Below, piece by piece: positions 1 to 64,000 of a DNA stretch of 64,000 nucleotides. The notes below the pieces were generated by a model that saw nothing but the letters and a program-made list of their open reading frames with translations, did no database searches and was not told where the DNA came from. The stretch's first letter is position 1; each line of letters opens with the position of its first letter. The DNA is from Bacteroidota bacterium (GTDB lineage: Bacteria; Bacteroidota; Ignavibacteria; Ignavibacteriales; Ignavibacteriaceae): NCBI GenBank assembly GCA_020161395.1, contig JAIUOE010000004.1:124001-188000 (forward strand). Direction: 5' to 3'. A program made the translations under genes and the position numbers.

Positions 1-1
1 T

Positions 2-1516
2 GAATCCAATACAAACTACGCTCAAGGTGGTATTGCGTCTGTTCTTGACCCCAATGATTCATTTGAGAACCACATCAAGGATACACTGATAGCAGGTGCG
101 GGACTTTGTGATAGAAAAACCGTTGAGATACTTGTTAAAGAGGGTCCCGAAAGAATAATGGAACTTGTAGAAATCGGAACCGGATTTACTCTGAAGGATG
201 GAAAGCTTGACCTTGTCAGAGAGGGCGGACACTCATTCAGCAGGATTGTTCATGCAAAGGATCTCACAGGAAAAGAGGTTGAGAGAGCTTTAATTGAAAA
301 AGCAGCAAATACCCCGAATATTAAAATTATCGAGAACACCCTTGCGATCGATCTTATTACAGAACATAATGTTACGAATTTACGACATCTCCCTATCAGC
401 AGCAGACACTGTTGGGGAGCTTATGTTTTAGAGAACAGTTCCGGTAAAGTAATTAAAATCACCTCAAAAGCTACAATTCTTGCAACCGGCGGAATTGGTC
501 AGGTTTATTTTCATACAACGAATCCTTCAATCGCTACCGGTGACGGTTTTGCAATGGCTTACAGGGCCGGTGCGAAAATGGGCAACATGGAATTCATTCA
601 GTTTCATCCAACTTCTTTTTATGATCCGAAACCTGACAACAAAGCTACTCACTCCTTTTTGATCTCGGAAGCCGTAAGAGGTTTTGGTGGAATCTTGAGG
701 AACGGTTCGGGTGATGCATTCATGCACAGGTATGATCCGAGGAAGGAACTTGCTCCCAGGGACATCGTTGCCAGAGCTATCGATACCGAGATGAAAAAGA
801 AGGGAGAGGATTTTGTCTACCTCGATATCACACACAAAGAGAAGTCTCAAATTCTCGATCATTTTCCTAACATCTATCAGAACTGTCTAAATCGGGGAGT
901 CGACATCACCAGTGACTACATTCCGGTGGTTCCCGCAGCGCATTATATCTGCGGGGGTGTATGTGTGGATGAATATTCCAGGACAACCCTAACCGGGTTG
1001 TATGCTGTGGGTGAAGTGTCGATGACCGGAGTACACGGGGCAAACCGTTTAGCGAGCAATTCTCTTCTTGAGGCATTGGTATTCGCTCAAAGGGCAGCAA
1101 ATGATATCAGAAAAAACATTAATGATTTTCCCGGATGTGCAGAGCATATTCCTGATTGGGATGATTCGGGTACGCTGACTGCTGATGAAAAGGTTCTGAT
1201 TACACACGGTGCAAGGGAGTTGAAACAACTGATGTCAGATTATGTTGGAATCGTACGGTCAAATCTTCGGCTCGATTTTGCTTCAAGAAGGATCAACCTT
1301 CTCTACAACGAAATTGAGGAGTTTTACAAGAAGACAAAAGTTTTTGATTCCCTGATCGAGTTGAGAAATCTCGTAACTTCGGGGTACCTGGTTGTTAAGT
1401 CTGCTGTGCTTCGAAAAGAGAGCAGGGGACTGCACTACACACTCGATTATCCATTAACGGATGAAACAAGACCACCTGAGAATACGATAATTCAAAATAC
1501 TTATCAGAAGTCTTAG
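2..1516 (+). CDS. nadB: L-aspartate oxidase (NadB), 5' truncated by window edge
   Basis: FAD enzyme that oxidises L-aspartate to iminoaspartate, the first step of de novo NAD synthesis. The frame is open from base 2, before the first in-frame ATG at 158, and reads NYAQGGIAS at the edge, so the true start and the dinucleotide-binding GxGxxG motif lie outside the window. Visible family signatures are ATGGIGQVY, QFHPTSF, the substrate-site SEAVRGFGG, and the C-terminal GANRLASNSLLEAL that binds FAD. About 504 residues remain, so only some 30-40 are missing. Succinate dehydrogenase/fumarate reductase flavoproteins share these folds, but the HPTSF segment and the length fit NadB. Its stop overlaps the convergent ppx stop by 4 bp. 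Confidence 0.93.
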   Translation, partial: ESNTNYAQGGIASVLDPNDSFENHIKDTLIAGAGLCDRKTVEILVKEGPERIMELVEIGTGFTLKDGKLDLVREGGHSFSRIVHAKDLTGKEVERALIEKAANTPNIKIIENTLAIDLITEHNVTNLRHLPISSRHCWGAYVLENSSGKVIKITSKATILATGGIGQVYFHTTNPSIATGDGFAMAYRAGAKMGNMEFIQFHPTSFYDPKPDNKATHSFLISEAVRGFGGILRNGSGDAFMHRYDPRKELAPRDIVARAIDTEMKKKGEDFVYLDITHKEKSQILDHFPNIYQNCLNRGVDITSDYIPVVPAAHYICGGVCVDEYSRTTLTGLYAVGEVSMTGVHGANRLASNSLLEALVFAQRAANDIRKNINDFPGCAEHIPDWDDSGTLTADEKVLITHGARELKQLMSDYVGIVRSNLRLDFASRRINLLYNEIEEFYKKTKVFDSLIELRNLVTSGYLVVKSAVLRKESRGLHYTLDYPLTDETRPPENTIIQNTYQKS

Positions 1517-2451
1517 GAACCGTTACCTGACCAGTCATCAGGATTTTGGAGATATTTGAGAATAATGCCGTATCGAAGTCCGGTTACTGAAACAAAAGTA
1601 CCTGTAAGTCCCGTTTTTTTCAATATTGTTTTTAGAACTATCGCACCGGCAGCGAGAAGGTCTTCCCGTCCTTTTACTATTTTTCCGAATTTACCATAAT
1701 CACTAAACGGAATTTTGTGGAGACTTTTCAGCACTTCATCAATGTTTTCAATTGTTAGAAATTGCTTGTGAATCTTCTCTCCATAGAATTCAGGATATTT
1801 TTTGTATAGGGAGAAAATGGTTGTAGGTGTTCCTGCGATTGAGATCGCTTTCGCAGGAAGCTGATCTATTTTTGTTAATTCATCAAAGAAATTATCACAA
1901 AATTGTTCCAGCATCTCACTATTTTCTGAGGTTACCATCCCTTCACCAAGGAAATTCTCTCGTAGTGTTACGACACCTATGCTAAAACTTTTTTGAAATA
2001 TCAGATTGTTTCCTTCCTTACAGGTTACTTCACTACTGCCACCTCCGATGTCGATAACAACTATCCTTTCATTTCTGTCAAAATCAGCAGTTGCCCCCAG
2101 ATACGAACAGTCAGCTTCAAGATCACCGGAGATTATGTTAAGTTCAATTCCGGATGCTTCATACACCCGTCGAATCACTTCATCGCTGTTCTTCGCAATC
2201 CTGAAAACATTTGTGCCACAGGCGATGATTTTTGTGACGCCATTTTCATCGCACTCCCTCCTGTAAGAGGAATAGATGTTGCACAGTTCAATAATCTTCT
2301 CCTCTTTGATCAAGCCTGATTTAAAAACATCCTCACCCATACGGGGCATCTTGTGAATTTCCTTCACCACTTTGAGGTTTTTCCCTGAATCTGTTGAAGC
2401 GATAAGTAAAAGAACTGTATTTGTACCGGTGTCAATTGAGGCAATATTCAT
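1513..2451 (-). CDS. Ppx/GppA family exopolyphosphatase
   Basis: Actin-fold (ASKHA) phosphatase of the Ppx/GppA family, which removes terminal phosphate from polyphosphate or converts pppGpp to ppGpp. Seen: the phosphate-1 loop DTGTNT at residues 7-12, the phosphate-2 loop DIGGGSSEV from residue 134, and a Glu at 112 in the position of the catalytic acid. At 312 residues it is the short form, lacking the C-terminal HD-like domain of E. coli Ppx. Starts at an ATG; the 97-nt gap to the next gene is a divergent promoter region in which I see no clear box. Which of the two substrates it uses cannot be told from sequence alone. Confidence 0.85.
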   Translation of the reverse strand: MNIASIDTGTNTVLLLIASTDSGKNLKVVKEIHKMPRMGEDVFKSGLIKEEKIIELCNIYSSYRRECDENGVTKIIACGTNVFRIAKNSDEVIRRVYEASGIELNIISGDLEADCSYLGATADFDRNERIVVIDIGGGSSEVTCKEGNNLIFQKSFSIGVVTLRENFLGEGMVTSENSEMLEQFCDNFFDELTKIDQLPAKAISIAGTPTTIFSLYKKYPEFYGEKIHKQFLTIENIDEVLKSLHKIPFSDYGKFGKIVKGREDLLAAGAIVLKTILKKTGLTGTFVSVTGLRYGIILKYLQNPDDWSGNGS

Positions 2452-2548
2452 AAGATTTTATTATTTTGTGTTTTCAGAATATCTAAATTATTATGGATAT
2501 GCAATTTATTAACTTTTCCTGAAGTTTTAGATTATTAAATCGCTGTAA

Positions 2549-2821
2549 ATGAAGATAAAAGAAAAAGAGTTGGAATCACTCATCAATGAACTCAAGGATC
2601 TGGCATTCCAGCTTGGTGCGACAGTCAGATTTGAGAAAGGTGACTTTAGGGGCGGGTATTGTATCCTGAAGGAATCGAAAGTGATAGTGATCAATAAAAA
2701 TGCCGGTGAACAAAGAAGAGCGAATATTCTTGCTTCTGCGCTTAAAGATCTTGGCGTTGATTCAATTTATACTTCACCGAGAATCAGGGAATTTATCGAT
2801 TCAATGGCGGAAATGAAATGA
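2549..2821 (+). CDS. Conserved-looking small protein of unknown function
   Basis: A 90-residue soluble protein that I do not assign to a named family. It is highly charged, with an amphipathic N-terminal helix (KEKELESLINELKDLA), a central beta-like part (GGYCILKESKVIVINK) and a helical end; there is no signal peptide or membrane segment. Its stop overlaps the aroQ start as ATGA, so the two are surely translated together. That coupling makes it a real gene rather than a chance frame. A role connected with shikimate metabolism is possible but unsupported by the sequence. Confidence 0.75.
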   Translation: MKIKEKELESLINELKDLAFQLGATVRFEKGDFRGGYCILKESKVIVINKNAGEQRRANILASALKDLGVDSIYTSPRIREFIDSMAEMK

Positions 2822-3243
2822 AAATTGCGGTTATCAACGGGGCGAATCTCAACCTTCTCGGTGAAAGGGATGAATCAAAATACGGCTCTACGACTCTGGC
2901 ATCGATTGAGGCAAAACTGAAGACGACATTTCCTGAAATCGAGTTCGTCTTTTTTCAGAGCAATATCGAAGGAGAGATCGTCGAACAACTTCAGAAATTA
3001 AGAAAAGAAGATATTCACATAATAATTAATCCCGGTGGTTATGCCCACACTTCAGTAGTGATCAGAGACGCTCTGGAGCTTATCAAAACCATTAAAGTGG
3101 AAGTTCATCTCTCCCATTTGGCAAACAGAGAGGACTTCAGACAGAGACTTGTGACTGCGACTGCCTGTGACGGTTATATTTCGGGCTTTAAAGATACAGG
3201 ATATGTTGCTGCCGTTGAAATTATTAAAGATTTCGTAAAATAA
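2818..3243 (+). CDS. aroQ: 3-dehydroquinate dehydratase, type II
   Basis: Converts 3-dehydroquinate to 3-dehydroshikimate in the shikimate pathway by the trans (enolate) mechanism. The 141-residue length and N-terminal INGANLNLLGERD are diagnostic of the type II dodecameric enzyme. The active-site loop carries the catalytic Tyr in ESKYGS, and NPGGYAHTSVVIRDAL holds the substrate Asn and catalytic His; VEVHLSHLANRE follows as usual. It starts at the ATGA overlap with the small upstream gene and is followed 12 nt later by a HAD phosphatase, so all three probably form one operon. Confidence 0.96.
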   Translation: MKIAVINGANLNLLGERDESKYGSTTLASIEAKLKTTFPEIEFVFFQSNIEGEIVEQLQKLRKEDIHIIINPGGYAHTSVVIRDALELIKTIKVEVHLSHLANREDFRQRLVTATACDGYISGFKDTGYVAAVEIIKDFVK

Positions 3244-3255
3244 AAGAGGATTTAG

Positions 3256-3936
3256 ATGATTAAAGCTGTGATTTTTGATCTTGACAACACACTCGTGGAT
3301 TTTATGAAAATGAAACGGTTGTCAATAGAGGCTGCTCTTACAGCAATGATTGATGCCGGACTAAAGATGGACCTTTCAAGTGCATCCGCGGAAATTGATC
3401 TGATTTATAAAGAGCAGGGGATTGAGTATCAACAGGTTTTTGACCTCTTTCTTACCAAGCAACTTGGCAGAATCGACCATAAAATTTTGAGTGCGGGAAT
3501 CGTTGCATATCGAAAAGCAAGGGAGGCAAACCTGATTCCTTATCCTCATGTCTATTCGAGTTTAAATCAACTTGTTAAAATGGGAATTAAACTGGGGATT
3601 CTTTCAGATGCGCCGAGCAAGGAAGCCTGGCTGAGACTCGCTTATTTAAATTTCCACCATATTTTTGACGAAGTGGTTACATTCGATGAAACCGGGGAGA
3701 GGAAACCAAGTCCGGTTCCTTTTAAAGCCATCTTAAGAAAATTGAATGTCGAGCCCGCAGAGGCTCTAATGGTCGGCGACTGGGCAGAAAGGGATATTGT
3801 CGGTGCTGCTAATATTGGCATAAAGACTGCTTTTGCCAAGTATGGAGACACATTTAATACCCCGTTCCACAACGCTGATTACGAATTAAACGATTTCTCC
3901 GAGATTCTTGACATTATCAGCAAAGAGAATAATTAA
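3256..3936 (+). CDS. HAD-superfamily hydrolase
   Basis: Haloacid dehalogenase-type phosphatase, 226 residues. Motif I is FDLDNTLVD with nucleophile Asp8 and general acid Asp10; motif II is the Ser in ILSDAPS; the Lys in ERKPSP gives motif III; motif IV is VGDWAERDIVGA. An alpha-helical cap of the C1 type sits between motifs I and II. An AGAGGA ribosome site lies 5 nt before the ATG. The substrate is unknown: members of this subfamily include phosphoglycolate phosphatase and various sugar or nucleotide phosphatases. It closes the aroQ operon. Confidence 0.85.
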   Translation: MIKAVIFDLDNTLVDFMKMKRLSIEAALTAMIDAGLKMDLSSASAEIDLIYKEQGIEYQQVFDLFLTKQLGRIDHKILSAGIVAYRKAREANLIPYPHVYSSLNQLVKMGIKLGILSDAPSKEAWLRLAYLNFHHIFDEVVTFDETGERKPSPVPFKAILRKLNVEPAEALMVGDWAERDIVGAANIGIKTAFAKYGDTFNTPFHNADYELNDFSEILDIISKENN

Positions 3937-3953
3937 CCGTCAGAATATTGAAT

Positions 3954-3984
3954 TTTGCTTTGTCTGACTATTTTTATACATTTG
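3954..3984 (+). promoter_or_regulatory. Candidate Bacteroidota-type promoter of the MerR gene
   Basis: TTTG at 3954-3957 and TACATTTG at 3977-3984, separated by 19 nt, match the -33/-7 consensus TTTG-N19/21-TAnnTTTG used by the primary sigma factor of Bacteroidota. The -7 box ends 23 nt before the ATG at 4008. A second TTTG at 3959 is less well spaced. Inferred from consensus only. Confidence 0.6.
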
Positions 3985-4007
3985 TAATCTAAATTTTTAC
4001 GGTTCTG

Positions 4008-4439
4008 ATGAAAGATTTTAACATCAAGAAGCTTTACTATTCGATTAGTGAAGTCAGTAAAATAACCGATGTGGAGCAATATGTGCTCCGTTTTTGGGAA
4101 AATGTTTTCGAGCAACTGAGACCTCAAAAGAACAGAGCCGGGAACAGAATTTATACCAATAAAGAAATCGAAACCATACTTTTTATCAAAAGTTTGTTGC
4201 GGGATCAGAAATATACTATCGAAGGTGCTAAAAAGGTACTTGCCGATCAGTACAAGGGAAAAACCCCGTCACTTGAAGAACTCAAAAGAGAAGAGTTCCA
4301 GGTTCATGATGATGAGCCTGATGAGAGCAGTCTTTTTGAAGCTGATCAGGAAAAAGAAGTATCCGATGATAAATCGGAACTTTATAAAGATCTGGTTGAG
4401 ATAAAAAACTTTTTGGAAATATTAAGAACAAAACTTTAA
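4008..4439 (+). CDS. MerR-family transcriptional regulator
   Basis: A 143-residue DNA-binding protein. Residues about 8-78 form the MerR winged helix-turn-helix: YYSISEVSKITDV is helix-turn-helix 1, VLRFWENVFEQLRPQKNRAGNR the wing and RIYTNKEIETILFIKSLL the second HTH; a short acidic linker and a helix that may dimerise follow. There are no Cys pairs for metal sensing, so it belongs to the effector-unknown MerR group common in Chlorobi and Ignavibacteria. It has its own candidate promoter, and its stop codon lies only 4 nt before a tRNA-Pro gene, so the tRNA is probably cut from the same transcript. Confidence 0.88.
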   Translation: MKDFNIKKLYYSISEVSKITDVEQYVLRFWENVFEQLRPQKNRAGNRIYTNKEIETILFIKSLLRDQKYTIEGAKKVLADQYKGKTPSLEELKREEFQVHDDEPDESSLFEADQEKEVSDDKSELYKDLVEIKNFLEILRTKL

Positions 4440-4443
4440 TTTT

Positions 4444-4520
4444 CGGAACGTAGCGCAGCCCGGTAGCGCACTACTTTGGGGTAGTAGGGGTCGCGGGTTC
4501 AAATCCCGCCGTTCCGACCA
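4444..4520 (+). tRNA. tRNA-Pro, anticodon GGG
   Basis: A 77-nt cloverleaf: acceptor stem CGGAACG/CGTTCCG, D arm with AGCCCGGTA loop, anticodon stem CTACT/AGTAG with loop TTGGGGT, so U33 then anticodon GGG and G37. T arm GCGGG-TTCAAAT-CCCGC, discriminator A and an encoded CCA. The C1-G72 pair with A73 is the usual identity set of bacterial tRNA-Pro. It begins 4 nt after the MerR stop codon and is followed by a T-rich run. Confidence 0.97.
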
Positions 4521-4550
4521 TTTTATTCATCTTTTCTACTCGATTTTGCC

Positions 4551-4581
4551 TTTTCTACCTGCCTCGTATTTGGTAAATTTG
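4551..4581 (+). promoter_or_regulatory. Weak candidate promoter of purF
   Basis: TAAATTTG at 4574-4581 is a perfect TAnnTTTG -7 box 25 nt before the purF ATG. At the 19-nt spacing only TTTT (4551-4554) is found; a true TTTG lies further up at 4545-4548. This would initiate the purF - subtilase - pgsA - ftsY run independently of the tRNA. Confidence 0.4.
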
Positions 4582-4606
4582 ACATCTCTTAAAAAAAATA
4601 CACCTG

Positions 4607-6085
4607 ATGGAAATTACAATTAGCAAAACAAAGTGCTTTTGCGGGATATTTGGTATCTCCAACAATAAAAGTGCCTCCACTATGACATACTACGGACTTC
4701 ATGCCCTCCAGCATCGCGGACAGGAAGCCTCCGGAATAGTTACCCATGATATTGAAAACAGTAAAGATGTCTTTAAAGTTATAAAAGGCGAAGGTCTTGT
4801 ATCCGAGGTTTTTGACGATTTCGACTTTTGGAAACCTCAATTAACCGGAAATGCTGCCATAGGTCACAACAGATATTCCACAACCGGTTCCTCAAACTCA
4901 AGAAAAAACATTCAACCTTTCCTTGTAAATTATCATTCAGGAAATCTTGCCGTCGCACACAATGGCAATCTTACAAATGACAAAAATTTAAGAGACTGGC
5001 TTGTCTCGGAAGGCTCCATTTTTCAGACTACATCTGATACGGAAGTGATTCTGCATCTGATTGCAAAAAGCAAGCAAAAAGATCAACGGGAACAGGTAAT
5101 TGAGGCGCTCAATTTCCTTGAAGGTGCCTTTTCAGTTGTTATTTTAACTGATAAATATCTGGTTGCCGCAAGAGACAAATCAGGTTTTCGTCCTCTCTGC
5201 CTTGGAAAGCTGGAAGGATCTTTTGTCGTCGCATCCGAAACATGTGCTTTTGACATCATTTCCGCAGAATACATCAGGGACATCGAACCGGGTGAAGTGG
5301 TATTTATTCCATTATCTGATGAATCCGCAGAGTTGGAGGTAAGGCACCTGAACGGGAAAACGAGCAGTAAAAAGCAATGTATCTTTGAATACATCTATTT
5401 TTCCCGTCCCGACAGCATGATTTTTGGGCACAATGTAGATAAAGTTCGCAGGAGACTGGGAAAGATACTCGCCAGGAATTTCCCCGTGGTTCCAGAAGAG
5501 AAGGATGACAAGGTCATCGTCATAAGTGTACCAGACAGCTCCAATACAGCAGCACTGGGATATGCTCGCGAACTGGAAAAGCAGGGTATCAACGCAAAAT
5601 TTGAAATCGGATTATTGAGGAGCCACTACATCGGGCGAACATTCATTGAACCCGGTCAGGAAAACAGGGAACTCAGGGTTAAGATAAAATTCAATCCTGT
5701 AAAAGGTGTTCTGAAGGATAAAATCGTTGTAGTTGTTGATGACTCGATTGTAAGAGGTACCACTTCAAAGCAGTTAATCAATCTGATAAGGGAAGCCAAA
5801 CCAAAGGAAATTCACCTCAGAATTTCATCACCTCCGATAATGCATTCCTGTTTTTATGGTATGGATTTCCCTTCAAGGGAAGAACTGATTGCATTTTCGA
5901 TGGATGGCAATGTGGAACGAATCCGTGATTATATCGGAGTTGATTCCCTTGGTTATCTCGATATCAGCCATCTGTATGAGGCTGTGAAGGAAGACAGTCC
6001 CGATGACTATTGTACGGCTTGTTTTTCAGGTGATTATCCCGTAAAAGTTGATTTAAATTTCTCCAAGGATCAGTATGAAATTTAG
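4607..6085 (+). CDS. purF: Amidophosphoribosyltransferase (PurF), Fe-S type
   Basis: Catalyses the committed step of purine synthesis, PRPP + glutamine to phosphoribosylamine. The N-terminal class II glutaminase begins at Cys12 (CGIFGI) after an 11-residue propeptide that must be removed. GHNRYSTTG and HNGNLTN are glutaminase motifs; the phosphoribosyltransferase domain has VVVVDDSIVRGTTS for PRPP. Cys258, Cys415, Cys469 and Cys472 occupy the places of the four [4Fe-4S] ligands of the Bacillus subtilis enzyme, so this is the oxygen-sensitive cluster-bearing type. 492 residues is normal. It opens a packed + strand run: its last 11 bp overlap the next gene. Confidence 0.96.
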   Translation: MEITISKTKCFCGIFGISNNKSASTMTYYGLHALQHRGQEASGIVTHDIENSKDVFKVIKGEGLVSEVFDDFDFWKPQLTGNAAIGHNRYSTTGSSNSRKNIQPFLVNYHSGNLAVAHNGNLTNDKNLRDWLVSEGSIFQTTSDTEVILHLIAKSKQKDQREQVIEALNFLEGAFSVVILTDKYLVAARDKSGFRPLCLGKLEGSFVVASETCAFDIISAEYIRDIEPGEVVFIPLSDESAELEVRHLNGKTSSKKQCIFEYIYFSRPDSMIFGHNVDKVRRRLGKILARNFPVVPEEKDDKVIVISVPDSSNTAALGYARELEKQGINAKFEIGLLRSHYIGRTFIEPGQENRELRVKIKFNPVKGVLKDKIVVVVDDSIVRGTTSKQLINLIREAKPKEIHLRISSPPIMHSCFYGMDFPSREELIAFSMDGNVERIRDYIGVDSLGYLDISHLYEAVKEDSPDDYCTACFSGDYPVKVDLNFSKDQYEI

Positions 6086-9000
6086 CAGGATTGTATTATT
6101 CTTCGTTTTAGTCATTGTGAGTCAGGCGTTTTCGCAAAAAATAATTTTCGTCAAATACAAGGCATCTGTTCCATCCTCCGAAGTAAAAAGCAGACTGGAT
6201 GCCTCAATAAAATCAATCATCGCAACTGATGCTCCGTCAAAGGATCCAAAAATAACGATTGCTCCCTTTGCCAAAGGACTGGCAGAAAGAATTCCTGAAT
6301 TGTCCCGAATTGTCGCTGTCAGAATTTCTGATGAACCTCTCGCTCAAACTGTAGCAAGTGCGTTGAAGGAAAATTTCGAAATCGAATATGTACAGGAGGG
6401 GTTGACTTACAAAATTGATTACATCCCGAACGACAGTCTTGTAAATCAGCAATGGGCTCTTTCAAAAATTGGTGCGTTTGAATCGTGGGCAATTACTGAA
6501 GGCAGAGATACAGTGATAGTCAGTGTCATTGACACGGGTATTGACTATAAACACCCCGACTTGAAAAACAAGGTGTTCATTAACAAAGGTGAAACCGGAA
6601 AAGATCAACAGGGGAGAGATAAAAGCTCCAATGGAATAGATGACGATAACAACGGTTTTGTTGATGACTACATGGGATGGGATTTTACAGACAGAACGGG
6701 CTTTCCGTTTGATACAACAGGGGGTGACTATCTGGACTGGGATAATGATCCGATGGATGAAAACATATACTCGCATGGAACAGCCGTGGCGGGAATCATT
6801 GGTGCCGAAACAAATAATTCTTTCGGAATCGCGGGTGTTGCTCCGGGGATAAAAATACTCAATTTGCGATCATTCGATCCTCAGGGGTATGGTGAAGAAG
6901 ATGATGTAGCAGCCGCAGTGCTTTACTCGGTCCTTATGGGAGCAAAAGTAATAAACATGAGCTTTGGAGATTACTCATATTCACATGCACTCAGGGATGT
7001 CGTAAGATATGCATATTCGAAAAATGTTGTACTCGTTGGAAGTTCCGGTAACTCAAATTCACCTGATCCTCACTACCCCTCAGGATACAGCGAGGTGATT
7101 TCAGTCGGAAACTCAACCTCTGAAGATTATGTAGCAGGAAGTTCGAACTATGGTTCCACTCTTGATCTTGTGGCACCAGGTACCCAAATCAAGACGACCT
7201 CCCGTAACTGGAATTATACAGATTTTAACGGTACCTCGGCAGCGGCACCTTTTGTAACCGCTTCGGCAGCTTTGATTCTGTCGAAAAAGAGCTTTTCGAA
7301 TGAAGAAGTGAAGCAGATATTAAAATCGACCGCTGATGACATAGGAAATCCGGGTTGGGATATCAGAGCAGGAGCCGGGAGACTGAACCTTTTAAGAGCA
7401 CTTAAAGTACTTGCGCCATCTGTCATCAAATTTAATTTCCCCGTACAGGACTACTCAACTTCTTCAGACACTCTAAAGATTAATGCGACAATCCTTTCTT
7501 CCTACTTTAAATCTTTCTCGCTTGAATATGGTACCGGATTAAACCCAGTTTCCTGGACAAATCTTGTCAGCGAAAGGCAAAATCAGGTTTCTGAACAAGT
7601 CATCTACACCTTCCCGATAAAAAACTTAAAAGATACAGTCTATACACTTCGGCTTAAAGTGGAACAGACAAATTCTTTTACTGCTGAAGAAAGGGTGAAT
7701 TTCCGTATCAAAAGATCAGGAACAAAAGGTGAGCTGATTTCACTTCTGCCGGCTTATTATGGCGATAGACCGACTTTTATGGCTGCTACTTATACAGAAG
7801 ACCCGGCAATTGTCAAGATGTATTATAAAAGAAGTTCAGAATCATCTTTCAGTTATGTTACACTTGACGGATTTTCGACCAACACCGGTTTTGTGAAACA
7901 ACTGCACTATGGATTTATTCCCAGGTCGCAAATATTCCCATCAGAACAGTATGATATCTATTTTGAAGTAACGAATGAAGGTGGATTCAAGACTGAAATC
8001 AGGGATACTCTCGACAGATATTTTAGGCTGAACAGCGGAGATCTGTTCAGGACCTATGAAAAAGCTCAAAAAACTTTTACACTTCCTGCCGGATATATTT
8101 TTGATAAATCGATTCTGCTACCCGGAAACAAAAAAGGTGCACTCATCAGGGAAGTAATGTCACCTGAAACGACCAAACTTTACAGATTTGAGAATGACAA
8201 GTTTGTAACTCTGGAGACTGATACTTTAAATCGCAAAATAGCCAAAGACTATGGCGATTTTAACAAAGACGGGGTAACAGATCTGCTATCTCTTTGGGGT
8301 TACTCTGCCCACATTCATAAGCAGGTGAACAATACGGGGACATTCCAGCTCGCTACATCGGCTGATACAAGCTATTTTTGGCCCATAGGTGTGTTTGATC
8401 TCGACCGGGATAATAAAAATGAACTGTTGGCTGTACGAAACGATACTACTGTGGTTGTTTACTCAATTAATTCAGATTTATCGCTGACTTACAAATCAAG
8501 ATTTTACAATCAGTCAGGTATGGGTTTCGGCGGAAATACATTTAACTCGCCATTTCTGGTTGTCAAAGATATTGATGGTGATTCAAAAAACGAAATTATC
8601 TTCACGGATTCTGACGGTGATATAGTTGTAATGAAGGTAAATGCAATAAACGACATTAAAACCGATAAAATCATCAGAACCGGTTACATGTCGTCATCCT
8701 CCTTTATTGCTTCGGGAGATTTTAACAGTGATGGAAAAGAGGATTTAGCCGTCCTCCTTCAAGCCGTTCCCGATGTCGATGTTGCTCCTTATAACAGAAT
8801 AATAATTTTCAATTTCGCCGGAACCAATCTGAATATTTCATATGATAATGCTTTTATTGATCCTGCTGTGGAATTTAAATCCACTTTCCAGCGGGCATCC
8901 AATTCACTTAAGTTTTATGATATCGATAGTGACGGCAAGCAGGAACTGCTCCTGTTTACATATCCTTACGCATACATCATTAAAAGTCAGGGATTGAGTG

Positions 9001-10289
9001 GTGAAATTGTTTCGTATGACGAGAATGTAAATACCAATGCAATTCTAATCGAGGATTTTGACGGAAATGGAATTGCCGAAATAGCTTATCCATATGGAAA
9101 CATCATCAAATTTTTTGAGTTCAACCAGACCACTTCGTTTGCTCCGACTCTGACCTCCGCATTCAGTGTGGACAATTCAAAAATCAGGATCAGCTTTCAG
9201 GGTTCAGCATCGAAATATTTTGTTTACAGAGGGCTTACAGAATCCGAACTTGTTCTTTACGATTCCACGACTTCCCAGTTCTTCAATGATACCGGTGTGG
9301 AGCTGAATAAAAATTATTATTACAAGGTTGAAGGTGTTTCTGGCACCCGTAGAGCGGCCTCCAAAGTGATTAGAGTATTTCATCACTCTCCGGCAAAATA
9401 TTCTTCTGCCTCTGTGAAAACTCTAAATTCTGTTGAAGTTTTGTTTTCGAACAAGATGAGAAAAGAGATTGATAATCCCTCGGGTATCCACCTGATCAAG
9501 GGAAATGAAAAAATCCCGCTTTCCTCCTACACTCCGTCGGGAGAGAATGCTTTCCTTTTAACTTTTTCCTCTAACTTTAATACCGGTCCCAACAGGGTTC
9601 TAATTTCAGGACTTACTGACAATTACGGCTCACCCGTTAGCTCGGATACAGCAACTTTTACTTATACTCCCGGAGTCGTTACAGAGAGTTTCTTTATAGA
9701 AAGCTTCAAAATTCTCGATAATTACACAGTTTCGATCAGAATGAATCTGGATTTGGATCCTGCGACTGCCGGTGATGTCTCTAATTATTCATTTTCACCC
9801 GATAACAAAGTGACTTCCGCGACCGTTTCCCCAACGGATAAGAAGACGGTTATTCTTAGTCTCAAGGGGTCAAAACCGGTCGGATCTTTAGGAAGGGAAT
9901 ACACCCTGACATTGAAAAACATCAGATCGGATGCCGGATCCGGAAACTTGTTGATAAATTCAAACTCAGGTGCTACTATTGTTCTTACAGCCACGGCATC
10001 CAGTCTCGAAGATATCTATACTTTCCCGAGTCCCGTGGACAAATCAAAACACAGGAGCGTCACATTTGCAAATCTTCCGCGGTATGTGGATATAATTATT
10101 TTCAATCTTGAGGGAGTCAGGATTGCAGAGTTTTCGGAAAATGACGGAAATGGTGGAGTGGACTGGAATCTTCTGGACTCTGACGGCAGGGAAGTGCCTT
10201 CCGGAGTATACATTTACCGGGCAACTATGACTGATGGAAAAAAGAATGAACTTGGGACAAAAACCGGAAAGATTGCAATAATAAGATGA
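6075..10289 (+). CDS. Secreted subtilase (S8) with FG-GAP-like repeats and a C-terminal FlgD/T9SS-like domain
   Basis: A 1404-residue exported serine protease. Signal peptide residues 1-20 (cleavage near SQAFSQ). The catalytic triad is Asp153 (VIDTGID), His234 (SHGTAVAG) and Ser388 (NGTSAAAP), with oxyanion Asn326 in SSGNS; a DxDxNG calcium-type insertion lies at about 186-198. Residues about 727-1010 hold six DxDxDGxxE-like FG-GAP/VCBS repeats, a probable beta-propeller, followed by Ig-like domains. The last 90 residues (GVDWNLLDSDGREVPSGVYIY) are a FlgD-like fold used as a type IX sorting domain. It starts inside purF behind AAGGAT and ends at an ATGA overlap with pgsA. Substrate unknown. 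Confidence 0.9.
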   Translation: MKFSRIVLFFVLVIVSQAFSQKIIFVKYKASVPSSEVKSRLDASIKSIIATDAPSKDPKITIAPFAKGLAERIPELSRIVAVRISDEPLAQTVASALKENFEIEYVQEGLTYKIDYIPNDSLVNQQWALSKIGAFESWAITEGRDTVIVSVIDTGIDYKHPDLKNKVFINKGETGKDQQGRDKSSNGIDDDNNGFVDDYMGWDFTDRTGFPFDTTGGDYLDWDNDPMDENIYSHGTAVAGIIGAETNNSFGIAGVAPGIKILNLRSFDPQGYGEEDDVAAAVLYSVLMGAKVINMSFGDYSYSHALRDVVRYAYSKNVVLVGSSGNSNSPDPHYPSGYSEVISVGNSTSEDYVAGSSNYGSTLDLVAPGTQIKTTSRNWNYTDFNGTSAAAPFVTASAALILSKKSFSNEEVKQILKSTADDIGNPGWDIRAGAGRLNLLRALKVLAPSVIKFNFPVQDYSTSSDTLKINATILSSYFKSFSLEYGTGLNPVSWTNLVSERQNQVSEQVIYTFPIKNLKDTVYTLRLKVEQTNSFTAEERVNFRIKRSGTKGELISLLPAYYGDRPTFMAATYTEDPAIVKMYYKRSSESSFSYVTLDGFSTNTGFVKQLHYGFIPRSQIFPSEQYDIYFEVTNEGGFKTEIRDTLDRYFRLNSGDLFRTYEKAQKTFTLPAGYIFDKSILLPGNKKGALIREVMSPETTKLYRFENDKFVTLETDTLNRKIAKDYGDFNKDGVTDLLSLWGYSAHIHKQVNNTGTFQLATSADTSYFWPIGVFDLDRDNKNELLAVRNDTTVVVYSINSDLSLTYKSRFYNQSGMGFGGNTFNSPFLVVKDIDGDSKNEIIFTDSDGDIVVMKVNAINDIKTDKIIRTGYMSSSSFIASGDFNSDGKEDLAVLLQAVPDVDVAPYNRIIIFNFAGTNLNISYDNAFIDPAVEFKSTFQRASNSLKFYDIDSDGKQELLLFTYPYAYIIKSQGLSGEIVSYDENVNTNAILIEDFDGNGIAEIAYPYGNIIKFFEFNQTTSFAPTLTSAFSVDNSKIRISFQGSASKYFVYRGLTESELVLYDSTTSQFFNDTGVELNKNYYYKVEGVSGTRRAASKVIRVFHHSPAKYSSASVKTLNSVEVLFSNKMRKEIDNPSGIHLIKGNEKIPLSSYTPSGENAFLLTFSSNFNTGPNRVLISGLTDNYGSPVSSDTATFTYTPGVVTESFFIESFKILDNYTVSIRMNLDLDPATAGDVSNYSFSPDNKVTSATVSPTDKKTVILSLKGSKPVGSLGREYTLTLKNIRSDAGSGNLLINSNSGATIVLTATASSLEDIYTFPSPVDKSKHRSVTFANLPRYVDIIIFNLEGVRIAEFSENDGNGGVDWNLLDSDGREVPSGVYIYRATMTDGKKNELGTKTGKIAIIR

Positions 10290-10849
10290 TGTTCGGGATC
10301 GAAAAAAAACACTTTTTCCAGGTATCAAATCTTTTGAGTCTTTCAAGACTCTTTGGTTCATTTCCGCTGATATGGTTTTTGGTAAATCCCGACATTCTTG
10401 GAAGGCCCTTAACTGTTCTGCTGGTGTTATTAATAAGCATCACTGATTTTTTTGACGGCTATTTTGCCCGAAAATTTAATCAGGTTTCGGAACTGGGGAA
10501 AATTCTTGATCCTCTCGCTGATAAGGTGCTCGTAATTTCGGTTTCAATCACATTCTATATCACTGGTATACTTGATCCGGTGCTTTTCTTTGTGATTGTG
10601 GCAAGAGATCTACTTATTATGCTTCCGGGTCTATTCCTAAGCAAAAGTATCGGAAGTGTGCCACCCTCCGATTGGTTGGGTAAATGGACATTTTTCTTCA
10701 TCGGTTCATATCTCATTCTTGTTTTTTTACAGTTGAGTGAATCCCTGCTGTTCATGCGAATATATTATTACTCACTGATTGTGTTAATAATCGCATCCTA
10801 TCTAAACTATGTTATAAAAGCTATAAAAATAATAAAGAGTAAAAAATGA
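10286..10849 (+). CDS. pgsA: CDP-alcohol phosphatidyltransferase (PgsA-like)
   Basis: Integral membrane enzyme of 187 residues, most likely CDP-diacylglycerol-glycerol-3-phosphate phosphatidyltransferase, making phosphatidylglycerol phosphate. The CDP-alcohol signature DG-x2-AR-x8-G-x3-D-x3-D is complete from DFFDGYFARKF through GKILDPLADK. Several hydrophobic helices follow. The protein could instead use another alcohol acceptor, as signatures do not separate the family well. Start and stop both overlap neighbours as ATGA, so it is coupled with the subtilase and with ftsY; it may start at either of two adjacent ATGs. Confidence 0.85.
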   Translation: MMFGIEKKHFFQVSNLLSLSRLFGSFPLIWFLVNPDILGRPLTVLLVLLISITDFFDGYFARKFNQVSELGKILDPLADKVLVISVSITFYITGILDPVLFFVIVARDLLIMLPGLFLSKSIGSVPPSDWLGKWTFFFIGSYLILVFLQLSESLLFMRIYYYSLIVLIIASYLNYVIKAIKIIKSKK

Positions 10850-11787
10850 GTTTTATTAAGAATTTTAATTTTGGAAAACTAAAAGACGGGCTTTCGAAAA
10901 CACGGGACAAAATATTCAATAAAATTTCTGAAACAGTTACAGGCAAGGCTGTAATTGATGAAATTACACTCGAAGAGATGGAAGAGATTTTGATCACTTC
11001 AGATATCGGATATGATCTTGCAATGAAAATTGTTGATGAAGTTCGGAAAAAACTTAAGTCAGAAAAAGACCGTTCCGGAGAAAATGTATTGGCAGTTGTA
11101 AAGGCAGTTCTTGAGGAAGAACTCGAGCACTCACTCTCTTCAAAGGAGTATGTTCCTGATGTTGAGCAACACAAACCTTTTGTTATCCTTATTGTAGGTG
11201 TAAATGGAGCAGGAAAAACCACCACGATCGGAAAACTTGCCCATAACTTTAAACTATCGGGCTGGAAAGTAGTTGTTGGAGCTGCAGATACCTTCAGAGC
11301 TGCGGCAAATGAACAACTCGAAATATGGGCTGACAGAGCTGGAGTTCCAATTATTTCCAGACACCAGGGTGCAGATCCCTCCTCGGTTGCATTTGAGACA
11401 ATTCAGGAGGCTATCAGAATCAATGCCGATGTGGTAATGATAGATACTGCGGGCCGACTTCACACCAAAGTGAATTTGATGGAAGAATTGAAGAAGATCA
11501 AAAATGTGATTTCCAAAAAGCTGCCTGATGCACCAAATGAGATATTTTTAGTGGTTGACGGTACAACAGGTCAGAATGCCGTGCAACAAGGGAAGGAGTT
11601 CTCAAAAGTTACCGAGCTTTCTGGCTTGATAGTTACAAAACTTGATGGAACTGCGAAAGGCGGGGTAATCTTTCAAATTTGCAGGGAACTGAAAGTACCT
11701 GTAAGGTATATCGGAGTTGGTGAGGGGATAGAAGACCTTCAGAATTTCGACCCCCGGATGTATGTTGAAGCAATTTTTTCAAAGTAA
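10846..11787 (+). CDS. ftsY: Signal recognition particle receptor FtsY
   Basis: SRP GTPase that docks ribosome-SRP complexes at the membrane. At 313 residues it has only a short basic N-terminus before the NG domain, not the long acidic A domain of E. coli. GTPase elements visible: G1 GVNGAGKTTTIGKL, the insertion-box motif DTFRAAANEQLE, G3 DTAGRLHT, G4 TKLDGTAKGG, and the closing GVGEGIEDLQ-FDP. It starts at the ATGA overlap with pgsA. The neighbouring lipid genes fit a membrane biogenesis group. Confidence 0.96.
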   Translation: MSFIKNFNFGKLKDGLSKTRDKIFNKISETVTGKAVIDEITLEEMEEILITSDIGYDLAMKIVDEVRKKLKSEKDRSGENVLAVVKAVLEEELEHSLSSKEYVPDVEQHKPFVILIVGVNGAGKTTTIGKLAHNFKLSGWKVVVGAADTFRAAANEQLEIWADRAGVPIISRHQGADPSSVAFETIQEAIRINADVVMIDTAGRLHTKVNLMEELKKIKNVISKKLPDAPNEIFLVVDGTTGQNAVQQGKEFSKVTELSGLIVTKLDGTAKGGVIFQICRELKVPVRYIGVGEGIEDLQNFDPRMYVEAIFSK

Positions 11788-11802
11788 ACCAGAGAATAAC
11801 TT

Positions 11803-12714
11803 CTGAACCTGCCTGAAAACAAATATCTGATAATCAACTCCCTCTCCGGTAACGGAAGAGGCAGGAAGTTTGCCGGACTGATCGGGCATTCCGGTTTAAT
11901 ATCCGGATTACGGGTTTTTCTTCCAAAAACTCTCGACGAGGCTTCAAGATACTACAATGATTTAAACAGGAGTGATAGCCACATTTTCCTGGCAGGAGGT
12001 GACGGCACATTTAATTCTCTCGTGAATCTTGTTCCACCACCTTACCGTTTCTCTTTATCATTAATACCCACAGGATCCGGAAACGACCTTACCAAATATT
12101 TTCATCTTTCAAACAACCCTGTCGATGTTCTAAATGCAGCTTTGGAGGCTTCTGAATCAGTTGCAATGGATGTATGGGATTTAAGAATCACATTCGCAGA
12201 TGGTAGTGTTGAGAAGAAAAAATTTATCAATACCTCGGGGATAGGATTCGACGCCTATGTTGGTAAATTGAAAGAAAAGAAGAAGTTCCTGACCGGGATG
12301 ACGGTTTATATCATTTCTCTTATTCAGGCACTATTCTCTTATACACCTGTCAGATACAAACTGTCCACAGGGAATGGAAAGAATTTGAGCGGCGAAGCCA
12401 TGTTTATCACGACGGGAAACGGAATCTTTTCAGGTGGAGGTTTTAAATTGACACCCGACGCAAAAGTTGATGATGGACTGGCAGATGTTTGTATCGTCGA
12501 AAATATGTCCCTGCCCAGGATTTTTAAGAATCTGCCTAAAGCAATTACAGGCTCTCACCTTGGATTGAAAGAGGTAACTTGTTTTACAACAAACAATTAT
12601 ACTATCTCACTTGATGAACCGGCATACCTGCATCTTGACGGAGAATCATCTGCGGATCTGGTCAAAGAAATCAGATTGTCAATCTCACCACACAAATTAA
12701 ATGTCATATATTAA
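11803..12714 (+). CDS. Diacylglycerol kinase / lipid kinase-like protein (start probably non-canonical CTG)
   Basis: DagK/YegS catalytic family: ATP-dependent phosphorylation of diacylglycerol or a related lipid. The N-terminal strand KYLIINSLSGNGRGRK, the nucleotide loop AGGDGTFN and PTGSGNDL are all present, followed by FINTSGIGFDAYVG and a C-terminal LHLDGE. The conserved N-terminus starts far upstream of the first in-frame GTG (12022), which would remove the GGDGT motif. Between the stop at 11797 and 12022 there is no in-frame ATG, GTG or TTG; CTG at 11803, 6 nt behind AGAGAA, gives a normal 303-residue protein. Alternative: a 1-nt indel joining an overlapping frame that begins ATG at 11762. 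Confidence 0.75.
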   Translation: MNLPENKYLIINSLSGNGRGRKFAGLIGHSGLISGLRVFLPKTLDEASRYYNDLNRSDSHIFLAGGDGTFNSLVNLVPPPYRFSLSLIPTGSGNDLTKYFHLSNNPVDVLNAALEASESVAMDVWDLRITFADGSVEKKKFINTSGIGFDAYVGKLKEKKKFLTGMTVYIISLIQALFSYTPVRYKLSTGNGKNLSGEAMFITTGNGIFSGGGFKLTPDAKVDDGLADVCIVENMSLPRIFKNLPKAITGSHLGLKEVTCFTTNNYTISLDEPAYLHLDGESSADLVKEIRLSISPHKLNVIY

Positions 12715-12760
12715 GTTTTTACCCTGCCGATCTGTCTTAATTAAAAGGACTTTCCGTACC

Positions 12761-15562
12761 ATGCAACTGACAAAATTATCAATCTTAACCATATTTCTGT
12801 TCGCGATCAATCTTTTTCCTCAGTCCGCTACGGATTCAATTCCAAAACATCGTTCCGTTTTGGAAGGGACTCTCCCAAACGGTCTAAAGTATTCAATACT
12901 TAAAAACAGATTACCTGAAAAAAAGGCTGAACTGCGACTGGTGATATTGACAGGTTCATTGAATGAGCGCGATGATCAAAAAGGGCTCGCACATTTTACT
13001 GAGCACATGCTGTTTAATGGAACAAAGAATTTCCCTGGAAATAAAGTGATCGATTTTCTTGAGCTTCTCGGTATGAAATTTGGTCCTGAAATAAATGCCT
13101 ACACTTCGACAGAAGAAACTGTGTATATGCTCACTGTGCCTACAGATCGTGAATCGATTCTTGATTCTGCTTTTATGGTGCTTTCCGACTGGGCGTTTCA
13201 AGCGACTTTCGACTCGCTGGAAATCGAGAAGGAGAGGGGAGTGGTGCTTGAGGAAATGCGAATGGGTAAGGGTGCGGAAGGGAGAATCAGGGACATTCAG
13301 TTTCCTGTTCTTTTCCATAACTCAAGATTCGCACAGAGATTACCGATCGGAGATGAAAATATTCTAAAGTCTTTTCCACACAAGGCTTTGACAGATTACT
13401 ACAAAGAGTGGTACAAGCCGGAATTAATGTCGTTGGTGGTTGTGGGTGATTTTAAAGCCGGGGACATGGAAAGACTCGTCAAAAAGTATTTCGGGTCTTA
13501 CAGTGCCTCTGAAAGCCCTAAGAAGCGAATTATTTATGAAGTTCCGGATCATAAAGAGAGACTTTATTCAATCGTTGGTGACAAGGAAACCACCTTGAGC
13601 AATGTGGTGATAGTGAATAAGCGTCCAGTGCTGAAGGCTAATACTGTGGCTGACTATAAAAAAGGGATCATTCACCAGATTGTCGGTTCCATTCTTAGTG
13701 AACGACTGTTTGATATCTCTAAATCAAGCAATTCACCACTACAGAATGGTGGGGGATATTCCACAACCCTTTCTTATAATAAAGGTGCGTTCGTTCTCTA
13801 CGCCACTTCCAAAGAAAATTTAATCGATTCGTCTTTTTCTCTTCTCCTTCTCGAGGGTGAAAAAATGAAAAGATATGGTTTTACTAATGAGGAATTCTCA
13901 CGGGCAAAGGAAAATCTTAACGCATCGATGGACAATTATTACCGGGAGAAGGACAACCAGTATTCCTCCGGTGTAGTGAATGCCTTGCTTGATCAGTTTA
14001 TTAATGATGCTATTTACACAGATATTGAAACGGGTTATAAGATTTACAAGGAAATTGTACCACAGATTACACTTGCGGAATTAAATAAAATTGCCTCAGA
14101 GCTGATCACTGATTCGAATATGGTCACTCTTATATCATATCCGGAAAAAACAGGGGTAAAGGTTCCAAAAAAGGAAGATCTTGAAAACATCTTCAAATCT
14201 GTTTCCACGATGGAGATTGTAAAACCTCAATCAACTGAAGTAAACAAGCCGCTAGTGGAAGTGGAACCAAAACCCGGCAGGATTCTCTCAGAGGAAAACC
14301 TTGATGTGTATGATGTAAAATTGCTGACTTTGAGTAACGGAGCTAAAGTTTATCTTAAAAAAACCGCGTTGCAAAAAGATGAAGTGCTGATGTACGGTTT
14401 TAGCAGAGGCGGTCTATCCAAAGTTGAGGAAAGAGACCTTGTTTCAGCAAATTATGCCACTTCGATCGTCGAGGAATCGGGTTTGGGTGATTTCAACCTT
14501 ACTGAACTTTACAAGAAACTTGCAGGAAAAATGATCTCTGTCCAGACTAATGTGACCGAGCTTTATGAGGAAATTAACGGACAAAGTTCGGTTAATGATC
14601 TCGAGGATTTCTTTCGGCTGGTGTATCTCACATTTGAAAAACCGCGTCTGGATACGATTTCCACCGCAAATTTTATGGAAAAACTAAAAAGTTATCTGAT
14701 AAATGAAGGACTTTCACCCGATAATGTGTTTTATGATTCAATAGTTGTGGCTCTGTACAACGACAACCCGCGCATGAAACCGATGAGTATCGGTCGCTTC
14801 GGTGAAATAAATCAACAAAAGGCATATCAGATATTCAAGGAGAGATTCAATTCAGCAGGCGATTTTACTTTTGTTTTTACAGGAAATTTCGATGAAGATG
14901 TTATTAAATCACTTATTTGCAGGTATATAGCATCCCAAAAAAGTGTTGAGCATGAAGAATGGCTCGACAGGGGAGTCAGATATGCGCAAAATGGTGTTGA
15001 GAAAACTGTGAAAAAAGGGATGGAAAACAAGGCAACAGTTTTTATAGCCTTCCCGGGAAGGTACAACTGGAGCAGAAAAAGCAATCTTGAATTGACAATT
15101 CTGCAAAAAGTGCTTGATGTTAAGCTTAATGAGGTTATTCGGGAGGAACTTGGCGGAAGTTATTCTATTTCAGCCGGTGTCAGTTTTAATCAGTATCCTG
15201 AATCGCAATTCAATAATACTGTGTTTTTTAATTGTGACCCTGCCAGAAAGGAAGAACTTACCGCAAAAACCGTGTCCATTATCGATTCTTTAGTTCAAAA
15301 CTTCAATGATGAAACAACGCTTCAGAAGGCGAAGGAAAATGCTCTTAAGGAACGCGAAGAAGTTTTCCAGACGAACGGAGGCATACTTAACCTGATCAGT
15401 TCACACGCAATGAGCGGTTCTGATTTAAAAGGATTCGCAGAAGGAAATGAGATCATCAGAAAGATGACACTACAGGATATTTCAGAGATGGCAAAGAAAA
15501 CCTTTAACAAAAAATCGATGTTAAAATTCTACCTGATTCCGGCAGTTGAAGTGAAAAAGTAA
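12761..15562 (+). CDS. Periplasmic M16 zinc peptidase (pitrilysin/insulinase family)
   Basis: A 933-residue double-domain M16 protease. The inverted zinc motif HFTEH is at residues 78-82, and the downstream Glu helix is ERGVVLEEM. The second half repeats the M16 fold without the zinc motif (from about residue 510), as in pitrilysin-type enzymes. A longer frame begins at 12701, but ATG 12761 is preferred: it has AAAGGA 11 nt upstream, leaves the upstream stop free and starts a clean signal peptide (QLTKLSILTIFLFAINLF, cut after FPQS). It probably degrades peptides in the periplasm; no lipobox or sorting domain is seen. Confidence 0.9.
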   Translation: MQLTKLSILTIFLFAINLFPQSATDSIPKHRSVLEGTLPNGLKYSILKNRLPEKKAELRLVILTGSLNERDDQKGLAHFTEHMLFNGTKNFPGNKVIDFLELLGMKFGPEINAYTSTEETVYMLTVPTDRESILDSAFMVLSDWAFQATFDSLEIEKERGVVLEEMRMGKGAEGRIRDIQFPVLFHNSRFAQRLPIGDENILKSFPHKALTDYYKEWYKPELMSLVVVGDFKAGDMERLVKKYFGSYSASESPKKRIIYEVPDHKERLYSIVGDKETTLSNVVIVNKRPVLKANTVADYKKGIIHQIVGSILSERLFDISKSSNSPLQNGGGYSTTLSYNKGAFVLYATSKENLIDSSFSLLLLEGEKMKRYGFTNEEFSRAKENLNASMDNYYREKDNQYSSGVVNALLDQFINDAIYTDIETGYKIYKEIVPQITLAELNKIASELITDSNMVTLISYPEKTGVKVPKKEDLENIFKSVSTMEIVKPQSTEVNKPLVEVEPKPGRILSEENLDVYDVKLLTLSNGAKVYLKKTALQKDEVLMYGFSRGGLSKVEERDLVSANYATSIVEESGLGDFNLTELYKKLAGKMISVQTNVTELYEEINGQSSVNDLEDFFRLVYLTFEKPRLDTISTANFMEKLKSYLINEGLSPDNVFYDSIVVALYNDNPRMKPMSIGRFGEINQQKAYQIFKERFNSAGDFTFVFTGNFDEDVIKSLICRYIASQKSVEHEEWLDRGVRYAQNGVEKTVKKGMENKATVFIAFPGRYNWSRKSNLELTILQKVLDVKLNEVIREELGGSYSISAGVSFNQYPESQFNNTVFFNCDPARKEELTAKTVSIIDSLVQNFNDETTLQKAKENALKEREEVFQTNGGILNLISSHAMSGSDLKGFAEGNEIIRKMTLQDISEMAKKTFNKKSMLKFYLIPAVEVKK

Positions 15563-15618
15563 TTCCATGATTGAATGGCAAATATTTGTCTATAAAACCA
15601 CGGATGCGGGGAGGTGGT

Positions 15619-15666
15619 ATGAAAATAACCGCCAGTAAAGCCTCTGTTACTCGATATTACTTTTAG
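15619..15666 (+). CDS. Possible 15-residue leader-like peptide with strong ribosome site
   Basis: In the 149-bp gap between the M16 gene and the convergent CLC gene, GGGGAGGTGGT directly precedes ATG at 15619, which opens a 15-codon frame MKITASKASVTRYYF ending in TAG. An in-frame ATG also exists at 15604. The Shine-Dalgarno is better than that of most genes here, but the frame is short, has no family, and nothing on the + strand follows it that it could regulate. May be chance. Confidence 0.2.
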   Translation: MKITASKASVTRYYF

Positions 15667-15711
15667 TTTACATAATATACATTATAGGACATTTAAAAGG
15701 TCTTAAAACGG

Positions 15712-17658
15712 TTAACTTGACAGATCAAGGTTCTTCTCTGCTAAAAACAACTCATTTTGATATACTCTGAGTATTTTTTGTTTTGAGACTACCCCAATGA
15801 ATTTATCATCGGTGTCGTACACCGGAAGAAATTCCAAATCAAAAGTCTCCATCATTTTCAAAGCATTGTCAGCATTTTCAAGGTCACTTATCTTTGTGAA
15901 CCTTTTCTTCATCAAATCTCCTGCAATTAAAAACTCCATTACGGCCGTGGTCTCTTCATCAAACAGAGATTTTCTCAAATCTGTGTAAGATATCACACCT
16001 TTTACTTCACCCGATTTATCGAGTACAAGAAGCGTCTCATACTGGGAATTTCTTAATGACTCCACAACTTTTTGGTAATTGTCCGATTCCTGAATAAACT
16101 CCTTGACTTCTTCAACAATAGCGGAAATCTTCATTGATTTTAATACCGAGCTTTTTCTGCCGTAGACATCGAGTCCCGTGCCTTCCTTGCCAAGTCTTAA
16201 TGTGTAAAGTGATCCTTTCAGGATTCCTTTGGAGATCATGGTTGAAATAATAATTGTGAGCATCAGAGGCAGGATAATCTTATAGTTGTTTGTCATTTCA
16301 AACACCATAATAAGAGCTGTGAGTGACGCGTGAGTCGTACCGGCAACAACCGCACCCATTCCCACGAGGGCGTAAGCTCCCGGAGCTGCCGGTACCTGTG
16401 GAAAAAGAATGTTTACAACCTGTCCGAATGCTCCTCCGAGCATGGCACCAGTGAACAGACTGGGAGCAAATGTTCCTCCATGCCCGCCGGATCCGACAGT
16501 AAGTGAAGTAGCAAGTGGTTTTAGCAAAAAGAGTAAAATCATCAACTCGAGCGTATTCTGGTTATAGAGTGATTTATCTATTGTTTGCTGATTGAAGCCG
16601 TATATTCCCGGTAACAATACGCCGATGATGCCAACCATCAAGCCTCCGATTGCCGGCTTTAGAAATGTCGGTACTGTAAGTTTGGTAAACATTTCATCGA
16701 AATAAAAAATCACTTTGACGAAGTACACTGCCATCAACCCCGAAAGTATTCCCAGAACAATGTAGAATAAAAACTCGGAGTTACTGTTCAGATTGTAAAC
16801 GGGAATTTGAAATGCCGGTTCCTCCCCGATGAATCCTCTTGAGATAACTGTGGCAAAGACCGATGACACTATAATCGGACCTAGTGATCTGGAATTGAAA
16901 GTCCTGAGAATTATTTCCATTGTGAAAATTGCACCACCTAAAGGTGCATTAAAAGCTGCCGAGAGACCTGCTGCGGCACCACATCCAACGAGAATACGCA
17001 ATCTGTCAGAAGAGAGGTTCAAAAACTGACCAAATCCTGAACCAATTGCAGCACCTATTTGAACGATTGGTCCTTCTTTTCCACCGGCACCACCGGTACC
17101 AATGCTTATAGCTGTCTGGACTGTTTTAAGAATTGCGACACTTCCCTTAATAATTCCGCCTTTTGTCGCCACAGCGAGAATTACATTCGGTATCCCCTCC
17201 CCTTTTTTACCTTTTTCGAAGACCATGGCTAGGGTGCCGACAACAAGTCCGCCGATTGCCGGTACCAGTATAACATACAGGACCCCGGGGACGGTATCAG
17301 GATAGAAAGTTTTGAAGCCGGAAATTATTTCCGGGGGAAGAAAAAAGAAAAGGTCTCTGATCAGGTTAATCGAAAAATGAAAAATAACGGCGCCGAAACC
17401 GCATAAAACTCCGGTAACAGCGCCTAAAAGAAGTGTGTATCCATCTTGAGTAAGATCCCAGTTATACGATCTGACAGGAATCTTAAGTGCATAATATTTG
17501 AGTACCGCTGAGATTGTGGCAATCCAGCCAACTCTTCTATTACTGGTACTTATAGAACCCTTCCCCCGATTTCCTGCCGAGTTTGCCTGCCGCCACCATC
17601 TTTTTGAGAAGTGGACACGGCCTGTATTTCGGATCGTTAAATCCAAAATAGAGCACAT
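15712..17658 (-). CDS. CLC-family chloride/proton antiporter with CBS pair
   Basis: Membrane protein of the CLC family. Selectivity-filter pieces are [21 protein letters not shown] with the gating/external glutamate of proton-coupled exchangers, and [15 protein letters not shown]. Two CBS domains fill about the last 120 residues and may sense adenine nucleotides. The first 40 residues of this longest frame lie inside the hbd 3' end read in another frame and are probably not translated: conserved sequence begins near [16 protein letters not shown]. No ATG/GTG/TTG lies in frame after the hbd stop; an ATT at 17523 behind AGAAGAG is one candidate, ATG 17658 or TTG 17646 the canonical ones. Confidence 0.88.
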
Positions 17659-18391
17659 CCATTATTGCAAGACAGACATCCAATCCGATGAAATCAGCAA
17701 GTGTAAGGGGTCCCATGGGATGATTCATTCCCAGTTTCATAACTGAATCGATATCTTCCTTTGAAGCAACGCCTTCCATTAAACAGAAGATGGCTTCATT
17801 GATCATAGGCATTAGAATTCTGTTCGAAATGAAACCCGGATAGTCCTGAACTTCAACCGGGACCTTCTGAAGTTTTAGTGTCAACTCTTTTATGGTCGCG
17901 TAGGTTTCATCGCTCGTGGAGTAGCCGCGAATAATTTCCACGAGTTTCATAACAGGTACGGGATTCATGAAATGCATTCCAATGAATCTGTCAGCTCTTG
18001 TTACGGGTGCAAGTTCCGTAATCGAAATGGAGGAAGTATTGGATGCAACTATTGCATCAGGTTTAAGAAAGTTCTCTAAAGTATTAAAAATACTTAACTT
18101 AACATCCTTGTTCTCAAAAACAGCTTCGATGACAAGATCAGAATCGGGATCAATATTCTCAACCCCGATCAATGTGCTTATATTGGCAAGCGCTGAACTT
18201 TTTGTCTCGGAGGAAATTGTTTCCTTTTTCACCATTCTTTCAAGACTTGACGAAATATTCGCTATAGCTCTGTCAAGAAGCTCCTGTCTGGTTTCCACGA
18301 GAGTGACCTTGAATCCGTTGATTGCAAACACGGTAACGATTCCATTACCCATGGTACCGCCACCAACCACAGCGACTTTGTTAATATTCAT
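17540..18391 (-). CDS. hbd: 3-hydroxybutyryl-CoA / 3-hydroxyacyl-CoA dehydrogenase
   Basis: NAD(P)-dependent enzyme interconverting acetoacetyl-CoA and 3-hydroxybutyryl-CoA. The 283-residue length matches stand-alone Hbd/Paa[10 protein letters not shown] is the Rossmann loop; [11 protein letters not shown] and the catalytic His in [15 protein letters not shown], then [15 protein letters not shown], follow as expected, and [11 protein letters not shown] closes it. An AGAGGAGAT ribosome site precedes the ATG. It lies 10 nt behind a thiolase gene, the standard pairing for acetoacetyl-CoA formation and reduction; direction (butyrate or polyhydroxyalkanoate synthesis versus beta-oxidation) cannot be told. 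Confidence 0.93.
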
Positions 18392-18401
18392 GTGATCTCC
18401 T

Positions 18402-19580
18402 CTATTCGTATTTTTTGACGATCATTGCGGAAGCTTCACCACCACCGATGCAGAGGCTTGCCAGACCGTAAGTGGAATTGCGTTTAACCATCTCGTGGAC
18501 AAGTGTTGCTACAATTCTCGCACCGCTTGCCCCGATCGGATGACCAAGAGCAATGGCTCCACCATTAACATTTGTGTTCTCAGTTGAAATACCTGTCAAT
18601 CTGTTTACAGCAATGGAAACGACAGCGAAGGCTTCATTAATCTCATAGAGGTCGATGTCTTTTACAGTCAGGCCTGCTTTGTTCAATACTTTGTGTATTG
18701 CGTCAGCCGGTGCAATTGTGAAATCAACAGGAGCTTTAGCTGCAGAACTCTGGGCTACAATTTCGACAAGTGGTTTATAACCCAATTCAAGTGCTTTTTC
18801 TTCAGACATCACCAAAACGGCAGCGGCTCCATCGTTCAGATTACTTGCATTTGCAGCAGTTACCACACCTTCTTTATCAAAGACGGGTCGCAGGGTAGGA
18901 ATTTTTGCGAAATTGGTCTTTTCAGGGTCTTCATCTTTATCGATGATGGTCTCTCCTGCCTTGGTTTTTAGTACCAGTGGAACCATCTCCTCCTTAAATC
19001 TGCCTTCTTTTTGAGCAGTCTGTGCTTTTGTATAGGAGTTGATGGCAAACTCATCGAGCTCTTCTCTTGTGATAGTCATGTTTTTTGCACATATCTCAGC
19101 ACAATTTCCCATGTGAATCTTGTTGTAAACATCTGTGAGTCCATCAAGCAGGACTGAATCAAGAATCTCGCCGTGACCATACTTAAATCCGTTTCTCCCT
19201 TTTGGAAGAAGATAAGGAGCATTGGACATTGACTCCATGCCTCCAGCAATTATTACATCTGCATCACCGGCAAGAATTGCCTGATGTGCAAGCATTATTG
19301 CTTTTAAGCCACTGCCGCACATTTTGTTTAATGTCATGGTTTCAACAGTATCGGGTAATCCGGCATAAATCGCAGCCTGGCGTGCGGGAGCCTGTCCCTG
19401 ACCTGCCATGAGCACATTTCCGAATATTACTTCATCCACCTTCGATTTATCGATGCCTGATTCCTCGAGCACTGCCTTAATTGCAAAGGAACCGAGTTGT
19501 GCTGCGGTAAAAGATGCAAGAGTGCCACCGAATGAGCCGATTGGAGTCCTTTTTGCGTGAGTAATTACTACTTTTTTCAT
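18402..19580 (-). CDS. Acetyl-CoA C-acetyltransferase (thiolase)
   Basis: Condenses two acetyl-CoA to acetoacetyl-CoA or runs the reverse thiolytic step. A 392-residue thiolase II: nucleophile Cys88 in [10 protein letters not shown], the NEAFA motif with catalytic His region [16 protein letters not shown], and second Cys in [12 protein letters not shown]. An upstream in-frame ATG at 19595 overlaps the holB stop, but ATG 19580 has AAAGG at 7 nt and begins directly with [14 protein letters not shown], so it is chosen. It stands just ahead of hbd; the enclosing operon also includes holB upstream. Confidence 0.94.
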
Positions 19581-19591
19581 TGTAATGCCTT

Positions 19592-20728
19592 TCATAAAAG
19601 ATAAATTTTTTCAGATCTGATCTCTTCCTGGATCAGGGATGCTAACAGAAACATGATATTATAGGAGGCTATTTGCATGTTAACATTGTTGTTTTCAATA
19701 AAATAAAGGATTTTTTCAATCGAATCGATCGCCCTTGTGGGGTCAAGTTTATCATATCTGACCGAAAATTTTTCAAAAGTGTCCATATGTCCCGAGTAAA
19801 ACAAACCCTCCCGGATACCCGCAAGATAGCGTTTGTAATCTTCAAACCAGTACATCACGAGATTAAAAAAGAGTCGAAACAAGTCACTGTCGTTTTCCGT
19901 TATGACCTCTTTCAATTCCATTTGTGCAGACCGGAATTTACCACTAAGGGAGTTTCTGAGGAATGACACAACCGTTGCCTGCCTGTCTACGAGATTTTTT
20001 TCTTTCAGGTATAAAGCTCGTGAGACAGATCCACCACTTATTTTCCCCAATATTTCTGCTTCATGATCTTCAACATCAAAATATCTGTTAAGGATCTGCC
20101 CCACATCCTCGGGGAATAACGGACGAAATTCGAGGGGCCAGCATCTTGAACGGATGGTCTCCCTGAGCATTCCCGGCTCGGAGGTTGTAAGTATAAAAAC
20201 AAAGCCTTTGGGTGGTTCTTCAAGATTCTTCAGAAGAGAATTTTGTGCGGGCTCATTCATCAGATGGGCATCTGATATCAAAATAACTCTGTAACCCGAG
20301 GTGTCGCTGGACAACGATAGATATCTCGTAATCGATCTGATAGACGAGATTTTGATATCATTGGCTTTTGGAATTTTTATGTGGTAGTAGGGATTCGCTT
20401 CTTTTTTGTGAAACTCCTCCTGGATGAATTCTATGTCTGTTTGTGCGAGCCTGTCATATGGACCATCGTCAGATGATTCATTTTTGCCTACAGGTAGAGG
20501 GCAAATAAATTTTATCACAGGTTCCTGAATGGAATCACTGTGTGAAAAAGATGGAAGACCGTCAGAGATAGAGTTTAACAGATTTGCAAATCTGATAGCC
20601 ATAAAATCTTTCCCCGTACCGGCGGGTCCCGAGAAAAGGAGGGCTTGCGGAAATTTTTTATTGGTCAGAAATCCGGTAAGTATTTCCTTAACGGATTCCT
20701 GACCATAAATACCACTGAACGGATCCAT
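19592..20728 (-). CDS. holB: DNA polymerase III delta' subunit-like AAA+ protein
   Basis: Clamp-loader ATPase-family subunit, 378 residues. It begins DPFSGIYGQESVKEIL and has a Walker A loop GPAGTGKD at 34-41, SLLKNLEEPPKGFVFIL typical of delta'/gamma after Walker B, and the SRC-like sensor region RSRCWPLEF. The four zinc-binding cysteines common between Walker A and B of gamma/delta' are absent; only one Cys is in that region. The gene could also be called DnaX-like, but without a gamma C-terminus delta' is the better name. The stop TGA overlaps an ATG upstream of the thiolase start. Confidence 0.87.
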   Translation of the reverse strand: MDPFSGIYGQESVKEILTGFLTNKKFPQALLFSGPAGTGKDFMAIRFANLLNSISDGLPSFSHSDSIQEPVIKFICPLPVGKNESSDDGPYDRLAQTDIEFIQEEFHKKEANPYYHIKIPKANDIKISSIRSITRYLSLSSDTSGYRVILISDAHLMNEPAQNSLLKNLEEPPKGFVFILTTSEPGMLRETIRSRCWPLEFRPLFPEDVGQILNRYFDVEDHEAEILGKISGGSVSRALYLKEKNLVDRQATVVSFLRNSLSGKFRSAQMELKEVITENDSDLFRLFFNLVMYWFEDYKRYLAGIREGLFYSGHMDTFEKFSVRYDKLDPTRAIDSIEKILYFIENNNVNMQIASYNIMFLLASLIQEEIRSEKIYLL

Positions 20729-20751
20729 TATCAGAGGGAATTACACTTCAC

Positions 20752-20973
20752 TCAATACTCATCGGTATTGAAGAAGTAGTCTTCGTCAGTAGGATAGTCG
20801 GGCCAGATATCTTCAATTGATTCATACGGTTCATCGGAGTCTTCCAGTTCCTTCAGGTTTTCGATAACCTCAAGCGGAGCCCCGATGCGTTCTGCATAAT
20901 CAATCAATTCCTCCTTGGAAGCGGGCCAAGGAGCATCTTCGAGATAAGACGCCAGTTCAATTGTCCAAATCAT
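20752..20973 (-). CDS. DUF2795-family small acidic protein
   Basis: A 73-residue protein of the DUF2795 type. The core (YLEDAPWPASKEELIDYAERIGAP, of which PWPASKEEL and the central helix are typical) is followed by an acidic, Tyr/Phe-rich tail (PDYPTDEDYFFNTDEY). No signal peptide. Family members occur beside many unrelated genes in Bacteroidota and Chlorobi, and the role is unknown. It sits between holB (23 nt) and the M23 peptidase (18 nt) and is probably co-transcribed with both. Confidence 0.8.
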   Translation of the reverse strand: MIWTIELASYLEDAPWPASKEELIDYAERIGAPLEVIENLKELEDSDEPYESIEDIWPDYPTDEDYFFNTDEY

Positions 20974-20991
20974 ATATTGATCCCTATTTTG

Positions 20992-21933
20992 TTATTTCTT
21001 CGATTTCTTGTCAAAATTGGCTTTTTCCTCGTCAAAGAAAAAATCAGCCGGGTTTAAATGTTCGCCGTTATAGATAACTTCGTAGTGAAGATGGGGTCCT
21101 GTTGAGAGCCCTGTGCTTCCTACAAGAGCGATTAGCTCACCTCTGGAAATCTTGTCCCCTTTTTTTACTAAAAGTTTGGAACAATGCCCGTACAGAGTTT
21201 TGTAACCCGAGGCATGAGCAATAATTACACAAAGTCCGTAGCCGCTGAAATTATCAGCTCTTTCCACGATTCCATCTGCAGAAGCGAAAATCTCCTGTCC
21301 GTAGGTGGAACCCATATCGAGTCCTGTGTGGAACTGCGGCCTTCCTGTAATCGGATTTTTACGCGGACCAAAACTTGTCCGGTTAAAAGAAGCATCCAAC
21401 GGCTTTATTGAGGGTATTCCCCTGAGGTAGCCGGTCTTGTCGACGAATGCTGTTGAAATTTCCTTGTTGATTCTCGACTGAAGCTCGAGATTGTTTTCGA
21501 GCAGTTTCAATAATTTGGAGGCATCTTCAAGACTGCCGTAAGAAGCGGATGCCAGCCCTCCTGTTAATTCGTAGGATGCAAGGGTGTTGTCAATTTTGAA
21601 CAGGTCTTCATCCATTCTGGGAAGGTCGGCAATCTCCCGGATTTCATTATTCAGACTTATTACTGTTGAGAGTCTCCCGTTGACACGGGCAATCTCCTCT
21701 TTCAGCTCTGTGAGCTGTTTCTTTAATTCTGCGTTTTCGACAGCGAGCCCTGAGGAGTTTTCGTTGTCACCTGATACCCCCGGAAAGAATCCGGATGTGA
21801 GTAGAATGATAAATTGAAAAACAAAAAATGTAACAATAACTGGGAAAATCGATTTTGCAGGGGGTAATTTAAATGTGCGTATTTTAAGTTCTCGTCTGGA
21901 GATAAAATAATATCTGCTCAGAAAATTGCGCAT
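20992..21933 (-). CDS. M23 family metallopeptidase, membrane anchored
   Basis: Cell-wall LytM-type endopeptidase or its inactive adaptor. One membrane helix at about 30-50, a coiled coil at about 65-110, and an M23 domain from about residue 195 to 295: zinc ligands HTGLDMG and HLHYE with the intermediate His in IIAHASGYKTLYGH. All metal and catalytic positions are present, so I expect an active enzyme that trims peptidoglycan cross-bridges. A candidate promoter lies 45-75 nt upstream of the ATG. Confidence 0.9.
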   Translation of the reverse strand: MRNFLSRYYFISRRELKIRTFKLPPAKSIFPVIVTFFVFQFIILLTSGFFPGVSGDNENSSGLAVENAELKKQLTELKEEIARVNGRLSTVISLNNEIREIADLPRMDEDLFKIDNTLASYELTGGLASASYGSLEDASKLLKLLENNLELQSRINKEISTAFVDKTGYLRGIPSIKPLDASFNRTSFGPRKNPITGRPQFHTGLDMGSTYGQEIFASADGIVERADNFSGYGLCVIIAHASGYKTLYGHCSKLLVKKGDKISRGELIALVGSTGLSTGPHLHYEVIYNGEHLNPADFFFDEEKANFDKKSKK

Positions 21934-21977
21934 AGAGTCTTGAATTTAAAGAATAAAAAAAATAAAAATTTGATGTA

Positions 21978-22008
21978 CAAAACTAAGAAACTGACACTCT
22001 TAAACAAG
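21978..22008 (-). promoter_or_regulatory. Candidate Bacteroidota-type promoter of the M23 peptidase gene
   Basis: On the - strand CTTG (22008-22005), then 19 nt, then TAGTTTTG (21985-21978), a full TAnnTTTG -7 box 44 nt before the ATG at 21933. It lies in the 81-nt gap after the hprK stop, so the M23-holB-thiolase-hbd-CLC group can be transcribed on its own. Confidence 0.55.
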
Positions 22009-22014
22009 ACATAT

Positions 22015-23013
22015 TTACTCGAAATCGTGCTCAAAGTAGTCAATTCCGCGGGTAAAATTATCCCCCGAGGGGCTTTTCAATCTTCTGTCCAGTCGGTCTC
22101 TGAATATCTTTGCACTGTCGTAGCCATAATGCTTCAACAGATAATTTAGCGCGATGACTTCAGTGATTACTGTAATATTCTTGCCGGGAACTATCGGGAG
22201 GGTTACATATGGCAGTTCCACATCCATAATTTGAGTGGTCGTATCATCCAATCCTGTCCTTGTGTATTCGTGTTCGGGGTCCCAAATCTCGAGATGGACA
22301 ATTACTTCGATTCTCTTCTGATACCGGATTGCACGGATTCCAAACATTTTTTCCACATTAATCAGACCAAGACCCCGGATTTCCATAAAATGTTTCGAAA
22401 GATCGGTTCCGGAACCCATGATTATTCCCTCTCCCTTTTTGGTAGCGATCACAACATCGTCGGCAACAAGCCGGTGACCCCTCTCCACCAGATCCAGAGC
22501 GACCTCACTCTTCCCTACTCCCGATTGACCCGTGAAAAGGATTCCCACTCCGTAAACATCAATCAAGGAAGCATGGATGGATGCCTGGGGCATAAACTGG
22601 TCGTCGAGGAAATCACTTATAAAGAAACTTAATCTCGTTGTGGAATCAGGTGAACCGAATATCGCCACACCGTATTTCTCCGATAACTCGAACATTTCAG
22701 GGAACGGTTGAATGTTGTTGGTGATGATTATGCAGGGAATGTCAAATTTGAAGATATTCTCGATGGTGGTTTTTCGTTGTTCTTCAGGTATGGACAACAA
22801 ATATCTGATCTCAGTATTTCCGAAAATCTGAATCCTGTTGTACGAGAATAAATCAACAAACCCGGCTAAAGCCAAGCCGGGTCTGTGAAGATTAGGTTCT
22901 TTTATTTTCTTTTCAAATCCACGGGTTCCCGTGAAATTTGTGATTTTAAATTTACCGGTTGTTCTGTTAAAGAAGAACTCAACAGTAATGTGGTCTTTTT
23001 TAATCAGTTCCAA
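22015..23013 (-). CDS. hprK: HPr kinase/phosphorylase
   Basis: Bifunctional P-loop enzyme that phosphorylates and dephosphorylates a serine of HPr-like proteins. 332 residues; the N-terminal domain is followed by Walker A GQSGVGKSEVALDL at 162-169 and the signature RGHRLVADDVV; the C-terminal K3-type loop IMDVELPYVTLPIVPGKN is present. The start is TTG, supported by AGGAG 10 nt upstream inside the hpf 3' end. No PTS components are nearby. In lineages without a sugar PTS, HprK may act on other Ser-containing targets; that is inference. Confidence 0.93.
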   Translation of the reverse strand: MELIKKDHITVEFFFNRTTGKFKITNFTGTRGFEKKIKEPNLHRPGLALAGFVDLFSYNRIQIFGNTEIRYLLSIPEEQRKTTIENIFKFDIPCIIITNNIQPFPEMFELSEKYGVAIFGSPDSTTRLSFFISDFLDDQFMPQASIHASLIDVYGVGILFTGQSGVGKSEVALDLVERGHRLVADDVVIATKKGEGIIMGSGTDLSKHFMEIRGLGLINVEKMFGIRAIRYQKRIEVIVHLEIWDPEHEYTRTGLDDTTTQIMDVELPYVTLPIVPGKNITVITEVIALNYLLKHYGYDSAKIFRDRLDRRLKSPSGDNFTRGIDYFEHDFE

Positions 23014-23017
23014 TAAA

Positions 23018-23335
23018 TTACAACTCCTGTTCGGTTTTCTTTACAGCGTCTCTTTTTGTTTTTCTTTTTGTGATCTGTTTTTCGATTTTTTCCACGGCGG
23101 CTTTTAGTGCCTTGCCGTACTCGTCAGCTTCATCTTTGGCAGTTAAAACTGTTCCTGGGAGTTTAACTATCAACTCAACTTCCTTGATGCTATCCTTCAC
23201 ATTTTGATAGCTCATGATCACCTCGACATCAAGAATTTCGTCTGAAAATTTCTGTAATGAGAGAACCTCTTCCTTAATCAGATCTTTTAAGGTGTCTCTT
23301 GCGGTGAACTTTCTTGCTGTTATCTGTATATTCAT
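23018..23335 (-). CDS. hpf: Ribosome hibernation promoting factor (HPF/RaiA, short form)
   Basis: Beta-alpha fold of the HPF/YfiA family, 105 residues, lacking the C-terminal dimerisation domain of long HPF. NIQITARKFTARDTLKDL starts it, and KDEADEYGKALKAAVEKIEKQI is the typical second helix, with a basic tail. Binds the 30S decoding region in stationary phase to block translation. It starts 16 nt after the recombinase stop and is followed by hprK after 4 nt. Confidence 0.9.
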   Translation of the reverse strand: MNIQITARKFTARDTLKDLIKEEVLSLQKFSDEILDVEVIMSYQNVKDSIKEVELIVKLPGTVLTAKDEADEYGKALKAAVEKIEKQITKRKTKRDAVKKTEQEL

Positions 23336-23351
23336 GGTACCTCCCGAATAA

Positions 23352-24248
23352 TTATGACTTTGGGTGAGCTTTTTTGTATATACTTCGCAACCGTTCGATA
23401 CTTACATGCGTATATATCTGTGTGGTTGAAAGATTTTCATGACCTAATATCTCTTTTATTGCCAGTAAATCCGCTCCATTGTCCAGCATGTGGGTAGCAG
23501 AACTGTGTCGCAACACATGAGGACTTTTTTTCTCAATCTCGGTAACCACCGACAGGTAACGGTTGACCAGCCGGTAAACATATTTTACATTTATACTATT
23601 TCCAAGATGATTAATCAGGAAATACGGACTGACAGAGATTCCAATTCTAATATCGTAATATTTTTTCAGACAATCAAGGGAAACTCTTCCGACAGGGACA
23701 ATTCTAACTTTTGAACCCTTCCCTAAAACTCTTATCGATCCTTTTAGGAAATCGATATCCCCGGTTTTTACTGAACAAACCTCTGAAACACGCAAAGAAC
23801 ATCCATAGAGCAATTCAAGAATTGCTTCATGGAGAAGAATTTTAAATTGGTTTTGTTCGAGAGTTTGCGATACAGAGGCAGCTTTTTCAAATTCCTTTTC
23901 AGAGATAATCTCCGGCAGTTTTCTTCGAAATTTTGGATTCTTAATGTCTTTTATAAAGTTATAATCAATCAACTCACGATCCAGCAGAAAATCGAAAAAC
24001 ATCCTTAGCGTCGTCATTTTTCTGGCGATACTGGATTTGTCAAGATCTCTTCCATTCATGTGACCAACATATCTCTTGACAACTTTTATGGAAACATGTC
24101 GCAAGGATTTGATTTCAAGTTCATCACAGAAAGTCCTGAACTCTTGCAAGTCATGTCGATATGCTGTCAAAGTATTCTGAGAAGTCTTTTTTTCCAACTC
24201 AAGATAAGCCAGAAAAGCTTCACAATTTTTATCGAGGTCAGTAATCAC
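23352..24248 (-). CDS. Tyrosine recombinase XerC/XerD-like
   Basis: A 298-residue site-specific recombinase resolving chromosome dimers. N-terminal core-binding domain (FLAYLELEKKTSQNTL...) and a catalytic domain with Arg in YGCSLRVSEVC, Lys in VLGKGSKVR, HVLRHSSATHML (H-x2-R), GHENLSTTQIYTHV with the nucleophilic Tyr. Size and shape fit the housekeeping XerC/D pair rather than phage integrases. Start GTG; no strong ribosome site. I do not see a dif site in this window. It opens the hpf-hprK run. Confidence 0.9.
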   Translation of the reverse strand: MITDLDKNCEAFLAYLELEKKTSQNTLTAYRHDLQEFRTFCDELEIKSLRHVSIKVVKRYVGHMNGRDLDKSSIARKMTTLRMFFDFLLDRELIDYNFIKDIKNPKFRRKLPEIISEKEFEKAASVSQTLEQNQFKILLHEAILELLYGCSLRVSEVCSVKTGDIDFLKGSIRVLGKGSKVRIVPVGRVSLDCLKKYYDIRIGISVSPYFLINHLGNSINVKYVYRLVNRYLSVVTEIEKKSPHVLRHSSATHMLDNGADLLAIKEILGHENLSTTQIYTHVSIERLRSIYKKAHPKS

Positions 24249-24270
24249 AGAATATAAAAAAGTTGCTTGA

Positions 24271-24708
24271 TTATATAATAAATAATTTTGGATAAAGCAA
24301 CTCTACGAGATGATCTTCCTCACTCTTCATGATTTTTTTCTTCTCATCCGTCGTGTCATCGTAACCGGTTAAATGCAAAATCCCGTGAACGATGAGTCTC
24401 AGGAGCTCACTTTCCACCGAAACACCAAATTCTTCGGCATTTTCTTCAGCAATTTCACTACAGATAAGCAATTCGGCATCTATTTTGCCATCTTCGTCTC
24501 TGTCATACTCGAAGGTAATGATGTCTGTGGGATAATCGTGATTAAGATGTTCTTTGTTTATTTCCCGAATAATCTCCTTTGTAACGAAAGAAATTTCAAG
24601 ATAAGAAAAATGAAAGTCCTTAATTTTCGAGACCTCATTCACAATGGTTTTTACCAGTGTTTTTGTGAGCGCTGGTTTCGAATGAATTTCGACATCAATA
24701 TTTTTCAT
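24271..24708 (-). CDS. ybeY: Endoribonuclease YbeY (rRNA maturation)
   Basis: A 145-residue metal-dependent RNase acting on 16S rRNA 3' end and ribosome quality control. The zinc motif reads HGILHLTGYDD, followed by SEEDHL. In most bacteria the third ligand is His (GYDH); here it is Asp, which I recall as normal in Bacteroidota. The upstream strand motif INKEHLNHDYPTDIITFEY is typical. Its ATG overlaps the gamma-carbonic anhydrase stop by 4 bp, so the two are coupled. Confidence 0.92.
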   Translation of the reverse strand: MKNIDVEIHSKPALTKTLVKTIVNEVSKIKDFHFSYLEISFVTKEIIREINKEHLNHDYPTDIITFEYDRDEDGKIDAELLICSEIAEENAEEFGVSVESELLRLIVHGILHLTGYDDTTDEKKKIMKSEEDHLVELLYPKLFII

Positions 24709-25262
24709 TGCAAGTCCTTTCTAATATCATTCAAAATTGATATTTCACTTTCTTTTGCAATCTCAAAATAATGATAAGCACTTTTTTCGAAATAAGCAAG
24801 TTCTTTCTCAGTTAAATTGCGAATTATTTTTGCAGGTGTTCCTGCATACATAAATCCCGATTTTATTACCATCCCGGGAGTGACGACAGAACCCGCGGCA
24901 ACGATGGAGTTTCTCTCCACTAGAGCACCATCGAGAATGAGGGAACCTATTCCGATTAGAGAATAGTCTTCAATGGTGCAGGCATGCAGATTGGCGCTGT
25001 GACCTACTGTAACGAAACTTCCAATTTTCAATGGAAAGTTTTCACCTGTTACATGAAGGATCGAACCATCCTGAATATTAGTAAACTCCCCAATGGTGAT
25101 TGACTGAACATCGCCTCTAAGAACAGAGTTATACCACAAAGAGGAGCATTTCCCAACCGTAACATCCCCTATTATTCGTACTCCGTCAGCGATAAAGACG
25201 GAATCATCGATTTGAGGAAATTGACCTCCGTAAGAGCAGATGGTGGCTTTTGAATTTTTCAA
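24705..25262 (-). CDS. Gamma-carbonic anhydrase-like left-handed beta-helix protein
   Basis: Hexapeptide-repeat protein of 185 residues in the CaiE/PaaY/YrdA group. Trimeric left-handed beta-helix: GDVTVGKCSSLWYNSVLRGD and later coils. The three zinc histidines of gamma-carbonic anhydrases are in SILHVTG and VGHSANLHAC, so it may bind metal and hydrate CO2, but many homologues are inactive or act on acyl-CoA. C-terminal YAGTPAKIIRNLTEKE is family-typical. Start is TTG with GGAG 11 nt upstream. Confidence 0.87.
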   Translation of the reverse strand: MKNSKATICSYGGQFPQIDDSVFIADGVRIIGDVTVGKCSSLWYNSVLRGDVQSITIGEFTNIQDGSILHVTGENFPLKIGSFVTVGHSANLHACTIEDYSLIGIGSLILDGALVERNSIVAAGSVVTPGMVIKSGFMYAGTPAKIIRNLTEKELAYFEKSAYHYFEIAKESEISILNDIRKDLQ

Positions 25263-25278
25263 TCTAAATATATCTCCT

Positions 25279-26868
25279 CTATCTTAGTTTTGCAATTTTT
25301 GCCGCTTCAGGAAACAGTTTCAGAGCTTTGAGTACAACATCATCATGTTTCATGTAAACGAAATAGAACCCTTGCTGGTTCCAGATGTAGCGGGCGACCT
25401 CGGCTTTAATTCTGTTTTTCATGTATGAAATGCTGGCAGGTGAATTTTTGATATCTGATTCAAGATTTATCTCACCTGCAAAAGCGAGGAATGAATTTAT
25501 ATCACCCTGACTGAATTCAAATTTACTCTCAAACCCACTCACATCCTTAAATTCATTTTTAATTCGATCACCATTTTTTTCAAACCACAAAAGTGCAGCC
25601 TGTGAGTAAAAGTTGTTTCTCAGGAGAGCGTAAGCCTCTTTTTTGTCTTCAAAAACACCGGCAGCCACATCAGGGGTTATCCCTCCCCCGCCATATACTT
25701 TTCTTTTATCCGGTGTAAGATAAGAAGGAAGATGATTTACAGAGTCTGAAAGGGATTCGTTTTCAGAATCTTCCCTCTCCTCCACTTCCTTATAGTAGTC
25801 TTCTCTATCTTCGTAATGCCTTTGTATGGATCTCCCCAACGGGGTGTAATATTTCGCGATTGTGAGTCTGATGGCGGAACCGTCGCCAAGAGGCACCTGC
25901 TGTTGGACAAGGCCCTTCCCGAAACTTCTTTCTCCGATGATAAGACCCCTGTCCCAATCCTGAATTGCTCCTGCGAGTATTTCCGCTGCTGATGCACTCG
26001 ACCTGTTGATGAGGAGAATCAGAGGCATTTTTTCGAACGGAAATGCAGTCTCAGCTTTAAAAACTTCATTCGCCTGAGAAATTCGTCCTTTTGTCGATAC
26101 TATTACTTTCTCTCCATCTATGAAGTAATCGGCAATTTTAACCGCCTCATTCAGATATCCACCCGGATTATTACGCAAATCGATTACGATCTGCTTCATT
26201 CCCTTGGCACGAAGTGAATTCAGCATATCCAATACTTCAACGGATGTTTTCTCACCAAATCTTACAATGTTAAAGTAGCCTGTTATCGAGTCGAGCATGA
26301 ATCCCGCTGTGACAGATTTAACGGGAATCTTTCCTCTTCTTATCGATTTAACAATTAAATCCTTTTTTCCATACCTCAAAATGGAGATATTTACAGTGGA
26401 GCCGGCTTTCCCTTTTATTCTTTTCCTGATCAGATCAGTTTTTATTTTCACTGCAGAAGAGTCGCCAATTTTAATAATTTTATCACCCGGAAGGAGACCG
26501 GCTTTTTCACTTGGACCCCCCGGCATAACAGAAATTACATTGATTGTGTCTTTTATCAATTGAAATTCAATCCCGATTCCTTCGAACTCACCCTTCATTT
26601 CCTCTTCACTTCCTCTGACCTCATCATCGGTCAAATAGACACTGTGAGGGTCAAGTTTTGAGAGTATCCCCTCTATTGCGTTCCTTCCAAGTGTCGAATC
26701 GGAGAGTTCATCAACATATAATTTTTTAATCAGATCGTAAGCCTGATCAATTTTATCCTTTTCACCTGTGGCAAAGAGGCTCCCGTTACCGTAAAATCGC
26801 TCGTACAGCATGAAGAGTGAGAGGAGAACAACGATCACAATAAGTGATTTTACAACTTTATTATCCAT
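25279..26868 (-). CDS. S41 family C-terminal processing peptidase
   Basis: Membrane-anchored periplasmic protease of 529 residues: helix at 7-24, PDZ domain around 95-175 (GIGIEFQLIKDTINVISVMP), then the protease core VIDLRNNPGGYL. The Ser-Lys dyad is present as Ser in NRSSASAAEILAGA and Lys in GERSFGKGLVQ. It degrades or processes proteins by their C-termini in the envelope. The extended C-terminal half (from about 400) is family-variable. It precedes the carbonic anhydrase-like gene by 16 nt. Confidence 0.92.
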   Translation of the reverse strand: MDNKVVKSLIVIVVLLSLFMLYERFYGNGSLFATGEKDKIDQAYDLIKKLYVDELSDSTLGRNAIEGILSKLDPHSVYLTDDEVRGSEEEMKGEFEGIGIEFQLIKDTINVISVMPGGPSEKAGLLPGDKIIKIGDSSAVKIKTDLIRKRIKGKAGSTVNISILRYGKKDLIVKSIRRGKIPVKSVTAGFMLDSITGYFNIVRFGEKTSVEVLDMLNSLRAKGMKQIVIDLRNNPGGYLNEAVKIADYFIDGEKVIVSTKGRISQANEVFKAETAFPFEKMPLILLINRSSASAAEILAGAIQDWDRGLIIGERSFGKGLVQQQVPLGDGSAIRLTIAKYYTPLGRSIQRHYEDREDYYKEVEEREDSENESLSDSVNHLPSYLTPDKRKVYGGGGITPDVAAGVFEDKKEAYALLRNNFYSQAALLWFEKNGDRIKNEFKDVSGFESKFEFSQGDINSFLAFAGEINLESDIKNSPASISYMKNRIKAEVARYIWNQQGFYFVYMKHDDVVLKALKLFPEAAKIAKLR

Positions 26869-26883
26869 TTTTTACCAGATTTT

Positions 26884-27624
26884 CTATCTGACCGGTTTCC
26901 ATTCAGAGGAGACGGTCTTTTTTCTCAGCATTATTGAAAGTGCATTAAATGTCCACAACGCAGTTACCCTTAAATATCCGGACTTTCGAAATCGTCGGGG
27001 TGATTCAAAGACCCGTATCTTTTTTGAATATTCGACTTTCCCCAGTTTTATAAGACGATTAAAAAGTTCAAAATCTTCACCCGCCGGAAGTGCAAAATTA
27101 AAATATCCTGCCTTTTCAAAAAACTCCTTTTTTACTATGATACATTCACCCCTGCCCATGCCTAAACTGAGAGTATTAAGAAATTTAAAGTAGTGGTTGT
27201 AGAACCGGTGGAAAATCCGGTCGATGGTTTTTTCCTCCTCGGGAAAAGTATCAACCCATGCGGCAATAGCAATCAGGCGGCTTTTTGTTTCGAATTCACG
27301 GCATATTTGGTCGATCACAGAATTCACATTATCAAAAAGAATATCGGCATTGCAGAACAGAAGAAAATCGCCAGCTGCTGTTTTTGCACCTGCATTTCTC
27401 CCTGAAGCAATGTTATTTACTTCGTCGAATTTAGCGTTTACTATCTTGTCAGCATACTTGAGAGCGATAGACAAGGTCTCATCTGTGCTTCCACCATCGG
27501 CAACGATGATCTCAACAGAGTGTTCCGTCAGACTGGTCAGTCTCTTTAGATTATCAAAAAGCCCGTGGAGAAGTTTTTCTTCATTTAGTGTTGGGATGAT
27601 TATCGAAAATTCAGGTTTTCCCAT
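26884..27624 (-). CDS. Family 2 glycosyltransferase
   Basis: A 246-residue GT-A enzyme: FSIIIPTLNEEKLL, EIIVADGGSTDETL, FCNADILF (the DxD-like region) and the C-terminal LPAGEDFELFNRL. One weak hydrophobic stretch near the C-terminus (LWTFNALSIML) may contact the membrane. ATG 27624 is chosen because its A is the last base of the DUF2279 stop (TAATG) and the longer TTG start at 27633 only adds three residues. Acceptor unknown; probably lipid-linked or surface polysaccharide. Confidence 0.88.
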   Translation of the reverse strand: MGKPEFSIIIPTLNEEKLLHGLFDNLKRLTSLTEHSVEIIVADGGSTDETLSIALKYADKIVNAKFDEVNNIASGRNAGAKTAAGDFLLFCNADILFDNVNSVIDQICREFETKSRLIAIAAWVDTFPEEEKTIDRIFHRFYNHYFKFLNTLSLGMGRGECIIVKKEFFEKAGYFNFALPAGEDFELFNRLIKLGKVEYSKKIRVFESPRRFRKSGYLRVTALWTFNALSIMLRKKTVSSEWKPVR

Positions 27625-28565
27625 TAAAAGCAAAGACCAAAAAATGCCACACCGTTTGTAATTCTAACTGCAGGCATCGGAAATTTGATAAATCCAAAGG
27701 TATTTTTAACCATTTGCCAGAATGCACCGTAAAGAGGGATGGTTTCATAATCAAGATCGAGTGCTATATAAAAATCGGCTTTTCCGCCTCCCCTGCCGTC
27801 CAGGTCCCGCACACCATAGCCCAGACTAAGCATAAGAAAATCGGGCCAGAACTTCTTGAAACCTTCTCCAAACAAATTATTAACCCGGACAGAAAGCCAG
27901 AATTTTTGTCCTTCGTAATCATCGACCACGATGAGCTTTTGTCCCGGATTGTGACCTTCCTTCCCGAGGTTTTTAGGGAAATAACTAAATCTGGGCTGGA
28001 AATTGTAAAGGACAGGATAGTAATACTGAAAAACCGGGTAAGCTGCTCCAAGAACATCTGCTACGGCATCCCCTCTGCTAAAACCCCAGTCCTGGGCAAA
28101 ACCATCTTCAAATTCCACATATAATTGAAAAAACAGAGCTGCAGCCGAAGACACCCAAATGCCGGTGCCATAATCAACTTTTGCTGCCTCAAGTCCAACT
28201 GAAAATGCATGGGAAAGAATTATTGGAGCATAGAAATGCCCGACCTTATCGAGCCACAATGCGTAATCCCAGTCTTCAATAAACCGGAAACTCCCTCTTT
28301 TTCCGCTCCACCATGCATTAGTCTGATACAAGTGAATCGCAGCGATGGAACCTGTATAGACGGCTCCAAGCCCACTTAAAAGCAAATAGTCAGGTTTTGG
28401 GAATTCAATTTTTGGATAAACCGGTTTCAGAAACCGGGAAGAATCGGCGAAAATCGTGATTGAGTCACCCGGTTCCCTTGGAGGGATCAGACTCTTGCCA
28501 CTTTCGGATTGTGGCAAGAGATTGATCAAAATAATAAGTAAAAGAAACGGGAGATATTTTCTCAC
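27624..28565 (-). CDS. DUF2279 (YfiM-like) membrane-associated protein
   Basis: A 313-residue exported protein. N-terminal signal sequence (KYLPFLLLIILINLLPQS, no lipobox Cys), then a helical segment LLLSGLGAVYTGSIAAIHL and a conserved core with DKVGHFY...SHAFSVGLEAAKVDYG..VEFEDGFAQDWGFSRGDAVADVLGA, which marks the family known as predicted periplasmic or lipoprotein YfiM/DUF2279. Its C-terminal third looks like an outer-membrane beta barrel. Role unknown. GTG start at 28565 shares a base with the lysS stop (TAGTG). Confidence 0.75.
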   Translation of the reverse strand: MRKYLPFLLLIILINLLPQSESGKSLIPPREPGDSITIFADSSRFLKPVYPKIEFPKPDYLLLSGLGAVYTGSIAAIHLYQTNAWWSGKRGSFRFIEDWDYALWLDKVGHFYAPIILSHAFSVGLEAAKVDYGTGIWVSSAAALFFQLYVEFEDGFAQDWGFSRGDAVADVLGAAYPVFQYYYPVLYNFQPRFSYFPKNLGKEGHNPGQKLIVVDDYEGQKFWLSVRVNNLFGEGFKKFWPDFLMLSLGYGVRDLDGRGGGKADFYIALDLDYETIPLYGAFWQMVKNTFGFIKFPMPAVRITNGVAFFGLCF

Positions 28566-30073
28566 TACTTCAGAGGCTTCATTGTTGGAAAGAGAATTAC
28601 ATCTCTGATCGAAGGCTGGTTCGTGAGGAGCATGACAAGACGGTCGATACCGACACCCAGACCGGCAGTAGGAGGCATTCCGTATTCAAGTGCTCTTACA
28701 AAATCCTCATCGATTACCTGAGCCTCATCGTCACCCTGGTCACGCTGCTTTAGCTGATCTTCAAATCGTGCTCTCTGATCAATTGGATCGTTTAGTTCGC
28801 TAAAGGCATTGCAGATTTCTCTGCCCACTACAAATCCTTCAAATCTTTCAACCAGTCCCTCTTTTTCACGGTGTTTTTTAGCCAATGGAGAAGTTACAAC
28901 CGGGTAATCAATTACGAAAGTGGGCTGGATTAATTCACTTTGCGTTGTGATTTCAAAAAGTTCGTCAATAATTTTTCCGCGGCTTTGAACTTTCTGTGTA
29001 TCGATACCGAATTTTTTGGCAATTGTGAGTACTTCTTCATCAGATGCGGAGAGGAAATCGATTCCGGTTTTTTCTTTTAAGGAATCAACCATCGAAACCC
29101 TTTTCCAGGGACCTTTAAACTCAATGGTCTGACCATCCACATCAAATTTTGTAGTACCATAAACAGATATACAGATATGCTCAACCATTTCCTCAACGAA
29201 AGACATCATCCACTCATAGTCTCTATAGGCTACATACACTTCCATCATCGTGAATTCAGGATTATGTGTTTTGTCCATTCCCTCGTTTCGGAAATCTTTA
29301 GAAATTTCATAAACCCCGTCGAAACCACCAACAATGAGCCTTTTCAGATAAAGTTCATCTGCAATTCGGAGATATAGCGGGATATTCAGAGCGTTATGGT
29401 GTGTTACGAACGGGCGTGCAGATGCACCTCCATAAATCGACTGCAGGGCAGGTGTTTCAACCTCAAGAATTCCCTTGGAATCGAGGAACGACCTCATGGC
29501 AGAGATTATTTTTGACCGGGTGACAAACACTTCTTTTACTTCAGGGTTCAAAATCAAATCAAGATATCTCTGACGGTATCTCAATTCTTTGTCAGAAAAC
29601 TGATCATAAATAACCTTGTTGCCCTCTTCATCAATCATCTCTTTTGGTACGGGAATCGGACGGATCGATTTTGTAAGTAACTGGACTGAAGTGGCGTGTA
29701 CTGAAACCTCACCTGTTCTCGTTTTAAACACATATCCTTCCACTCCAACTATGTCCCCGATGTCAAATAGTTTGAAGTTTTCATACTGATCAGGGATATC
29801 ATCACGACGGAGATAGATTTGAATTTTGCCTGCTCTGTCCTGAATATGAGCAAATGAAGCTTTTCCCATACGGCGGATGGTGACGATTCTTCCTGCTATT
29901 TTCACTTCCCTTTTGCTTTCTTCGATATAATTCTCGATTATATCTTTTGAATCGGAAGTTACATCAAAGCTGTACGCAAAAGTGTTCACTCCTTTTGCCT
30001 TTAATTCATCCAACTCTTCAAGTCTTCGTCTCATCAAAGAGTTAAGATCATCATTTACATGGATATTTTCCAA
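28565..30073 (-). CDS. lysS: Lysyl-tRNA synthetase, class II
   Basis: Charges tRNA-Lys. 502 residues: N-terminal OB-fold anticodon domain (VKIAGRIVTIRRMGKASFAHIQDRAGKIQ is spread over residues 75-105), class II motif 2 FRNEGMDKTHNPEFT, motif 3 GLGVGIDRLVMLL. Length matches bacterial LysRS. Start is TTG with AAGGA 6 nt upstream; the in-frame ATG alternatives would delete part of the fold. It follows the PBP4-type gene by 10 nt. Confidence 0.97.
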   Translation of the reverse strand: MENIHVNDDLNSLMRRRLEELDELKAKGVNTFAYSFDVTSDSKDIIENYIEESKREVKIAGRIVTIRRMGKASFAHIQDRAGKIQIYLRRDDIPDQYENFKLFDIGDIVGVEGYVFKTRTGEVSVHATSVQLLTKSIRPIPVPKEMIDEEGNKVIYDQFSDKELRYRQRYLDLILNPEVKEVFVTRSKIISAMRSFLDSKGILEVETPALQSIYGGASARPFVTHHNALNIPLYLRIADELYLKRLIVGGFDGVYEISKDFRNEGMDKTHNPEFTMMEVYVAYRDYEWMMSFVEEMVEHICISVYGTTKFDVDGQTIEFKGPWKRVSMVDSLKEKTGIDFLSASDEEVLTIAKKFGIDTQKVQSRGKIIDELFEITTQSELIQPTFVIDYPVVTSPLAKKHREKEGLVERFEGFVVGREICNAFSELNDPIDQRARFEDQLKQRDQGDDEAQVIDEDFVRALEYGMPPTAGLGVGIDRLVMLLTNQPSIRDVILFPTMKPLK

Positions 30074-30083
30074 TTTGGTTCCT

Positions 30084-31595
30084 TTATTTTTTTCTCTTCA
30101 AAATACTTAATCTGTTGCAAATTTTATCTATAATGTTATCAATAAAAGAATAGGGTACAAGATAGTTGTTCGCAATGAACACAACAGAAATCATTTCATT
30201 ATCAGCAGATTTTATATAGCCAGCCAGGCTTCTCACATTTTCATTGAGTCCGGGCTTAGCTCTCAGATTGTTTGCTGCACTTGCATCAAGAAGCCTGTCG
30301 GCAAGAGATCCGTCACGACCTGCCACCGGTAGCGAATTATAAAAATAGGAAAAGTCCTCAGATTTAAAGATGGCACGCAGATACTTTGAAAACTGTTCAG
30401 CTGAGGTAAGATTTAGCAAGCTAAGCCCGCTTCCGTCAACGATATTCAATGTGGCGGGATCAATTCCGGCACTCTTGAGGTGTCCGTTAACTGCTTTAAT
30501 TCCATTTTTAGCACTTCCAAACCCGGATTCCACTAAACCGATTGTCCTCAATAACTGTTCAGCATAAAAGTTATAACTGTTTTTGTTGCACAATTTAATA
30601 ATTTCTGACAGGGGTTTCGATTTGTGACGAAACAGAATAGTTGTTTTTGGGGTGTTTTGAATTTGTGCAAACTCTGACAAAAGCTTTATCCCGCCTTTAA
30701 TTTTTATTCCTCTCTTGTGCAGCACTTCCCGAAGGCATTGCAGAAAAAACTCACCCGGATCGTCAACAGAGAGACTTTTCATAACCGGTTTTTCATTTTC
30801 TTTTATGGTACCCGAAATTCTGATTATGTTGCTTCCGGGGTATTTCAGTATTTCGACAGAAGTTGTTGAGTCTTTTCCAACAGTCACAAGGTCATTAATG
30901 ATACTGATAAATTTGGTGGAAGGTGTAATATCCATTTCAGCTTTGAAACCTGTTTCACCCGGCAGGATGGTAACATCCACAGAATTGTCGTTATATGCCA
31001 AAGCACTCGACCGGGCTGCGAACCATTCACCCAGGTGGTCCCATTGCCAACCTCTCCCGATTCCGTTGCTTTCAAAATACCTGTCGTCACCAATCAGGTC
31101 ACCATTGATATTCAAAATACCCAACTCTATAAGTCTGTCAGCCCATGAATTGAAAATGGCATAAACATCGTTATTTTGGAGTCGACCTGAAATTGTTGGA
31201 TCCCCAGACCCGGTTATGATCAGATCACCATATAATTGATCTCCTTCAATCGTTCCCGATGTATTTATAAGCGTCTCGTAAACAAAATCACTTCCGAGGT
31301 ACGCAAGAGCTGTTCCTGTTGTAAAGAGTTTAATTAATGATGCAGAATTCAGGAGCTTATTCTCATTTCGTTTATAGAGAATTTCGCCGGATGAAATTGA
31401 TTGAATTACCACACCCCATGTAGCACTCGAAATGTTTGGATCACTTAAGATACCATCGATAGTCTGCCATATTTCTTTCGATCCGGCAGTCCAGTACTTT
31501 GGGCTGTTCCGAATGGAATCCTTTTGTGCTTCGGCGCCGAAATTAAGAACTAAAGCAAGAGCAAAACTAACTGTGAGTATATTTCGCAAGCACAT
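30084..31595 (-). CDS. dacB: PBP4-type D-alanyl-D-alanine carboxypeptidase/endopeptidase
   Basis: Peptidoglycan-trimming enzyme of the S13 family, 503 residues, with signal peptide 1-23. SxxK is Ser86-Leu-Ile-Lys89 in SASLIKLF; SxN is NSYNFYAEQLL; the third motif, KTG in most members, reads KPG in RAKPGLNENVRSLAGY. The long insertion between SxxK and SxN is typical of PBP4. Proline in place of Thr might alter acylation, but the Lys and Gly are kept. The start overlaps the rluB 3' end by 29 bp. Confidence 0.9.
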   Translation of the reverse strand: MCLRNILTVSFALALVLNFGAEAQKDSIRNSPKYWTAGSKEIWQTIDGILSDPNISSATWGVVIQSISSGEILYKRNENKLLNSASLIKLFTTGTALAYLGSDFVYETLINTSGTIEGDQLYGDLIITGSGDPTISGRLQNNDVYAIFNSWADRLIELGILNINGDLIGDDRYFESNGIGRGWQWDHLGEWFAARSSALAYNDNSVDVTILPGETGFKAEMDITPSTKFISIINDLVTVGKDSTTSVEILKYPGSNIIRISGTIKENEKPVMKSLSVDDPGEFFLQCLREVLHKRGIKIKGGIKLLSEFAQIQNTPKTTILFRHKSKPLSEIIKLCNKNSYNFYAEQLLRTIGLVESGFGSAKNGIKAVNGHLKSAGIDPATLNIVDGSGLSLLNLTSAEQFSKYLRAIFKSEDFSYFYNSLPVAGRDGSLADRLLDASAANNLRAKPGLNENVRSLAGYIKSADNEMISVVFIANNYLVPYSFIDNIIDKICNRLSILKRKK

Positions 31596-32289
31596 CCTTG
31601 ATTTCTTGATTACTCGCCTGTCTGTATGCGCCTGAGTTGATATCGTTTACAGTAAAACCGGCGAACTTGCTGCGATGAAGTTTATCCACAAAATAACCCA
31701 TCTTTCTGAACATTCTTTTAACAAAAAGATTTCTCCCTTCGGTGCACTCGACCGTCAGCGAGCGGGGATTCTTTCTGTCGACTTTAATGCTTTCAAACCT
31801 GCCTTTTCCACCCTCTATCGAAACTCCTTTTAACAAAGGCTCTAAGTGGCTCTGTTCAAAAGGCTTATCCAGTTTTACCTCATAAGTTCTGAGAATCTTG
31901 TTTTTAGGGTGTAGCATAACATTTGCAAATTCACCGTCGTTACTAAGGATCAGTACTCCTGTTGTATCATAGTCAAGTCTGCCAACAGGAAAAATTCTTT
32001 TCGAGGTTTTTATCAGTTCCATAACTGTGGGGCGGTTTTTATCGTCTTCTACAGTAGTTATGTAACCTGAAGGTTTATTCAGAATATAATATACCTTGTC
32101 CTCGAATTTTAGAGGTTCGCCATCGAGAGATACTTTATCCTTGTCCGGATCAACCATGAAAGCAAGAGAAATGATGGTATTTCCGTTTACATCCACTCTC
32201 CCTTCAAGAATGTACTCTTCCGCTTTTCTTCTGCTCGCCACTCCCGACATAGCGAGAAATTTATTAATTCTAATTTTCGATGTTGTCAT
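31567..32289 (-). CDS. rRNA pseudouridine synthase, RsuA/RluB/E/F family
   Basis: Makes pseudouridine in rRNA. A 240-residue protein with an N-terminal S4 RNA-binding domain (RINKFLAMSGVASRRKAEEYI) and a catalytic domain carrying the RsuA-type Asp in VGRLDYDTTGVLILSNDGEF and ending KLHRSKFAGFTV. This is the RluB branch (23S rRNA) by layout, but RsuA and RluF cannot be fully excluded. It overlaps scpB by 20 bp, a common gene pair. Confidence 0.92.
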   Translation of the reverse strand: MTTSKIRINKFLAMSGVASRRKAEEYILEGRVDVNGNTIISLAFMVDPDKDKVSLDGEPLKFEDKVYYILNKPSGYITTVEDDKNRPTVMELIKTSKRIFPVGRLDYDTTGVLILSNDGEFANVMLHPKNKILRTYEVKLDKPFEQSHLEPLLKGVSIEGGKGRFESIKVDRKNPRSLTVECTEGRNLFVKRMFRKMGYFVDKLHRSKFAGFTVNDINSGAYRQASNQEIKDVLAKYTHS

Positions 32290-32914
32290 CTTTTAATTCC
32301 AATTCTATTGTTTCTTCAACCGCTTGCATCATCAATTTTCTTTTCTGCTCAATAAAATCTTCATCTTGCATCAATTCATCGATCTCGCGCGGTTTTGGCA
32401 GGTCTGAAATTTTATTCAAGCCGAAATATTTAAGAAATTCTTCGGTTGTGCCGTAAAGCAGAGGTCTGCCGACAGTTTCGGCTCTCCCTGATATTGTTAT
32501 AAGTCTTTTATCGAGCAGTGTGCTTAAAATATAATCTGAATTTACGCCTCTTATGGCTTCGATGTCAGGTTTTGTTATAGGTTGTTTATAGGCTATAATC
32601 GAAAGAGTTTCAAGGGATGCCTGAGAGAGTCTTCTTTTAATCTTTTCAGAATTAAGATAACCGAGATATTTACTCAGTTCAGGTTTGGTTGCGAACAGAA
32701 ATCCACCGGCAATTTTTACGATTTTGAAGGGAAAGTGTGCCGGTTCATACTTTAGATTAATCAGATCGATAGCTGAATCGATGTCACCGGAAGAAATAGT
32801 TGTCGTCTCTCCATCAATGGCGATGATAGCCCTTACAAGTTCATCCGAGGTAATCGGATCCTCGGATGCGAATACAAGTCCTTCAATAACAGGAAGATAC
32901 AGTTCTTCAACCAT
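32270..32914 (-). CDS. scpB: Segregation and condensation protein B
   Basis: Kleisin-binding winged-helix protein that pairs with ScpA in the SMC complex for chromosome condensation. 214 residues: two winged helices, with RLSQASLETLSIIAYKQPITKPDIEAIRG as core (shown in part) and GRAETVGRPLLYGTTEEFLKYFGL at the end. The order scpA, scpB, rluB with overlaps is the standard arrangement. Translation of scpB starts inside the end of scpA. Confidence 0.95.
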   Translation of the reverse strand: MVEELYLPVIEGLVFASEDPITSDELVRAIIAIDGETTTISSGDIDSAIDLINLKYEPAHFPFKIVKIAGGFLFATKPELSKYLGYLNSEKIKRRLSQASLETLSIIAYKQPITKPDIEAIRGVNSDYILSTLLDKRLITISGRAETVGRPLLYGTTEEFLKYFGLNKISDLPKPREIDELMQDEDFIEQKRKLMMQAVEETIELELKDDNIEN

Positions 32915-33626
32915 TTTCTAATTCATAAATTTCAAAATCATTAAAACTGTCGGACTCCTTTATGCCGATCAACTGCATTTTTACCATCTCAAGCAAGGCG
33001 ATGAATGTATAGACTATCTGGATTTTAATCTTTAATCCTGTCACCATTCTGGAAAAAATTACTCTTTTTTCAATGAGTAATTGATTTCGGATAAACTCCA
33101 TCTGGTCCTCGATACTTACGGGTACTCTTTTAATTTGATGTACCGGTTCCGGTTTCAGATTGGACATAATTTTTTGGAATGCCCTTGCAAGATCGAATAC
33201 AGTAATGTTTTTTAATAACAGCCCGGTATCATCAAATGTCGATTTTTCATCGAGATTGAAATTGCCTCTGAAAAACAATTTTCTCTGTTCCGATTCAAAA
33301 AAGACAAATTCATCAGCCATTTCCTTGTATCTTTTGTATTCCAAAAGTTGTTTTACAAGATCAGCCCGGGGATCTATTTCCTCCCCCTTTTCGTCAATCT
33401 TCTTTGGAAGCAGCATCCTTACCTTAATGTGCATCAGCGTGGATGCCAGCAGGATGAAGTCACCAGCCTGTTCGAGGTCAAGAATTTTGATTAACTCCAG
33501 ATACTTCAGAAATTCATTGGTAATGTATGAAATCGGAATATCGTAGATATCAAGTTCATCCCTTTTGATGAAGAAGAGGAGAAGATCAAGAGGACCTTCG
33601 AACGAGTCGAGTTTGACTTTGAACAT
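32907..33626 (-). CDS. scpA: Segregation and condensation protein A
   Basis: Kleisin subunit of the bacterial SMC complex, 239 residues. It begins with FEGPLDLLLFFIKRDELDIYDIPI (partly quoted) and ends in the C-terminal winged helix FIALLEMVKMQLIGIKESDSF. LLKRDELDIYDI-like and the acid/basic middle are conserved. It follows trpS by zero bases: the trpS stop is at 33627 and scpA starts at 33626. Forms a stoichiometric complex with ScpB and SMC, which is not in this window. Confidence 0.95.
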   Translation of the reverse strand: MFKVKLDSFEGPLDLLLFFIKRDELDIYDIPISYITNEFLKYLELIKILDLEQAGDFILLASTLMHIKVRMLLPKKIDEKGEEIDPRADLVKQLLEYKRYKEMADEFVFFESEQRKLFFRGNFNLDEKSTFDDTGLLLKNITVFDLARAFQKIMSNLKPEPVHQIKRVPVSIEDQMEFIRNQLLIEKRVIFSRMVTGLKIKIQIVYTFIALLEMVKMQLIGIKESDSFNDFEIYELENG

Positions 33627-34607
33627 TTAGCCGAGATTCATGTTTTTTCTGACTGCCGTCATGGTTTCATTGGCAACTGCCCTGGCGGCCTTTTCACCAT
33701 CGGCAATTACATCAAGAACCAGTGAGATGTTGTTCTCGTATGTTTTTCTCTTTTCGAGCACCGGCTCGAGGAATTTCGATATCTTTGAAGCACAATTAAG
33801 TTTACAATCGACACATCCAAGAGCACCACTTCTGCAACCTGCTTCAATTTCTTCAACTTCAGCGGGATTGAATTTTTTATGGTATGAGAAAACCACGCAG
33901 ACTTCAGGTCTTCCCGGATCATTGCGTCTCACCTTTAGTACATCGGTGACGGCTTTTTTAAGTTTTTGTTTTACAGTTTCAGGCTCGTCTGAAAGAAGTA
34001 TGGTATTTCCAAGAGACTTGCTCATCTTTGCCTCGCCGTCCAGTCCTGCAAAACGGGAAAAAACCGTCAGAAGAGGCTCAGGTTCAGGGAAAACATCGCC
34101 ATACTGATTGTTAAACCGGCGAGCGATTTCACGGGTAATCTCGACATGTGGAACCTGATCTTCACCCACGGGAACAACGGCCCCTTTGTAAATCAGGATA
34201 TCCGCTGCCTGTAATACAGGGTATCCAAGGTGGCCATATACAATCTGTTGTATATTAAGGTCTCTTACCTGATCTTTCAAAGAAGGATTTCTCTCAAGTC
34301 TGTTTGCAGTTATGAGCATTGAGAAAATCAAAAACAGCTCAGTATGTTCCTTTATCTGCGACTGTCTGAACATTTTTACTTTTTCAGGATCCAACCCAAC
34401 AGCAAGCCAGTCGATTACCATATCGATGGTATCATTATAAATATTTGATGAGTCCAGATTAGTGGTCAGTACATGGTAATCTGCGATAAGATGGTAACTT
34501 TCGTAGGCATCCTGTAATTTTATCCAGTTTTCAAGGGCACCGGTGTAATGTCCGAGATGAAGCTTTCCGGTCGGACGCATCCCGCTTAAAATTCGTTTTT
34601 TCTGCAT
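33627..34607 (-). CDS. trpS: Tryptophanyl-tRNA synthetase with Fe-S cysteine pattern
   Basis: Charges tRNA-Trp, class I. HIGH-type motif KLHLGHYTG and KMSKS in DGEAKMSKSLGNTI. Four cysteines (237, 258, 265, 268 of the 326-residue product) are spaced C-x20-C-x6-C-x2-C in the tRNA-binding C-terminal domain, the pattern that binds [4Fe-4S] in Thermotoga-type TrpRS (C-x22-C-x6-C-x2-C). ATG 34607 is chosen; an in-frame TTG one codon earlier adds only one Met. It heads the scpA-scpB-rluB run. Confidence 0.95.
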   Translation of the reverse strand: MQKKRILSGMRPTGKLHLGHYTGALENWIKLQDAYESYHLIADYHVLTTNLDSSNIYNDTIDMVIDWLAVGLDPEKVKMFRQSQIKEHTELFLIFSMLITANRLERNPSLKDQVRDLNIQQIVYGHLGYPVLQAADILIYKGAVVPVGEDQVPHVEITREIARRFNNQYGDVFPEPEPLLTVFSRFAGLDGEAKMSKSLGNTILLSDEPETVKQKLKKAVTDVLKVRRNDPGRPEVCVVFSYHKKFNPAEVEEIEAGCRSGALGCVDCKLNCASKISKFLEPVLEKRKTYENNISLVLDVIADGEKAARAVANETMTAVRKNMNLG

Positions 34608-34615
34608 CAATTTTT

Positions 34616-35044
34616 TCAGTTAGTGAAAAGGTATGGTTTCCAGCGATTATCTAAAATACCGACTGTAAATTTAATAAAAAACATGTTATTAGGAGCATAA
34701 GGCTGGAAGTGTAGCGGCATTCCTGCTTCAGATGGTGTACGGTCACCTTTCTTGCTGTTACATCTTGGACAGGCAGAAATCAGATTCTCCCATGAGTCTT
34801 CTCCGCCTTTCGATTTGGGAATAATATGGTCAATAGTGAGAGCAAGATCAGATTTGCCACAGTAAACGCATTTGTGTCCGTCGCGTCTTAGAATATTCTT
34901 TCGAGTGAGGATTACCTGTTTAAAAGGTATATGCACATATTTCCTAAGTCGGATTACCACCGGGAAGGGATAATTCATTCTGACACTTTTTATAGTCCTC
35001 TCTTTGTCAGCAAGCACCAACTCGGCTTTACCAAGATAAATCAT
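34616..35044 (-). CDS. HNH endonuclease-domain protein, N-terminus probably extends upstream
   Basis: HNH family nuclease-like protein. Zinc pairs CVYCGK and CPRCN flank the HNH core DHIIPKSKGGEDSWENL. The first canonical start, ATG 35044, cuts off conserved family sequence: the same frame is open up to 35167 and reads VLVLNQSYEPLSVCSVRR just before this Met, the usual start region of stand-alone HNH proteins of Bacteroidota/Chlorobi. In that stretch there is no ATG, GTG or TTG. AGGAG at 35156-35160 is followed by ATT at 35150, one frame off. See findings. Role unknown; not a homing element by context. Confidence 0.8.
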   Translation of the reverse strand: MIYLGKAELVLADKERTIKSVRMNYPFPVVIRLRKYVHIPFKQVILTRKNILRRDGHKCVYCGKSDLALTIDHIIPKSKGGEDSWENLISACPRCNSKKGDRTPSEAGMPLHFQPYAPNNMFFIKFTVGILDNRWKPYLFTN

Positions 35045-35159
35045 ATCAAAAGCACGACGGACTGAACAAACAGAAAGAGGTTCATAACTCTGATTTAGAA
35101 CAAGTACAAAGGTATTGTGTAAGACGGATTGATTTTTCTGGAAGCTGAATTGTTGCTCC

Positions 35160-35185
35160 TTTCTTGTTTATTATGGAACAAGAAA
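35160..35185 (-). promoter_or_regulatory. Perfect 9-bp inverted repeat abutting the HNH ribosome site
   Basis: On the - strand TTTCTTGTT (35185-35177), an 8-nt loop, then AACAAGAAA (35168-35160), whose last A is the first base of the AGGAG Shine-Dalgarno of the HNH gene. Nine of nine pairs match. It may be an RNA stem that covers the ribosome site or an operator. No T-run follows, so it does not look like a terminator of acpS. Confidence 0.45.
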
Positions 35186-35206
35186 ATCCTTAAAGAAGTT
35201 TGACTA

Positions 35207-35578
35207 TTATTCTTTTTCAGCGATTGCAGTAGCTACTGCAAATGTATTGCAATGACTTAAGGATATGTGTATCCTGATACCCGCCTGTTTTATTGCCGTT
35301 ATTTTGGCAAGGTCCTCTAGCAAAGGTGCTCCGTCGCTGTCATTTTGCACGGAGATGTCAAGCCATGCGATTGTGGAGTCGTATTTCATGACAGCTTTAT
35401 AGACCGCTTCCTTTATTGCAAATCGTGCAGCATATCGCCGGTATTTATCTGCTTTGCTCGAACAAAATTCAATTTCGGTCTTGGTATAAATTTTATTCAA
35501 AAAGCGGTCGCCAAATTTTTCGATGGATTTGCGAATCCTGTCGATCTCAATAATATCCACCCCTGTTCCTACTATCAT
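35207..35578 (-). CDS. acpS: Holo-[acyl-carrier-protein] synthase
   Basis: Transfers 4'-phosphopantetheine from CoA to acyl carrier protein. 123 residues: IVGTGVDIIEIDRIRKSI with the metal Asp, FAIKEAVYKA with the Glu, and HISLSHCNTFAVATAI. Complete AcpS trimeric fold length. The stop of ggt is past its start, with a 4-bp overlap to ggt. It is followed by the HNH-gene leader. Confidence 0.95.
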   Translation of the reverse strand: MIVGTGVDIIEIDRIRKSIEKFGDRFLNKIYTKTEIEFCSSKADKYRRYAARFAIKEAVYKAVMKYDSTIAWLDISVQNDSDGAPLLEDLAKITAIKQAGIRIHISLSHCNTFAVATAIAEKE

Positions 35579-37293
35579 TTCTCACCCTCCCCTCTTGCAA
35601 GTCCCGATCCTCTTCTGTCAGAGGCACCTGACACTTTCCCGGTTTTATTATCCACGGAAATGGCTTCGATCAATCCAAGTTGTGGTATAAATTTCACCGT
35701 GTAACCCTTCTTAAGAAAAACTTCACGGAAGTCAGAGGTGAATAAATCTTCTTCAATTGATACCACATCAGGGTACCACTGATGATGGAATCGCGGCTGA
35801 TCCACAGCTTGCCTGATATCATAGCCAAAATCAACAACATTGAGAATTACCTGAAGAACGGAAGTAATAATTGTTGAACCTCCCGGGGAACCAACAATCA
35901 GGAAAGGAGTATTGTCTTTGAGTAAAATTGTTGGAGTCATCGACGAGAGCATCCTTTTACCCGGTTTTATTGAGTTAGCCTCGCTTCCCAGCAGACCAAA
36001 CTGATTCGGAACCCCCGGTTTTGCAGAGAAATCATCCATTTCGTTGTTCAGGAAAAAACCGGTACCTTCAATAACAAGTTTGGATCCATATCCCGAATTA
36101 ATGGTGGTTGTAACACTGACAGCATTTCCCCACCGGTCCAAAACGGAGTAGTGAGTGGTCTCCATGCTTTCTTTAGGTGTTTCCAGACCTGGTTTTACTT
36201 CTTCTGAGGGGGTTGCAACGGCTTTGATCTGCGAGTATAGCTTTTTAGCATAATCCTTGCTGATCAGCTCTTTTACAGGAACCTTATAAAAGTCTGGATC
36301 TCCCAGATATTCAGACCTGTCAGCATAAACTCTCCGCATCGCCTCGACCAGATAATGAACATATTCAGGTGAAGAATGCTCCAAAGATTTCAAATCGATA
36401 TTTTCGAGGATATTAAGCAACTGAATCAGAGCAACGCCGCCCGAGCTTGGAGGAGGCATCGAGATCACCTTATATCCCCTGTAGGTACCTGTAACAGGCG
36501 TGCGAAAGACTGTTTGGTAGTTTAAGAGATCATCTGTGGTAATTAAACCCGATTCCTTTTTCATATGAGCTACAATCTTATCTGCAACAGTTCCCGCGTA
36601 AAATCCTTTATTACCTTCTTTGATTATCAAATCAAGTGTGTTCGCAAGGTCCTGTTGAACAAACAGTTCACCCGGTTCGAACGGAACACCGTTTTTTGTG
36701 AATATTGCAGAGGTTGAAGAGAATTTGTTGAAAGCTCTATTATACTTTTTGAATGATGCTGCCGTTGGTTTGGGTAATTTAAAGCCCTCTCTTGCAAGTT
36801 TGAGAGCCGGTGCAACCACTCTCTCTCTGCTCATTGTCCCGTATTTTTCAAGTGCTGCCAGCATTCCTGAAACACTTCCCGGAACACCACCGGAGAGAAT
36901 GCCTTCTTGAGCCAGAGAGTCGATGAAATTCCCTTCTTTATCAAGATACATGTCCCTTGAAGCCCCTGATGGAGCTTTTTCACGGTAATCGAGAGTAATT
37001 TCCTCTCCATTCTGCAGCCTGATAACCATAAATCCGCCACCGCCGATATTACCGGCTACGGGGTATGTAACCGCAAGTGCAAACCCTGTTGCAACTGCAG
37101 CATCGATTGCGTTACCGCCCTCCCTTAGTATCTGGACCCCAACTTCTGTGGCAATTGAATCTGCTGAAACAACCATCCCCTCTTTAATTTGTGGAATCTG
37201 GGAATAGACTGTACAGCTATAAAAAAAGATAATGGAAAAAACTAAAATGAACGAAGTGTGATTCTTAGAAAAGATCGATTTTGGCATTAACAT
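35575..37293 (-). CDS. ggt: Gamma-glutamyltransferase, periplasmic
   Basis: N-terminal nucleophile hydrolase cleaving glutathione-type gamma-glutamyl bonds, 572 residues with a signal peptide (cleaved near VYSQ). The autoprocessing site is ETTHYSVLDRWGNAVS, where the Thr becomes the N-terminus of the small subunit; glutamyl-binding GSPGGSTIITSV and PPPSSGGVALIQ are present. The small subunit is normal length. Either of two in-frame ATGs (37293 or 37287) may be the start. It overlaps mlaD by 29 bp and acpS by 4. Confidence 0.95.
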   Translation of the reverse strand: MLMPKSIFSKNHTSFILVFSIIFFYSCTVYSQIPQIKEGMVVSADSIATEVGVQILREGGNAIDAAVATGFALAVTYPVAGNIGGGGFMVIRLQNGEEITLDYREKAPSGASRDMYLDKEGNFIDSLAQEGILSGGVPGSVSGMLAALEKYGTMSRERVVAPALKLAREGFKLPKPTAASFKKYNRAFNKFSSTSAIFTKNGVPFEPGELFVQQDLANTLDLIIKEGNKGFYAGTVADKIVAHMKKESGLITTDDLLNYQTVFRTPVTGTYRGYKVISMPPPSSGGVALIQLLNILENIDLKSLEHSSPEYVHYLVEAMRRVYADRSEYLGDPDFYKVPVKELISKDYAKKLYSQIKAVATPSEEVKPGLETPKESMETTHYSVLDRWGNAVSVTTTINSGYGSKLVIEGTGFFLNNEMDDFSAKPGVPNQFGLLGSEANSIKPGKRMLSSMTPTILLKDNTPFLIVGSPGGSTIITSVLQVILNVVDFGYDIRQAVDQPRFHHQWYPDVVSIEEDLFTSDFREVFLKKGYTVKFIPQLGLIEAISVDNKTGKVSGASDRRGSGLARGEGEK

Positions 37294-38200
37294 TCAATCC
37301 CTCATTTTTCAGTTGTTTTTTCACTAATTGCAGAAGTTCTTTCGCATCTTTGAGAGTTGCCTTTAATTCGTCATAACCCTTTTCATCATATAGAAGTTTC
37401 CCGAGATTATTCTTCTGTGATGTTGTCTCATCGATAATGGAGTTCAACTTCGAAACGAGTTTGTCGGATTGCGCTAAAAGATTGTTAAGATTTTTGATGC
37501 TGCTCGCAATAGAGTCTTTATTCTCTTTTATAAATCCGGAGGCAGTCATCGTTAACGAGTCAGCATTTTGTGACAGTTTTATTCCGTTTTTTACAAGGAC
37601 ATCGATCTGCCCTCTTTGCTCCTGCAGAACTGATCTGAATTCTACTGCAAGTGCCACGAAATTTTTCAATCCTGTTTTTATGTCGCGCTTTATATCGTCA
37701 TCTTTCAAATAAGCATTTATTGCGCTCAGGGAAGTATCAATCTTGGTCATTATTTTAGGAATATCCCCGCTCATATTTCCAACGAGACTCATTACCTCGG
37801 GAATATCAAACTGAAATTCACCTTTCTGCAGAAGTGTCATATCAAGAGGTGTCTTTTTGGAGCCTGGTTTTATTTCCACCTTTTTGCCACCCATGAGATC
37901 GAGCATGGTCACATAAAACTTCGACCCTTCCGGTAATTCTACATCGTTATCCAAAGAAAGACCTACAATTACTGACGAATCCTGCACCACGATGGTTTCA
38001 ACAAATCCTTTACGAACTCCATTAACGGTAACATTGTCACCAATCTCCAAACCTGAGACATTTCCAAATAACACTTTGACCTTTTTGTCTTTGTCGACAA
38101 CGCTTAAATTCTTTGCCCACCCAATCACCCAAATCAGTACCAGGAGACCAAGAATTACTGTCAAACCGACCTTTAATTCGGTTTTATGCTGTTGATTCAT
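37265..38200 (-). CDS. MlaD/Mce-domain lipid transport protein
   Basis: Single-pass membrane protein with one MCE domain: helix at about 10-30 (VGLTVILGLLVLIWVIGW), MCE fold at about 40-120 (VLFGNVSGLEIGDNVTVNGVRKG), and a long helical C-terminus (about 150-300). MlaD-like proteins form hexameric rings that pass phospholipids to or from the outer membrane. ATG 38200 shares its A with the upstream stop (TGATG) and is preferred over GTG one codon earlier. The permease and ATPase partners MlaE/F are not adjacent. Ends inside ggt. Confidence 0.87.
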   Translation of the reverse strand: MNQQHKTELKVGLTVILGLLVLIWVIGWAKNLSVVDKDKKVKVLFGNVSGLEIGDNVTVNGVRKGFVETIVVQDSSVIVGLSLDNDVELPEGSKFYVTMLDLMGGKKVEIKPGSKKTPLDMTLLQKGEFQFDIPEVMSLVGNMSGDIPKIMTKIDTSLSAINAYLKDDDIKRDIKTGLKNFVALAVEFRSVLQEQRGQIDVLVKNGIKLSQNADSLTMTASGFIKENKDSIASSIKNLNNLLAQSDKLVSKLNSIIDETTSQKNNLGKLLYDEKGYDELKATLKDAKELLQLVKKQLKNEGLNVNAKIDLF

Positions 38201-38613
38201 CACTTTACCGTATCCTTTTCAAATTCCACAAAATTTCGTTTTTTTGTTGAAACTATATCATCGCTAAGTTTATCCAGAAAATCCACCTCGGTCTTTGAGA
38301 GTACACTGTCTTTTGAGTAGTCAGCCAGCCGCTCGAGAAATTTTTCCAGTCTTGTGAAGCTAATCGTTGCCGAAACAGAATCTGCTTTTACCAAATTAAT
38401 CAGACTGTCAAGCTTTTGGACGATAACCATTTTTTCCTTGGAGTCTTTTATTTTCTTGAATTCTTCCGGTAGGGATTCGAAAGCATTTGCCACAAGTGTC
38501 TCCTTCACAGGATTCACAATCCATTCCTTCCCTTTAGTTGAAATGATATAGATGATTACACCAAGAAGTATCGTTCCAACGATCAAAGATTTAAGAAAAC
38601 ATCCGGGTTTCAC
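38200..38613 (-). CDS. Small membrane-anchored protein of unknown function
   Basis: 137 residues, one N-terminal helix (SLIVGTILLGVIIYII) then a soluble, Lys/Glu/Asp-rich helical domain; no named family recognised. GTG start overlapping the CorC stop as GTGA, and a stop that overlaps the MlaD start as TGATG, so it is translationally coupled on both sides. By position it could assist the MlaD-type transporter, which is speculation. No lipobox or sorting domain. Confidence 0.72.
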   Translation of the reverse strand: MKPGCFLKSLIVGTILLGVIIYIISTKGKEWIVNPVKETLVANAFESLPEEFKKIKDSKEKMVIVQKLDSLINLVKADSVSATISFTRLEKFLERLADYSKDSVLSKTEVDFLDKLSDDIVSTKKRNFVEFEKDTVK

Positions 38614-39890
38614 TGCTGACGCCGTACTAATATTTTGCGAAGTCTGTTTCTTTCCACTCCGGTAACCTTAAACTGGACAGGTCCAATGAGAATAGAAAAA
38701 CCTGCTTCAGGAATCTTTCCGGCACTTTCAAATATCAAACCGCTGATGGTTTGAATATCAGGAGATATTTCACCGAATTCAACCTGCAACAATTCCTCAA
38801 GTTCTCCGATGGTCAGTTCTCCACTTACTTCATAGAGATTGAGTCCGAGTTTTTTAATAGTCGGTTCCTCTTTATCGTATTCATCTCTTATATCACCGAG
38901 TATCTCCTCAAGAATATCTTCAAGAGTTATGAGACCAGAAGTTCCACCATACTCATCTATGACAATTGCCATATGAAGCTTTTTTTCCTGGAATTCCTGC
39001 ATTAATTCGCTTATTAATTTTGTTTCCGGAACAAACATTACCGGACGGGCGAGTTTTGTGGGCGTAAAAGCAAGTTTGTTTCTTATCATGGTGTTTTTAA
39101 TCAAAGGTAACAAATCTTTTGCATACAGAATCCCGGTTATTTTATCCAGATCATCCTTGTAAACCGGTATTCGGCTGTGACCTGCTTCGAGAATGAGTTT
39201 TGCTACTTCATCCAGGGATGAATTTTGAGGAACTGCTACTATATCCACCCTGGGTCTCATAACCTGCTTCACAGAAACATTGATATAAGAGACAAGTCCT
39301 TTGATTATCTCATGTTCTTTTTCGGCTAGAGTACCGGCTTTATGTCCAATATCCGCAAGCTGAGAGATATCCTCCTGGTTAATGGCAAGCTTGGATTTAT
39401 TCAGCTTGAATCTTTGGAAAGCAAAATTAATAAATTCATTAATCAGTTCTGAAGCCGGATAGAGCACCAGACTAACCCAGTATAAAGGTATTAGTGCAAT
39501 TTTCAGGAAACCGATGGGATTGTGCGTGGAGAAAACTTTGGGTGTTATCTCGCCAAAAAGCAGAACCAGAATTGTTACAGTTGCTATCTGAACAGTAAGC
39601 GCAGATTCGAGGTCAACCGAAAATTTTCCGGCAACAATGACGGTTATGGCGACTGCGAGAATAGATGCCAGAGTATTGACAAGATTATTCCCCAGGAGAA
39701 TCGTAACCAGCAGACGCTTTGGGTTTTCCACCAGAAATAACGCATATCGCAACAAGAGGGGGTTCTTGTGGAATCCCCTCTTTAATAACGATTTATCAGT
39801 TCCGAATAAGGCTACCTCTGATCCACTGAAAAGAGCTGACACGACAAAGCAACCGAGTAAACCAAAAAAAAGAATCAGCTCGGTTGCCAC
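38610..39890 (-). CDS. CorC/HlyC-family transporter (CNNM + CBS pair)
   Basis: A 426-residue DUF21/CNNM membrane protein: about four helices in the first 190 residues (LLGCFVVSALFSGSEVALF signature), a CBS pair at about 200-325 (SVKQVMRPRVDIVAVPQ), and a CorC_HlyC transporter-associated domain from about 335 to the end. Members act in Mg2+/Co2+ efflux or, as GldE, in gliding-motility gene clusters. GTG start with AGGAAAAC; only 18 nt follow ssb. Substrate uncertain. Confidence 0.88.
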   Translation of the reverse strand: MATELILFFGLLGCFVVSALFSGSEVALFGTDKSLLKRGFHKNPLLLRYALFLVENPKRLLVTILLGNNLVNTLASILAVAITVIVAGKFSVDLESALTVQIATVTILVLLFGEITPKVFSTHNPIGFLKIALIPLYWVSLVLYPASELINEFINFAFQRFKLNKSKLAINQEDISQLADIGHKAGTLAEKEHEIIKGLVSYINVSVKQVMRPRVDIVAVPQNSSLDEVAKLILEAGHSRIPVYKDDLDKITGILYAKDLLPLIKNTMIRNKLAFTPTKLARPVMFVPETKLISELMQEFQEKKLHMAIVIDEYGGTSGLITLEDILEEILGDIRDEYDKEEPTIKKLGLNLYEVSGELTIGELEELLQVEFGEISPDIQTISGLIFESAGKIPEAGFSILIGPVQFKVTGVERNRLRKILVRRQQ

Positions 39891-39908
39891 AAAGTTTTCC
39901 TGATATTA

Positions 39909-40355
39909 CTAAAATGGAAGATCATCGTCGACTTTTTTACCTGCCTCAGGTTCAGATGGTCCGTTGCCTTCAGACTTTGGACCGGCTCCGTATGCTTCGA
40001 ATGGTGAACTGCCATCTTCCTGCTTTTTATCAACCAATTGAACTCTTTCAGCTACAATTTCGTAGACCTTCGCCGGTGTATTGTCCTGTTTAGTGTATTC
40101 TCTGATCTGGATTCTTCCCTCGACATAGACACGGACTCCCTTTCTAAGGCCTTCGAGTACTTTGTCATTAAGATTGAAAGTCACAATATTGTGCCAGGTT
40201 GATTCATTAATCCAGTTGCCGTCTTTTCCTTTTGTACTTCTGCTCGTTGCCATGGTGAACGAAGATATGGTAAGACTGTTATCATTTGAAAATCTTGTTT
40301 CTACATCTCTCCCGAGATTGCCGACAAGCATTACCTTGTTTAATGATAGTGCCAC
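39909..40355 (-). CDS. ssb: Single-stranded DNA-binding protein
   Basis: Tetrameric SSB of 148 residues: OB fold MLVGNLGRDVETRF...WHNIVTFNLNDKVLE, YVEGRIQIREYT, and the acidic tail KKVDDDLPF that docks partner proteins. GTG is the start, fixed by GGAGG 4 nt upstream; no ATG is in frame before it. It lies downstream of the terminator of the T9SS gene, so it should have its own promoter in 40356-40404, where TAGTATTG (40394-40387) is only an approximate -7 box. Confidence 0.96.
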   Translation of the reverse strand: MALSLNKVMLVGNLGRDVETRFSNDNSLTISSFTMATSRSTKGKDGNWINESTWHNIVTFNLNDKVLEGLRKGVRVYVEGRIQIREYTKQDNTPAKVYEIVAERVQLVDKKQEDGSSPFEAYGAGPKSEGNGPSEPEAGKKVDDDLPF

Positions 40356-40404
40356 AATTCCTCCATTTAAAAGATTAATTTAATTACAATACTAAAATTA
40401 AAAT

Positions 40405-40434
40405 AAAAAAGCGAATAACCAAAAGGTTACTCGC
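40405..40434 (-). terminator. Rho-independent terminator of the T9SS protein gene
   Basis: On the - strand GCGAGTAACC (40434-40425), TTTT loop, GGTTATTCGC (40420-40411) with one G-T pair, then TTTTTTATTTT. A clear stem of ten pairs and U-run ending transcription from the 40460-41740 gene and separating it from ssb. Confidence 0.8.
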
Positions 40435-40459
40435 TTTCAAAATAATCTGACAGTAAAGC

Positions 40460-41740
40460 TTATTTATTCAGAATCAGTTTGATGTTTTTTACATTGTTGC
40501 CTTGTGACAACTGGGCAAAGTAAACACCAGAGTTCAGGTTTGCTGCGTTGAAATTAACAGTATAAACAGTTCCTTTTTCAACTGACTGACTGAAGAGATT
40601 TGCAACCTCTTCACCTGTAACACTGAAAATCTTCAAAGTTGCCAAACCGGATTCGGAAACTGTAAAGTTGATGCTGGTTGAAGGATTGAACGGGTTTGGG
40701 TAGTTCTGGAACAATTCAAATCCGGTAATCATATTTGATTCAACTTCGATTGTGTTCGAGAATGCTGAGGTTCCATCAAAATCGATCTGTTTCAATCTGT
40801 AATAAACTTTGCCCGAGACAGAGAAATCATCTGTGAAGGCATAGCTGGAAGTTTTGGTGGTTGTACCTTTACCGGTAACATATCCAACATTGCTGAAATT
40901 CTGATTATCAAGACTTCTCTGAACTTCAAAACCTTTGTTGTTGGTTTCTGAAGCAGTTTCCCACGCAAGATTTACTTTGCCGTTCTGCGAAGTCGCAGAG
41001 AATGATGTGAATTCAACAGGTACTATACTGAGCATCCAGCTTGTTGAAACAAGGATATTGTCAACTGTGAATCTTTGAGCTGCGTTGTACTGTCTGAGAG
41101 CTACTGCACCGGGTGATATATCACCGCCTGTAGTGCTTTTCGGACCTGCAGTTGGTACTGCTGGTTCTGCAGTAATATTGTCGCCTGGTTTGAAGACATA
41201 AAGACTCACTGAATCGTCGGCAGCAGCTTCAACTTTGTATTTAACCACTACAAGATAAGTGCTGTCAATATTGTAAGTTCCGGTGGAGAAGATTGTATCA
41301 GCATTGCCAGAGAAACTGATGCCAAGTCTGTAGTTGGCGCCTTCAGGTTTTGCCCATACTCTTGCTCTGAAATCAAAAGTATTAAAAGGATTGCGACCAA
41401 GATGGAAGAAATAACCGGTAACAGGTGCAGCGGTAACTTTCAGAAGGAATGAAGCATAGACACTTCCGGCACTCACCGAATCAAAAGTTTTATTGATATC
41501 CTGTCCTGTGTTATTTACAAGGGCAGCATTTCCGCCTGTTACAAAATAGCCTGGAAATTCCAAACCGGGTGACCCAACCAGAATATTGTTGGTAAGAAAA
41601 CCGCTGTGTCCGTTCCAACCGTGAGCGGAAACTGAATCACCAACCGGATAGTTGAAATTTTCATTAAGTAATTGCGAATAAGCGGAGGTCGCAGAGAATA
41701 GAAACAGAACAAGAATTATTGAAAGTGACTTTTTAGTCAT
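40460..41740 (-). CDS. Type IX-secreted protein with a LamG-like domain and C-terminal sorting domain
   Basis: A 426-residue secreted protein. Signal peptide 1-23 (ending SAYSQ). Residues about 25-220 resemble a laminin-G/concanavalin-like sandwich, a possible carbohydrate-binding fold, with VDNILV near its end. Residues about 240-335 are the Ignavibacteria-typical module FTSFSATSQNGKVNLAWETA, then NYPNPFNPSTSI and the type A sorting domain of about 75 residues. No catalytic residues were recognised. It has a terminator behind and one in front, so it is a single-gene unit; an AGGAT site precedes the ATG. Confidence 0.85.
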   Translation of the reverse strand: MTKKSLSIILVLFLFSATSAYSQLLNENFNYPVGDSVSAHGWNGHSGFLTNNILVGSPGLEFPGYFVTGGNAALVNNTGQDINKTFDSVSAGSVYASFLLKVTAAPVTGYFFHLGRNPFNTFDFRARVWAKPEGANYRLGISFSGNADTIFSTGTYNIDSTYLVVVKYKVEAAADDSVSLYVFKPGDNITAEPAVPTAGPKSTTGGDISPGAVALRQYNAAQRFTVDNILVSTSWMLSIVPVEFTSFSATSQNGKVNLAWETASETNNKGFEVQRSLDNQNFSNVGYVTGKGTTTKTSSYAFTDDFSVSGKVYYRLKQIDFDGTSAFSNTIEVESNMITGFELFQNYPNPFNPSTSINFTVSESGLATLKIFSVTGEEVANLFSQSVEKGTVYTVNFNAANLNSGVYFAQLSQGNNVKNIKLILNK

Positions 41741-41844
41741 TGGATCCTCGAGTTGTTAAATAAAAAAAAATCGATGCTAAATTTAGTAAAACTTCCTGAT
41801 ACTACTGTTACTAAAGTGTTAAGAAACTTTACTTGATAAGAAAT

Positions 41845-41868
41845 GGGCTGCCCTTTTCAAGACAGCCC
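41845..41868 (-). terminator. Candidate terminator of the DUF4623-like gene
   Basis: GGGCTG (41868-41863) and CAGCCC (41850-41845) in - strand order form a six-pair GC-rich stem with a 12-nt loop, just after the stop at 41884, followed by ATTTCTT. U-run is weak, so confidence is moderate. Confidence 0.5.
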
Positions 41869-41883
41869 AAAATTCAATTGAAT

Positions 41884-44163
41884 TTATTTAAGAAGGGTTA
41901 ACTTTTTGGTAACAACAGAATTACCTTGAGTCAGTCTGTAGAAATAAATTCCAGAAGGAAGATTTCCAGCATCAAATTTAACATTGTAAACCTGACCAGC
42001 TTTTGCTGCCTCATTGAACAGTGTTGAAACAAGTTCGCCATTGATTGAATAAACATTCAGACTCGCAATACCTTCCGATGCTACAGTGAAGGAAATTGAA
42101 GTGGAAGGGTTGAAAGGATTTGGATAGTTCTGGTTCAATGCAAAGACTGCAGGAACTGAAGATGATTCCACTCTTACAATAGTGCTGTAAGCGAATGTGC
42201 CATCAAAATCCAATTGTTTCAGTCTGTAGTAAACAACAGCAGCACCGGCATTATTGTCAGTAAAGCTGTATTTACCAAATTCTGTTGTTGTTCCTCTGCC
42301 TGCAACAAAACCAATCTCCGAGAAACCTGTTCCATCGAAGCTCTTTTCGACTGAAAAACCTTTATTGTTTAATTCGGAAGCAGTCATCCATTCAAGAACT
42401 ACGGCATTATCCAACGCTTTAGCCGAGAAGGAAACCAGCTCGACAGGAAGAGCGAAAGCGCCTGTGTAGTAAGGACCACCGGGAAGTGATGCAAAGTTAG
42501 GATTAAAAGCAACATTACCACCGGTAATATTGCCGGGAAGTGAGAGATCAGAGAAATAGGCTGTGTTTGAAACAATAAAAGCAGCCATCTGAATGGTTCC
42601 TGAAAATCCGAGGTTGTTCAATTCGGTTTTTGGAATTCTTATTTCAAGACCGCGACCTCTGTCGTAAGCCGAATCGAGAGCGAATGTAATTGCATTTGCT
42701 GCAAAGATTCCGGGAGCCGCAGGACCCTGAGCCGCCGAACCTGATTTATAGGTATAGCCAATATAACCACCGGTTTTAACTCCGTTGAAGTATTTGGCTG
42801 CATCAAGATAAGAAACGGAATCGTTTCCACCACCGTTGATAACAAAAGCCATGTCAACCTCGAAGCCCATCTTGAAGTTAGGGTTCGTAGCATCACCAAA
42901 AAGATGTCCACCGTTAGGAACAGCACCAAGTGATGAGCCGGCGGGAATACCAGTGATATCACTGAAATTTAAGAAAACTGCAATACCGTTTGAGTTGGTT
43001 TTGTCAAGTTTACCTTGAACTGCAATGTAAACATAATTGGAATCATAGGCGTATCCCATGGTTTTCAGTTCCATGTTGGGACCAAATCCTGAATTCTGAT
43101 TCTGTTTCGATGCAACATAAGTATAAGGTTCATTGAATCTTCCGTTCATGAAGAACGGGAAATCGACCGTGTAAGAAGCTATACCATTATTGGTCCCGAG
43201 TACATACAAGTCAACTTTGCCATCGGGGCGAACGAAGCAGGAGAAATCTCCTGTACCATTTGCATTGGCATTTGTACCCAATGGAAGAGTGATAGCATAA
43301 GTTCTTGCCATGTTTGGATCATCTCCAACCGCAACAATTCTTACATTCTCATTACCACCACCATACTGGAAAGTTGCAATGTAGAAGAGTCCATTTACAT
43401 CAAATCCTCTGACAGTAGTTGAACCGGTACCTATTACTCCACCGGGAATTGTTCCCATGAGTTGACCGGTCATTGTATAGGCGGCAACATTCTTTCCTGA
43501 ACTGTTTGTAATAATGCCTTCAATCGCACCTTGACCATTCATGATCGGGTAAACTGAAGCAGCACCACCAAAACTTGAGGCAGGTAACTGGACGGAATCC
43601 TGAAGCTGGAAGGATACACCATTATTTGTTGTCTTTGCAATAAAGACCATGCTGCGGGTCGCGTCAGCAAAAAGTATCTTTGTGGTATTATCAGCGTTCT
43701 TTCCGACGAGAGTGAAGTTGTCACCAATTCTGGTGCCTGTTACAGGAGCTGTATATTCGAAGGCTACCGCGGGAACAGCAGTGGCATTATCCCAACGATA
43801 TATCTTGAAGGCACTCGCATTCGATGTGGAGAGATTGCAACCATAAACTTTTCCATCATCCTTTGAAGCTTCAGCATCATTAAGGATGAAAGTACCGCCG
43901 GCAACACCGGTCATGTCGTAATTTGCTACATCAGCTCCGGTAAGAGGGTTGATTGATTTCAATACCACTCCGCCATTCCTCACTACAACATACATTAAGT
44001 TATTAACAGATGAAAATGCCATTCCTCTTTCAGTATTACCAATACCAAACCATGATGGCAAACTTCCATTACCACTGGTCAAAGCCCAGTTAGTTGTAAT
44101 CTGAGCATTATTCTGCCCGACGAAAAATATAAGTATGGATACAACAAGTAACAGCTTGCGCAT
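41884..44163 (-). CDS. Type IX-secreted protein with a DUF4623-like propeller and C-terminal sorting domain
   Basis: 759 residues, signal peptide 1-21. Residues about 40-350 look like a beta-propeller of the DUF4623 kind (RGMAFSSVNNLMYVVVR, FSCFVRPDGKVDLYVLG). Residues about 360-570 are a CBM9/DOMON-like sandwich (GFEVDMAFVINGGGNDS, GLEIRIPKTELN), then the ELVSFSAK...NNKGFSVEKS module and NYPNPFNPSTSISF sorting domain. The last 190 residues are paralogous to those of the neighbouring T9SS protein. No catalytic motif seen; binding or surface structural role is likely. Confidence 0.82.
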   Translation of the reverse strand: MRKLLLVVSILIFFVGQNNAQITTNWALTSGNGSLPSWFGIGNTERGMAFSSVNNLMYVVVRNGGVVLKSINPLTGADVANYDMTGVAGGTFILNDAEASKDDGKVYGCNLSTSNASAFKIYRWDNATAVPAVAFEYTAPVTGTRIGDNFTLVGKNADNTTKILFADATRSMVFIAKTTNNGVSFQLQDSVQLPASSFGGAASVYPIMNGQGAIEGIITNSSGKNVAAYTMTGQLMGTIPGGVIGTGSTTVRGFDVNGLFYIATFQYGGGNENVRIVAVGDDPNMARTYAITLPLGTNANANGTGDFSCFVRPDGKVDLYVLGTNNGIASYTVDFPFFMNGRFNEPYTYVASKQNQNSGFGPNMELKTMGYAYDSNYVYIAVQGKLDKTNSNGIAVFLNFSDITGIPAGSSLGAVPNGGHLFGDATNPNFKMGFEVDMAFVINGGGNDSVSYLDAAKYFNGVKTGGYIGYTYKSGSAAQGPAAPGIFAANAITFALDSAYDRGRGLEIRIPKTELNNLGFSGTIQMAAFIVSNTAYFSDLSLPGNITGGNVAFNPNFASLPGGPYYTGAFALPVELVSFSAKALDNAVVLEWMTASELNNKGFSVEKSFDGTGFSEIGFVAGRGTTTEFGKYSFTDNNAGAAVVYYRLKQLDFDGTFAYSTIVRVESSSVPAVFALNQNYPNPFNPSTSISFTVASEGIASLNVYSINGELVSTLFNEAAKAGQVYNVKFDAGNLPSGIYFYRLTQGNSVVTKKLTLLK

Positions 44164-44195
44164 ACCAGCCTCCCGAAAATTATGAATAGATTGAA

Positions 44196-44633
44196 TTAAA
44201 TCTCTACCGTTAAAATAAAGGCGTCGGAAAATTCTTTTGTCGCGCGTAATTTAGTCCTGATCTCCTCTGCCTCTGCCCGAGTTTCACGCGGTTTTAATCT
44301 CACCACATAAAGTGAAGTTCTCTTGTCGAAACTTACAAAAATTTCTTCACTTAATTTATTCTTTATTGCTTCCCGAAACTTTTTTGCTTTTTCGAATGTG
44401 CTGTAGGCGCCAATCTGAATAATATAAAGGAAGGATTTTGGCACTTCCACCTTTGAATCAACAGAGGGAGCGTTATCAACAGATTTGATTGTATCAAGTT
44501 GATTAGAGGTTACTGCCGACTCTTCTTTTTTATTTTCATCTGAAACCGAGGAACATGATGATGCAAACAACGCCACCAAAAAAAGAAAGGCGTACATTTG
44601 AATCATTTTTGTGTTGGAAAATAAAAGTTTCAC
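44196..44633 (-). CDS. SPOR-domain lipoprotein
   Basis: Short lipoprotein with a lipobox (ALFASSC, Cys as +1) and a SPOR domain at the C-terminus (YIIQIGAYSTFEKAKKF...YVVRLKPRETRAEAEEI), which binds denuded glycan strands of peptidoglycan. GTG 44633 is chosen: AAAGGA lies 8 nt upstream and it gives a basic signal peptide; TTG 44639 is too close to that site and ATG 44606 would lose the positive N-terminus. 32 nt lie between it and the next gene, and 18 nt follow the SGNH gene, so all are in one operon. Confidence 0.83.
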   Translation of the reverse strand: MKLLFSNTKMIQMYAFLFLVALFASSCSSVSDENKKEESAVTSNQLDTIKSVDNAPSVDSKVEVPKSFLYIIQIGAYSTFEKAKKFREAIKNKLSEEIFVSFDKRTSLYVVRLKPRETRAEAEEIRTKLRATKEFSDAFILTVEI

Positions 44634-44657
44634 TGCCAAAATCCTTTACTTGTTTAA

Positions 44658-45968
44658 TTAGAACAATATGTGTTTAAACATATCCGAAGAGTAATTTGGA
44701 ACGACATTTCCACTCGGCTGTTGTTTAAAAACAAGACTGCCCGGAATTGTTGCAACATTTATCGCCGGTATTTTTGCGTTATACTTCGCATTTATCGCCT
44801 GAATGAATTCATTGGCTACCAGAGCATGTGCCTGGCTGGTAGGATGAACTCCATCAAGACTGAAAAGATTTCCTGTGACAAATACAGGTGTAAACTTTAC
44901 TCCGTCAACCACATAACCACCACTTGTTCCATAAGCAAGAGCTATTTTTCCAAGAAGTGCTGCAACATCCACATGTACAAAACCTCTTGCTTCAGCAGCA
45001 GTTTTTATTACATTATTGAACTGTGCAATTACTGTCTTGACTCCAACAATCTCTGCTGAATCAAGTATGTAGCGGTTGCCGATAGGATTTGCTTTGCTCA
45101 AACCTTTTCCAGCGGCAAGTTCCGCGGATGCAGTGAGAGTAAGGAGGTTTTTGTTAAGTGGAAGAGGAATTGTATCCCCTGTTCCCCTGACACCCCAAAC
45201 GGCTGTAACACCCTGCTGTAAAAGCTGACCACCCACAGTTGTGAAGTATGCAGCTACAGTTACATCGAGGATGTTTCCAACTGCCACGGGGCAACCAAGA
45301 GTTTTCAAACTGTCCATCGCCTGATTGTAGAGGCCGGTGAAAGTTGCTACAGGTGTATAAGGAACAGTTCCACCTGATGCAGCATGTCCAAGGATGTCGT
45401 TTGATCCGAGCCAGAATGTAACAAATGTTGGCTGTTGAGCTTTTGTTTGTTGCCACTGAGTGGTTTTGGCACCACCCTGATTTCTAAGCACGATGTTAAA
45501 CATTGGGTTAGGAGAACCACCAAATACTGCAGAGAAACAGCTTAATGAATCATATGCATTCAGGAAGTCGTAAATCAACGCTCCCGGGACACCAAGATTG
45601 TTATATGGCTTTGCGTAGGTGGCATTTAACAGTGGACCACTGTTCGGATTAACATACGATACGAATGGAGTGATCGACTGTACTTCGAGTCTGCCTCTTG
45701 TACCCGGTTCACCAATATTCGGGAAAGCGAAGGAGGTTCCTGCCTGATCAGCGATCAGTTTTGCGTAGGAATACTTCTGTGCAGATTCATAAAGCGAGCC
45801 CGACTGATATCCTGCAGTAAGACTGTTACCGATTGCAACATATCTTGCGAAATTTGCTGTACCCGTTGATGGTGCAGCAGGAGCTGTAAGGTCTGACCTG
45901 TCCTGACATCCTGTAAACAGAACTACCGTTGAAACCAGAACCAGGAATAAACTAAAAATCTTTTTCAT
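44658..45968 (-). CDS. SGNH/GDSL hydrolase lipoprotein
   Basis: Outer-surface or periplasmic esterase/lipase-like lipoprotein, 436 residues with lipobox LFTGC (Cys21). SGNH blocks: I AIGNSLTAGYQ (Ser49), III WLGSNDILG (Asn), V SLDGVHPTSQAH (Asp and His), so all catalytic residues remain. Large inserts between blocks are rich in Gly/Pro. It sits just upstream of the SPOR gene and just behind a FadL-type porin gene, with gaps of 18 and 17 nt; release of fatty acids for FadL is a plausible link. Confidence 0.88.
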   Translation of the reverse strand: MKKIFSLFLVLVSTVVLFTGCQDRSDLTAPAAPSTGTANFARYVAIGNSLTAGYQSGSLYESAQKYSYAKLIADQAGTSFAFPNIGEPGTRGRLEVQSITPFVSYVNPNSGPLLNATYAKPYNNLGVPGALIYDFLNAYDSLSCFSAVFGGSPNPMFNIVLRNQGGAKTTQWQQTKAQQPTFVTFWLGSNDILGHAASGGTVPYTPVATFTGLYNQAMDSLKTLGCPVAVGNILDVTVAAYFTTVGGQLLQQGVTAVWGVRGTGDTIPLPLNKNLLTLTASAELAAGKGLSKANPIGNRYILDSAEIVGVKTVIAQFNNVIKTAAEARGFVHVDVAALLGKIALAYGTSGGYVVDGVKFTPVFVTGNLFSLDGVHPTSQAHALVANEFIQAINAKYNAKIPAINVATIPGSLVFKQQPSGNVVPNYSSDMFKHILF

Positions 45969-45985
45969 TATCTAACTCCTTCAGA

Positions 45986-47230
45986 TTAAAATTTATAATT
46001 AAATGTTAATGAAAAGAGGTTTGCATAGGAATTGTAGGTACCATTCATAGGAGTGAAACCGGCAGTACCGGATGCACTAATCTTTGAATTGGTAATGGTT
46101 CTTTCCTGAAACCTTAGGAATAGATAAGCAAGATCAAGGCTCAAATTGTTTGTAAGAGCGTAACCAATACCGCCTGAGAAACCAAGTCTATTGGCATCAG
46201 GAAGTGTAGGATCGAGATACTCATCTTTTACAGGATTTCTGTCATACAGGAAACCTGCACGAAGAGCGAGAGCTGAAGAATACTTGTACTCAAGTCCAAG
46301 TCTGGCTATCCATGTATCTTCGAACAATCTTTCCGATGTAGTAAGTACTTTTCCGTCTGATTTGTATGTAACTGTCAAATAATCGTAACTTGACCACATG
46401 ACATACTGAAAATCAGCAGTAACTACAAAATTTGGCATAAATTTGTAGGCGATACCAGCGATAACCTGAGCAGGGGTTGTAAGATCTGCTGCAATCGGAG
46501 CATTTGGTAACGATGCTGCAACCTGTGCAGGACCTGTTGTAACGACATCGCCTTCAAAGCCATACTTAACCTGGCTCCTGTATGTTGCGCCGATGGAGAA
46601 ATCCAAAGAAGGTTTCCACAATGCACCTACGATAAATCCAAATGCCGCCATGTCTTTTCCTTTTAGATCAACATGTGCTTCGGCATCGAATGGAGCAAGT
46701 TTCTGCTGTTTAGTGATCTCTACATTGGCGAAATTGTACTGAAAACCTGCAGCAAGGCTGAGGTTATCAAGCAATTTATATGCAGCAACCGCGTTAAAGC
46801 TGAAAACCTGTACTTCTGTGACAACTGCAGCAAATCTGCCGGGCCAGTTGTTATCCCAGGTAGTACCGAGACCGAAAGGATTATTGGCACCAAAACCAAG
46901 CACGAGCTTATCATTCACCTGATATGAAAAATAGAGATGACTTGGTGTAAACACCTTGTTCACCATCTTTGATTCCTGTATCGAAGGTGATGGTCCTCTA
47001 AATGAACCGGTAGGAGCAATAAGAGCTGTACCTGCCGACACATTGATGCCATTCATGAAAGCCAATCCTGCGGGATTAAAATAAAACGCTGAGAGATCGT
47101 TTGCTAAACCGGCAAACGCTCCACCCATCGCCATCGCCTTGGCTCCGTGTTCATTCAACTGAAAGCCACCAGCGATTACATTTCCTCCAATTATTAGAGA
47201 AAACAGAAAAGAGAATAAATATTTTTTCAC
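45986..47230 (-). CDS. OmpP1/FadL/TodX family outer membrane transporter
   Basis: Outer-membrane beta-barrel of 414 residues. Signal peptide to about 21; the N-terminal plug reads FQLNEHGAKAMAMGGAFAGLANDLSAFYFNPAGLAF in part (NPA and the Gly-rich turn are diagnostic of FadL), and the C-terminus ends in an aromatic residue (FNYKF) for BAM insertion. Transports long-chain fatty acids or hydrophobic compounds. GTG start with GGAGG 4 nt upstream. Directly follows the carboxylase BCCP gene by 28 nt and precedes the SGNH hydrolase. Confidence 0.9.
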   Translation of the reverse strand: MKKYLFSFLFSLIIGGNVIAGGFQLNEHGAKAMAMGGAFAGLANDLSAFYFNPAGLAFMNGINVSAGTALIAPTGSFRGPSPSIQESKMVNKVFTPSHLYFSYQVNDKLVLGFGANNPFGLGTTWDNNWPGRFAAVVTEVQVFSFNAVAAYKLLDNLSLAAGFQYNFANVEITKQQKLAPFDAEAHVDLKGKDMAAFGFIVGALWKPSLDFSIGATYRSQVKYGFEGDVVTTGPAQVAASLPNAPIAADLTTPAQVIAGIAYKFMPNFVVTADFQYVMWSSYDYLTVTYKSDGKVLTTSERLFEDTWIARLGLEYKYSSALALRAGFLYDRNPVKDEYLDPTLPDANRLGFSGGIGYALTNNLSLDLAYLFLRFQERTITNSKISASGTAGFTPMNGTYNSYANLFSLTFNYKF

Positions 47231-47258
47231 AGTACCTCCGGAATAAAATAATTATTGA

Positions 47259-47759
47259 TTAACCTATTAAAAATAACTTTGCTCCTTTCTCGACAGCGGA
47301 GTGTTCGGAGACATAAATCTCCTTAATAAATCCACTGAAGGGGGATTTGATATCATTCTCCATCTTCATTGCTTCGAGGATCATGATAGACTCACCTTGA
47401 GCAACCTCATCCCCGGCATTCTTCTTAAGCTTAAGAACCATCCCGGGCATAGGTGATTTGATCAATGAGTGGTGATTTTTCTGTTTTACATTGGAGAGAA
47501 CCTGATGGGCTTTCTGTTCCAGGTTTGTCCTTATTTCGGTTTCGAAATATCTGCCTTCTATAAGTATCAGCAGATTGTTGTTTTCTCCTGATACTCTGTT
47601 TACTCTAAAAACTCTGTTGTCCAAACGAAGCAAATAATAATTATCGTTGATTTCCTCAAGACGATACTCATATTGTTTGTTGTCGATCACAATGGTACCC
47701 GGTCCCGTAAACCGGACAGACTTCTCTTTCTTGTTTACATCAACAAAATAGTCAGGCAT
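47259..47759 (-). CDS. Biotin carboxyl carrier subunit of an acyl-CoA carboxylase
   Basis: 166 residues: an N-terminal BT-like part (VRFTGPGTIVIDNKQYEYRL) and a C-terminal biotinyl domain with the acceptor Lys in ILEAMKMENDI. ATG 47759 is chosen because its A ends the biotin carboxylase stop (TAATG); a TTG six codons upstream is less likely. It is the carrier half of a split propionyl-/acetyl-CoA carboxylase alpha subunit; the carboxyltransferase beta chain is not in the window. Activated by the BirA enzyme encoded near 62.6-63.4 kb. Confidence 0.9.
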   Translation of the reverse strand: MPDYFVDVNKKEKSVRFTGPGTIVIDNKQYEYRLEEINDNYYLLRLDNRVFRVNRVSGENNNLLILIEGRYFETEIRTNLEQKAHQVLSNVKQKNHHSLIKSPMPGMVLKLKKNAGDEVAQGESIMILEAMKMENDIKSPFSGFIKEIYVSEHSAVEKGAKLFLIG

Positions 47760-49258
47760 TAATCTTCGTTGTACCAATTGTTATCGTTGAATACCTCATT
47801 TATTCGGACATTGTTTGAACTGTTGCGTGCTTCATCACGAAGGATAGAGACAAGTGCGACTGCAGCATCCTCGAGGTCGTCGCACAGACTTTCTTTCCAT
47901 TTCCCCGGGACTAAAGGAAAAAACTCCTTATCAAGTAAATTTATGGAATATTTTCCACTTAAAAAAGAATCGTTATTCAATAACCACAATAAAACAGACA
48001 AATTGGTCTGAACACCGGTTATTGAATAAGAAGCGAGAGCAATTTTCATTCTTTCTATCGCTGAATGACGGTCTGAGCCGTGGACAACCACCTTGCTCAG
48101 CATCGGGTCGTAGAACATCGAAACTTCAGAACCTGCCTCTATCCCCTCGTCAACTCTTACTCCCGGTCCTGTCGGCAACCTGTGAAAAGTAATTCTGCCT
48201 GTCGAGGGAAGGAAATTGTTATCGGGGTCTTCGGCATATACTCTGCACTCAACGGCATGACCCGTAATTTTAAGGTCTTTTTGTGTAAATGACAATTTCT
48301 CTCCGGCCGCTATTCTGATCTGCTCTTTCACCAGATCGAGACCCGAAATCAGTTCTGTCACGGGGTGTTCTACCTGTAACCGGGTATTCATTTCAAGGAA
48401 GTAGAAATTTTTCTTCTCATCCATCAAAAATTCAATTGTTCCTGCGTTGTAGTAATCGCACGCCCGGGCAGCATTTATTGCGGTCTCGGTAATTTTTTTC
48501 CGTGTGATACTGTCCATTACGGGTGAAGGAGATTCTTCAATTATCTTTTGGTGCCTTCTTTGCACCGAACATTCGCGTTCGAATACATGGACATAATTAC
48601 CAAACTTGTCACCCAGAATCTGGACCTCGATATGTTTTGGATTTTCAATAAATTTTTCAATGTAAACGGTGCTGTCACCAAACCCCGAAAGAGCTTCTCT
48701 CTTTGCTGAATAAAAGGCTTCTTCCATTTCAGAAGTAGAATAAACCTTTTTCATTCCTTTACCACCACCACCGGCAGACGCTTTGATCAGAATTGGATAG
48801 CCAATTTTGGAAGCAAAAGCTTTTGCCTCTTCAATCGATTCGAGCGGATCGACAGTTCCGGGTACAAATGGTACATTATGCTTTTGCATAATTTGTCTTG
48901 CCCCGGTTTTGCTACCCATCATCTCCACAGATTTAGCCGATGGACCGATGAACGAGATTCCTGCATTTTCAACAGCTTCAATAAAATGAGCCCTCTCAGA
49001 GAGAAATCCATATCCGGGGTGGATGGCATCTGCACCAGAGACTCTTGCGACTTCGAGTATTTTGTTAATATCAAGATACGACTCTGCCGCCGTTGTACCA
49101 CCCAAAGGATATGATTCATCAGCGTATTTAACATGCAATGCGTTTATGTCGGCATCTGAATATACAGCAACAGTGGCAATTCCCAGTTCTTTTGCACTGC
49201 GAATAATTCTGAGAGCGATTTCACCACGATTAACTATAAGTATCTTTTTGAAATACAC
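47759..49258 (-). CDS. Biotin carboxylase subunit of an acyl-CoA carboxylase
   Basis: ATP-grasp carboxylase, 499 residues, carboxylating biotin on the carrier encoded next to it. Motifs: KILIVNRGEIALRIIR, KASAGGGGKGMKKV (ATP loop), ERECSVQRRHQKIIEESP, EMNTRLQVEHPVTE. It lacks the fused biotinyl domain of PccA/MccA, carried by the next gene instead. Could be AccC of fatty acid synthesis, or the alpha subunit of propionyl-CoA carboxylase; extra C-terminus (about 50 residues) favours the latter. GTG start with GGAG 6 nt upstream. Confidence 0.93.
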   Translation of the reverse strand: MYFKKILIVNRGEIALRIIRSAKELGIATVAVYSDADINALHVKYADESYPLGGTTAAESYLDINKILEVARVSGADAIHPGYGFLSERAHFIEAVENAGISFIGPSAKSVEMMGSKTGARQIMQKHNVPFVPGTVDPLESIEEAKAFASKIGYPILIKASAGGGGKGMKKVYSTSEMEEAFYSAKREALSGFGDSTVYIEKFIENPKHIEVQILGDKFGNYVHVFERECSVQRRHQKIIEESPSPVMDSITRKKITETAINAARACDYYNAGTIEFLMDEKKNFYFLEMNTRLQVEHPVTELISGLDLVKEQIRIAAGEKLSFTQKDLKITGHAVECRVYAEDPDNNFLPSTGRITFHRLPTGPGVRVDEGIEAGSEVSMFYDPMLSKVVVHGSDRHSAIERMKIALASYSITGVQTNLSVLLWLLNNDSFLSGKYSINLLDKEFFPLVPGKWKESLCDDLEDAAVALVSILRDEARNSSNNVRINEVFNDNNWYNED

Positions 49259-49261
49259 TTG

Positions 49262-51610
49262 TTACTCCGTAAATTCAACTATGGTTATGCCTTCACCCCC
49301 TGCATCGACTGAGGCGAAGTGAAAATTCTTTACTTTGGGATTTATTTTAATAATGTCATGAACTGCTTTTTTTAGAGCGCCGGTACCTTTACCATGGATA
49401 ATCTCTACTCTGCCAAGGTTCGCCAGATAGGCATCTATCAGGAATCTTTCGACTCTGTTTTCAATATCGACCGGTCTCTCCCCTCTTATGTCGAGTCTGT
49501 AACTGACATCTGATTTGATTTCGATCTGTGAACTTTTTCTTTTTTCTTTTCTCAGATCTTTTTTCGAAACCTTCACACATTCATCAACATTGAAGGAGAT
49601 TTTCAGCGGACCGGTTGAAATAACGACATGTTTTTTATCAGGAGTAATTTCAATTACCTCACCACTGGTTTCAGAATCTTTAATCTTGACGATATCACCA
49701 ATTTCTATTGGTGAAGCATCAATTTCAGCAGAATCAGTCTCCCCCGGCTTGATTTTGGAAAGCTTCCCTTTTAATTCAGAGATTTTACCAATGGCATTTG
49801 AGGTGGTTTGTTTTGATGCCTGTGATTCTCTGATATCCTTAATGACTTTTTGAATCTCTTTATTCGAATCTTCGATGAAAACCGTCGCTTTTTCTTTTGC
49901 CTCTTTTAAGATTTTATTTTTCTCTTTATCGAGTTCCCGAACTTTTTTCTCATAAAGATTGGCCAGTCCGGTTAGCCTTGTGTTTTCCTTTTCATAATGT
50001 GAAAGTTTCTTCATCAGTTCCTGCTCCCTTTGCTCCACTTCGAGAAGGATTTTTTCCAAGCCTGCATTTACATCCTGCACAAATCCTGTTGACCGTTCAA
50101 TAAACGACTTTTCAAAGCCAAGACGGAGTAATATCTCAAAAGCATAACTCGAACCGGGAATTCCCTGTCTAAACAGATAAGTTGGTTTCAATTCATATGT
50201 GTCAAAACTCATGGATGCATTGTTAAAGCCCTCGAACTCTGAAGCGAGTGCTTTAAGTGCAGAGAGATGAGTCGTAGAGAATACCAGACTTCCCTTTTCT
50301 CTCAGTTCCAGTAATATTGAGCGGGAGATGGCGGCACCGGAGTCTGGATCAGTACCCGTTCCTATCTCATCTATCAGTACTAAAGTGGACTCATCCGCTA
50401 TTTCCAGTATATGCTTGATATTGGAAAGATGCGAACTGAAAGTACTTAAATCGTCGTCGATTGATTGAGAATCACCAATATCGACAAGAATTTTATCGAA
50501 AATATGAAGGTTTGTATCAGGACCGGCAGGTATGTGGATGCCCGATTGAGCCATAAGCATCAGAAGTCCGATACTCTTGATCAGAACGGTTTTTCCGCCT
50601 GCATTCGGACCTGTAATTATTACAGAGTTACCCTGTTTAATCCTCAAATTAAACGGAACGGTTCCTTTAATTCCATGTTTTTGAATCAGCAGCGGATGCC
50701 TGCCTCCATAAACAGAAATTTCTTCATCATGGTTGAAGGTTGGAAAGGATCCAATCACTTCAATCGAATAATTGGCTCTTGCAAAAATTGAATCAAGACG
50801 GGTTACTGTCTCAAATGCAAGAAGCAGTTCATCGGAACTGTTTCTGATTCTGACCGTGACTTCTTTCAAGATTCGTTCGATTTCCCGTTTTTCAGCAAAA
50901 TTGAGCGATACAATTTCATTATTGAGGTTAAGTGTTTCTTCCGGTTCGATGTAGACGGTCTGACCAGTGGAAGATTCGGAGTGGATGATGCCCTTGAGTT
51001 GTCGTTTATATTCAACTTTTACCGGAACTACCAGTCTGCCGTCACGAAGAGTAAGATAGTTTTCTCTTGTTATTTCTTTTTCGGTAAGGTCTTTTACAAT
51101 TTTGCTTACATACCTTCTTAATTCCTCTGAACGGTCCCGAATTTCTCTTCTGATCATCTGCAGACTTTTACTTGCTGTATCCTTAACCTCACCCGAAGGA
51201 TCAAATATGGAGGAAATATATCTCTCGAATAATTTATCCTCGAAAAGAAATGTTGCAAATTCAGAAAGGAGCGGGGAAATGTCACGGTTTTGGGAAAGGA
51301 AACTTTTCAAATTTACGGAACAGATGGCGAGTTCGAAGATGTTAAAAACTGACTTGGCCGAAAGTACCGCGCCTTCAACTCTGGACAATTGTATATCCCG
51401 CTGAATATCGTTTAATGAATTAATGGGTGGATACCCGCGTTGATTTATGAGTTCTTTCGCTTCGGTTACATATTTCCCCTCAAGGAGTATTTCAGTCTCA
51501 GTTAAAAGAGGTTGAAGATTGTTTACGATCTCTTTTCCCTTCTGAGTGTAGCAGTATTTGGAGATGTAATTCAGAACTTTGGGGAATTCAAGTTTATCAG
51601 AGTAGAACAT
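49262..51610 (-). CDS. mutS2: Endonuclease MutS2
   Basis: MutS-type ATPase (782 residues) that rescues collided ribosomes or blocks recombination. Walker A GPNAGGKTVLIKSIG, Walker B DEIGTGTDPDSGAAIS; coiled coil after the ATPase (about 510-610), KOW-like bridge, then a C-terminal Smr endonuclease domain (LDIRGERPVDIENRVERF, HGKGTGALKKAVHDI). No mismatch-recognition N-terminal domain, as expected for MutS2. ATG at 51610 begins directly at the cvpA stop. Confidence 0.96.
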   Translation of the reverse strand: MFYSDKLEFPKVLNYISKYCYTQKGKEIVNNLQPLLTETEILLEGKYVTEAKELINQRGYPPINSLNDIQRDIQLSRVEGAVLSAKSVFNIFELAICSVNLKSFLSQNRDISPLLSEFATFLFEDKLFERYISSIFDPSGEVKDTASKSLQMIRREIRDRSEELRRYVSKIVKDLTEKEITRENYLTLRDGRLVVPVKVEYKRQLKGIIHSESSTGQTVYIEPEETLNLNNEIVSLNFAEKREIERILKEVTVRIRNSSDELLLAFETVTRLDSIFARANYSIEVIGSFPTFNHDEEISVYGGRHPLLIQKHGIKGTVPFNLRIKQGNSVIITGPNAGGKTVLIKSIGLLMLMAQSGIHIPAGPDTNLHIFDKILVDIGDSQSIDDDLSTFSSHLSNIKHILEIADESTLVLIDEIGTGTDPDSGAAISRSILLELREKGSLVFSTTHLSALKALASEFEGFNNASMSFDTYELKPTYLFRQGIPGSSYAFEILLRLGFEKSFIERSTGFVQDVNAGLEKILLEVEQREQELMKKLSHYEKENTRLTGLANLYEKKVRELDKEKNKILKEAKEKATVFIEDSNKEIQKVIKDIRESQASKQTTSNAIGKISELKGKLSKIKPGETDSAEIDASPIEIGDIVKIKDSETSGEVIEITPDKKHVVISTGPLKISFNVDECVKVSKKDLRKEKRKSSQIEIKSDVSYRLDIRGERPVDIENRVERFLIDAYLANLGRVEIIHGKGTGALKKAVHDIIKINPKVKNFHFASVDAGGEGITIVEFTE

Positions 51611-52132
51611 TTATTTCCGGATAAGGAGGTTGTTTACTATGCTGCTTTTCTTCTTTATGTTCCCCTTCTCATCGGGAATAATTGTATCAATTATTCCGGG
51701 TAACACACTTTTTACACTTGCATAGAAAAAAGATTTTTTCCCCGTCTCCTCAGATGGAAAAGAAAGTTTGGAAGCGAAGAAAAAGATGGCACTTAAAAAA
51801 ATAATTATCTGTATCACACCAGTCAATCCTCCAACTAATTTATTTATCAGATGATTGACCTTGTCATGAATTTTAGTGGCTTTTACAATAATTGCGGTTA
51901 AAATTTGAAAGAAGATAAAAATTGTAACGCCTCCAATTATGCTTGCGGAGCCGTCAGCAACCCCCAACACACTTTTATAAACACCACCGGCTGCTCCTGC
52001 AAATTTTATCGCAAGAAATATCCCAAGAAAAAATCCGATCACATCAAAAATTTTCTTTATGAAGCCCTCTTTATATCCGAGATAAAACGAGGCTGCGCTC
52101 AATAAAATTACAATTATATCAATCCAATTCAA
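51611..52132 (-). CDS. CvpA family membrane protein
   Basis: 173 residues with about four hydrophobic helices (IDIIVILLSAASFYLGYKEG, VIGFFLGIFLAIKFAG). CvpA is needed for colicin V production in E. coli and lies often beside mutS2. TTG start (LNWIDII) 3 nt after the yqeY stop. C-terminus carries a charged tail. Function remains general: envelope homeostasis. Confidence 0.85.
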   Translation of the reverse strand: MNWIDIIVILLSAASFYLGYKEGFIKKIFDVIGFFLGIFLAIKFAGAAGGVYKSVLGVADGSASIIGGVTIFIFFQILTAIIVKATKIHDKVNHLINKLVGGLTGVIQIIIFLSAIFFFASKLSFPSEETGKKSFFYASVKSVLPGIIDTIIPDEKGNIKKKSSIVNNLLIRK

Positions 52133-52135
52133 TCA

Positions 52136-52585
52136 CTATCCACGCAAATATTCTTCGACCGCTTTTTTAATTAAAGAACCGTCAGCTTTTCCTTTTAGTT
52201 CTTTCATCACAGCAGGCATCAGCTTACTGAATTCGCCGCCTTTTGCGATGGAATTGGCTTCGGCTATTTCTTTAACCTTGTTATTGATGTCATCCTGAGT
52301 TAATTGAGCAGGAAGAAACTCCATAATGATTTTTAACTCATTCTCCTCTTTTTCACAAAGTTCGGGGCGGTTTGCCGAACGATAGATGTCCGCAGCCTCT
52401 TTTCTTTTTTTTGCCAAAGAGTTGAGGATGTTTTGTTCTTCTGCTTCGTTGTTCAGCTCACCCTTGCCGCTTTTTTCATATTCAAGAATCACGGCTCTGA
52501 TGGATCTGATGGTTTCGAGGCGAAGTTTATCGCCACTTCTCATGGCTGATTTTAATTCTTCATTAATTTTTTCTTTTAAATTCAT
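52136..52585 (-). CDS. GatB/YqeY domain protein
   Basis: A 149-residue protein homologous to the tRNA-binding tail domain of GatB: NLKEKINEELKSAMRSGDKLRLETIRSIR in the first third, and the conserved EFLPAQLTQDDI and LMPAVMKELKGKADGSLI at the end. Thought to affect tRNA-dependent amidotransfer; exact role unknown. Starts 4 bp inside the ExbD stop. Confidence 0.9.
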   Translation of the reverse strand: MNLKEKINEELKSAMRSGDKLRLETIRSIRAVILEYEKSGKGELNNEAEEQNILNSLAKKRKEAADIYRSANRPELCEKEENELKIIMEFLPAQLTQDDINNKVKEIAEANSIAKGGEFSKLMPAVMKELKGKADGSLIKKAVEEYLRG

Positions 52586-53013
52586 CTTAAATCCTCTTTC
52601 TGTGATGAAACATAATTAATTCTCAAACACTTGGCTTTTCTAAGTTCAAGTTGAACTTTCTCCACCTGGCTCATTGGTATATTTTTATCGACCCTGAGCT
52701 GTACCACGACATTATTCATTCGAGATCGAATGACCTCCATTTTTTCTTTTACCTGATCGAGGGTAACCACCATGTCGTTCAGTTGCATTTTACCATCCTT
52801 ACCGATAAACAGGTAAGCGGTAAGCCGTCTGTTATCAAACTTTTCAGAAGTGACTGCCTCAGGGAGATCATATTGCACTTTTACATCGATTTCCTTCAAC
52901 ACTGTAGAAACCATAAAAAAGAGAAGCAAAATAAATATAATATCAGGCATTGACGCCAGCGGTATTCCGGGTTCTGATTTCTTTCTTTTAAGTTTGCCAG
53001 CAAAATTAATCAT
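52582..53013 (-). CDS. ExbD/TolR family biopolymer transporter
   Basis: 143 residues: one N-terminal helix with the proton-relevant Asp (PDIIFILLLFFMVST) and a periplasmic domain. It couples proton flow with ExbB to energise an outer-membrane process. It overlaps the previous ExbD gene by 4 bp, forming a three-gene ExbB-ExbD-ExbD set without TonB. Confidence 0.9.
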   Translation of the reverse strand: MINFAGKLKRKKSEPGIPLASMPDIIFILLLFFMVSTVLKEIDVKVQYDLPEAVTSEKFDNRRLTAYLFIGKDGKMQLNDMVVTLDQVKEKMEVIRSRMNNVVVQLRVDKNIPMSQVEKVQLELRKAKCLRINYVSSQKEDLR

Positions 53014-53534
53014 TTCTTTTTTAATTCCGCTACTGTGATATAAACCGGTACAATTTTAGTAATTGTATTCTTCTCTTCCTCTGATAAATTTTTAAAGGAC
53101 TTCCCGAATTTCTCCTTAGCTGTCTCATCCTGTACATTTTTATAAGCCCGCTTCACATTATCAAGGACAACAATATATTTTTGGTAGAGAGTTTCATCAC
53201 TGTATCGTATCAGTGAAACAGGTTTCGAGTCATCAGGGATTTCACGACTCTCCCGTACGCGGTCAAGTATACTTGTATATAAACCGTTACTTGAAACCGG
53301 TTCGCCATTCAGAAAAACAGAGTCCTTCACAATATTAATTTCAATTACTCGACTTTTTTCCACTTGAGCAGGTGACTCTTCCGGCTTATACTCAGGCAAT
53401 GAAAGGGATATGCCGGTATCTATATCGATTGTAGCAGCTACTATGAAAAATATAAGAAGAAGGAAAGCAATATCAGACATGGATGCAAGCGGGACAACAG
53501 GGAGTGTCCTCTTTCTGCGTCTGATGAGAGTCAT
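53010..53534 (-). CDS. ExbD/TolR family protein (longer paralogue)
   Basis: 174 residues; helix with conserved Asp (SDIAFLLLIFFIVAATI) followed by a larger periplasmic domain that includes LDNVKRAYKNVQDETAKEKF. It belongs with the next ExbD and the ExbB gene, each overlapping by 4 bp. In Bacteroidota two unlike ExbD chains often pair with one ExbB. Confidence 0.88.
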   Translation of the reverse strand: MTLIRRRKRTLPVVPLASMSDIAFLLLIFFIVAATIDIDTGISLSLPEYKPEESPAQVEKSRVIEINIVKDSVFLNGEPVSSNGLYTSILDRVRESREIPDDSKPVSLIRYSDETLYQKYIVVLDNVKRAYKNVQDETAKEKFGKSFKNLSEEEKNTITKIVPVYITVAELKKK

Positions 53535-54163
53535 TTTTTTACTGTGTTTTGTTTCAGAGAATAGAGACTGTCGATCAATTGAACCGAACTCTCTTCCATG
53601 TCCGAAACAAGAGAATCAATTCTCGAAATAAAATAGTTGTAAAATACCTGAAGGATCATTGCGACCACGAGACCAAAAAGTGTGGTTATCAAGGCTTTAG
53701 CTATACCGCCGGCAACAATTGCAGGTGAGATCTGGTTAGCCTCTTTAATAGCTTCAAACGCCTCTATCATTCCCTGAACCGTTCCGGTAAATCCAAGCAT
53801 TGGTGCGAGGGCAATAAAAAGGGAAATCCAGACCAGGCCTTTCTCAAGAAATCCGGTTTCTATCCCTCCGTAAGTCATTATTGCCTTTTCGACCGAGTCA
53901 AGTCCTTCATCAAACCTTTGAAGACCTGCGTGAAGTACGGCAGAAACCGAACCGGGATTCTTCTCACAGAGTAATTTGGCTTCCTCTATTCCTTTGCTCT
54001 CTATGGTTTTCTTAACCTGATCGACAAATGTCCTGGTGTTAATTTTCGCTTTTCGCAGAGTGTAAAGCCGTTCAAAACTAAAAACAAGCCCCAATATAAA
54101 GACAATCAGAATGGGGTGCATAAACTCACCACCGTCAATGTACATCGAAGTCAAGGAATTCAT
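53531..54163 (-). CDS. MotA/TolQ/ExbB proton channel protein
   Basis: 210 residues, three helices: N-terminal HPILIVFILGLVFSFERLY, and two in the C-terminal half (LVWISLFIALAPMLGFTGTVQGMIEAF, ALITTLFGLVVAMILQVF quoted in part). The Thr-rich proton-path motif GTVQGM is present. Heads the ExbBDD group; may power TonB-dependent receptors, whose genes are elsewhere. Confidence 0.92.
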   Translation of the reverse strand: MNSLTSMYIDGGEFMHPILIVFILGLVFSFERLYTLRKAKINTRTFVDQVKKTIESKGIEEAKLLCEKNPGSVSAVLHAGLQRFDEGLDSVEKAIMTYGGIETGFLEKGLVWISLFIALAPMLGFTGTVQGMIEAFEAIKEANQISPAIVAGGIAKALITTLFGLVVAMILQVFYNYFISRIDSLVSDMEESSVQLIDSLYSLKQNTVKK

Positions 54164-54177
54164 CCGGTTCTCGTTAT

Positions 54178-54882
54178 TTATTTTTGTAAATTGAAGTGTA
54201 CCGGAAACCGGTAAGGTAATTTTATGATGTTTCCTGAAACGAAATTGAAGTTTCGAAAAACAGAGAGGAGCAGGTCACCCACCTCTTCAGGCTTGATGAG
54301 TGTATCAAAATCAATGTCTGTCATCCAGCTTCTGTTCGCAGGTGTATCAATAATGAATGGAGCTATCCCGTTTACGCTGAGATTTATGGCTCTCCCCTCT
54401 TCGGATCCGGTTTCAACCAGGTGTGAAAGGGCACTTTTGGAAGCGCCATAAACGGATTTTCCGGCTTCACCTGCGAAAGCGGTATAAGCTGAAGTAAATA
54501 TTGCAGAGCCTCCTGCACATTTCGCAACCTTGTGTTTGAACTCCCGCAGAATATTGAAATTTGCTGTGAAGTTCATGGAAAACATTTTTTGGAGGTCCTG
54601 GTCGGTGGTTTCTTCAATCATTTTACCACCAACGAAGCCCCCAACTGTACTAAACAGGAAAAGAAGCTTATCCTCTGCGGGATCCACAAATTCGAAAGCT
54701 TTTTTCACATTCGCAGAATCCGATAAATCACCGGTCACAATTTTTGTCACGGCAGGTAATTCATCTTCAGGCATGTGCAAATCGCACAAATAGAGATGAT
54801 CGAAATCACCCTTGAGAAGTGTTTTTACGACTCCTCTGCCGAGAGCACCTGAACTGCCGAAGATCAAAGCTTCTTTTCTCAT
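54178..54882 (-). CDS. Short-chain dehydrogenase/reductase family protein
   Basis: 234-residue NAD(P)-binding SDR: IFGSSGALGRGVVKTLL at the start (TGxxxGxG-like), NLSVNGIAPFII and the catalytic YGASK in GKSVYGASKSALSHLVE; Ser of the triad in FTSAYTA. Substrate unknown. It is followed 15 nt later by ExbB and precedes phosphofructokinase's end by 10 nt. Confidence 0.87.
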   Translation of the reverse strand: MRKEALIFGSSGALGRGVVKTLLKGDFDHLYLCDLHMPEDELPAVTKIVTGDLSDSANVKKAFEFVDPAEDKLLFLFSTVGGFVGGKMIEETTDQDLQKMFSMNFTANFNILREFKHKVAKCAGGSAIFTSAYTAFAGEAGKSVYGASKSALSHLVETGSEEGRAINLSVNGIAPFIIDTPANRSWMTDIDFDTLIKPEEVGDLLLSVFRNFNFVSGNIIKLPYRFPVHFNLQK

Positions 54883-54891
54883 TGTTAATAC

Positions 54892-56223
54892 CTACAAATT
54901 AGGGCTTGATTCGTCTTTCTCGCTTGACCCGGTCAGTTTCACTTTGCCATCTTTGATGTGTTTGTATAACATATCATTTTCGATGATATAATGAAACCTC
55001 TGAGTGAATTCATCGAGTGAAATACCACAGGTTGCTGCAAATTTTGCCAGTTCATGCGGATCATCGAAATCGGAATTTGTCAATCTCAGCATGTAGCGTC
55101 TTGCTATAAGGAACGATTCGTTTGAAGGATCAACCATCCTGATTTTTGTCTTCTTGGTCTTGGGATCAAGTATATCCTTGAAGAACAACGGAACGAATTT
55201 ACCTCCCTGAATCGAGACCATCGCCGCATTTCCACCATTCAGAATAAACTGAGCCGCAGAGTATCCAAGATCGCGCGTGTATTCCATGTCGAAAGGTATC
55301 GGATCTGCGCACCGTAACTCGTAACCAATATTTTTGGCAACCACAGTTACTTTGTGACCAAATTCTTTGAGCCGTTCCTGAACTTTTGATTTTAGAATCT
55401 CACCAAGATTTACTTCTGCAATTCTAAGATTGTCATGGGCATCTCTTTCCACTTCACCCAATGCAATCAGGTCATTAGGATCCAGATGTTCCACAAGACC
55501 TTCAGCAAGGATGGCTACACCGTCCATTTTTCCATAGCTGATTCTCTTGATTATGGCACCGACAAGAAGATCGATAACATGATCAAGTTTGATAGTTGTA
55601 GATGGAAATTCTTCGGGTATGAGGGTAAGGGTTGCACCTGCAGCTTTTCCTATTCCGAGAGCCAGGTGACCGGCTTTTCTTCCCATGGTAACAACAAAGT
55701 ACCATCTGGATGTGGTCTGTGCATCCACCATAAGATTTTTAACGATCTCAACTCCAATGTGACGGGCTGTCTGAAATCCAAAGGTTGGAATTCCATGAGG
55801 CAGGTCAAGATCGTTGTCAATGGTTTTTGGGACATGAACAACTCTGATTCTCCCTGCAGCCATTTCTTCAACTTTCATTGCAGAATAAGCTGTATCATCA
55901 CCACCAATAGTGATTAATTTGTCAACATTTAACCGGAGGAGAGAGGTTACTGTATTTTCAAGATGTTTTTTATTTTTGGTCGGATTAGCTCTCGATATAC
56001 CAATAAAAGATCCGCCTCTAAAGTGTATTCTGCTCACATCATCGATTGAAAGTGGCTGGCAGTGCCCTATCTCACCATCCATAATCCACTGAAAACCGTC
56101 CTTGATTCCAATTACATCTATTCCTTCAACTGCGGCTCTGATGGTCGCGCTGCTTATCACACTGTTGATTCCCGGAGCCGGTCCGCCACCAACCAGTATG
56201 GCTAATTTTTTAGGAGCTATCAT
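54892..56223 (-). CDS. 6-phosphofructokinase, probably PPi-dependent
   Basis: Phosphorylates fructose 6-phosphate. 443 residues. IGGDDTAYSA (Asp109-Asp110-Thr111) and VPKTIDND (Lys133) replace the GGDGS and PGTIDND of ATP-dependent PfkA; Asp and Lys at these places are the recognised signature of the pyrophosphate-dependent, reversible enzyme. GGGPAPGINSV is the phosphate-donor loop. The C-terminal extension (about 90 residues beyond the core) carries no domain I know. Its stop is 10 nt from SDR. Confidence 0.9.
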   Translation of the reverse strand: MIAPKKLAILVGGGPAPGINSVISSATIRAAVEGIDVIGIKDGFQWIMDGEIGHCQPLSIDDVSRIHFRGGSFIGISRANPTKNKKHLENTVTSLLRLNVDKLITIGGDDTAYSAMKVEEMAAGRIRVVHVPKTIDNDLDLPHGIPTFGFQTARHIGVEIVKNLMVDAQTTSRWYFVVTMGRKAGHLALGIGKAAGATLTLIPEEFPSTTIKLDHVIDLLVGAIIKRISYGKMDGVAILAEGLVEHLDPNDLIALGEVERDAHDNLRIAEVNLGEILKSKVQERLKEFGHKVTVVAKNIGYELRCADPIPFDMEYTRDLGYSAAQFILNGGNAAMVSIQGGKFVPLFFKDILDPKTKKTKIRMVDPSNESFLIARRYMLRLTNSDFDDPHELAKFAATCGISLDEFTQRFHYIIENDMLYKHIKDGKVKLTGSSEKDESSPNL

Positions 56224-56251
56224 TCTTGTGTCCTTGTGTTGGTTAGAACTT

Positions 56252-58120
56252 CTATTTGTTTAAGATGATCTTGATCGTATCGTAGTATCCGGCTTGCCTG
56301 ATTCTAACTAAATATACACCGCTCGACATTTGGGTGGTTCCGATGCTTATTTGGTTATAACCTGTTTTGACATTCTCAACACTTTTTGAAAATACGATCT
56401 CTCCCAATGTGTTGAACAACGAGATTTCCACAGGACTTTCGTCACTGAGAACAAAAGACAATTTAAACTCACCATTGAAGGGATTCGGGTAACTCTTTAC
56501 CTCGAATGAATTAATGGACTTTTTTTTTAAGTCGGATCCTTCGGATTCGACTGAATTTACCGCCGAAGGTGACAAACCCCTGTTAAGTGAGATCATCACA
56601 GCATCCGCACTCAGCAGTTCACCCGTTGAGAGACCGGTATTCGAGAGAGTAACACAGTTTCTCTCGCCTGCTTTTAAAAAGTAATCGCCCAGTTTATTCC
56701 ATCTGCGGAAATTAACATCATTTTGGTTAAGTCGCACATTAACAGGATTTCCTGATGAGTCAGTAACGGAATACCAGGCAGAATCGGTTCTGTTCACGGA
56801 TGTGACATTGAAGGCATAAATTTCATAGAACCCGTCTGCAGGTACATTAAAAAAGTACTTTACCGAAGCCGGCGAAGTATTATCAGTATAAATGGAGGGA
56901 CCATTATAACCGAATACATTGCTTGAAGTCCATGTGCCTGTTCGAACAGCTCTGCTCAGGTCATTAATTTCAATTATCTGAAAAAGCGATCTCCACGATG
57001 AGGTGGAATGAGGTGGATAATTTGGTGTCTGATATAAATTTTGTTTGATATACGGGAAAACAGAACCGAGGTCAGTAAAATACCAGATTGCATTACCTTT
57101 GAATCCCTTGGTTCGGGTTACATTCACAAAATTAGTAATTTCCTGATTTGAAATTGTATTTCCGTTTGGAGAAATTGCAAACGCCGGATAAACTTTATTT
57201 ATATCGGGGACAATCTGTGTTATATAATTCAATATAGATGAAAAGGAAGTGGAAGTCCCAACATATGACTGTACCTGAACATTATCAACAGATCCGTCAG
57301 AAAGCCATCCTATCCAGTCCTGACAAAATGTGTTATATGAGGTATAGCTCCCTGAAGCATAGAGGGATGGTGCATTTGAAATATTGATGTGCGGATTTAT
57401 CGCTTTAATCGAATCGCGGGTACGCAACATGAACTGATTCAGATTATTTGCCCTCCAGCGAATCCATGATGTATCAGAAACTGTGGTTGGAGGAGGATTT
57501 CCATTGTTCTGGGCTCGGTACAGGCTGTCTGTATAGGGATCATAACCATAGGAAAGACTTGAATATCTTATTCGGTCAAGTTCAATTCCGTCAACATCAT
57601 AATTTCGTGCAATTTCGGTACACATGGCTATCAGAAAATTCTGGACTTCGGGCTTGGTGTGAATCATCCAGTAGAAGTTTGAGCCGTCCACTTCCCCGCC
57701 GTCATTTCTGCGGGCTACCCAGTCAGGGTGATTCTGGAATATCGGTCCCTTTACTCCGGGAGGCTGGTTACCGGTCCATCCTCCAACAAATCCATATTCA
57801 AACCAGGCTTCGATATGAAGCCCTCTTTTATGTCCTTCAACTATGGCTTCAGCAAGGATGTCTCTCCCCTGGTAAGTCGGGTCGATGTAGGTTCCGGTCT
57901 CCCGAAAGAATACATCACTTTTCCAGAGGGGATATCCCCTGCTCCAGACATTTACAAAAACAGTATTAAAATTATTGGCAGCAAGACTGTCCATGGCTTT
58001 CGCCAGCACTTCCTTGCTCGATAAACTGTTTCTCGCAAGCCATGTTCCTCTAAATTCCTGAGCACTGAGGTTAATCAGAATCAGTACGAAAAAAAGAGGG
58101 AGAAAAAGAGATTTTCGCAT
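56252..58120 (-). CDS. Secreted GHL10-type glycoside hydrolase with golvesin-like and T9SS sorting domains
   Basis: 622 residues after choosing ATG 58120 (its A is the last base of the pcrA stop TGATG); a longer open frame reads pcrA in another register. Signal peptide 1-20 (SLFLPLFFVLILINLSAQ). DUF187/GHL10 TIM barrel: EFRGTWLA, NFNTVFVNVWSRG, LHIEAWFEYG, DGIELDRIRYSS with candidate acidic residues. A golvesin/xanthan-lyase-like carbohydrate-binding domain follows at about 360-500 (FFNVPADGFYEIY, ADAVMISLNRG), then SYPNPFNGEFKL and a type IX sorting domain. Probably degrades a surface or environmental glycan. Confidence 0.87.
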   Translation of the reverse strand: MRKSLFLPLFFVLILINLSAQEFRGTWLARNSLSSKEVLAKAMDSLAANNFNTVFVNVWSRGYPLWKSDVFFRETGTYIDPTYQGRDILAEAIVEGHKRGLHIEAWFEYGFVGGWTGNQPPGVKGPIFQNHPDWVARRNDGGEVDGSNFYWMIHTKPEVQNFLIAMCTEIARNYDVDGIELDRIRYSSLSYGYDPYTDSLYRAQNNGNPPPTTVSDTSWIRWRANNLNQFMLRTRDSIKAINPHINISNAPSLYASGSYTSYNTFCQDWIGWLSDGSVDNVQVQSYVGTSTSFSSILNYITQIVPDINKVYPAFAISPNGNTISNQEITNFVNVTRTKGFKGNAIWYFTDLGSVFPYIKQNLYQTPNYPPHSTSSWRSLFQIIEINDLSRAVRTGTWTSSNVFGYNGPSIYTDNTSPASVKYFFNVPADGFYEIYAFNVTSVNRTDSAWYSVTDSSGNPVNVRLNQNDVNFRRWNKLGDYFLKAGERNCVTLSNTGLSTGELLSADAVMISLNRGLSPSAVNSVESEGSDLKKKSINSFEVKSYPNPFNGEFKLSFVLSDESPVEISLFNTLGEIVFSKSVENVKTGYNQISIGTTQMSSGVYLVRIRQAGYYDTIKIILNK

Positions 58121-60303
58121 CAATTCTGAACCTTCAATTTCGCAAACTTCAGCATGAGTTGTTTCATGTTGTTGCCGTCGAAAACAACGGTCACTTTTTG
58201 GTTTTCGCCGGTACCGATAACGGAAATTACCTTGCCAAGACCAAACTGCTCGTGAAAGACTCTGCTTCCCTGTTTGATCAGAGATTTTTGATGCTCCCAA
58301 TCCACATAACCGATTGATTGGAATTTCTGGATGATTTTCTCTTTTTTTGTCTTTCTGCCTTTACGGTTCTGACTTGCATCCTCTTCTTTTAGAAGTGTTG
58401 TTGCTATTTCATTGATAAACATCGATCTGTTTTCGTAGGCAACTTCACCAAATCTGTACCGGGCTCTTGCATGCGAGAGGTAAACCTTGGTTTTTGCCCT
58501 CGTAACAGCAACATAAAACAATCTGCGTTCCTCTTCAACAGTTGCCTCGGGCGAAAATTTCGTTGATAACGGGAAAAGCTGTTCTTCGAGACCGGAAACA
58601 AATACCACAGGAAATTCCATTCCTTTTGAACTGTGAACAGTCATTAACCGGATAGCATTCTCAGATTCATCGATTCCGTCGAGGTCGGTCATCAGGTTAA
58701 CAATTCTTAAATATTCTTCAATGGATGCTTCAGGATATTTCTTGGAAAATTCCGAAATCGAGAGAAGGAATTCATTCAGATTGTCGATTTTATCGAGAGA
58801 TTCATGCGTGGTCTCTTCATTGAACAGTCTCTGAAGCTCCAATTCAGCTACGAGCGCATGGGTCAGTTCGCCGACAGATAATTTATCACGAAGAATGATG
58901 TACTTGTCGAGCAGAATCTTGAAGTTTTTCACATTCTTCTGGATTCTCTCTTTAATGTCAATCACCTCAAACACTCTGCCCATGGTTTCAAACAGGGTCA
59001 CTTCGTGTTTTTTGGAGAAAGTGATCATTCTTTTTATGGTGGTCATGCCGATTCCCCTTTGCGGGAAATTCATAATCCTGAGAAGACTTTCCTCATCTTT
59101 GGGATTTATAATCACTTTCAGATAAGCGATGAGGTCTTTAATTTCTCTTCTCTTATAGTATTCTATACCGCCATAAATTTTGAAGGGGATACCTTCTTCC
59201 ACGAACACATCTTCAAAGGCACGGCACTGATTGTTGGTCCTGTAAAGGATCGCAAAATCACAATAGGAGTATTTGTTATCTGCAATCTCGTCTTTTATAA
59301 ATTTCGCAAGCTGATAAGCTTCATCTTTTTCATCCGAGCATTTTATGAGGGAGAGATGCTCCCCTTCCTCCAACTCAGTATATAACTTCTTCGGGATGTA
59401 ACTTTCATTTTTGGAAATTATTTCTTCACCGGCTCTAACAATCTGTTCAGTGAAACGGTAGGTTTTGTCCAGTGGAAAAACTTTAGTCCGGGTGAAATCA
59501 TCTTTAAAACTGTGGATATTCGATGGTTTGGCACCTCTCCAACTGTAAATACTCTGGGAATCATCACCGATCGCGCATATTTTACCGGCTTTCGAACAGA
59601 GTATTTTTATAATCTCATACTGAGCCGTATTGGTTTCCTGAAACTCATCGAAAATAAAATAATCGAATTTCTTCTTGTACTTGTTGTAGGCTTTTTTGTT
59701 ATTCAGCAACAATTCCAAAGGCTTGAGCGTCAAATCTTCAAGGTCCATCGAATCATTCTCAAGAATTTTTCGCTGGTATTCCTGATACACTCTGATAAAT
59801 TTGTCTTCAACTGACGATCTGTCCTCTTTTTTAAGGAGGTCAGCCGGAAATGTCATAACATTTTTAAGGTAGCTGATCTTTCTTGTTACATCGCGAGGAT
59901 TTAGTGCTTCACTGTTTATGTTAAAATCATCGATGATGTTCGTAACCAGCGATTCAGAATCTTCTGTGTCGTAAATTGAAAAACTTGTGGAGTAACCGAT
60001 TTGTTTTGCTTCAACTCGTAGAATCTTTGCCATAACGGACTGGAAAGTGCCAACCCAGGGAAATTCAAGGTCTTTTTTACCGAGAAGTTCTCTGACTTTG
60101 TTCTTTAAATCTGTTGCTGCTTTGTTTGTAAAGGTAACGCAAAGAATAGTCTCAGGATCAACTCCCTGATCCAAAAGATAAGCTAATTTGTATGTTACGA
60201 CCTTTGTTTTACCGGTTCCGGGTCCTGCTATTACAACATGTGGACCACTGTTATATTCTACGATTGCTTTTTGTTGCGCGTTGAGAGTATCAAGTAAAGC
60301 CAT
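58120..60303 (-). CDS. pcrA: UvrD/PcrA-type ATP-dependent DNA helicase
   Basis: Superfamily 1A 3'-5' helicase, 727 residues, acting in nucleotide excision repair and replication restart. Motif I GPGTGKTKVVTYKL, Ia CVTFTNKAATDLK, III/IV AIGDDSQSIYSWRG, V LMTVHSSKGMEFPVVF, VI VAVTRAKTKVYLSHA. The C-terminal Tudor-like RNA polymerase-binding tail (VFHEQFGLGKVISV) points to PcrA/UvrD rather than Rep. Preceded by a clear candidate promoter 27-58 nt upstream. Confidence 0.94.
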   Translation of the reverse strand: MALLDTLNAQQKAIVEYNSGPHVVIAGPGTGKTKVVTYKLAYLLDQGVDPETILCVTFTNKAATDLKNKVRELLGKKDLEFPWVGTFQSVMAKILRVEAKQIGYSTSFSIYDTEDSESLVTNIIDDFNINSEALNPRDVTRKISYLKNVMTFPADLLKKEDRSSVEDKFIRVYQEYQRKILENDSMDLEDLTLKPLELLLNNKKAYNKYKKKFDYFIFDEFQETNTAQYEIIKILCSKAGKICAIGDDSQSIYSWRGAKPSNIHSFKDDFTRTKVFPLDKTYRFTEQIVRAGEEIISKNESYIPKKLYTELEEGEHLSLIKCSDEKDEAYQLAKFIKDEIADNKYSYCDFAILYRTNNQCRAFEDVFVEEGIPFKIYGGIEYYKRREIKDLIAYLKVIINPKDEESLLRIMNFPQRGIGMTTIKRMITFSKKHEVTLFETMGRVFEVIDIKERIQKNVKNFKILLDKYIILRDKLSVGELTHALVAELELQRLFNEETTHESLDKIDNLNEFLLSISEFSKKYPEASIEEYLRIVNLMTDLDGIDESENAIRLMTVHSSKGMEFPVVFVSGLEEQLFPLSTKFSPEATVEEERRLFYVAVTRAKTKVYLSHARARYRFGEVAYENRSMFINEIATTLLKEEDASQNRKGRKTKKEKIIQKFQSIGYVDWEHQKSLIKQGSRVFHEQFGLGKVISVIGTGENQKVTVVFDGNNMKQLMLKFAKLKVQN

Positions 60304-60329
60304 ACCACCTTTTGATTTTTTTTGAGTTA

Positions 60330-60361
60330 CAAATATACGAATTTTTTCGCTCTTTTTGAAA
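60330..60361 (-). promoter_or_regulatory. Candidate Bacteroidota-type promoter of pcrA
   Basis: On the - strand TTTC (60361-60358), 20 nt, then TATATTTG (60337-60330), a perfect TAnnTTTG box 26 nt before the ATG at 60303, embedded in AT-rich TTCG-TATATTTGTAA as is usual for this group. Lies between the dnaK terminator and pcrA. Confidence 0.6.
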
Positions 60362-60406
60362 GGTAAAGGGTATGCACGACGAAGGGTAAAATGAGGGTGA
60401 GTAATT

Positions 60407-60438
60407 AAATAAAGAGGCTACCTTGATTCAGCAGCCTC
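60407..60438 (-). terminator. Rho-independent terminator of dnaK
   Basis: On the - strand GAGGCTGC (60438-60431) and GTAGCCTC (60421-60414) pair around a 9-nt loop (8 bp including one G-T), followed by TTTATTTAATT. It lies 45 nt after the dnaK stop, before the pcrA promoter. A smaller GACAG-AAAA-CTGTC hairpin is at 60467-60480 directly after the stop. Confidence 0.65.
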
Positions 60439-60482
60439 CTGGAATATTTTGAATTACGGGAAGTCAGACAGAAAACTGTCGA

Positions 60483-62396
60483 TTAAACTTCCTTAAACTC
60501 TGCATCTTCAACATTTTTTTCTTTCCCGCCGGTCTCTCCACCTGGTTGCTGTGCACCCTGGTTGAAGTTGGCTCCCATATTCGGGTCTGCGGGACCTTGC
60601 TGGGCATAAAGTGTCTGAGAGATTTCAGTCCATGTTTTTTGGAACTGGTCCAGAGCCGATTTTATTTGCTCCGTATTTTCCGTTTTCACGGCATCTTCGA
60701 GTCTTGTGATCTCAGCCTCAAGCTTGCTTTTCTGATCGGGAGTAATCTTATCCTTCAGTTCGTCCATCTGCTTTTTTGTCTGGAAGATCATATTTTCAGC
60801 AAGATTCTTTGCTTCGATCAATTCTTTTTTCTTCTTGTCTTCTGCAGCGTGTTCCTGAGCACTCTTTTTCATCTTTTCGATATCATCCTGACTCAAGCCA
60901 CCGGATCCGGTTATCTTAATCGATTGCTCTTTGCCGGTGCCTTTGTCTTTTGCAGAAACATGAAGGATTCCGTTGGCATCGATATCGAAGCTTACTTCGA
61001 TCTGAGGCACTCCTCTTGGAGCCGGTGGAATACCATCGAGGTTGAATCTTCCCAAAGACCTGTTATCAGAAGCCATCGGACGCTCACCCTGCAGCACATG
61101 TATCTCAACGGAAGGCTGGCTGTCTGATGCGGTTGAAAACACTTCAGTCTTTTTGGTCGGGATAGTGGTATTTGCCTGAATCATTGTTGTCATTACGCCA
61201 CCCAGGGTCTCGATACCAAGTGAAAGCGGAGTAACATCAAGAAGCAATACATCTTTTACATCACCACTAAGAACACCACCCTGAATTGATGCACCAATAG
61301 CCACCACTTCATCAGGGTTCACACCTTTGTGAGGTTCTTTTCCAAAAAGTGCCTTCACCATCTCCTGAACTGCTGGTACACGGGTTGAACCACCTACAAG
61401 TATAACTTCGTCAATCTCACTTTTCGAGACTCCGGCGTCTTTAATCGCCTGCTCGCAGGGCAGTTTTGTGCGGTCAATAAGGTCACCAACCAGGTTCTCA
61501 AATTTAGCTCTTGTTATGGTGTGAACCAGGTGTTTTGGGCCATCCTGAGTCGCAGTAATAAAAGGAAGGTTTACATCAGTCGACACGGAAGACGACAATT
61601 CAATCTTCGCTTTTTCCGATGCTTCTTTCAGTCTCTGTAAAGCCATCGGATCGTTTCTCAAGTCGATGCCCTCTTCTTTCTTGAATTCATCCGCGAGATA
61701 GTCAATCAGTCTCTGATCAAAATCATCGCCACCGAGGTGGGTGTCACCATTGGTGGATTTCACTTCAAATACACCATCACCGATGGTAAGTATGGAGATA
61801 TCAAATGTACCACCGCCAAGATCGTACACAGCAACAGTCTCTTCTTTCCCTTTTTTATCGAGACCGTAAGCCAGTGCTGCTGCTGTAGGCTCATTTATGA
61901 TTCTGCGTACTTTCAAGCCTGCAATCTCGCCGGCATCTTTTGTTGCCTGTCTTTGCGCATCATTAAAGTAGGCAGGAACCGTGATCACTGCTTCTGTAAC
62001 TTCCTGACCCAGGTAATCCTCAGCAGTTTTCTTCATCTTCTGAAGAATCATTGCACTAATTTCCTGGGGTGAATACTGCTTGTCGTCGATATTAACTCTG
62101 GCGGTTCTGTCGTCACCCGGTACGATCTGATATGGCACTTTATGTGATTCGTCAGTAACCTCATCAACTCTTCTTCCCATGAATCTCTTGATTGAGAAGA
62201 TTGTTTTCTTCGGGTTGGTTATTGCTTGTCTTTTAGCTGCCTGGCCGACAAGTCTGTCGCCGGTTTTAGAAAAAGCCACAACAGATGGTGTGGTTCTTGT
62301 TCCTTCTGCATTTGGGATTACTACAGGCTCATTGCCTTCCATAACCGAAACGCAGGAATTTGTGGTACCTAAATCAATTCCTATGATTTTTCCCAT
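60483..62396 (-). CDS. dnaK: Chaperone DnaK (Hsp70)
   Basis: 637 residues, standard length. ATPase motifs [60 protein letters not shown]; substrate-binding domain from about residue 390, lid helices from about 510, C-terminal acidic tail DAEFKEV. AAGGAG sits 8 nt before the ATG. No grpE or dnaJ is next to it, no CIRCE element (TTAGCACTC repeat) is upstream. Transcribed divergently from birA; see the TGTCA repeats. Confidence 0.98.
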
Positions 62397-62523
62397 TTTT
62401 ATTCTCCTTTTCGTAAATTGTTTTTCAAATCTGTTTTTTTTCTAATTGACTATACACTACAAAAAGCGTACCAAACTGTTTTTCAGCTCAAAAACCAGCT
62501 TTTTGTAATCAAAAATTATTACA

Positions 62524-62562
62524 TTGTCATAAAACATGTCGTTTTATATGACATATTGTCAC
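62524..62562. promoter_or_regulatory. Cluster of TGTCA/TGACA half-sites between dnaK and birA
   Basis: In 39 bp: TTGTCAT (62524-62530), ATGTCG (62536-62541), ATGACAT (62548-62554), TTGTCAC (62556-62562). ATGTC and GACAT make a 5-bp inverted repeat, and TGACA-TAT-TGTCA (62549-62561) a perfect palindrome. It ends 14 nt before the birA ATG and has AAAGGA behind it. Looks like an operator for an unknown regulator; BirA itself has no DNA-binding domain here. Confidence 0.35.
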
Positions 62563-62576
62563 ACAAAGGATTTTAT

Positions 62577-63353
62577 ATGTTCGCTATTGAAGAGTTTGAT
62601 ATCAAACTTGAAACTGATTTTATCGGAAGAAATTTCATCTATCTGGACGAAACGGAATCAACCAACAGGTTTGTTCTGAACAGTGCAAATAATGTAAAGT
62701 ATGATGGTTCTGTTGTTTTGGCTGAATTTCAAACTGCCGGCAGAGGAAGACTTGACAGGAAATGGGTTTCGAGCCGGGAGCAAAACCTGACCTTCACCAT
62801 TTTGGTCGATCTTAAAGAGAGATCCATTACTCACCCGCAGTTGTTGAATTTTGTAGCTTCTCTTGTTGTTGCACGCTCGATAGAAAACCTCCACCTTATT
62901 AAAACGAATTTAAAATGGCCCAACGATGTACTCGTCGGGAGCAAGAAAGTTGCCGGGATACTTTGTGAGTCTGTCTCCCAGGGCAGCAGGATCAGTAAAG
63001 TGGCGGTTGGAATTGGTGTTAATGTAAACCAGGCAAATTTTGCATCAGGTTATCTGACCGAACCTACTTCTGTCAGAATGGAACTAAAGCAAACTGTCTC
63101 CCGCGAACGACTGCTTGCAGAAATTCTCAATAATTTTGAGTACACACTCGCCCGGCTGGAAGAGGAACCGAATCAGATAGTTGCAGAATGGAAACAATTC
63201 TGTAAAATGCTCGGTGACAAAGTGACCGTAAAAGCCGGTGAAGAAGAGTTTACGGGGCTCTTCACTGATGTGAGCGAAGAAGGTCATATCATTCTGATTG
63301 ATAATTTTGAGGATAAAAAAACAATCACATTTGGTGATGTCTCTGCCATATGA
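62577..63353 (+). CDS. birA: Biotin--[acetyl-CoA-carboxylase] ligase without regulatory domain
   Basis: Attaches biotin to carrier lysines such as EAMKM in the acyl-CoA carboxylase subunit encoded here. 258 residues from ATG 62577, chosen by AAAGGA 7 nt upstream; the longer frame from 62418 reads AT-rich promoter DNA. Motifs DETESTNRFVL, AGRGRLDRKW (biotinyl-AMP site), LKWPNDVLV, KKVAGIL. No N-terminal winged helix, so not a repressor. It ends in an ATGA overlap with coaX, the usual partner. Confidence 0.94.
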   Translation: MFAIEEFDIKLETDFIGRNFIYLDETESTNRFVLNSANNVKYDGSVVLAEFQTAGRGRLDRKWVSSREQNLTFTILVDLKERSITHPQLLNFVASLVVARSIENLHLIKTNLKWPNDVLVGSKKVAGILCESVSQGSRISKVAVGIGVNVNQANFASGYLTEPTSVRMELKQTVSRERLLAEILNNFEYTLARLEEEPNQIVAEWKQFCKMLGDKVTVKAGEEEFTGLFTDVSEEGHIILIDNFEDKKTITFGDVSAI

Positions 63354-64000
63354 AAGTTATTACTGTTGATATAGGCAACACCAGAATTAAAACCGGCGAA
63401 TTTTATAACTCCGAACTGATCAGAACCATGATCATCAATGATCCGCTGGAGATAAAACCTCTGATTTATGGCAGCAAAATTGATGTGGTGGTTTCCTCGG
63501 TCGTGCCAAAGAATACCTCATTGATGGAGAGTATCCTTAAAAATCAACCAAATACCGACATTTATTTGATCGATCACAACCTCGATTTTGGTTTTACCAT
63601 CTCCTATTCACCTGTCAATTCGCTTGGAGTCGACAGACTTTGTTCGGTCTCCGGGGCAAAACATCTTTTGGAGATCGATAATGCACTTATGGATTATGAT
63701 TATGTAATTACTTTCGATCTGGGTACCGCAACTACTGTTAATGTGTTACAGGTTGGCAAGGTTCCCTCTTTCACAGGGGGAATGATAGCTCCCGGACTGA
63801 GAATAATGAACGCAGCACTCCATCAGTATACAGCAAAATTGCCGTTGGTTGATAATTTAAATCTTGGCAGTTTTCTCGGCAACAATACTGAGAATTCCAT
63901 TCGTTCCGGCTTGATAAATTCAACCATCGGACTGGCTGAAAGAGTCTATAACCACTTTTATGCCTTATCTGCCGACATCAAAATTTTCGTGACAGGCGGG
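63350..64000 (+). CDS. coaX: Type III pantothenate kinase, 3' truncated by window edge
   Basis: Phosphorylates pantothenate, first step of CoA synthesis, in an ASKHA fold needing no feedback control by CoA. Starts at ATG 63350 inside the birA stop (ATGA). Visible: VDIGNTRIK (phosphate loop), SSVVPKNT, SLGVDRL, FDLGTATTVNV, GGMIAPGL and the last codons FVTGG. 217 residues are in the window, so about 40 are missing. All motifs seen so far are complete. Confidence 0.94.
   Translation, partial: MKVITVDIGNTRIKTGEFYNSELIRTMIINDPLEIKPLIYGSKIDVVVSSVVPKNTSLMESILKNQPNTDIYLIDHNLDFGFTISYSPVNSLGVDRLCSVSGAKHLLEIDNALMDYDYVITFDLGTATTVNVLQVGKVPSFTGGMIAPGLRIMNAALHQYTAKLPLVDNLNLGSFLGNNTENSIRSGLINSTIGLAERVYNHFYALSADIKIFVTGG

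Follow-up and report, generated by a model that had tools for sequence, protein, structure and literature searches.

The gene for a lipid kinase of the YegS/DAGK type, located just downstream of ftsY, appears to be intact and to start translation at a CUG codon, the CTG at 11803–11805 of the forward strand, a reading to which we assign a probability of about 0.78 from sequence comparison. Positions are those of the window, by which is meant the whole 64,000-nucleotide stretch analysed (G000:C4:124001-188000), and the genome that carries it, G000, comprises 4.07 Mb in 21 contigs. Among at least 80 loci matched with its FtsY, the best named relatives include MAGs of Ignavibacteriae and Melioribacteraceae, and the source is accordingly taken to be an Ignavibacteriales-like bacterium. 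Three elements of this reading are settled by the sequence: the kinase frame has no canonical start (ATG, GTG or TTG) ahead of its conserved N-terminus, the absence is common to two species, and the N-terminal part is constrained. CUG is allowed as a bacterial start in NCBI translation table 11, and a start of this kind is known, albeit rare.

A kinase frame without a canonical start

The genes of the locus are arranged in the order of a pgsA-like gene (10286–10849), ftsY (10846–11787), the kinase, and an M16 peptidase gene (12701–15562). The ftsY gene, which encodes the SRP receptor (forward strand; TIGR00064, 359.3 bits against a cut-off of 260.7), is in the same reading frame as the kinase downstream and ends in TAA at 11785–11787. 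It is followed by 15 nt (11788–11802, forward strand) that contain a weak Shine–Dalgarno (SD) match and an in-frame TAA at 11797–11799 and that lead to the proposed CTG. The kinase frame itself extends from 11800 to a stop at 12712–12714, and the gene would occupy 11803–12714 on the forward strand, giving a product of 303 amino acids, if CTG 11803 is the start. Read directly, the first ATG, GTG or TTG in this frame after the TAA is the GTG at 12022–12024 (forward strand), which lies downstream of the GGDGTFN motif and is rejected here as the start. In another frame, ATG 11762 (MLKQFFQSKPENNF) opens a mini-frame of 14 codons (11762–11806, forward strand), which terminates at 11804–11806 in the TGA of a CTGA. 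The first-pass annotation had reported that the kinase N-terminus is encoded without any canonical codon before GTG 12022, and direct reading bears this out in every coordinate.

By its domains, the product is placed in the YegS/DAGK lipid kinase family, as both DAGK_cat (PF00781, 50.9 bits against 23.6) and YegS_C (PF19279, 98.2 against 27) score above their gathering thresholds, the former match beginning at residue 7 when the product is read from 11806. The cut-off of the NCBI subfamily TIGR00147 is missed (111.5 against 118.65 bits), and the assignment of the kinase goes no further than a protein with DAGK_cat and YegS_C domains. Eight solved lipid kinases were matched, of which 4wer and 2p1r align from their own residues 7–8 and 2jgr from residue 10, the other five aligning only from further inside. 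With one kinase match each in G000 and in its congener G003, no spare copy of the gene was seen in either genome.

Constraint on the N-terminal part

G003 represents a second species of the genus and has a collinear counterpart of the window, covered by a single 64-kb alignment at 90.6% identity. Across the 74 codons from 11800 to 12021, the two genomes differ by 29 synonymous codon changes and a single non-synonymous one. Over 11803–12021, dN/dS is 0.006 at a dS of 1.07 in the kinase frame, and reading the stretch in the alternative frames gives 1.8 and 3.0; over the remainder of the gene it is 0.066, and G003 has no stops. A value of 0.006 makes it unlikely that translation begins at GTG 12022, that the sequence is in error or that the gene is dead, and at a dS of 1.07 it indicates that the arrangement has persisted through much divergence.

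Two rival explanations bear directly on these numbers. Translation from GTG 12022, which had been raised in the first-pass annotation and is the earliest canonical start in the frame, would produce a truncated protein of 230 residues; such a start would cut off the N-terminal part with its GGDGT motif, and it is contradicted by the constraint on precisely the 73 codons (11803–12021) that would be lost, which leaves it very improbable. The other holds that the kinase gene has lost its start and is decaying, in keeping with the disappearance of the canonical start and with the little protein that CUG would yield, but the low dN/dS in both parts of the gene, the lack of stops in G003 and the presence of the arrangement in two species make it scarcely credible.

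A separate observation concerns the region upstream. The segment 10250–11787, which holds the pgsA-like gene and ftsY, is nearly identical in G003, with a dS of 0.08 for ftsY compared with 1.07 for the adjoining N-terminal part of the kinase, and this jump at the end of ftsY resembles the edge of a recombination tract.

The ftsY–kinase junction in relatives

At the junction, G003 differs from G000 by substitutions only and has no indel, being of the same length over 11750–11820, and its ATG 11762 frame again ends in the TGA. The first-pass annotation had left two readings side by side, use of the CTG or an indel near 11801–11804 that joined the frame of ATG 11762 to that of the kinase. The first of these is favoured by the conservation of CTG 11803 and by the lack of a canonical start in G003 as well, and the second, taken as a sequence error, finds no support in the comparison. 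A missing or extra base that conceals an ATG, introduced in sequencing or assembly, might be suspected from the way the ATG 11762 frame ends exactly on the TGA at 11804–11806, but the same arrangement in G003, at ~92% DNA identity here and with substitutions only, renders an error of this kind extremely unlikely. In the comparison with homologues, which the annotation had proposed as a check, a joining indel is absent from G003, and an evolutionary change in length is present relative to two other congeners, G001 and G002.

Within the junction, the codon at 11800 is CTT in G000 and CTG in G003, that at 11809 is CTG in G000 and CTC in G003, and that at 11803 is CTG in both. A CTG conserved amid varying neighbours is suggestive, although with two species the exact codon is not proven. 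Initiation at another non-standard codon close by (11800, 11809, or several of the three) would draw on the CTG CTG that G003 has at 11800–11805, on the CTG at 11809 in the window, and on SD matches that are weak before all three candidates. However, the window has CTT at 11800 and G003 has CTC at 11809, leaving 11803 as the sole shared CTG, and we regard a start at one of the neighbours as doubtful.

The wider set of relatives was covered by a kinase search in which 41 of 59 genomes matched, the own genome counted. Thirty loci were kept from this search and one was added for G002; with G000, G003 and a cut locus (L005) left out, 28 were read. In the printed frames, an ATG, GTG or TTG precedes the conserved N-terminal strand in all 28, and ftsY is found upstream of the kinase within the locus in 26. 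In G001 and G002, the kinase ATG overlaps the TGA stop of ftsY by 4 nt (−4, ATGA). G000 and G003 lack the overlapping ATG and end ftsY with TAA, and their junction exceeds that of these two congeners by 13 alignment columns. The other 24 loci have 0 to 82 nt between the ftsY stop and the first in-frame canonical start. By parsimony, the canonical starts in the other relatives point to loss of the start on the branch of G000 and G003, the only two species that carry the CUG-start trait. A kinase scan of wider genome contigs gave no match, in a scanned set from which near genomes may be left out.

The junction also bears on a possible fusion of FtsY and the kinase, produced by readthrough of stops or by frameshifting from the ATG 11762 mini-frame. 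The two proteins are indeed encoded in one frame, and since the TAA at 11797 of G000 is TAC in G003, a single stop parts them there. In the window, however, two UAA stops intervene, inspection revealed no slippery heptamer at the change of frame, and the kinase of G001 and G002 has its own ATG in a frame different from that of ftsY, so that expression as a fusion has very little to recommend it. The mini-frame was in addition considered as a leader peptide and rejected, because the two changes that separate G000 from G003 after the ftsY stop are each non-synonymous when read in the mini-frame, and because this ATG runs straight into a TAG in G001 and G002; it is probably incidental.

Proposed initiation at CUG 11803

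The preferred reading, initiation at CUG 11803, would imply the following scheme. Two congeners join ftsY and the kinase by an ATGA overlap, and the lineage of G000 and G003 would instead use a CUG behind a longer junction. Initiation at this codon would be effected, weakly, by the ordinary initiator tRNA, perhaps assisted by ribosomes that terminate on ftsY 15 nt upstream, and the outcome would be a low kinase output. Among 44 tRNA matches (150 of 225 candidates scored), ARAGORN typing gave, with others, three with anticodon CAU, one with GAA and one with CAG, and one of the three CAU tRNAs shows initiator features. An odd initiator tRNA was considered and rejected, as no odd anticodon occurs among the 44 matches, of which five sequences were inspected.

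The SD match before the CTG covers 3 nt at a spacing of 8, compared with at least 4 nt in 125 of 226 surveyed genes whose starts were picked by a simple ad hoc rule, and RNA structure at the junction is not notable (z −1.6). In a study of coupled genes, reinitiation drops by 40–80% at a gap of +14 nt, and gaps of ~20 nt nearly abolish coupling (PMC10666635). Given this near-abolition, help from ftsY across 15 nt may be small, and partial coupling between the two genes is possible. CUG complexes are less stable than those on AUG, GUG and UUG (PMC11497404). Taken together, the weak SD match, the steep loss of reinitiation with distance and the weaker CUG complexes lead us to expect a low kinase output.

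Rarity of candidate non-canonical starts

The frequency of such starts was surveyed by comparing G000 with G003 over 226 genes in 258 kb of the contig that holds the window (G000:C4) and 225 genes in 289 kb of a second contig (G000:C1), with genes defined by an ad hoc rule and with a survey that is blind to genes showing no difference between the two genomes in their upstream codons. On G000:C4, 12 of the 226 genes have at least 15 non-overlapping codons before the first ATG, GTG or TTG, and the constraint rule was passed by two of these 12, both inside the window: the kinase gene and one for an HNH nuclease. A third candidate (G000:C4:20519-21121; L159:519-1121), with 4 non-synonymous and 11 synonymous changes, narrowly failed the constraint rule; it was rejected because a TAG breaks its frame in G000 and the frame is open in G003, and it is probably a recently broken gene. 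On G000:C1, a looser rule listed 26 of 225 genes and flagged one small frame of 83 codons (C1:468983-469231), which was likewise rejected as a non-canonical start because G003 has a stop inside it. The kinase and the HNH gene are the sole credible candidates for a non-canonical start among the 451 compared genes. Gene callers that admit only ATG, GTG and TTG would truncate or miss both. As a side observation, the infC frame (L205, G000:C4:51176-51676) opens with AAT TTG ATA after a stop, so that its start is either TTG or a non-standard codon.

A candidate UUC start in the HNH-nuclease gene

In the HNH-nuclease gene (PF01844; 34616–35149, reverse strand), too, the conserved N-terminus is encoded with no canonical start ahead of it. 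The proposed start is a TTC (UUC) at 35147–35149 of the reverse strand, with the SD sequence AAGGAG (35156–35161, reverse strand) 6 nt ahead of it. The 41 codons before the first ATG differ from those of G003 by four synonymous changes and no non-synonymous one, and one of the four falls ahead of NTFVLVLNQ.

The SD–TTC arrangement itself is settled by sequence in the loci that were read. An HNH search matched 56 of the 59 genomes searched, the own genome included, and with two weak matches (G025 and G037) set aside the start region was read in the remaining 54, which are the order loci counted here. An in-frame TTC follows an SD match of at least 4 bases by 3–10 nt in all 54, at a spacing of 5 or 6 nt in 33. 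At this SD spacing ATG occurs in one locus of the 54, and neither GTG nor TTG in any; GTC and GAA are frequent there (25 and 38 of 54 in the order, 10 and 2 of 27 in the rest of the class) because both flank the TTC. The stretch from the preceding stop to the conserved region is free of any ATG, GTG or TTG in 42 of the order loci and contains one somewhere in the other 12. A script permitting either TTC or TTT picked TTC in 54 of 54, and the downstream Phe codons in the parts read of 81 order and class genes comprise 94 TTC and 150 TTT; since the script's choice of codon is doubtful in L259, L261, L267 and L271, the count at SD spacing was used for totals.

Outside the order, the class has SD plus TTC in 24 of 27 matching genomes, the exceptions being L259, L260 and L267. 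As controls, 12 genomes were taken from the 109 that matched in other classes of the phylum; SD plus in-frame TTC occurs in none of the 12, and their starts beside the conserved KVLVLN motif, judged by eye, are ATG in 11 and GTG in one. Behind an SD match of at least 5 bases, the in-frame and out-of-frame counts of TTC are 46 and 4 for the order, 23 and 2 for the class, and 0 and 3 for the controls. In five class loci (L200, L258, L263, L264 and L266), the leader between TTC and conserved domain has 24 codons, compared with 10–12 in the order, and these longer leaders retain the TTC at SD spacing.

The codon ahead of the TTC varies among loci and in G001 is the stop itself, so that there the start cannot lie further upstream. 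A canonical triplet in any frame occurs within 9 nt of the TTC in 12 of 54 order loci, and frameshifting after an ordinary start is therefore unlikely to be the general explanation. Six order genomes are single contigs (G004, G010, G021, G028, G054 and G056), which argues against assembly error. The ten codons after the TTC were compared in 12 pairs of congeners and in one pair drawn from different genera, with two genomes entering twice, and 29 synonymous and 18 non-synonymous changes were counted; without constraint, about three non-synonymous changes per synonymous one are expected. RNA folding lends no support to an open start, as mean unpairedness is 0.34 at the TTC and 0.41 at the SD compared with 0.48–0.58 in the flanks, and the alifold energy of 53 start regions is 0 for the real and all 50 shuffled alignments and hence uninformative.

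From these patterns, the HNH gene looks like a case of class-wide UUC initiation, and the simplest account would be initiation at UUC aided by the SD. Initiation by Phe-tRNA or by an unknown factor is a possible alternative. On balance, we favour the view that the window holds two non-standard starts and that the UUC of the HNH gene, a codon normally rejected by IF3 and here used through most of the class, is kept by selection, likeliest for a low, IF3-dependent level of the nuclease. The likeliest mechanism would be a brake that acts on the nuclease gene through IF3. In an in vitro study, UUC complexes form without IF3 at near-AUG rates with ~30% lower amplitude, and with IF3 they fail to become productive (PMC7907450). 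A natural UUC start was not found in the literature searched, outside which most subscription journals lie; the one relevant paper that came up there describes in vitro work (PMC7907450).

Comparison with known systems

The kinase offers a natural comparison of how the loss of a start is survived, with an ATGA overlap in two congeners and a CUG in two others. The UUC start of the HNH gene, if true, would mean that a codon ignored by standard gene finders is used naturally across a class, and would provide a test bed for IF3 fidelity.

Starts of the infC/pcnB type, at AUU, are gated by IF3. They resemble what is proposed for the HNH gene in placing a non-standard codon behind a good SD, whereas UUC fails to pair with the initiator anticodon at two positions. 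The YegS/DgkB lipid kinases (PDB 2qv7, 2p1r and 4wer) have their domains and the GGDGT motif in common with the window kinase, which differs in falling below the curated TIGR00147 cut-off. With respect to its start, the nearest parallel is the rare AUG-to-CUG switch, counted twice in 61,358 in one survey (PMC5622118); as in the kinase, the codon is one base from AUG and an ordinary coding gene lies downstream. However, the AUG relatives of the kinase also differ from it by a 13-nt change in length and by the ATGA overlap, and its CTG has been kept across a dS of ~1. Finally, in G001 and G002 the ftsY–kinase pair has exactly the −4 overlap of the ATGA termination–reinitiation pairs (PMC10666635), whereas G000 and G003 have neither a −4 nor a −1 overlap and separate the two genes by 15 nt.
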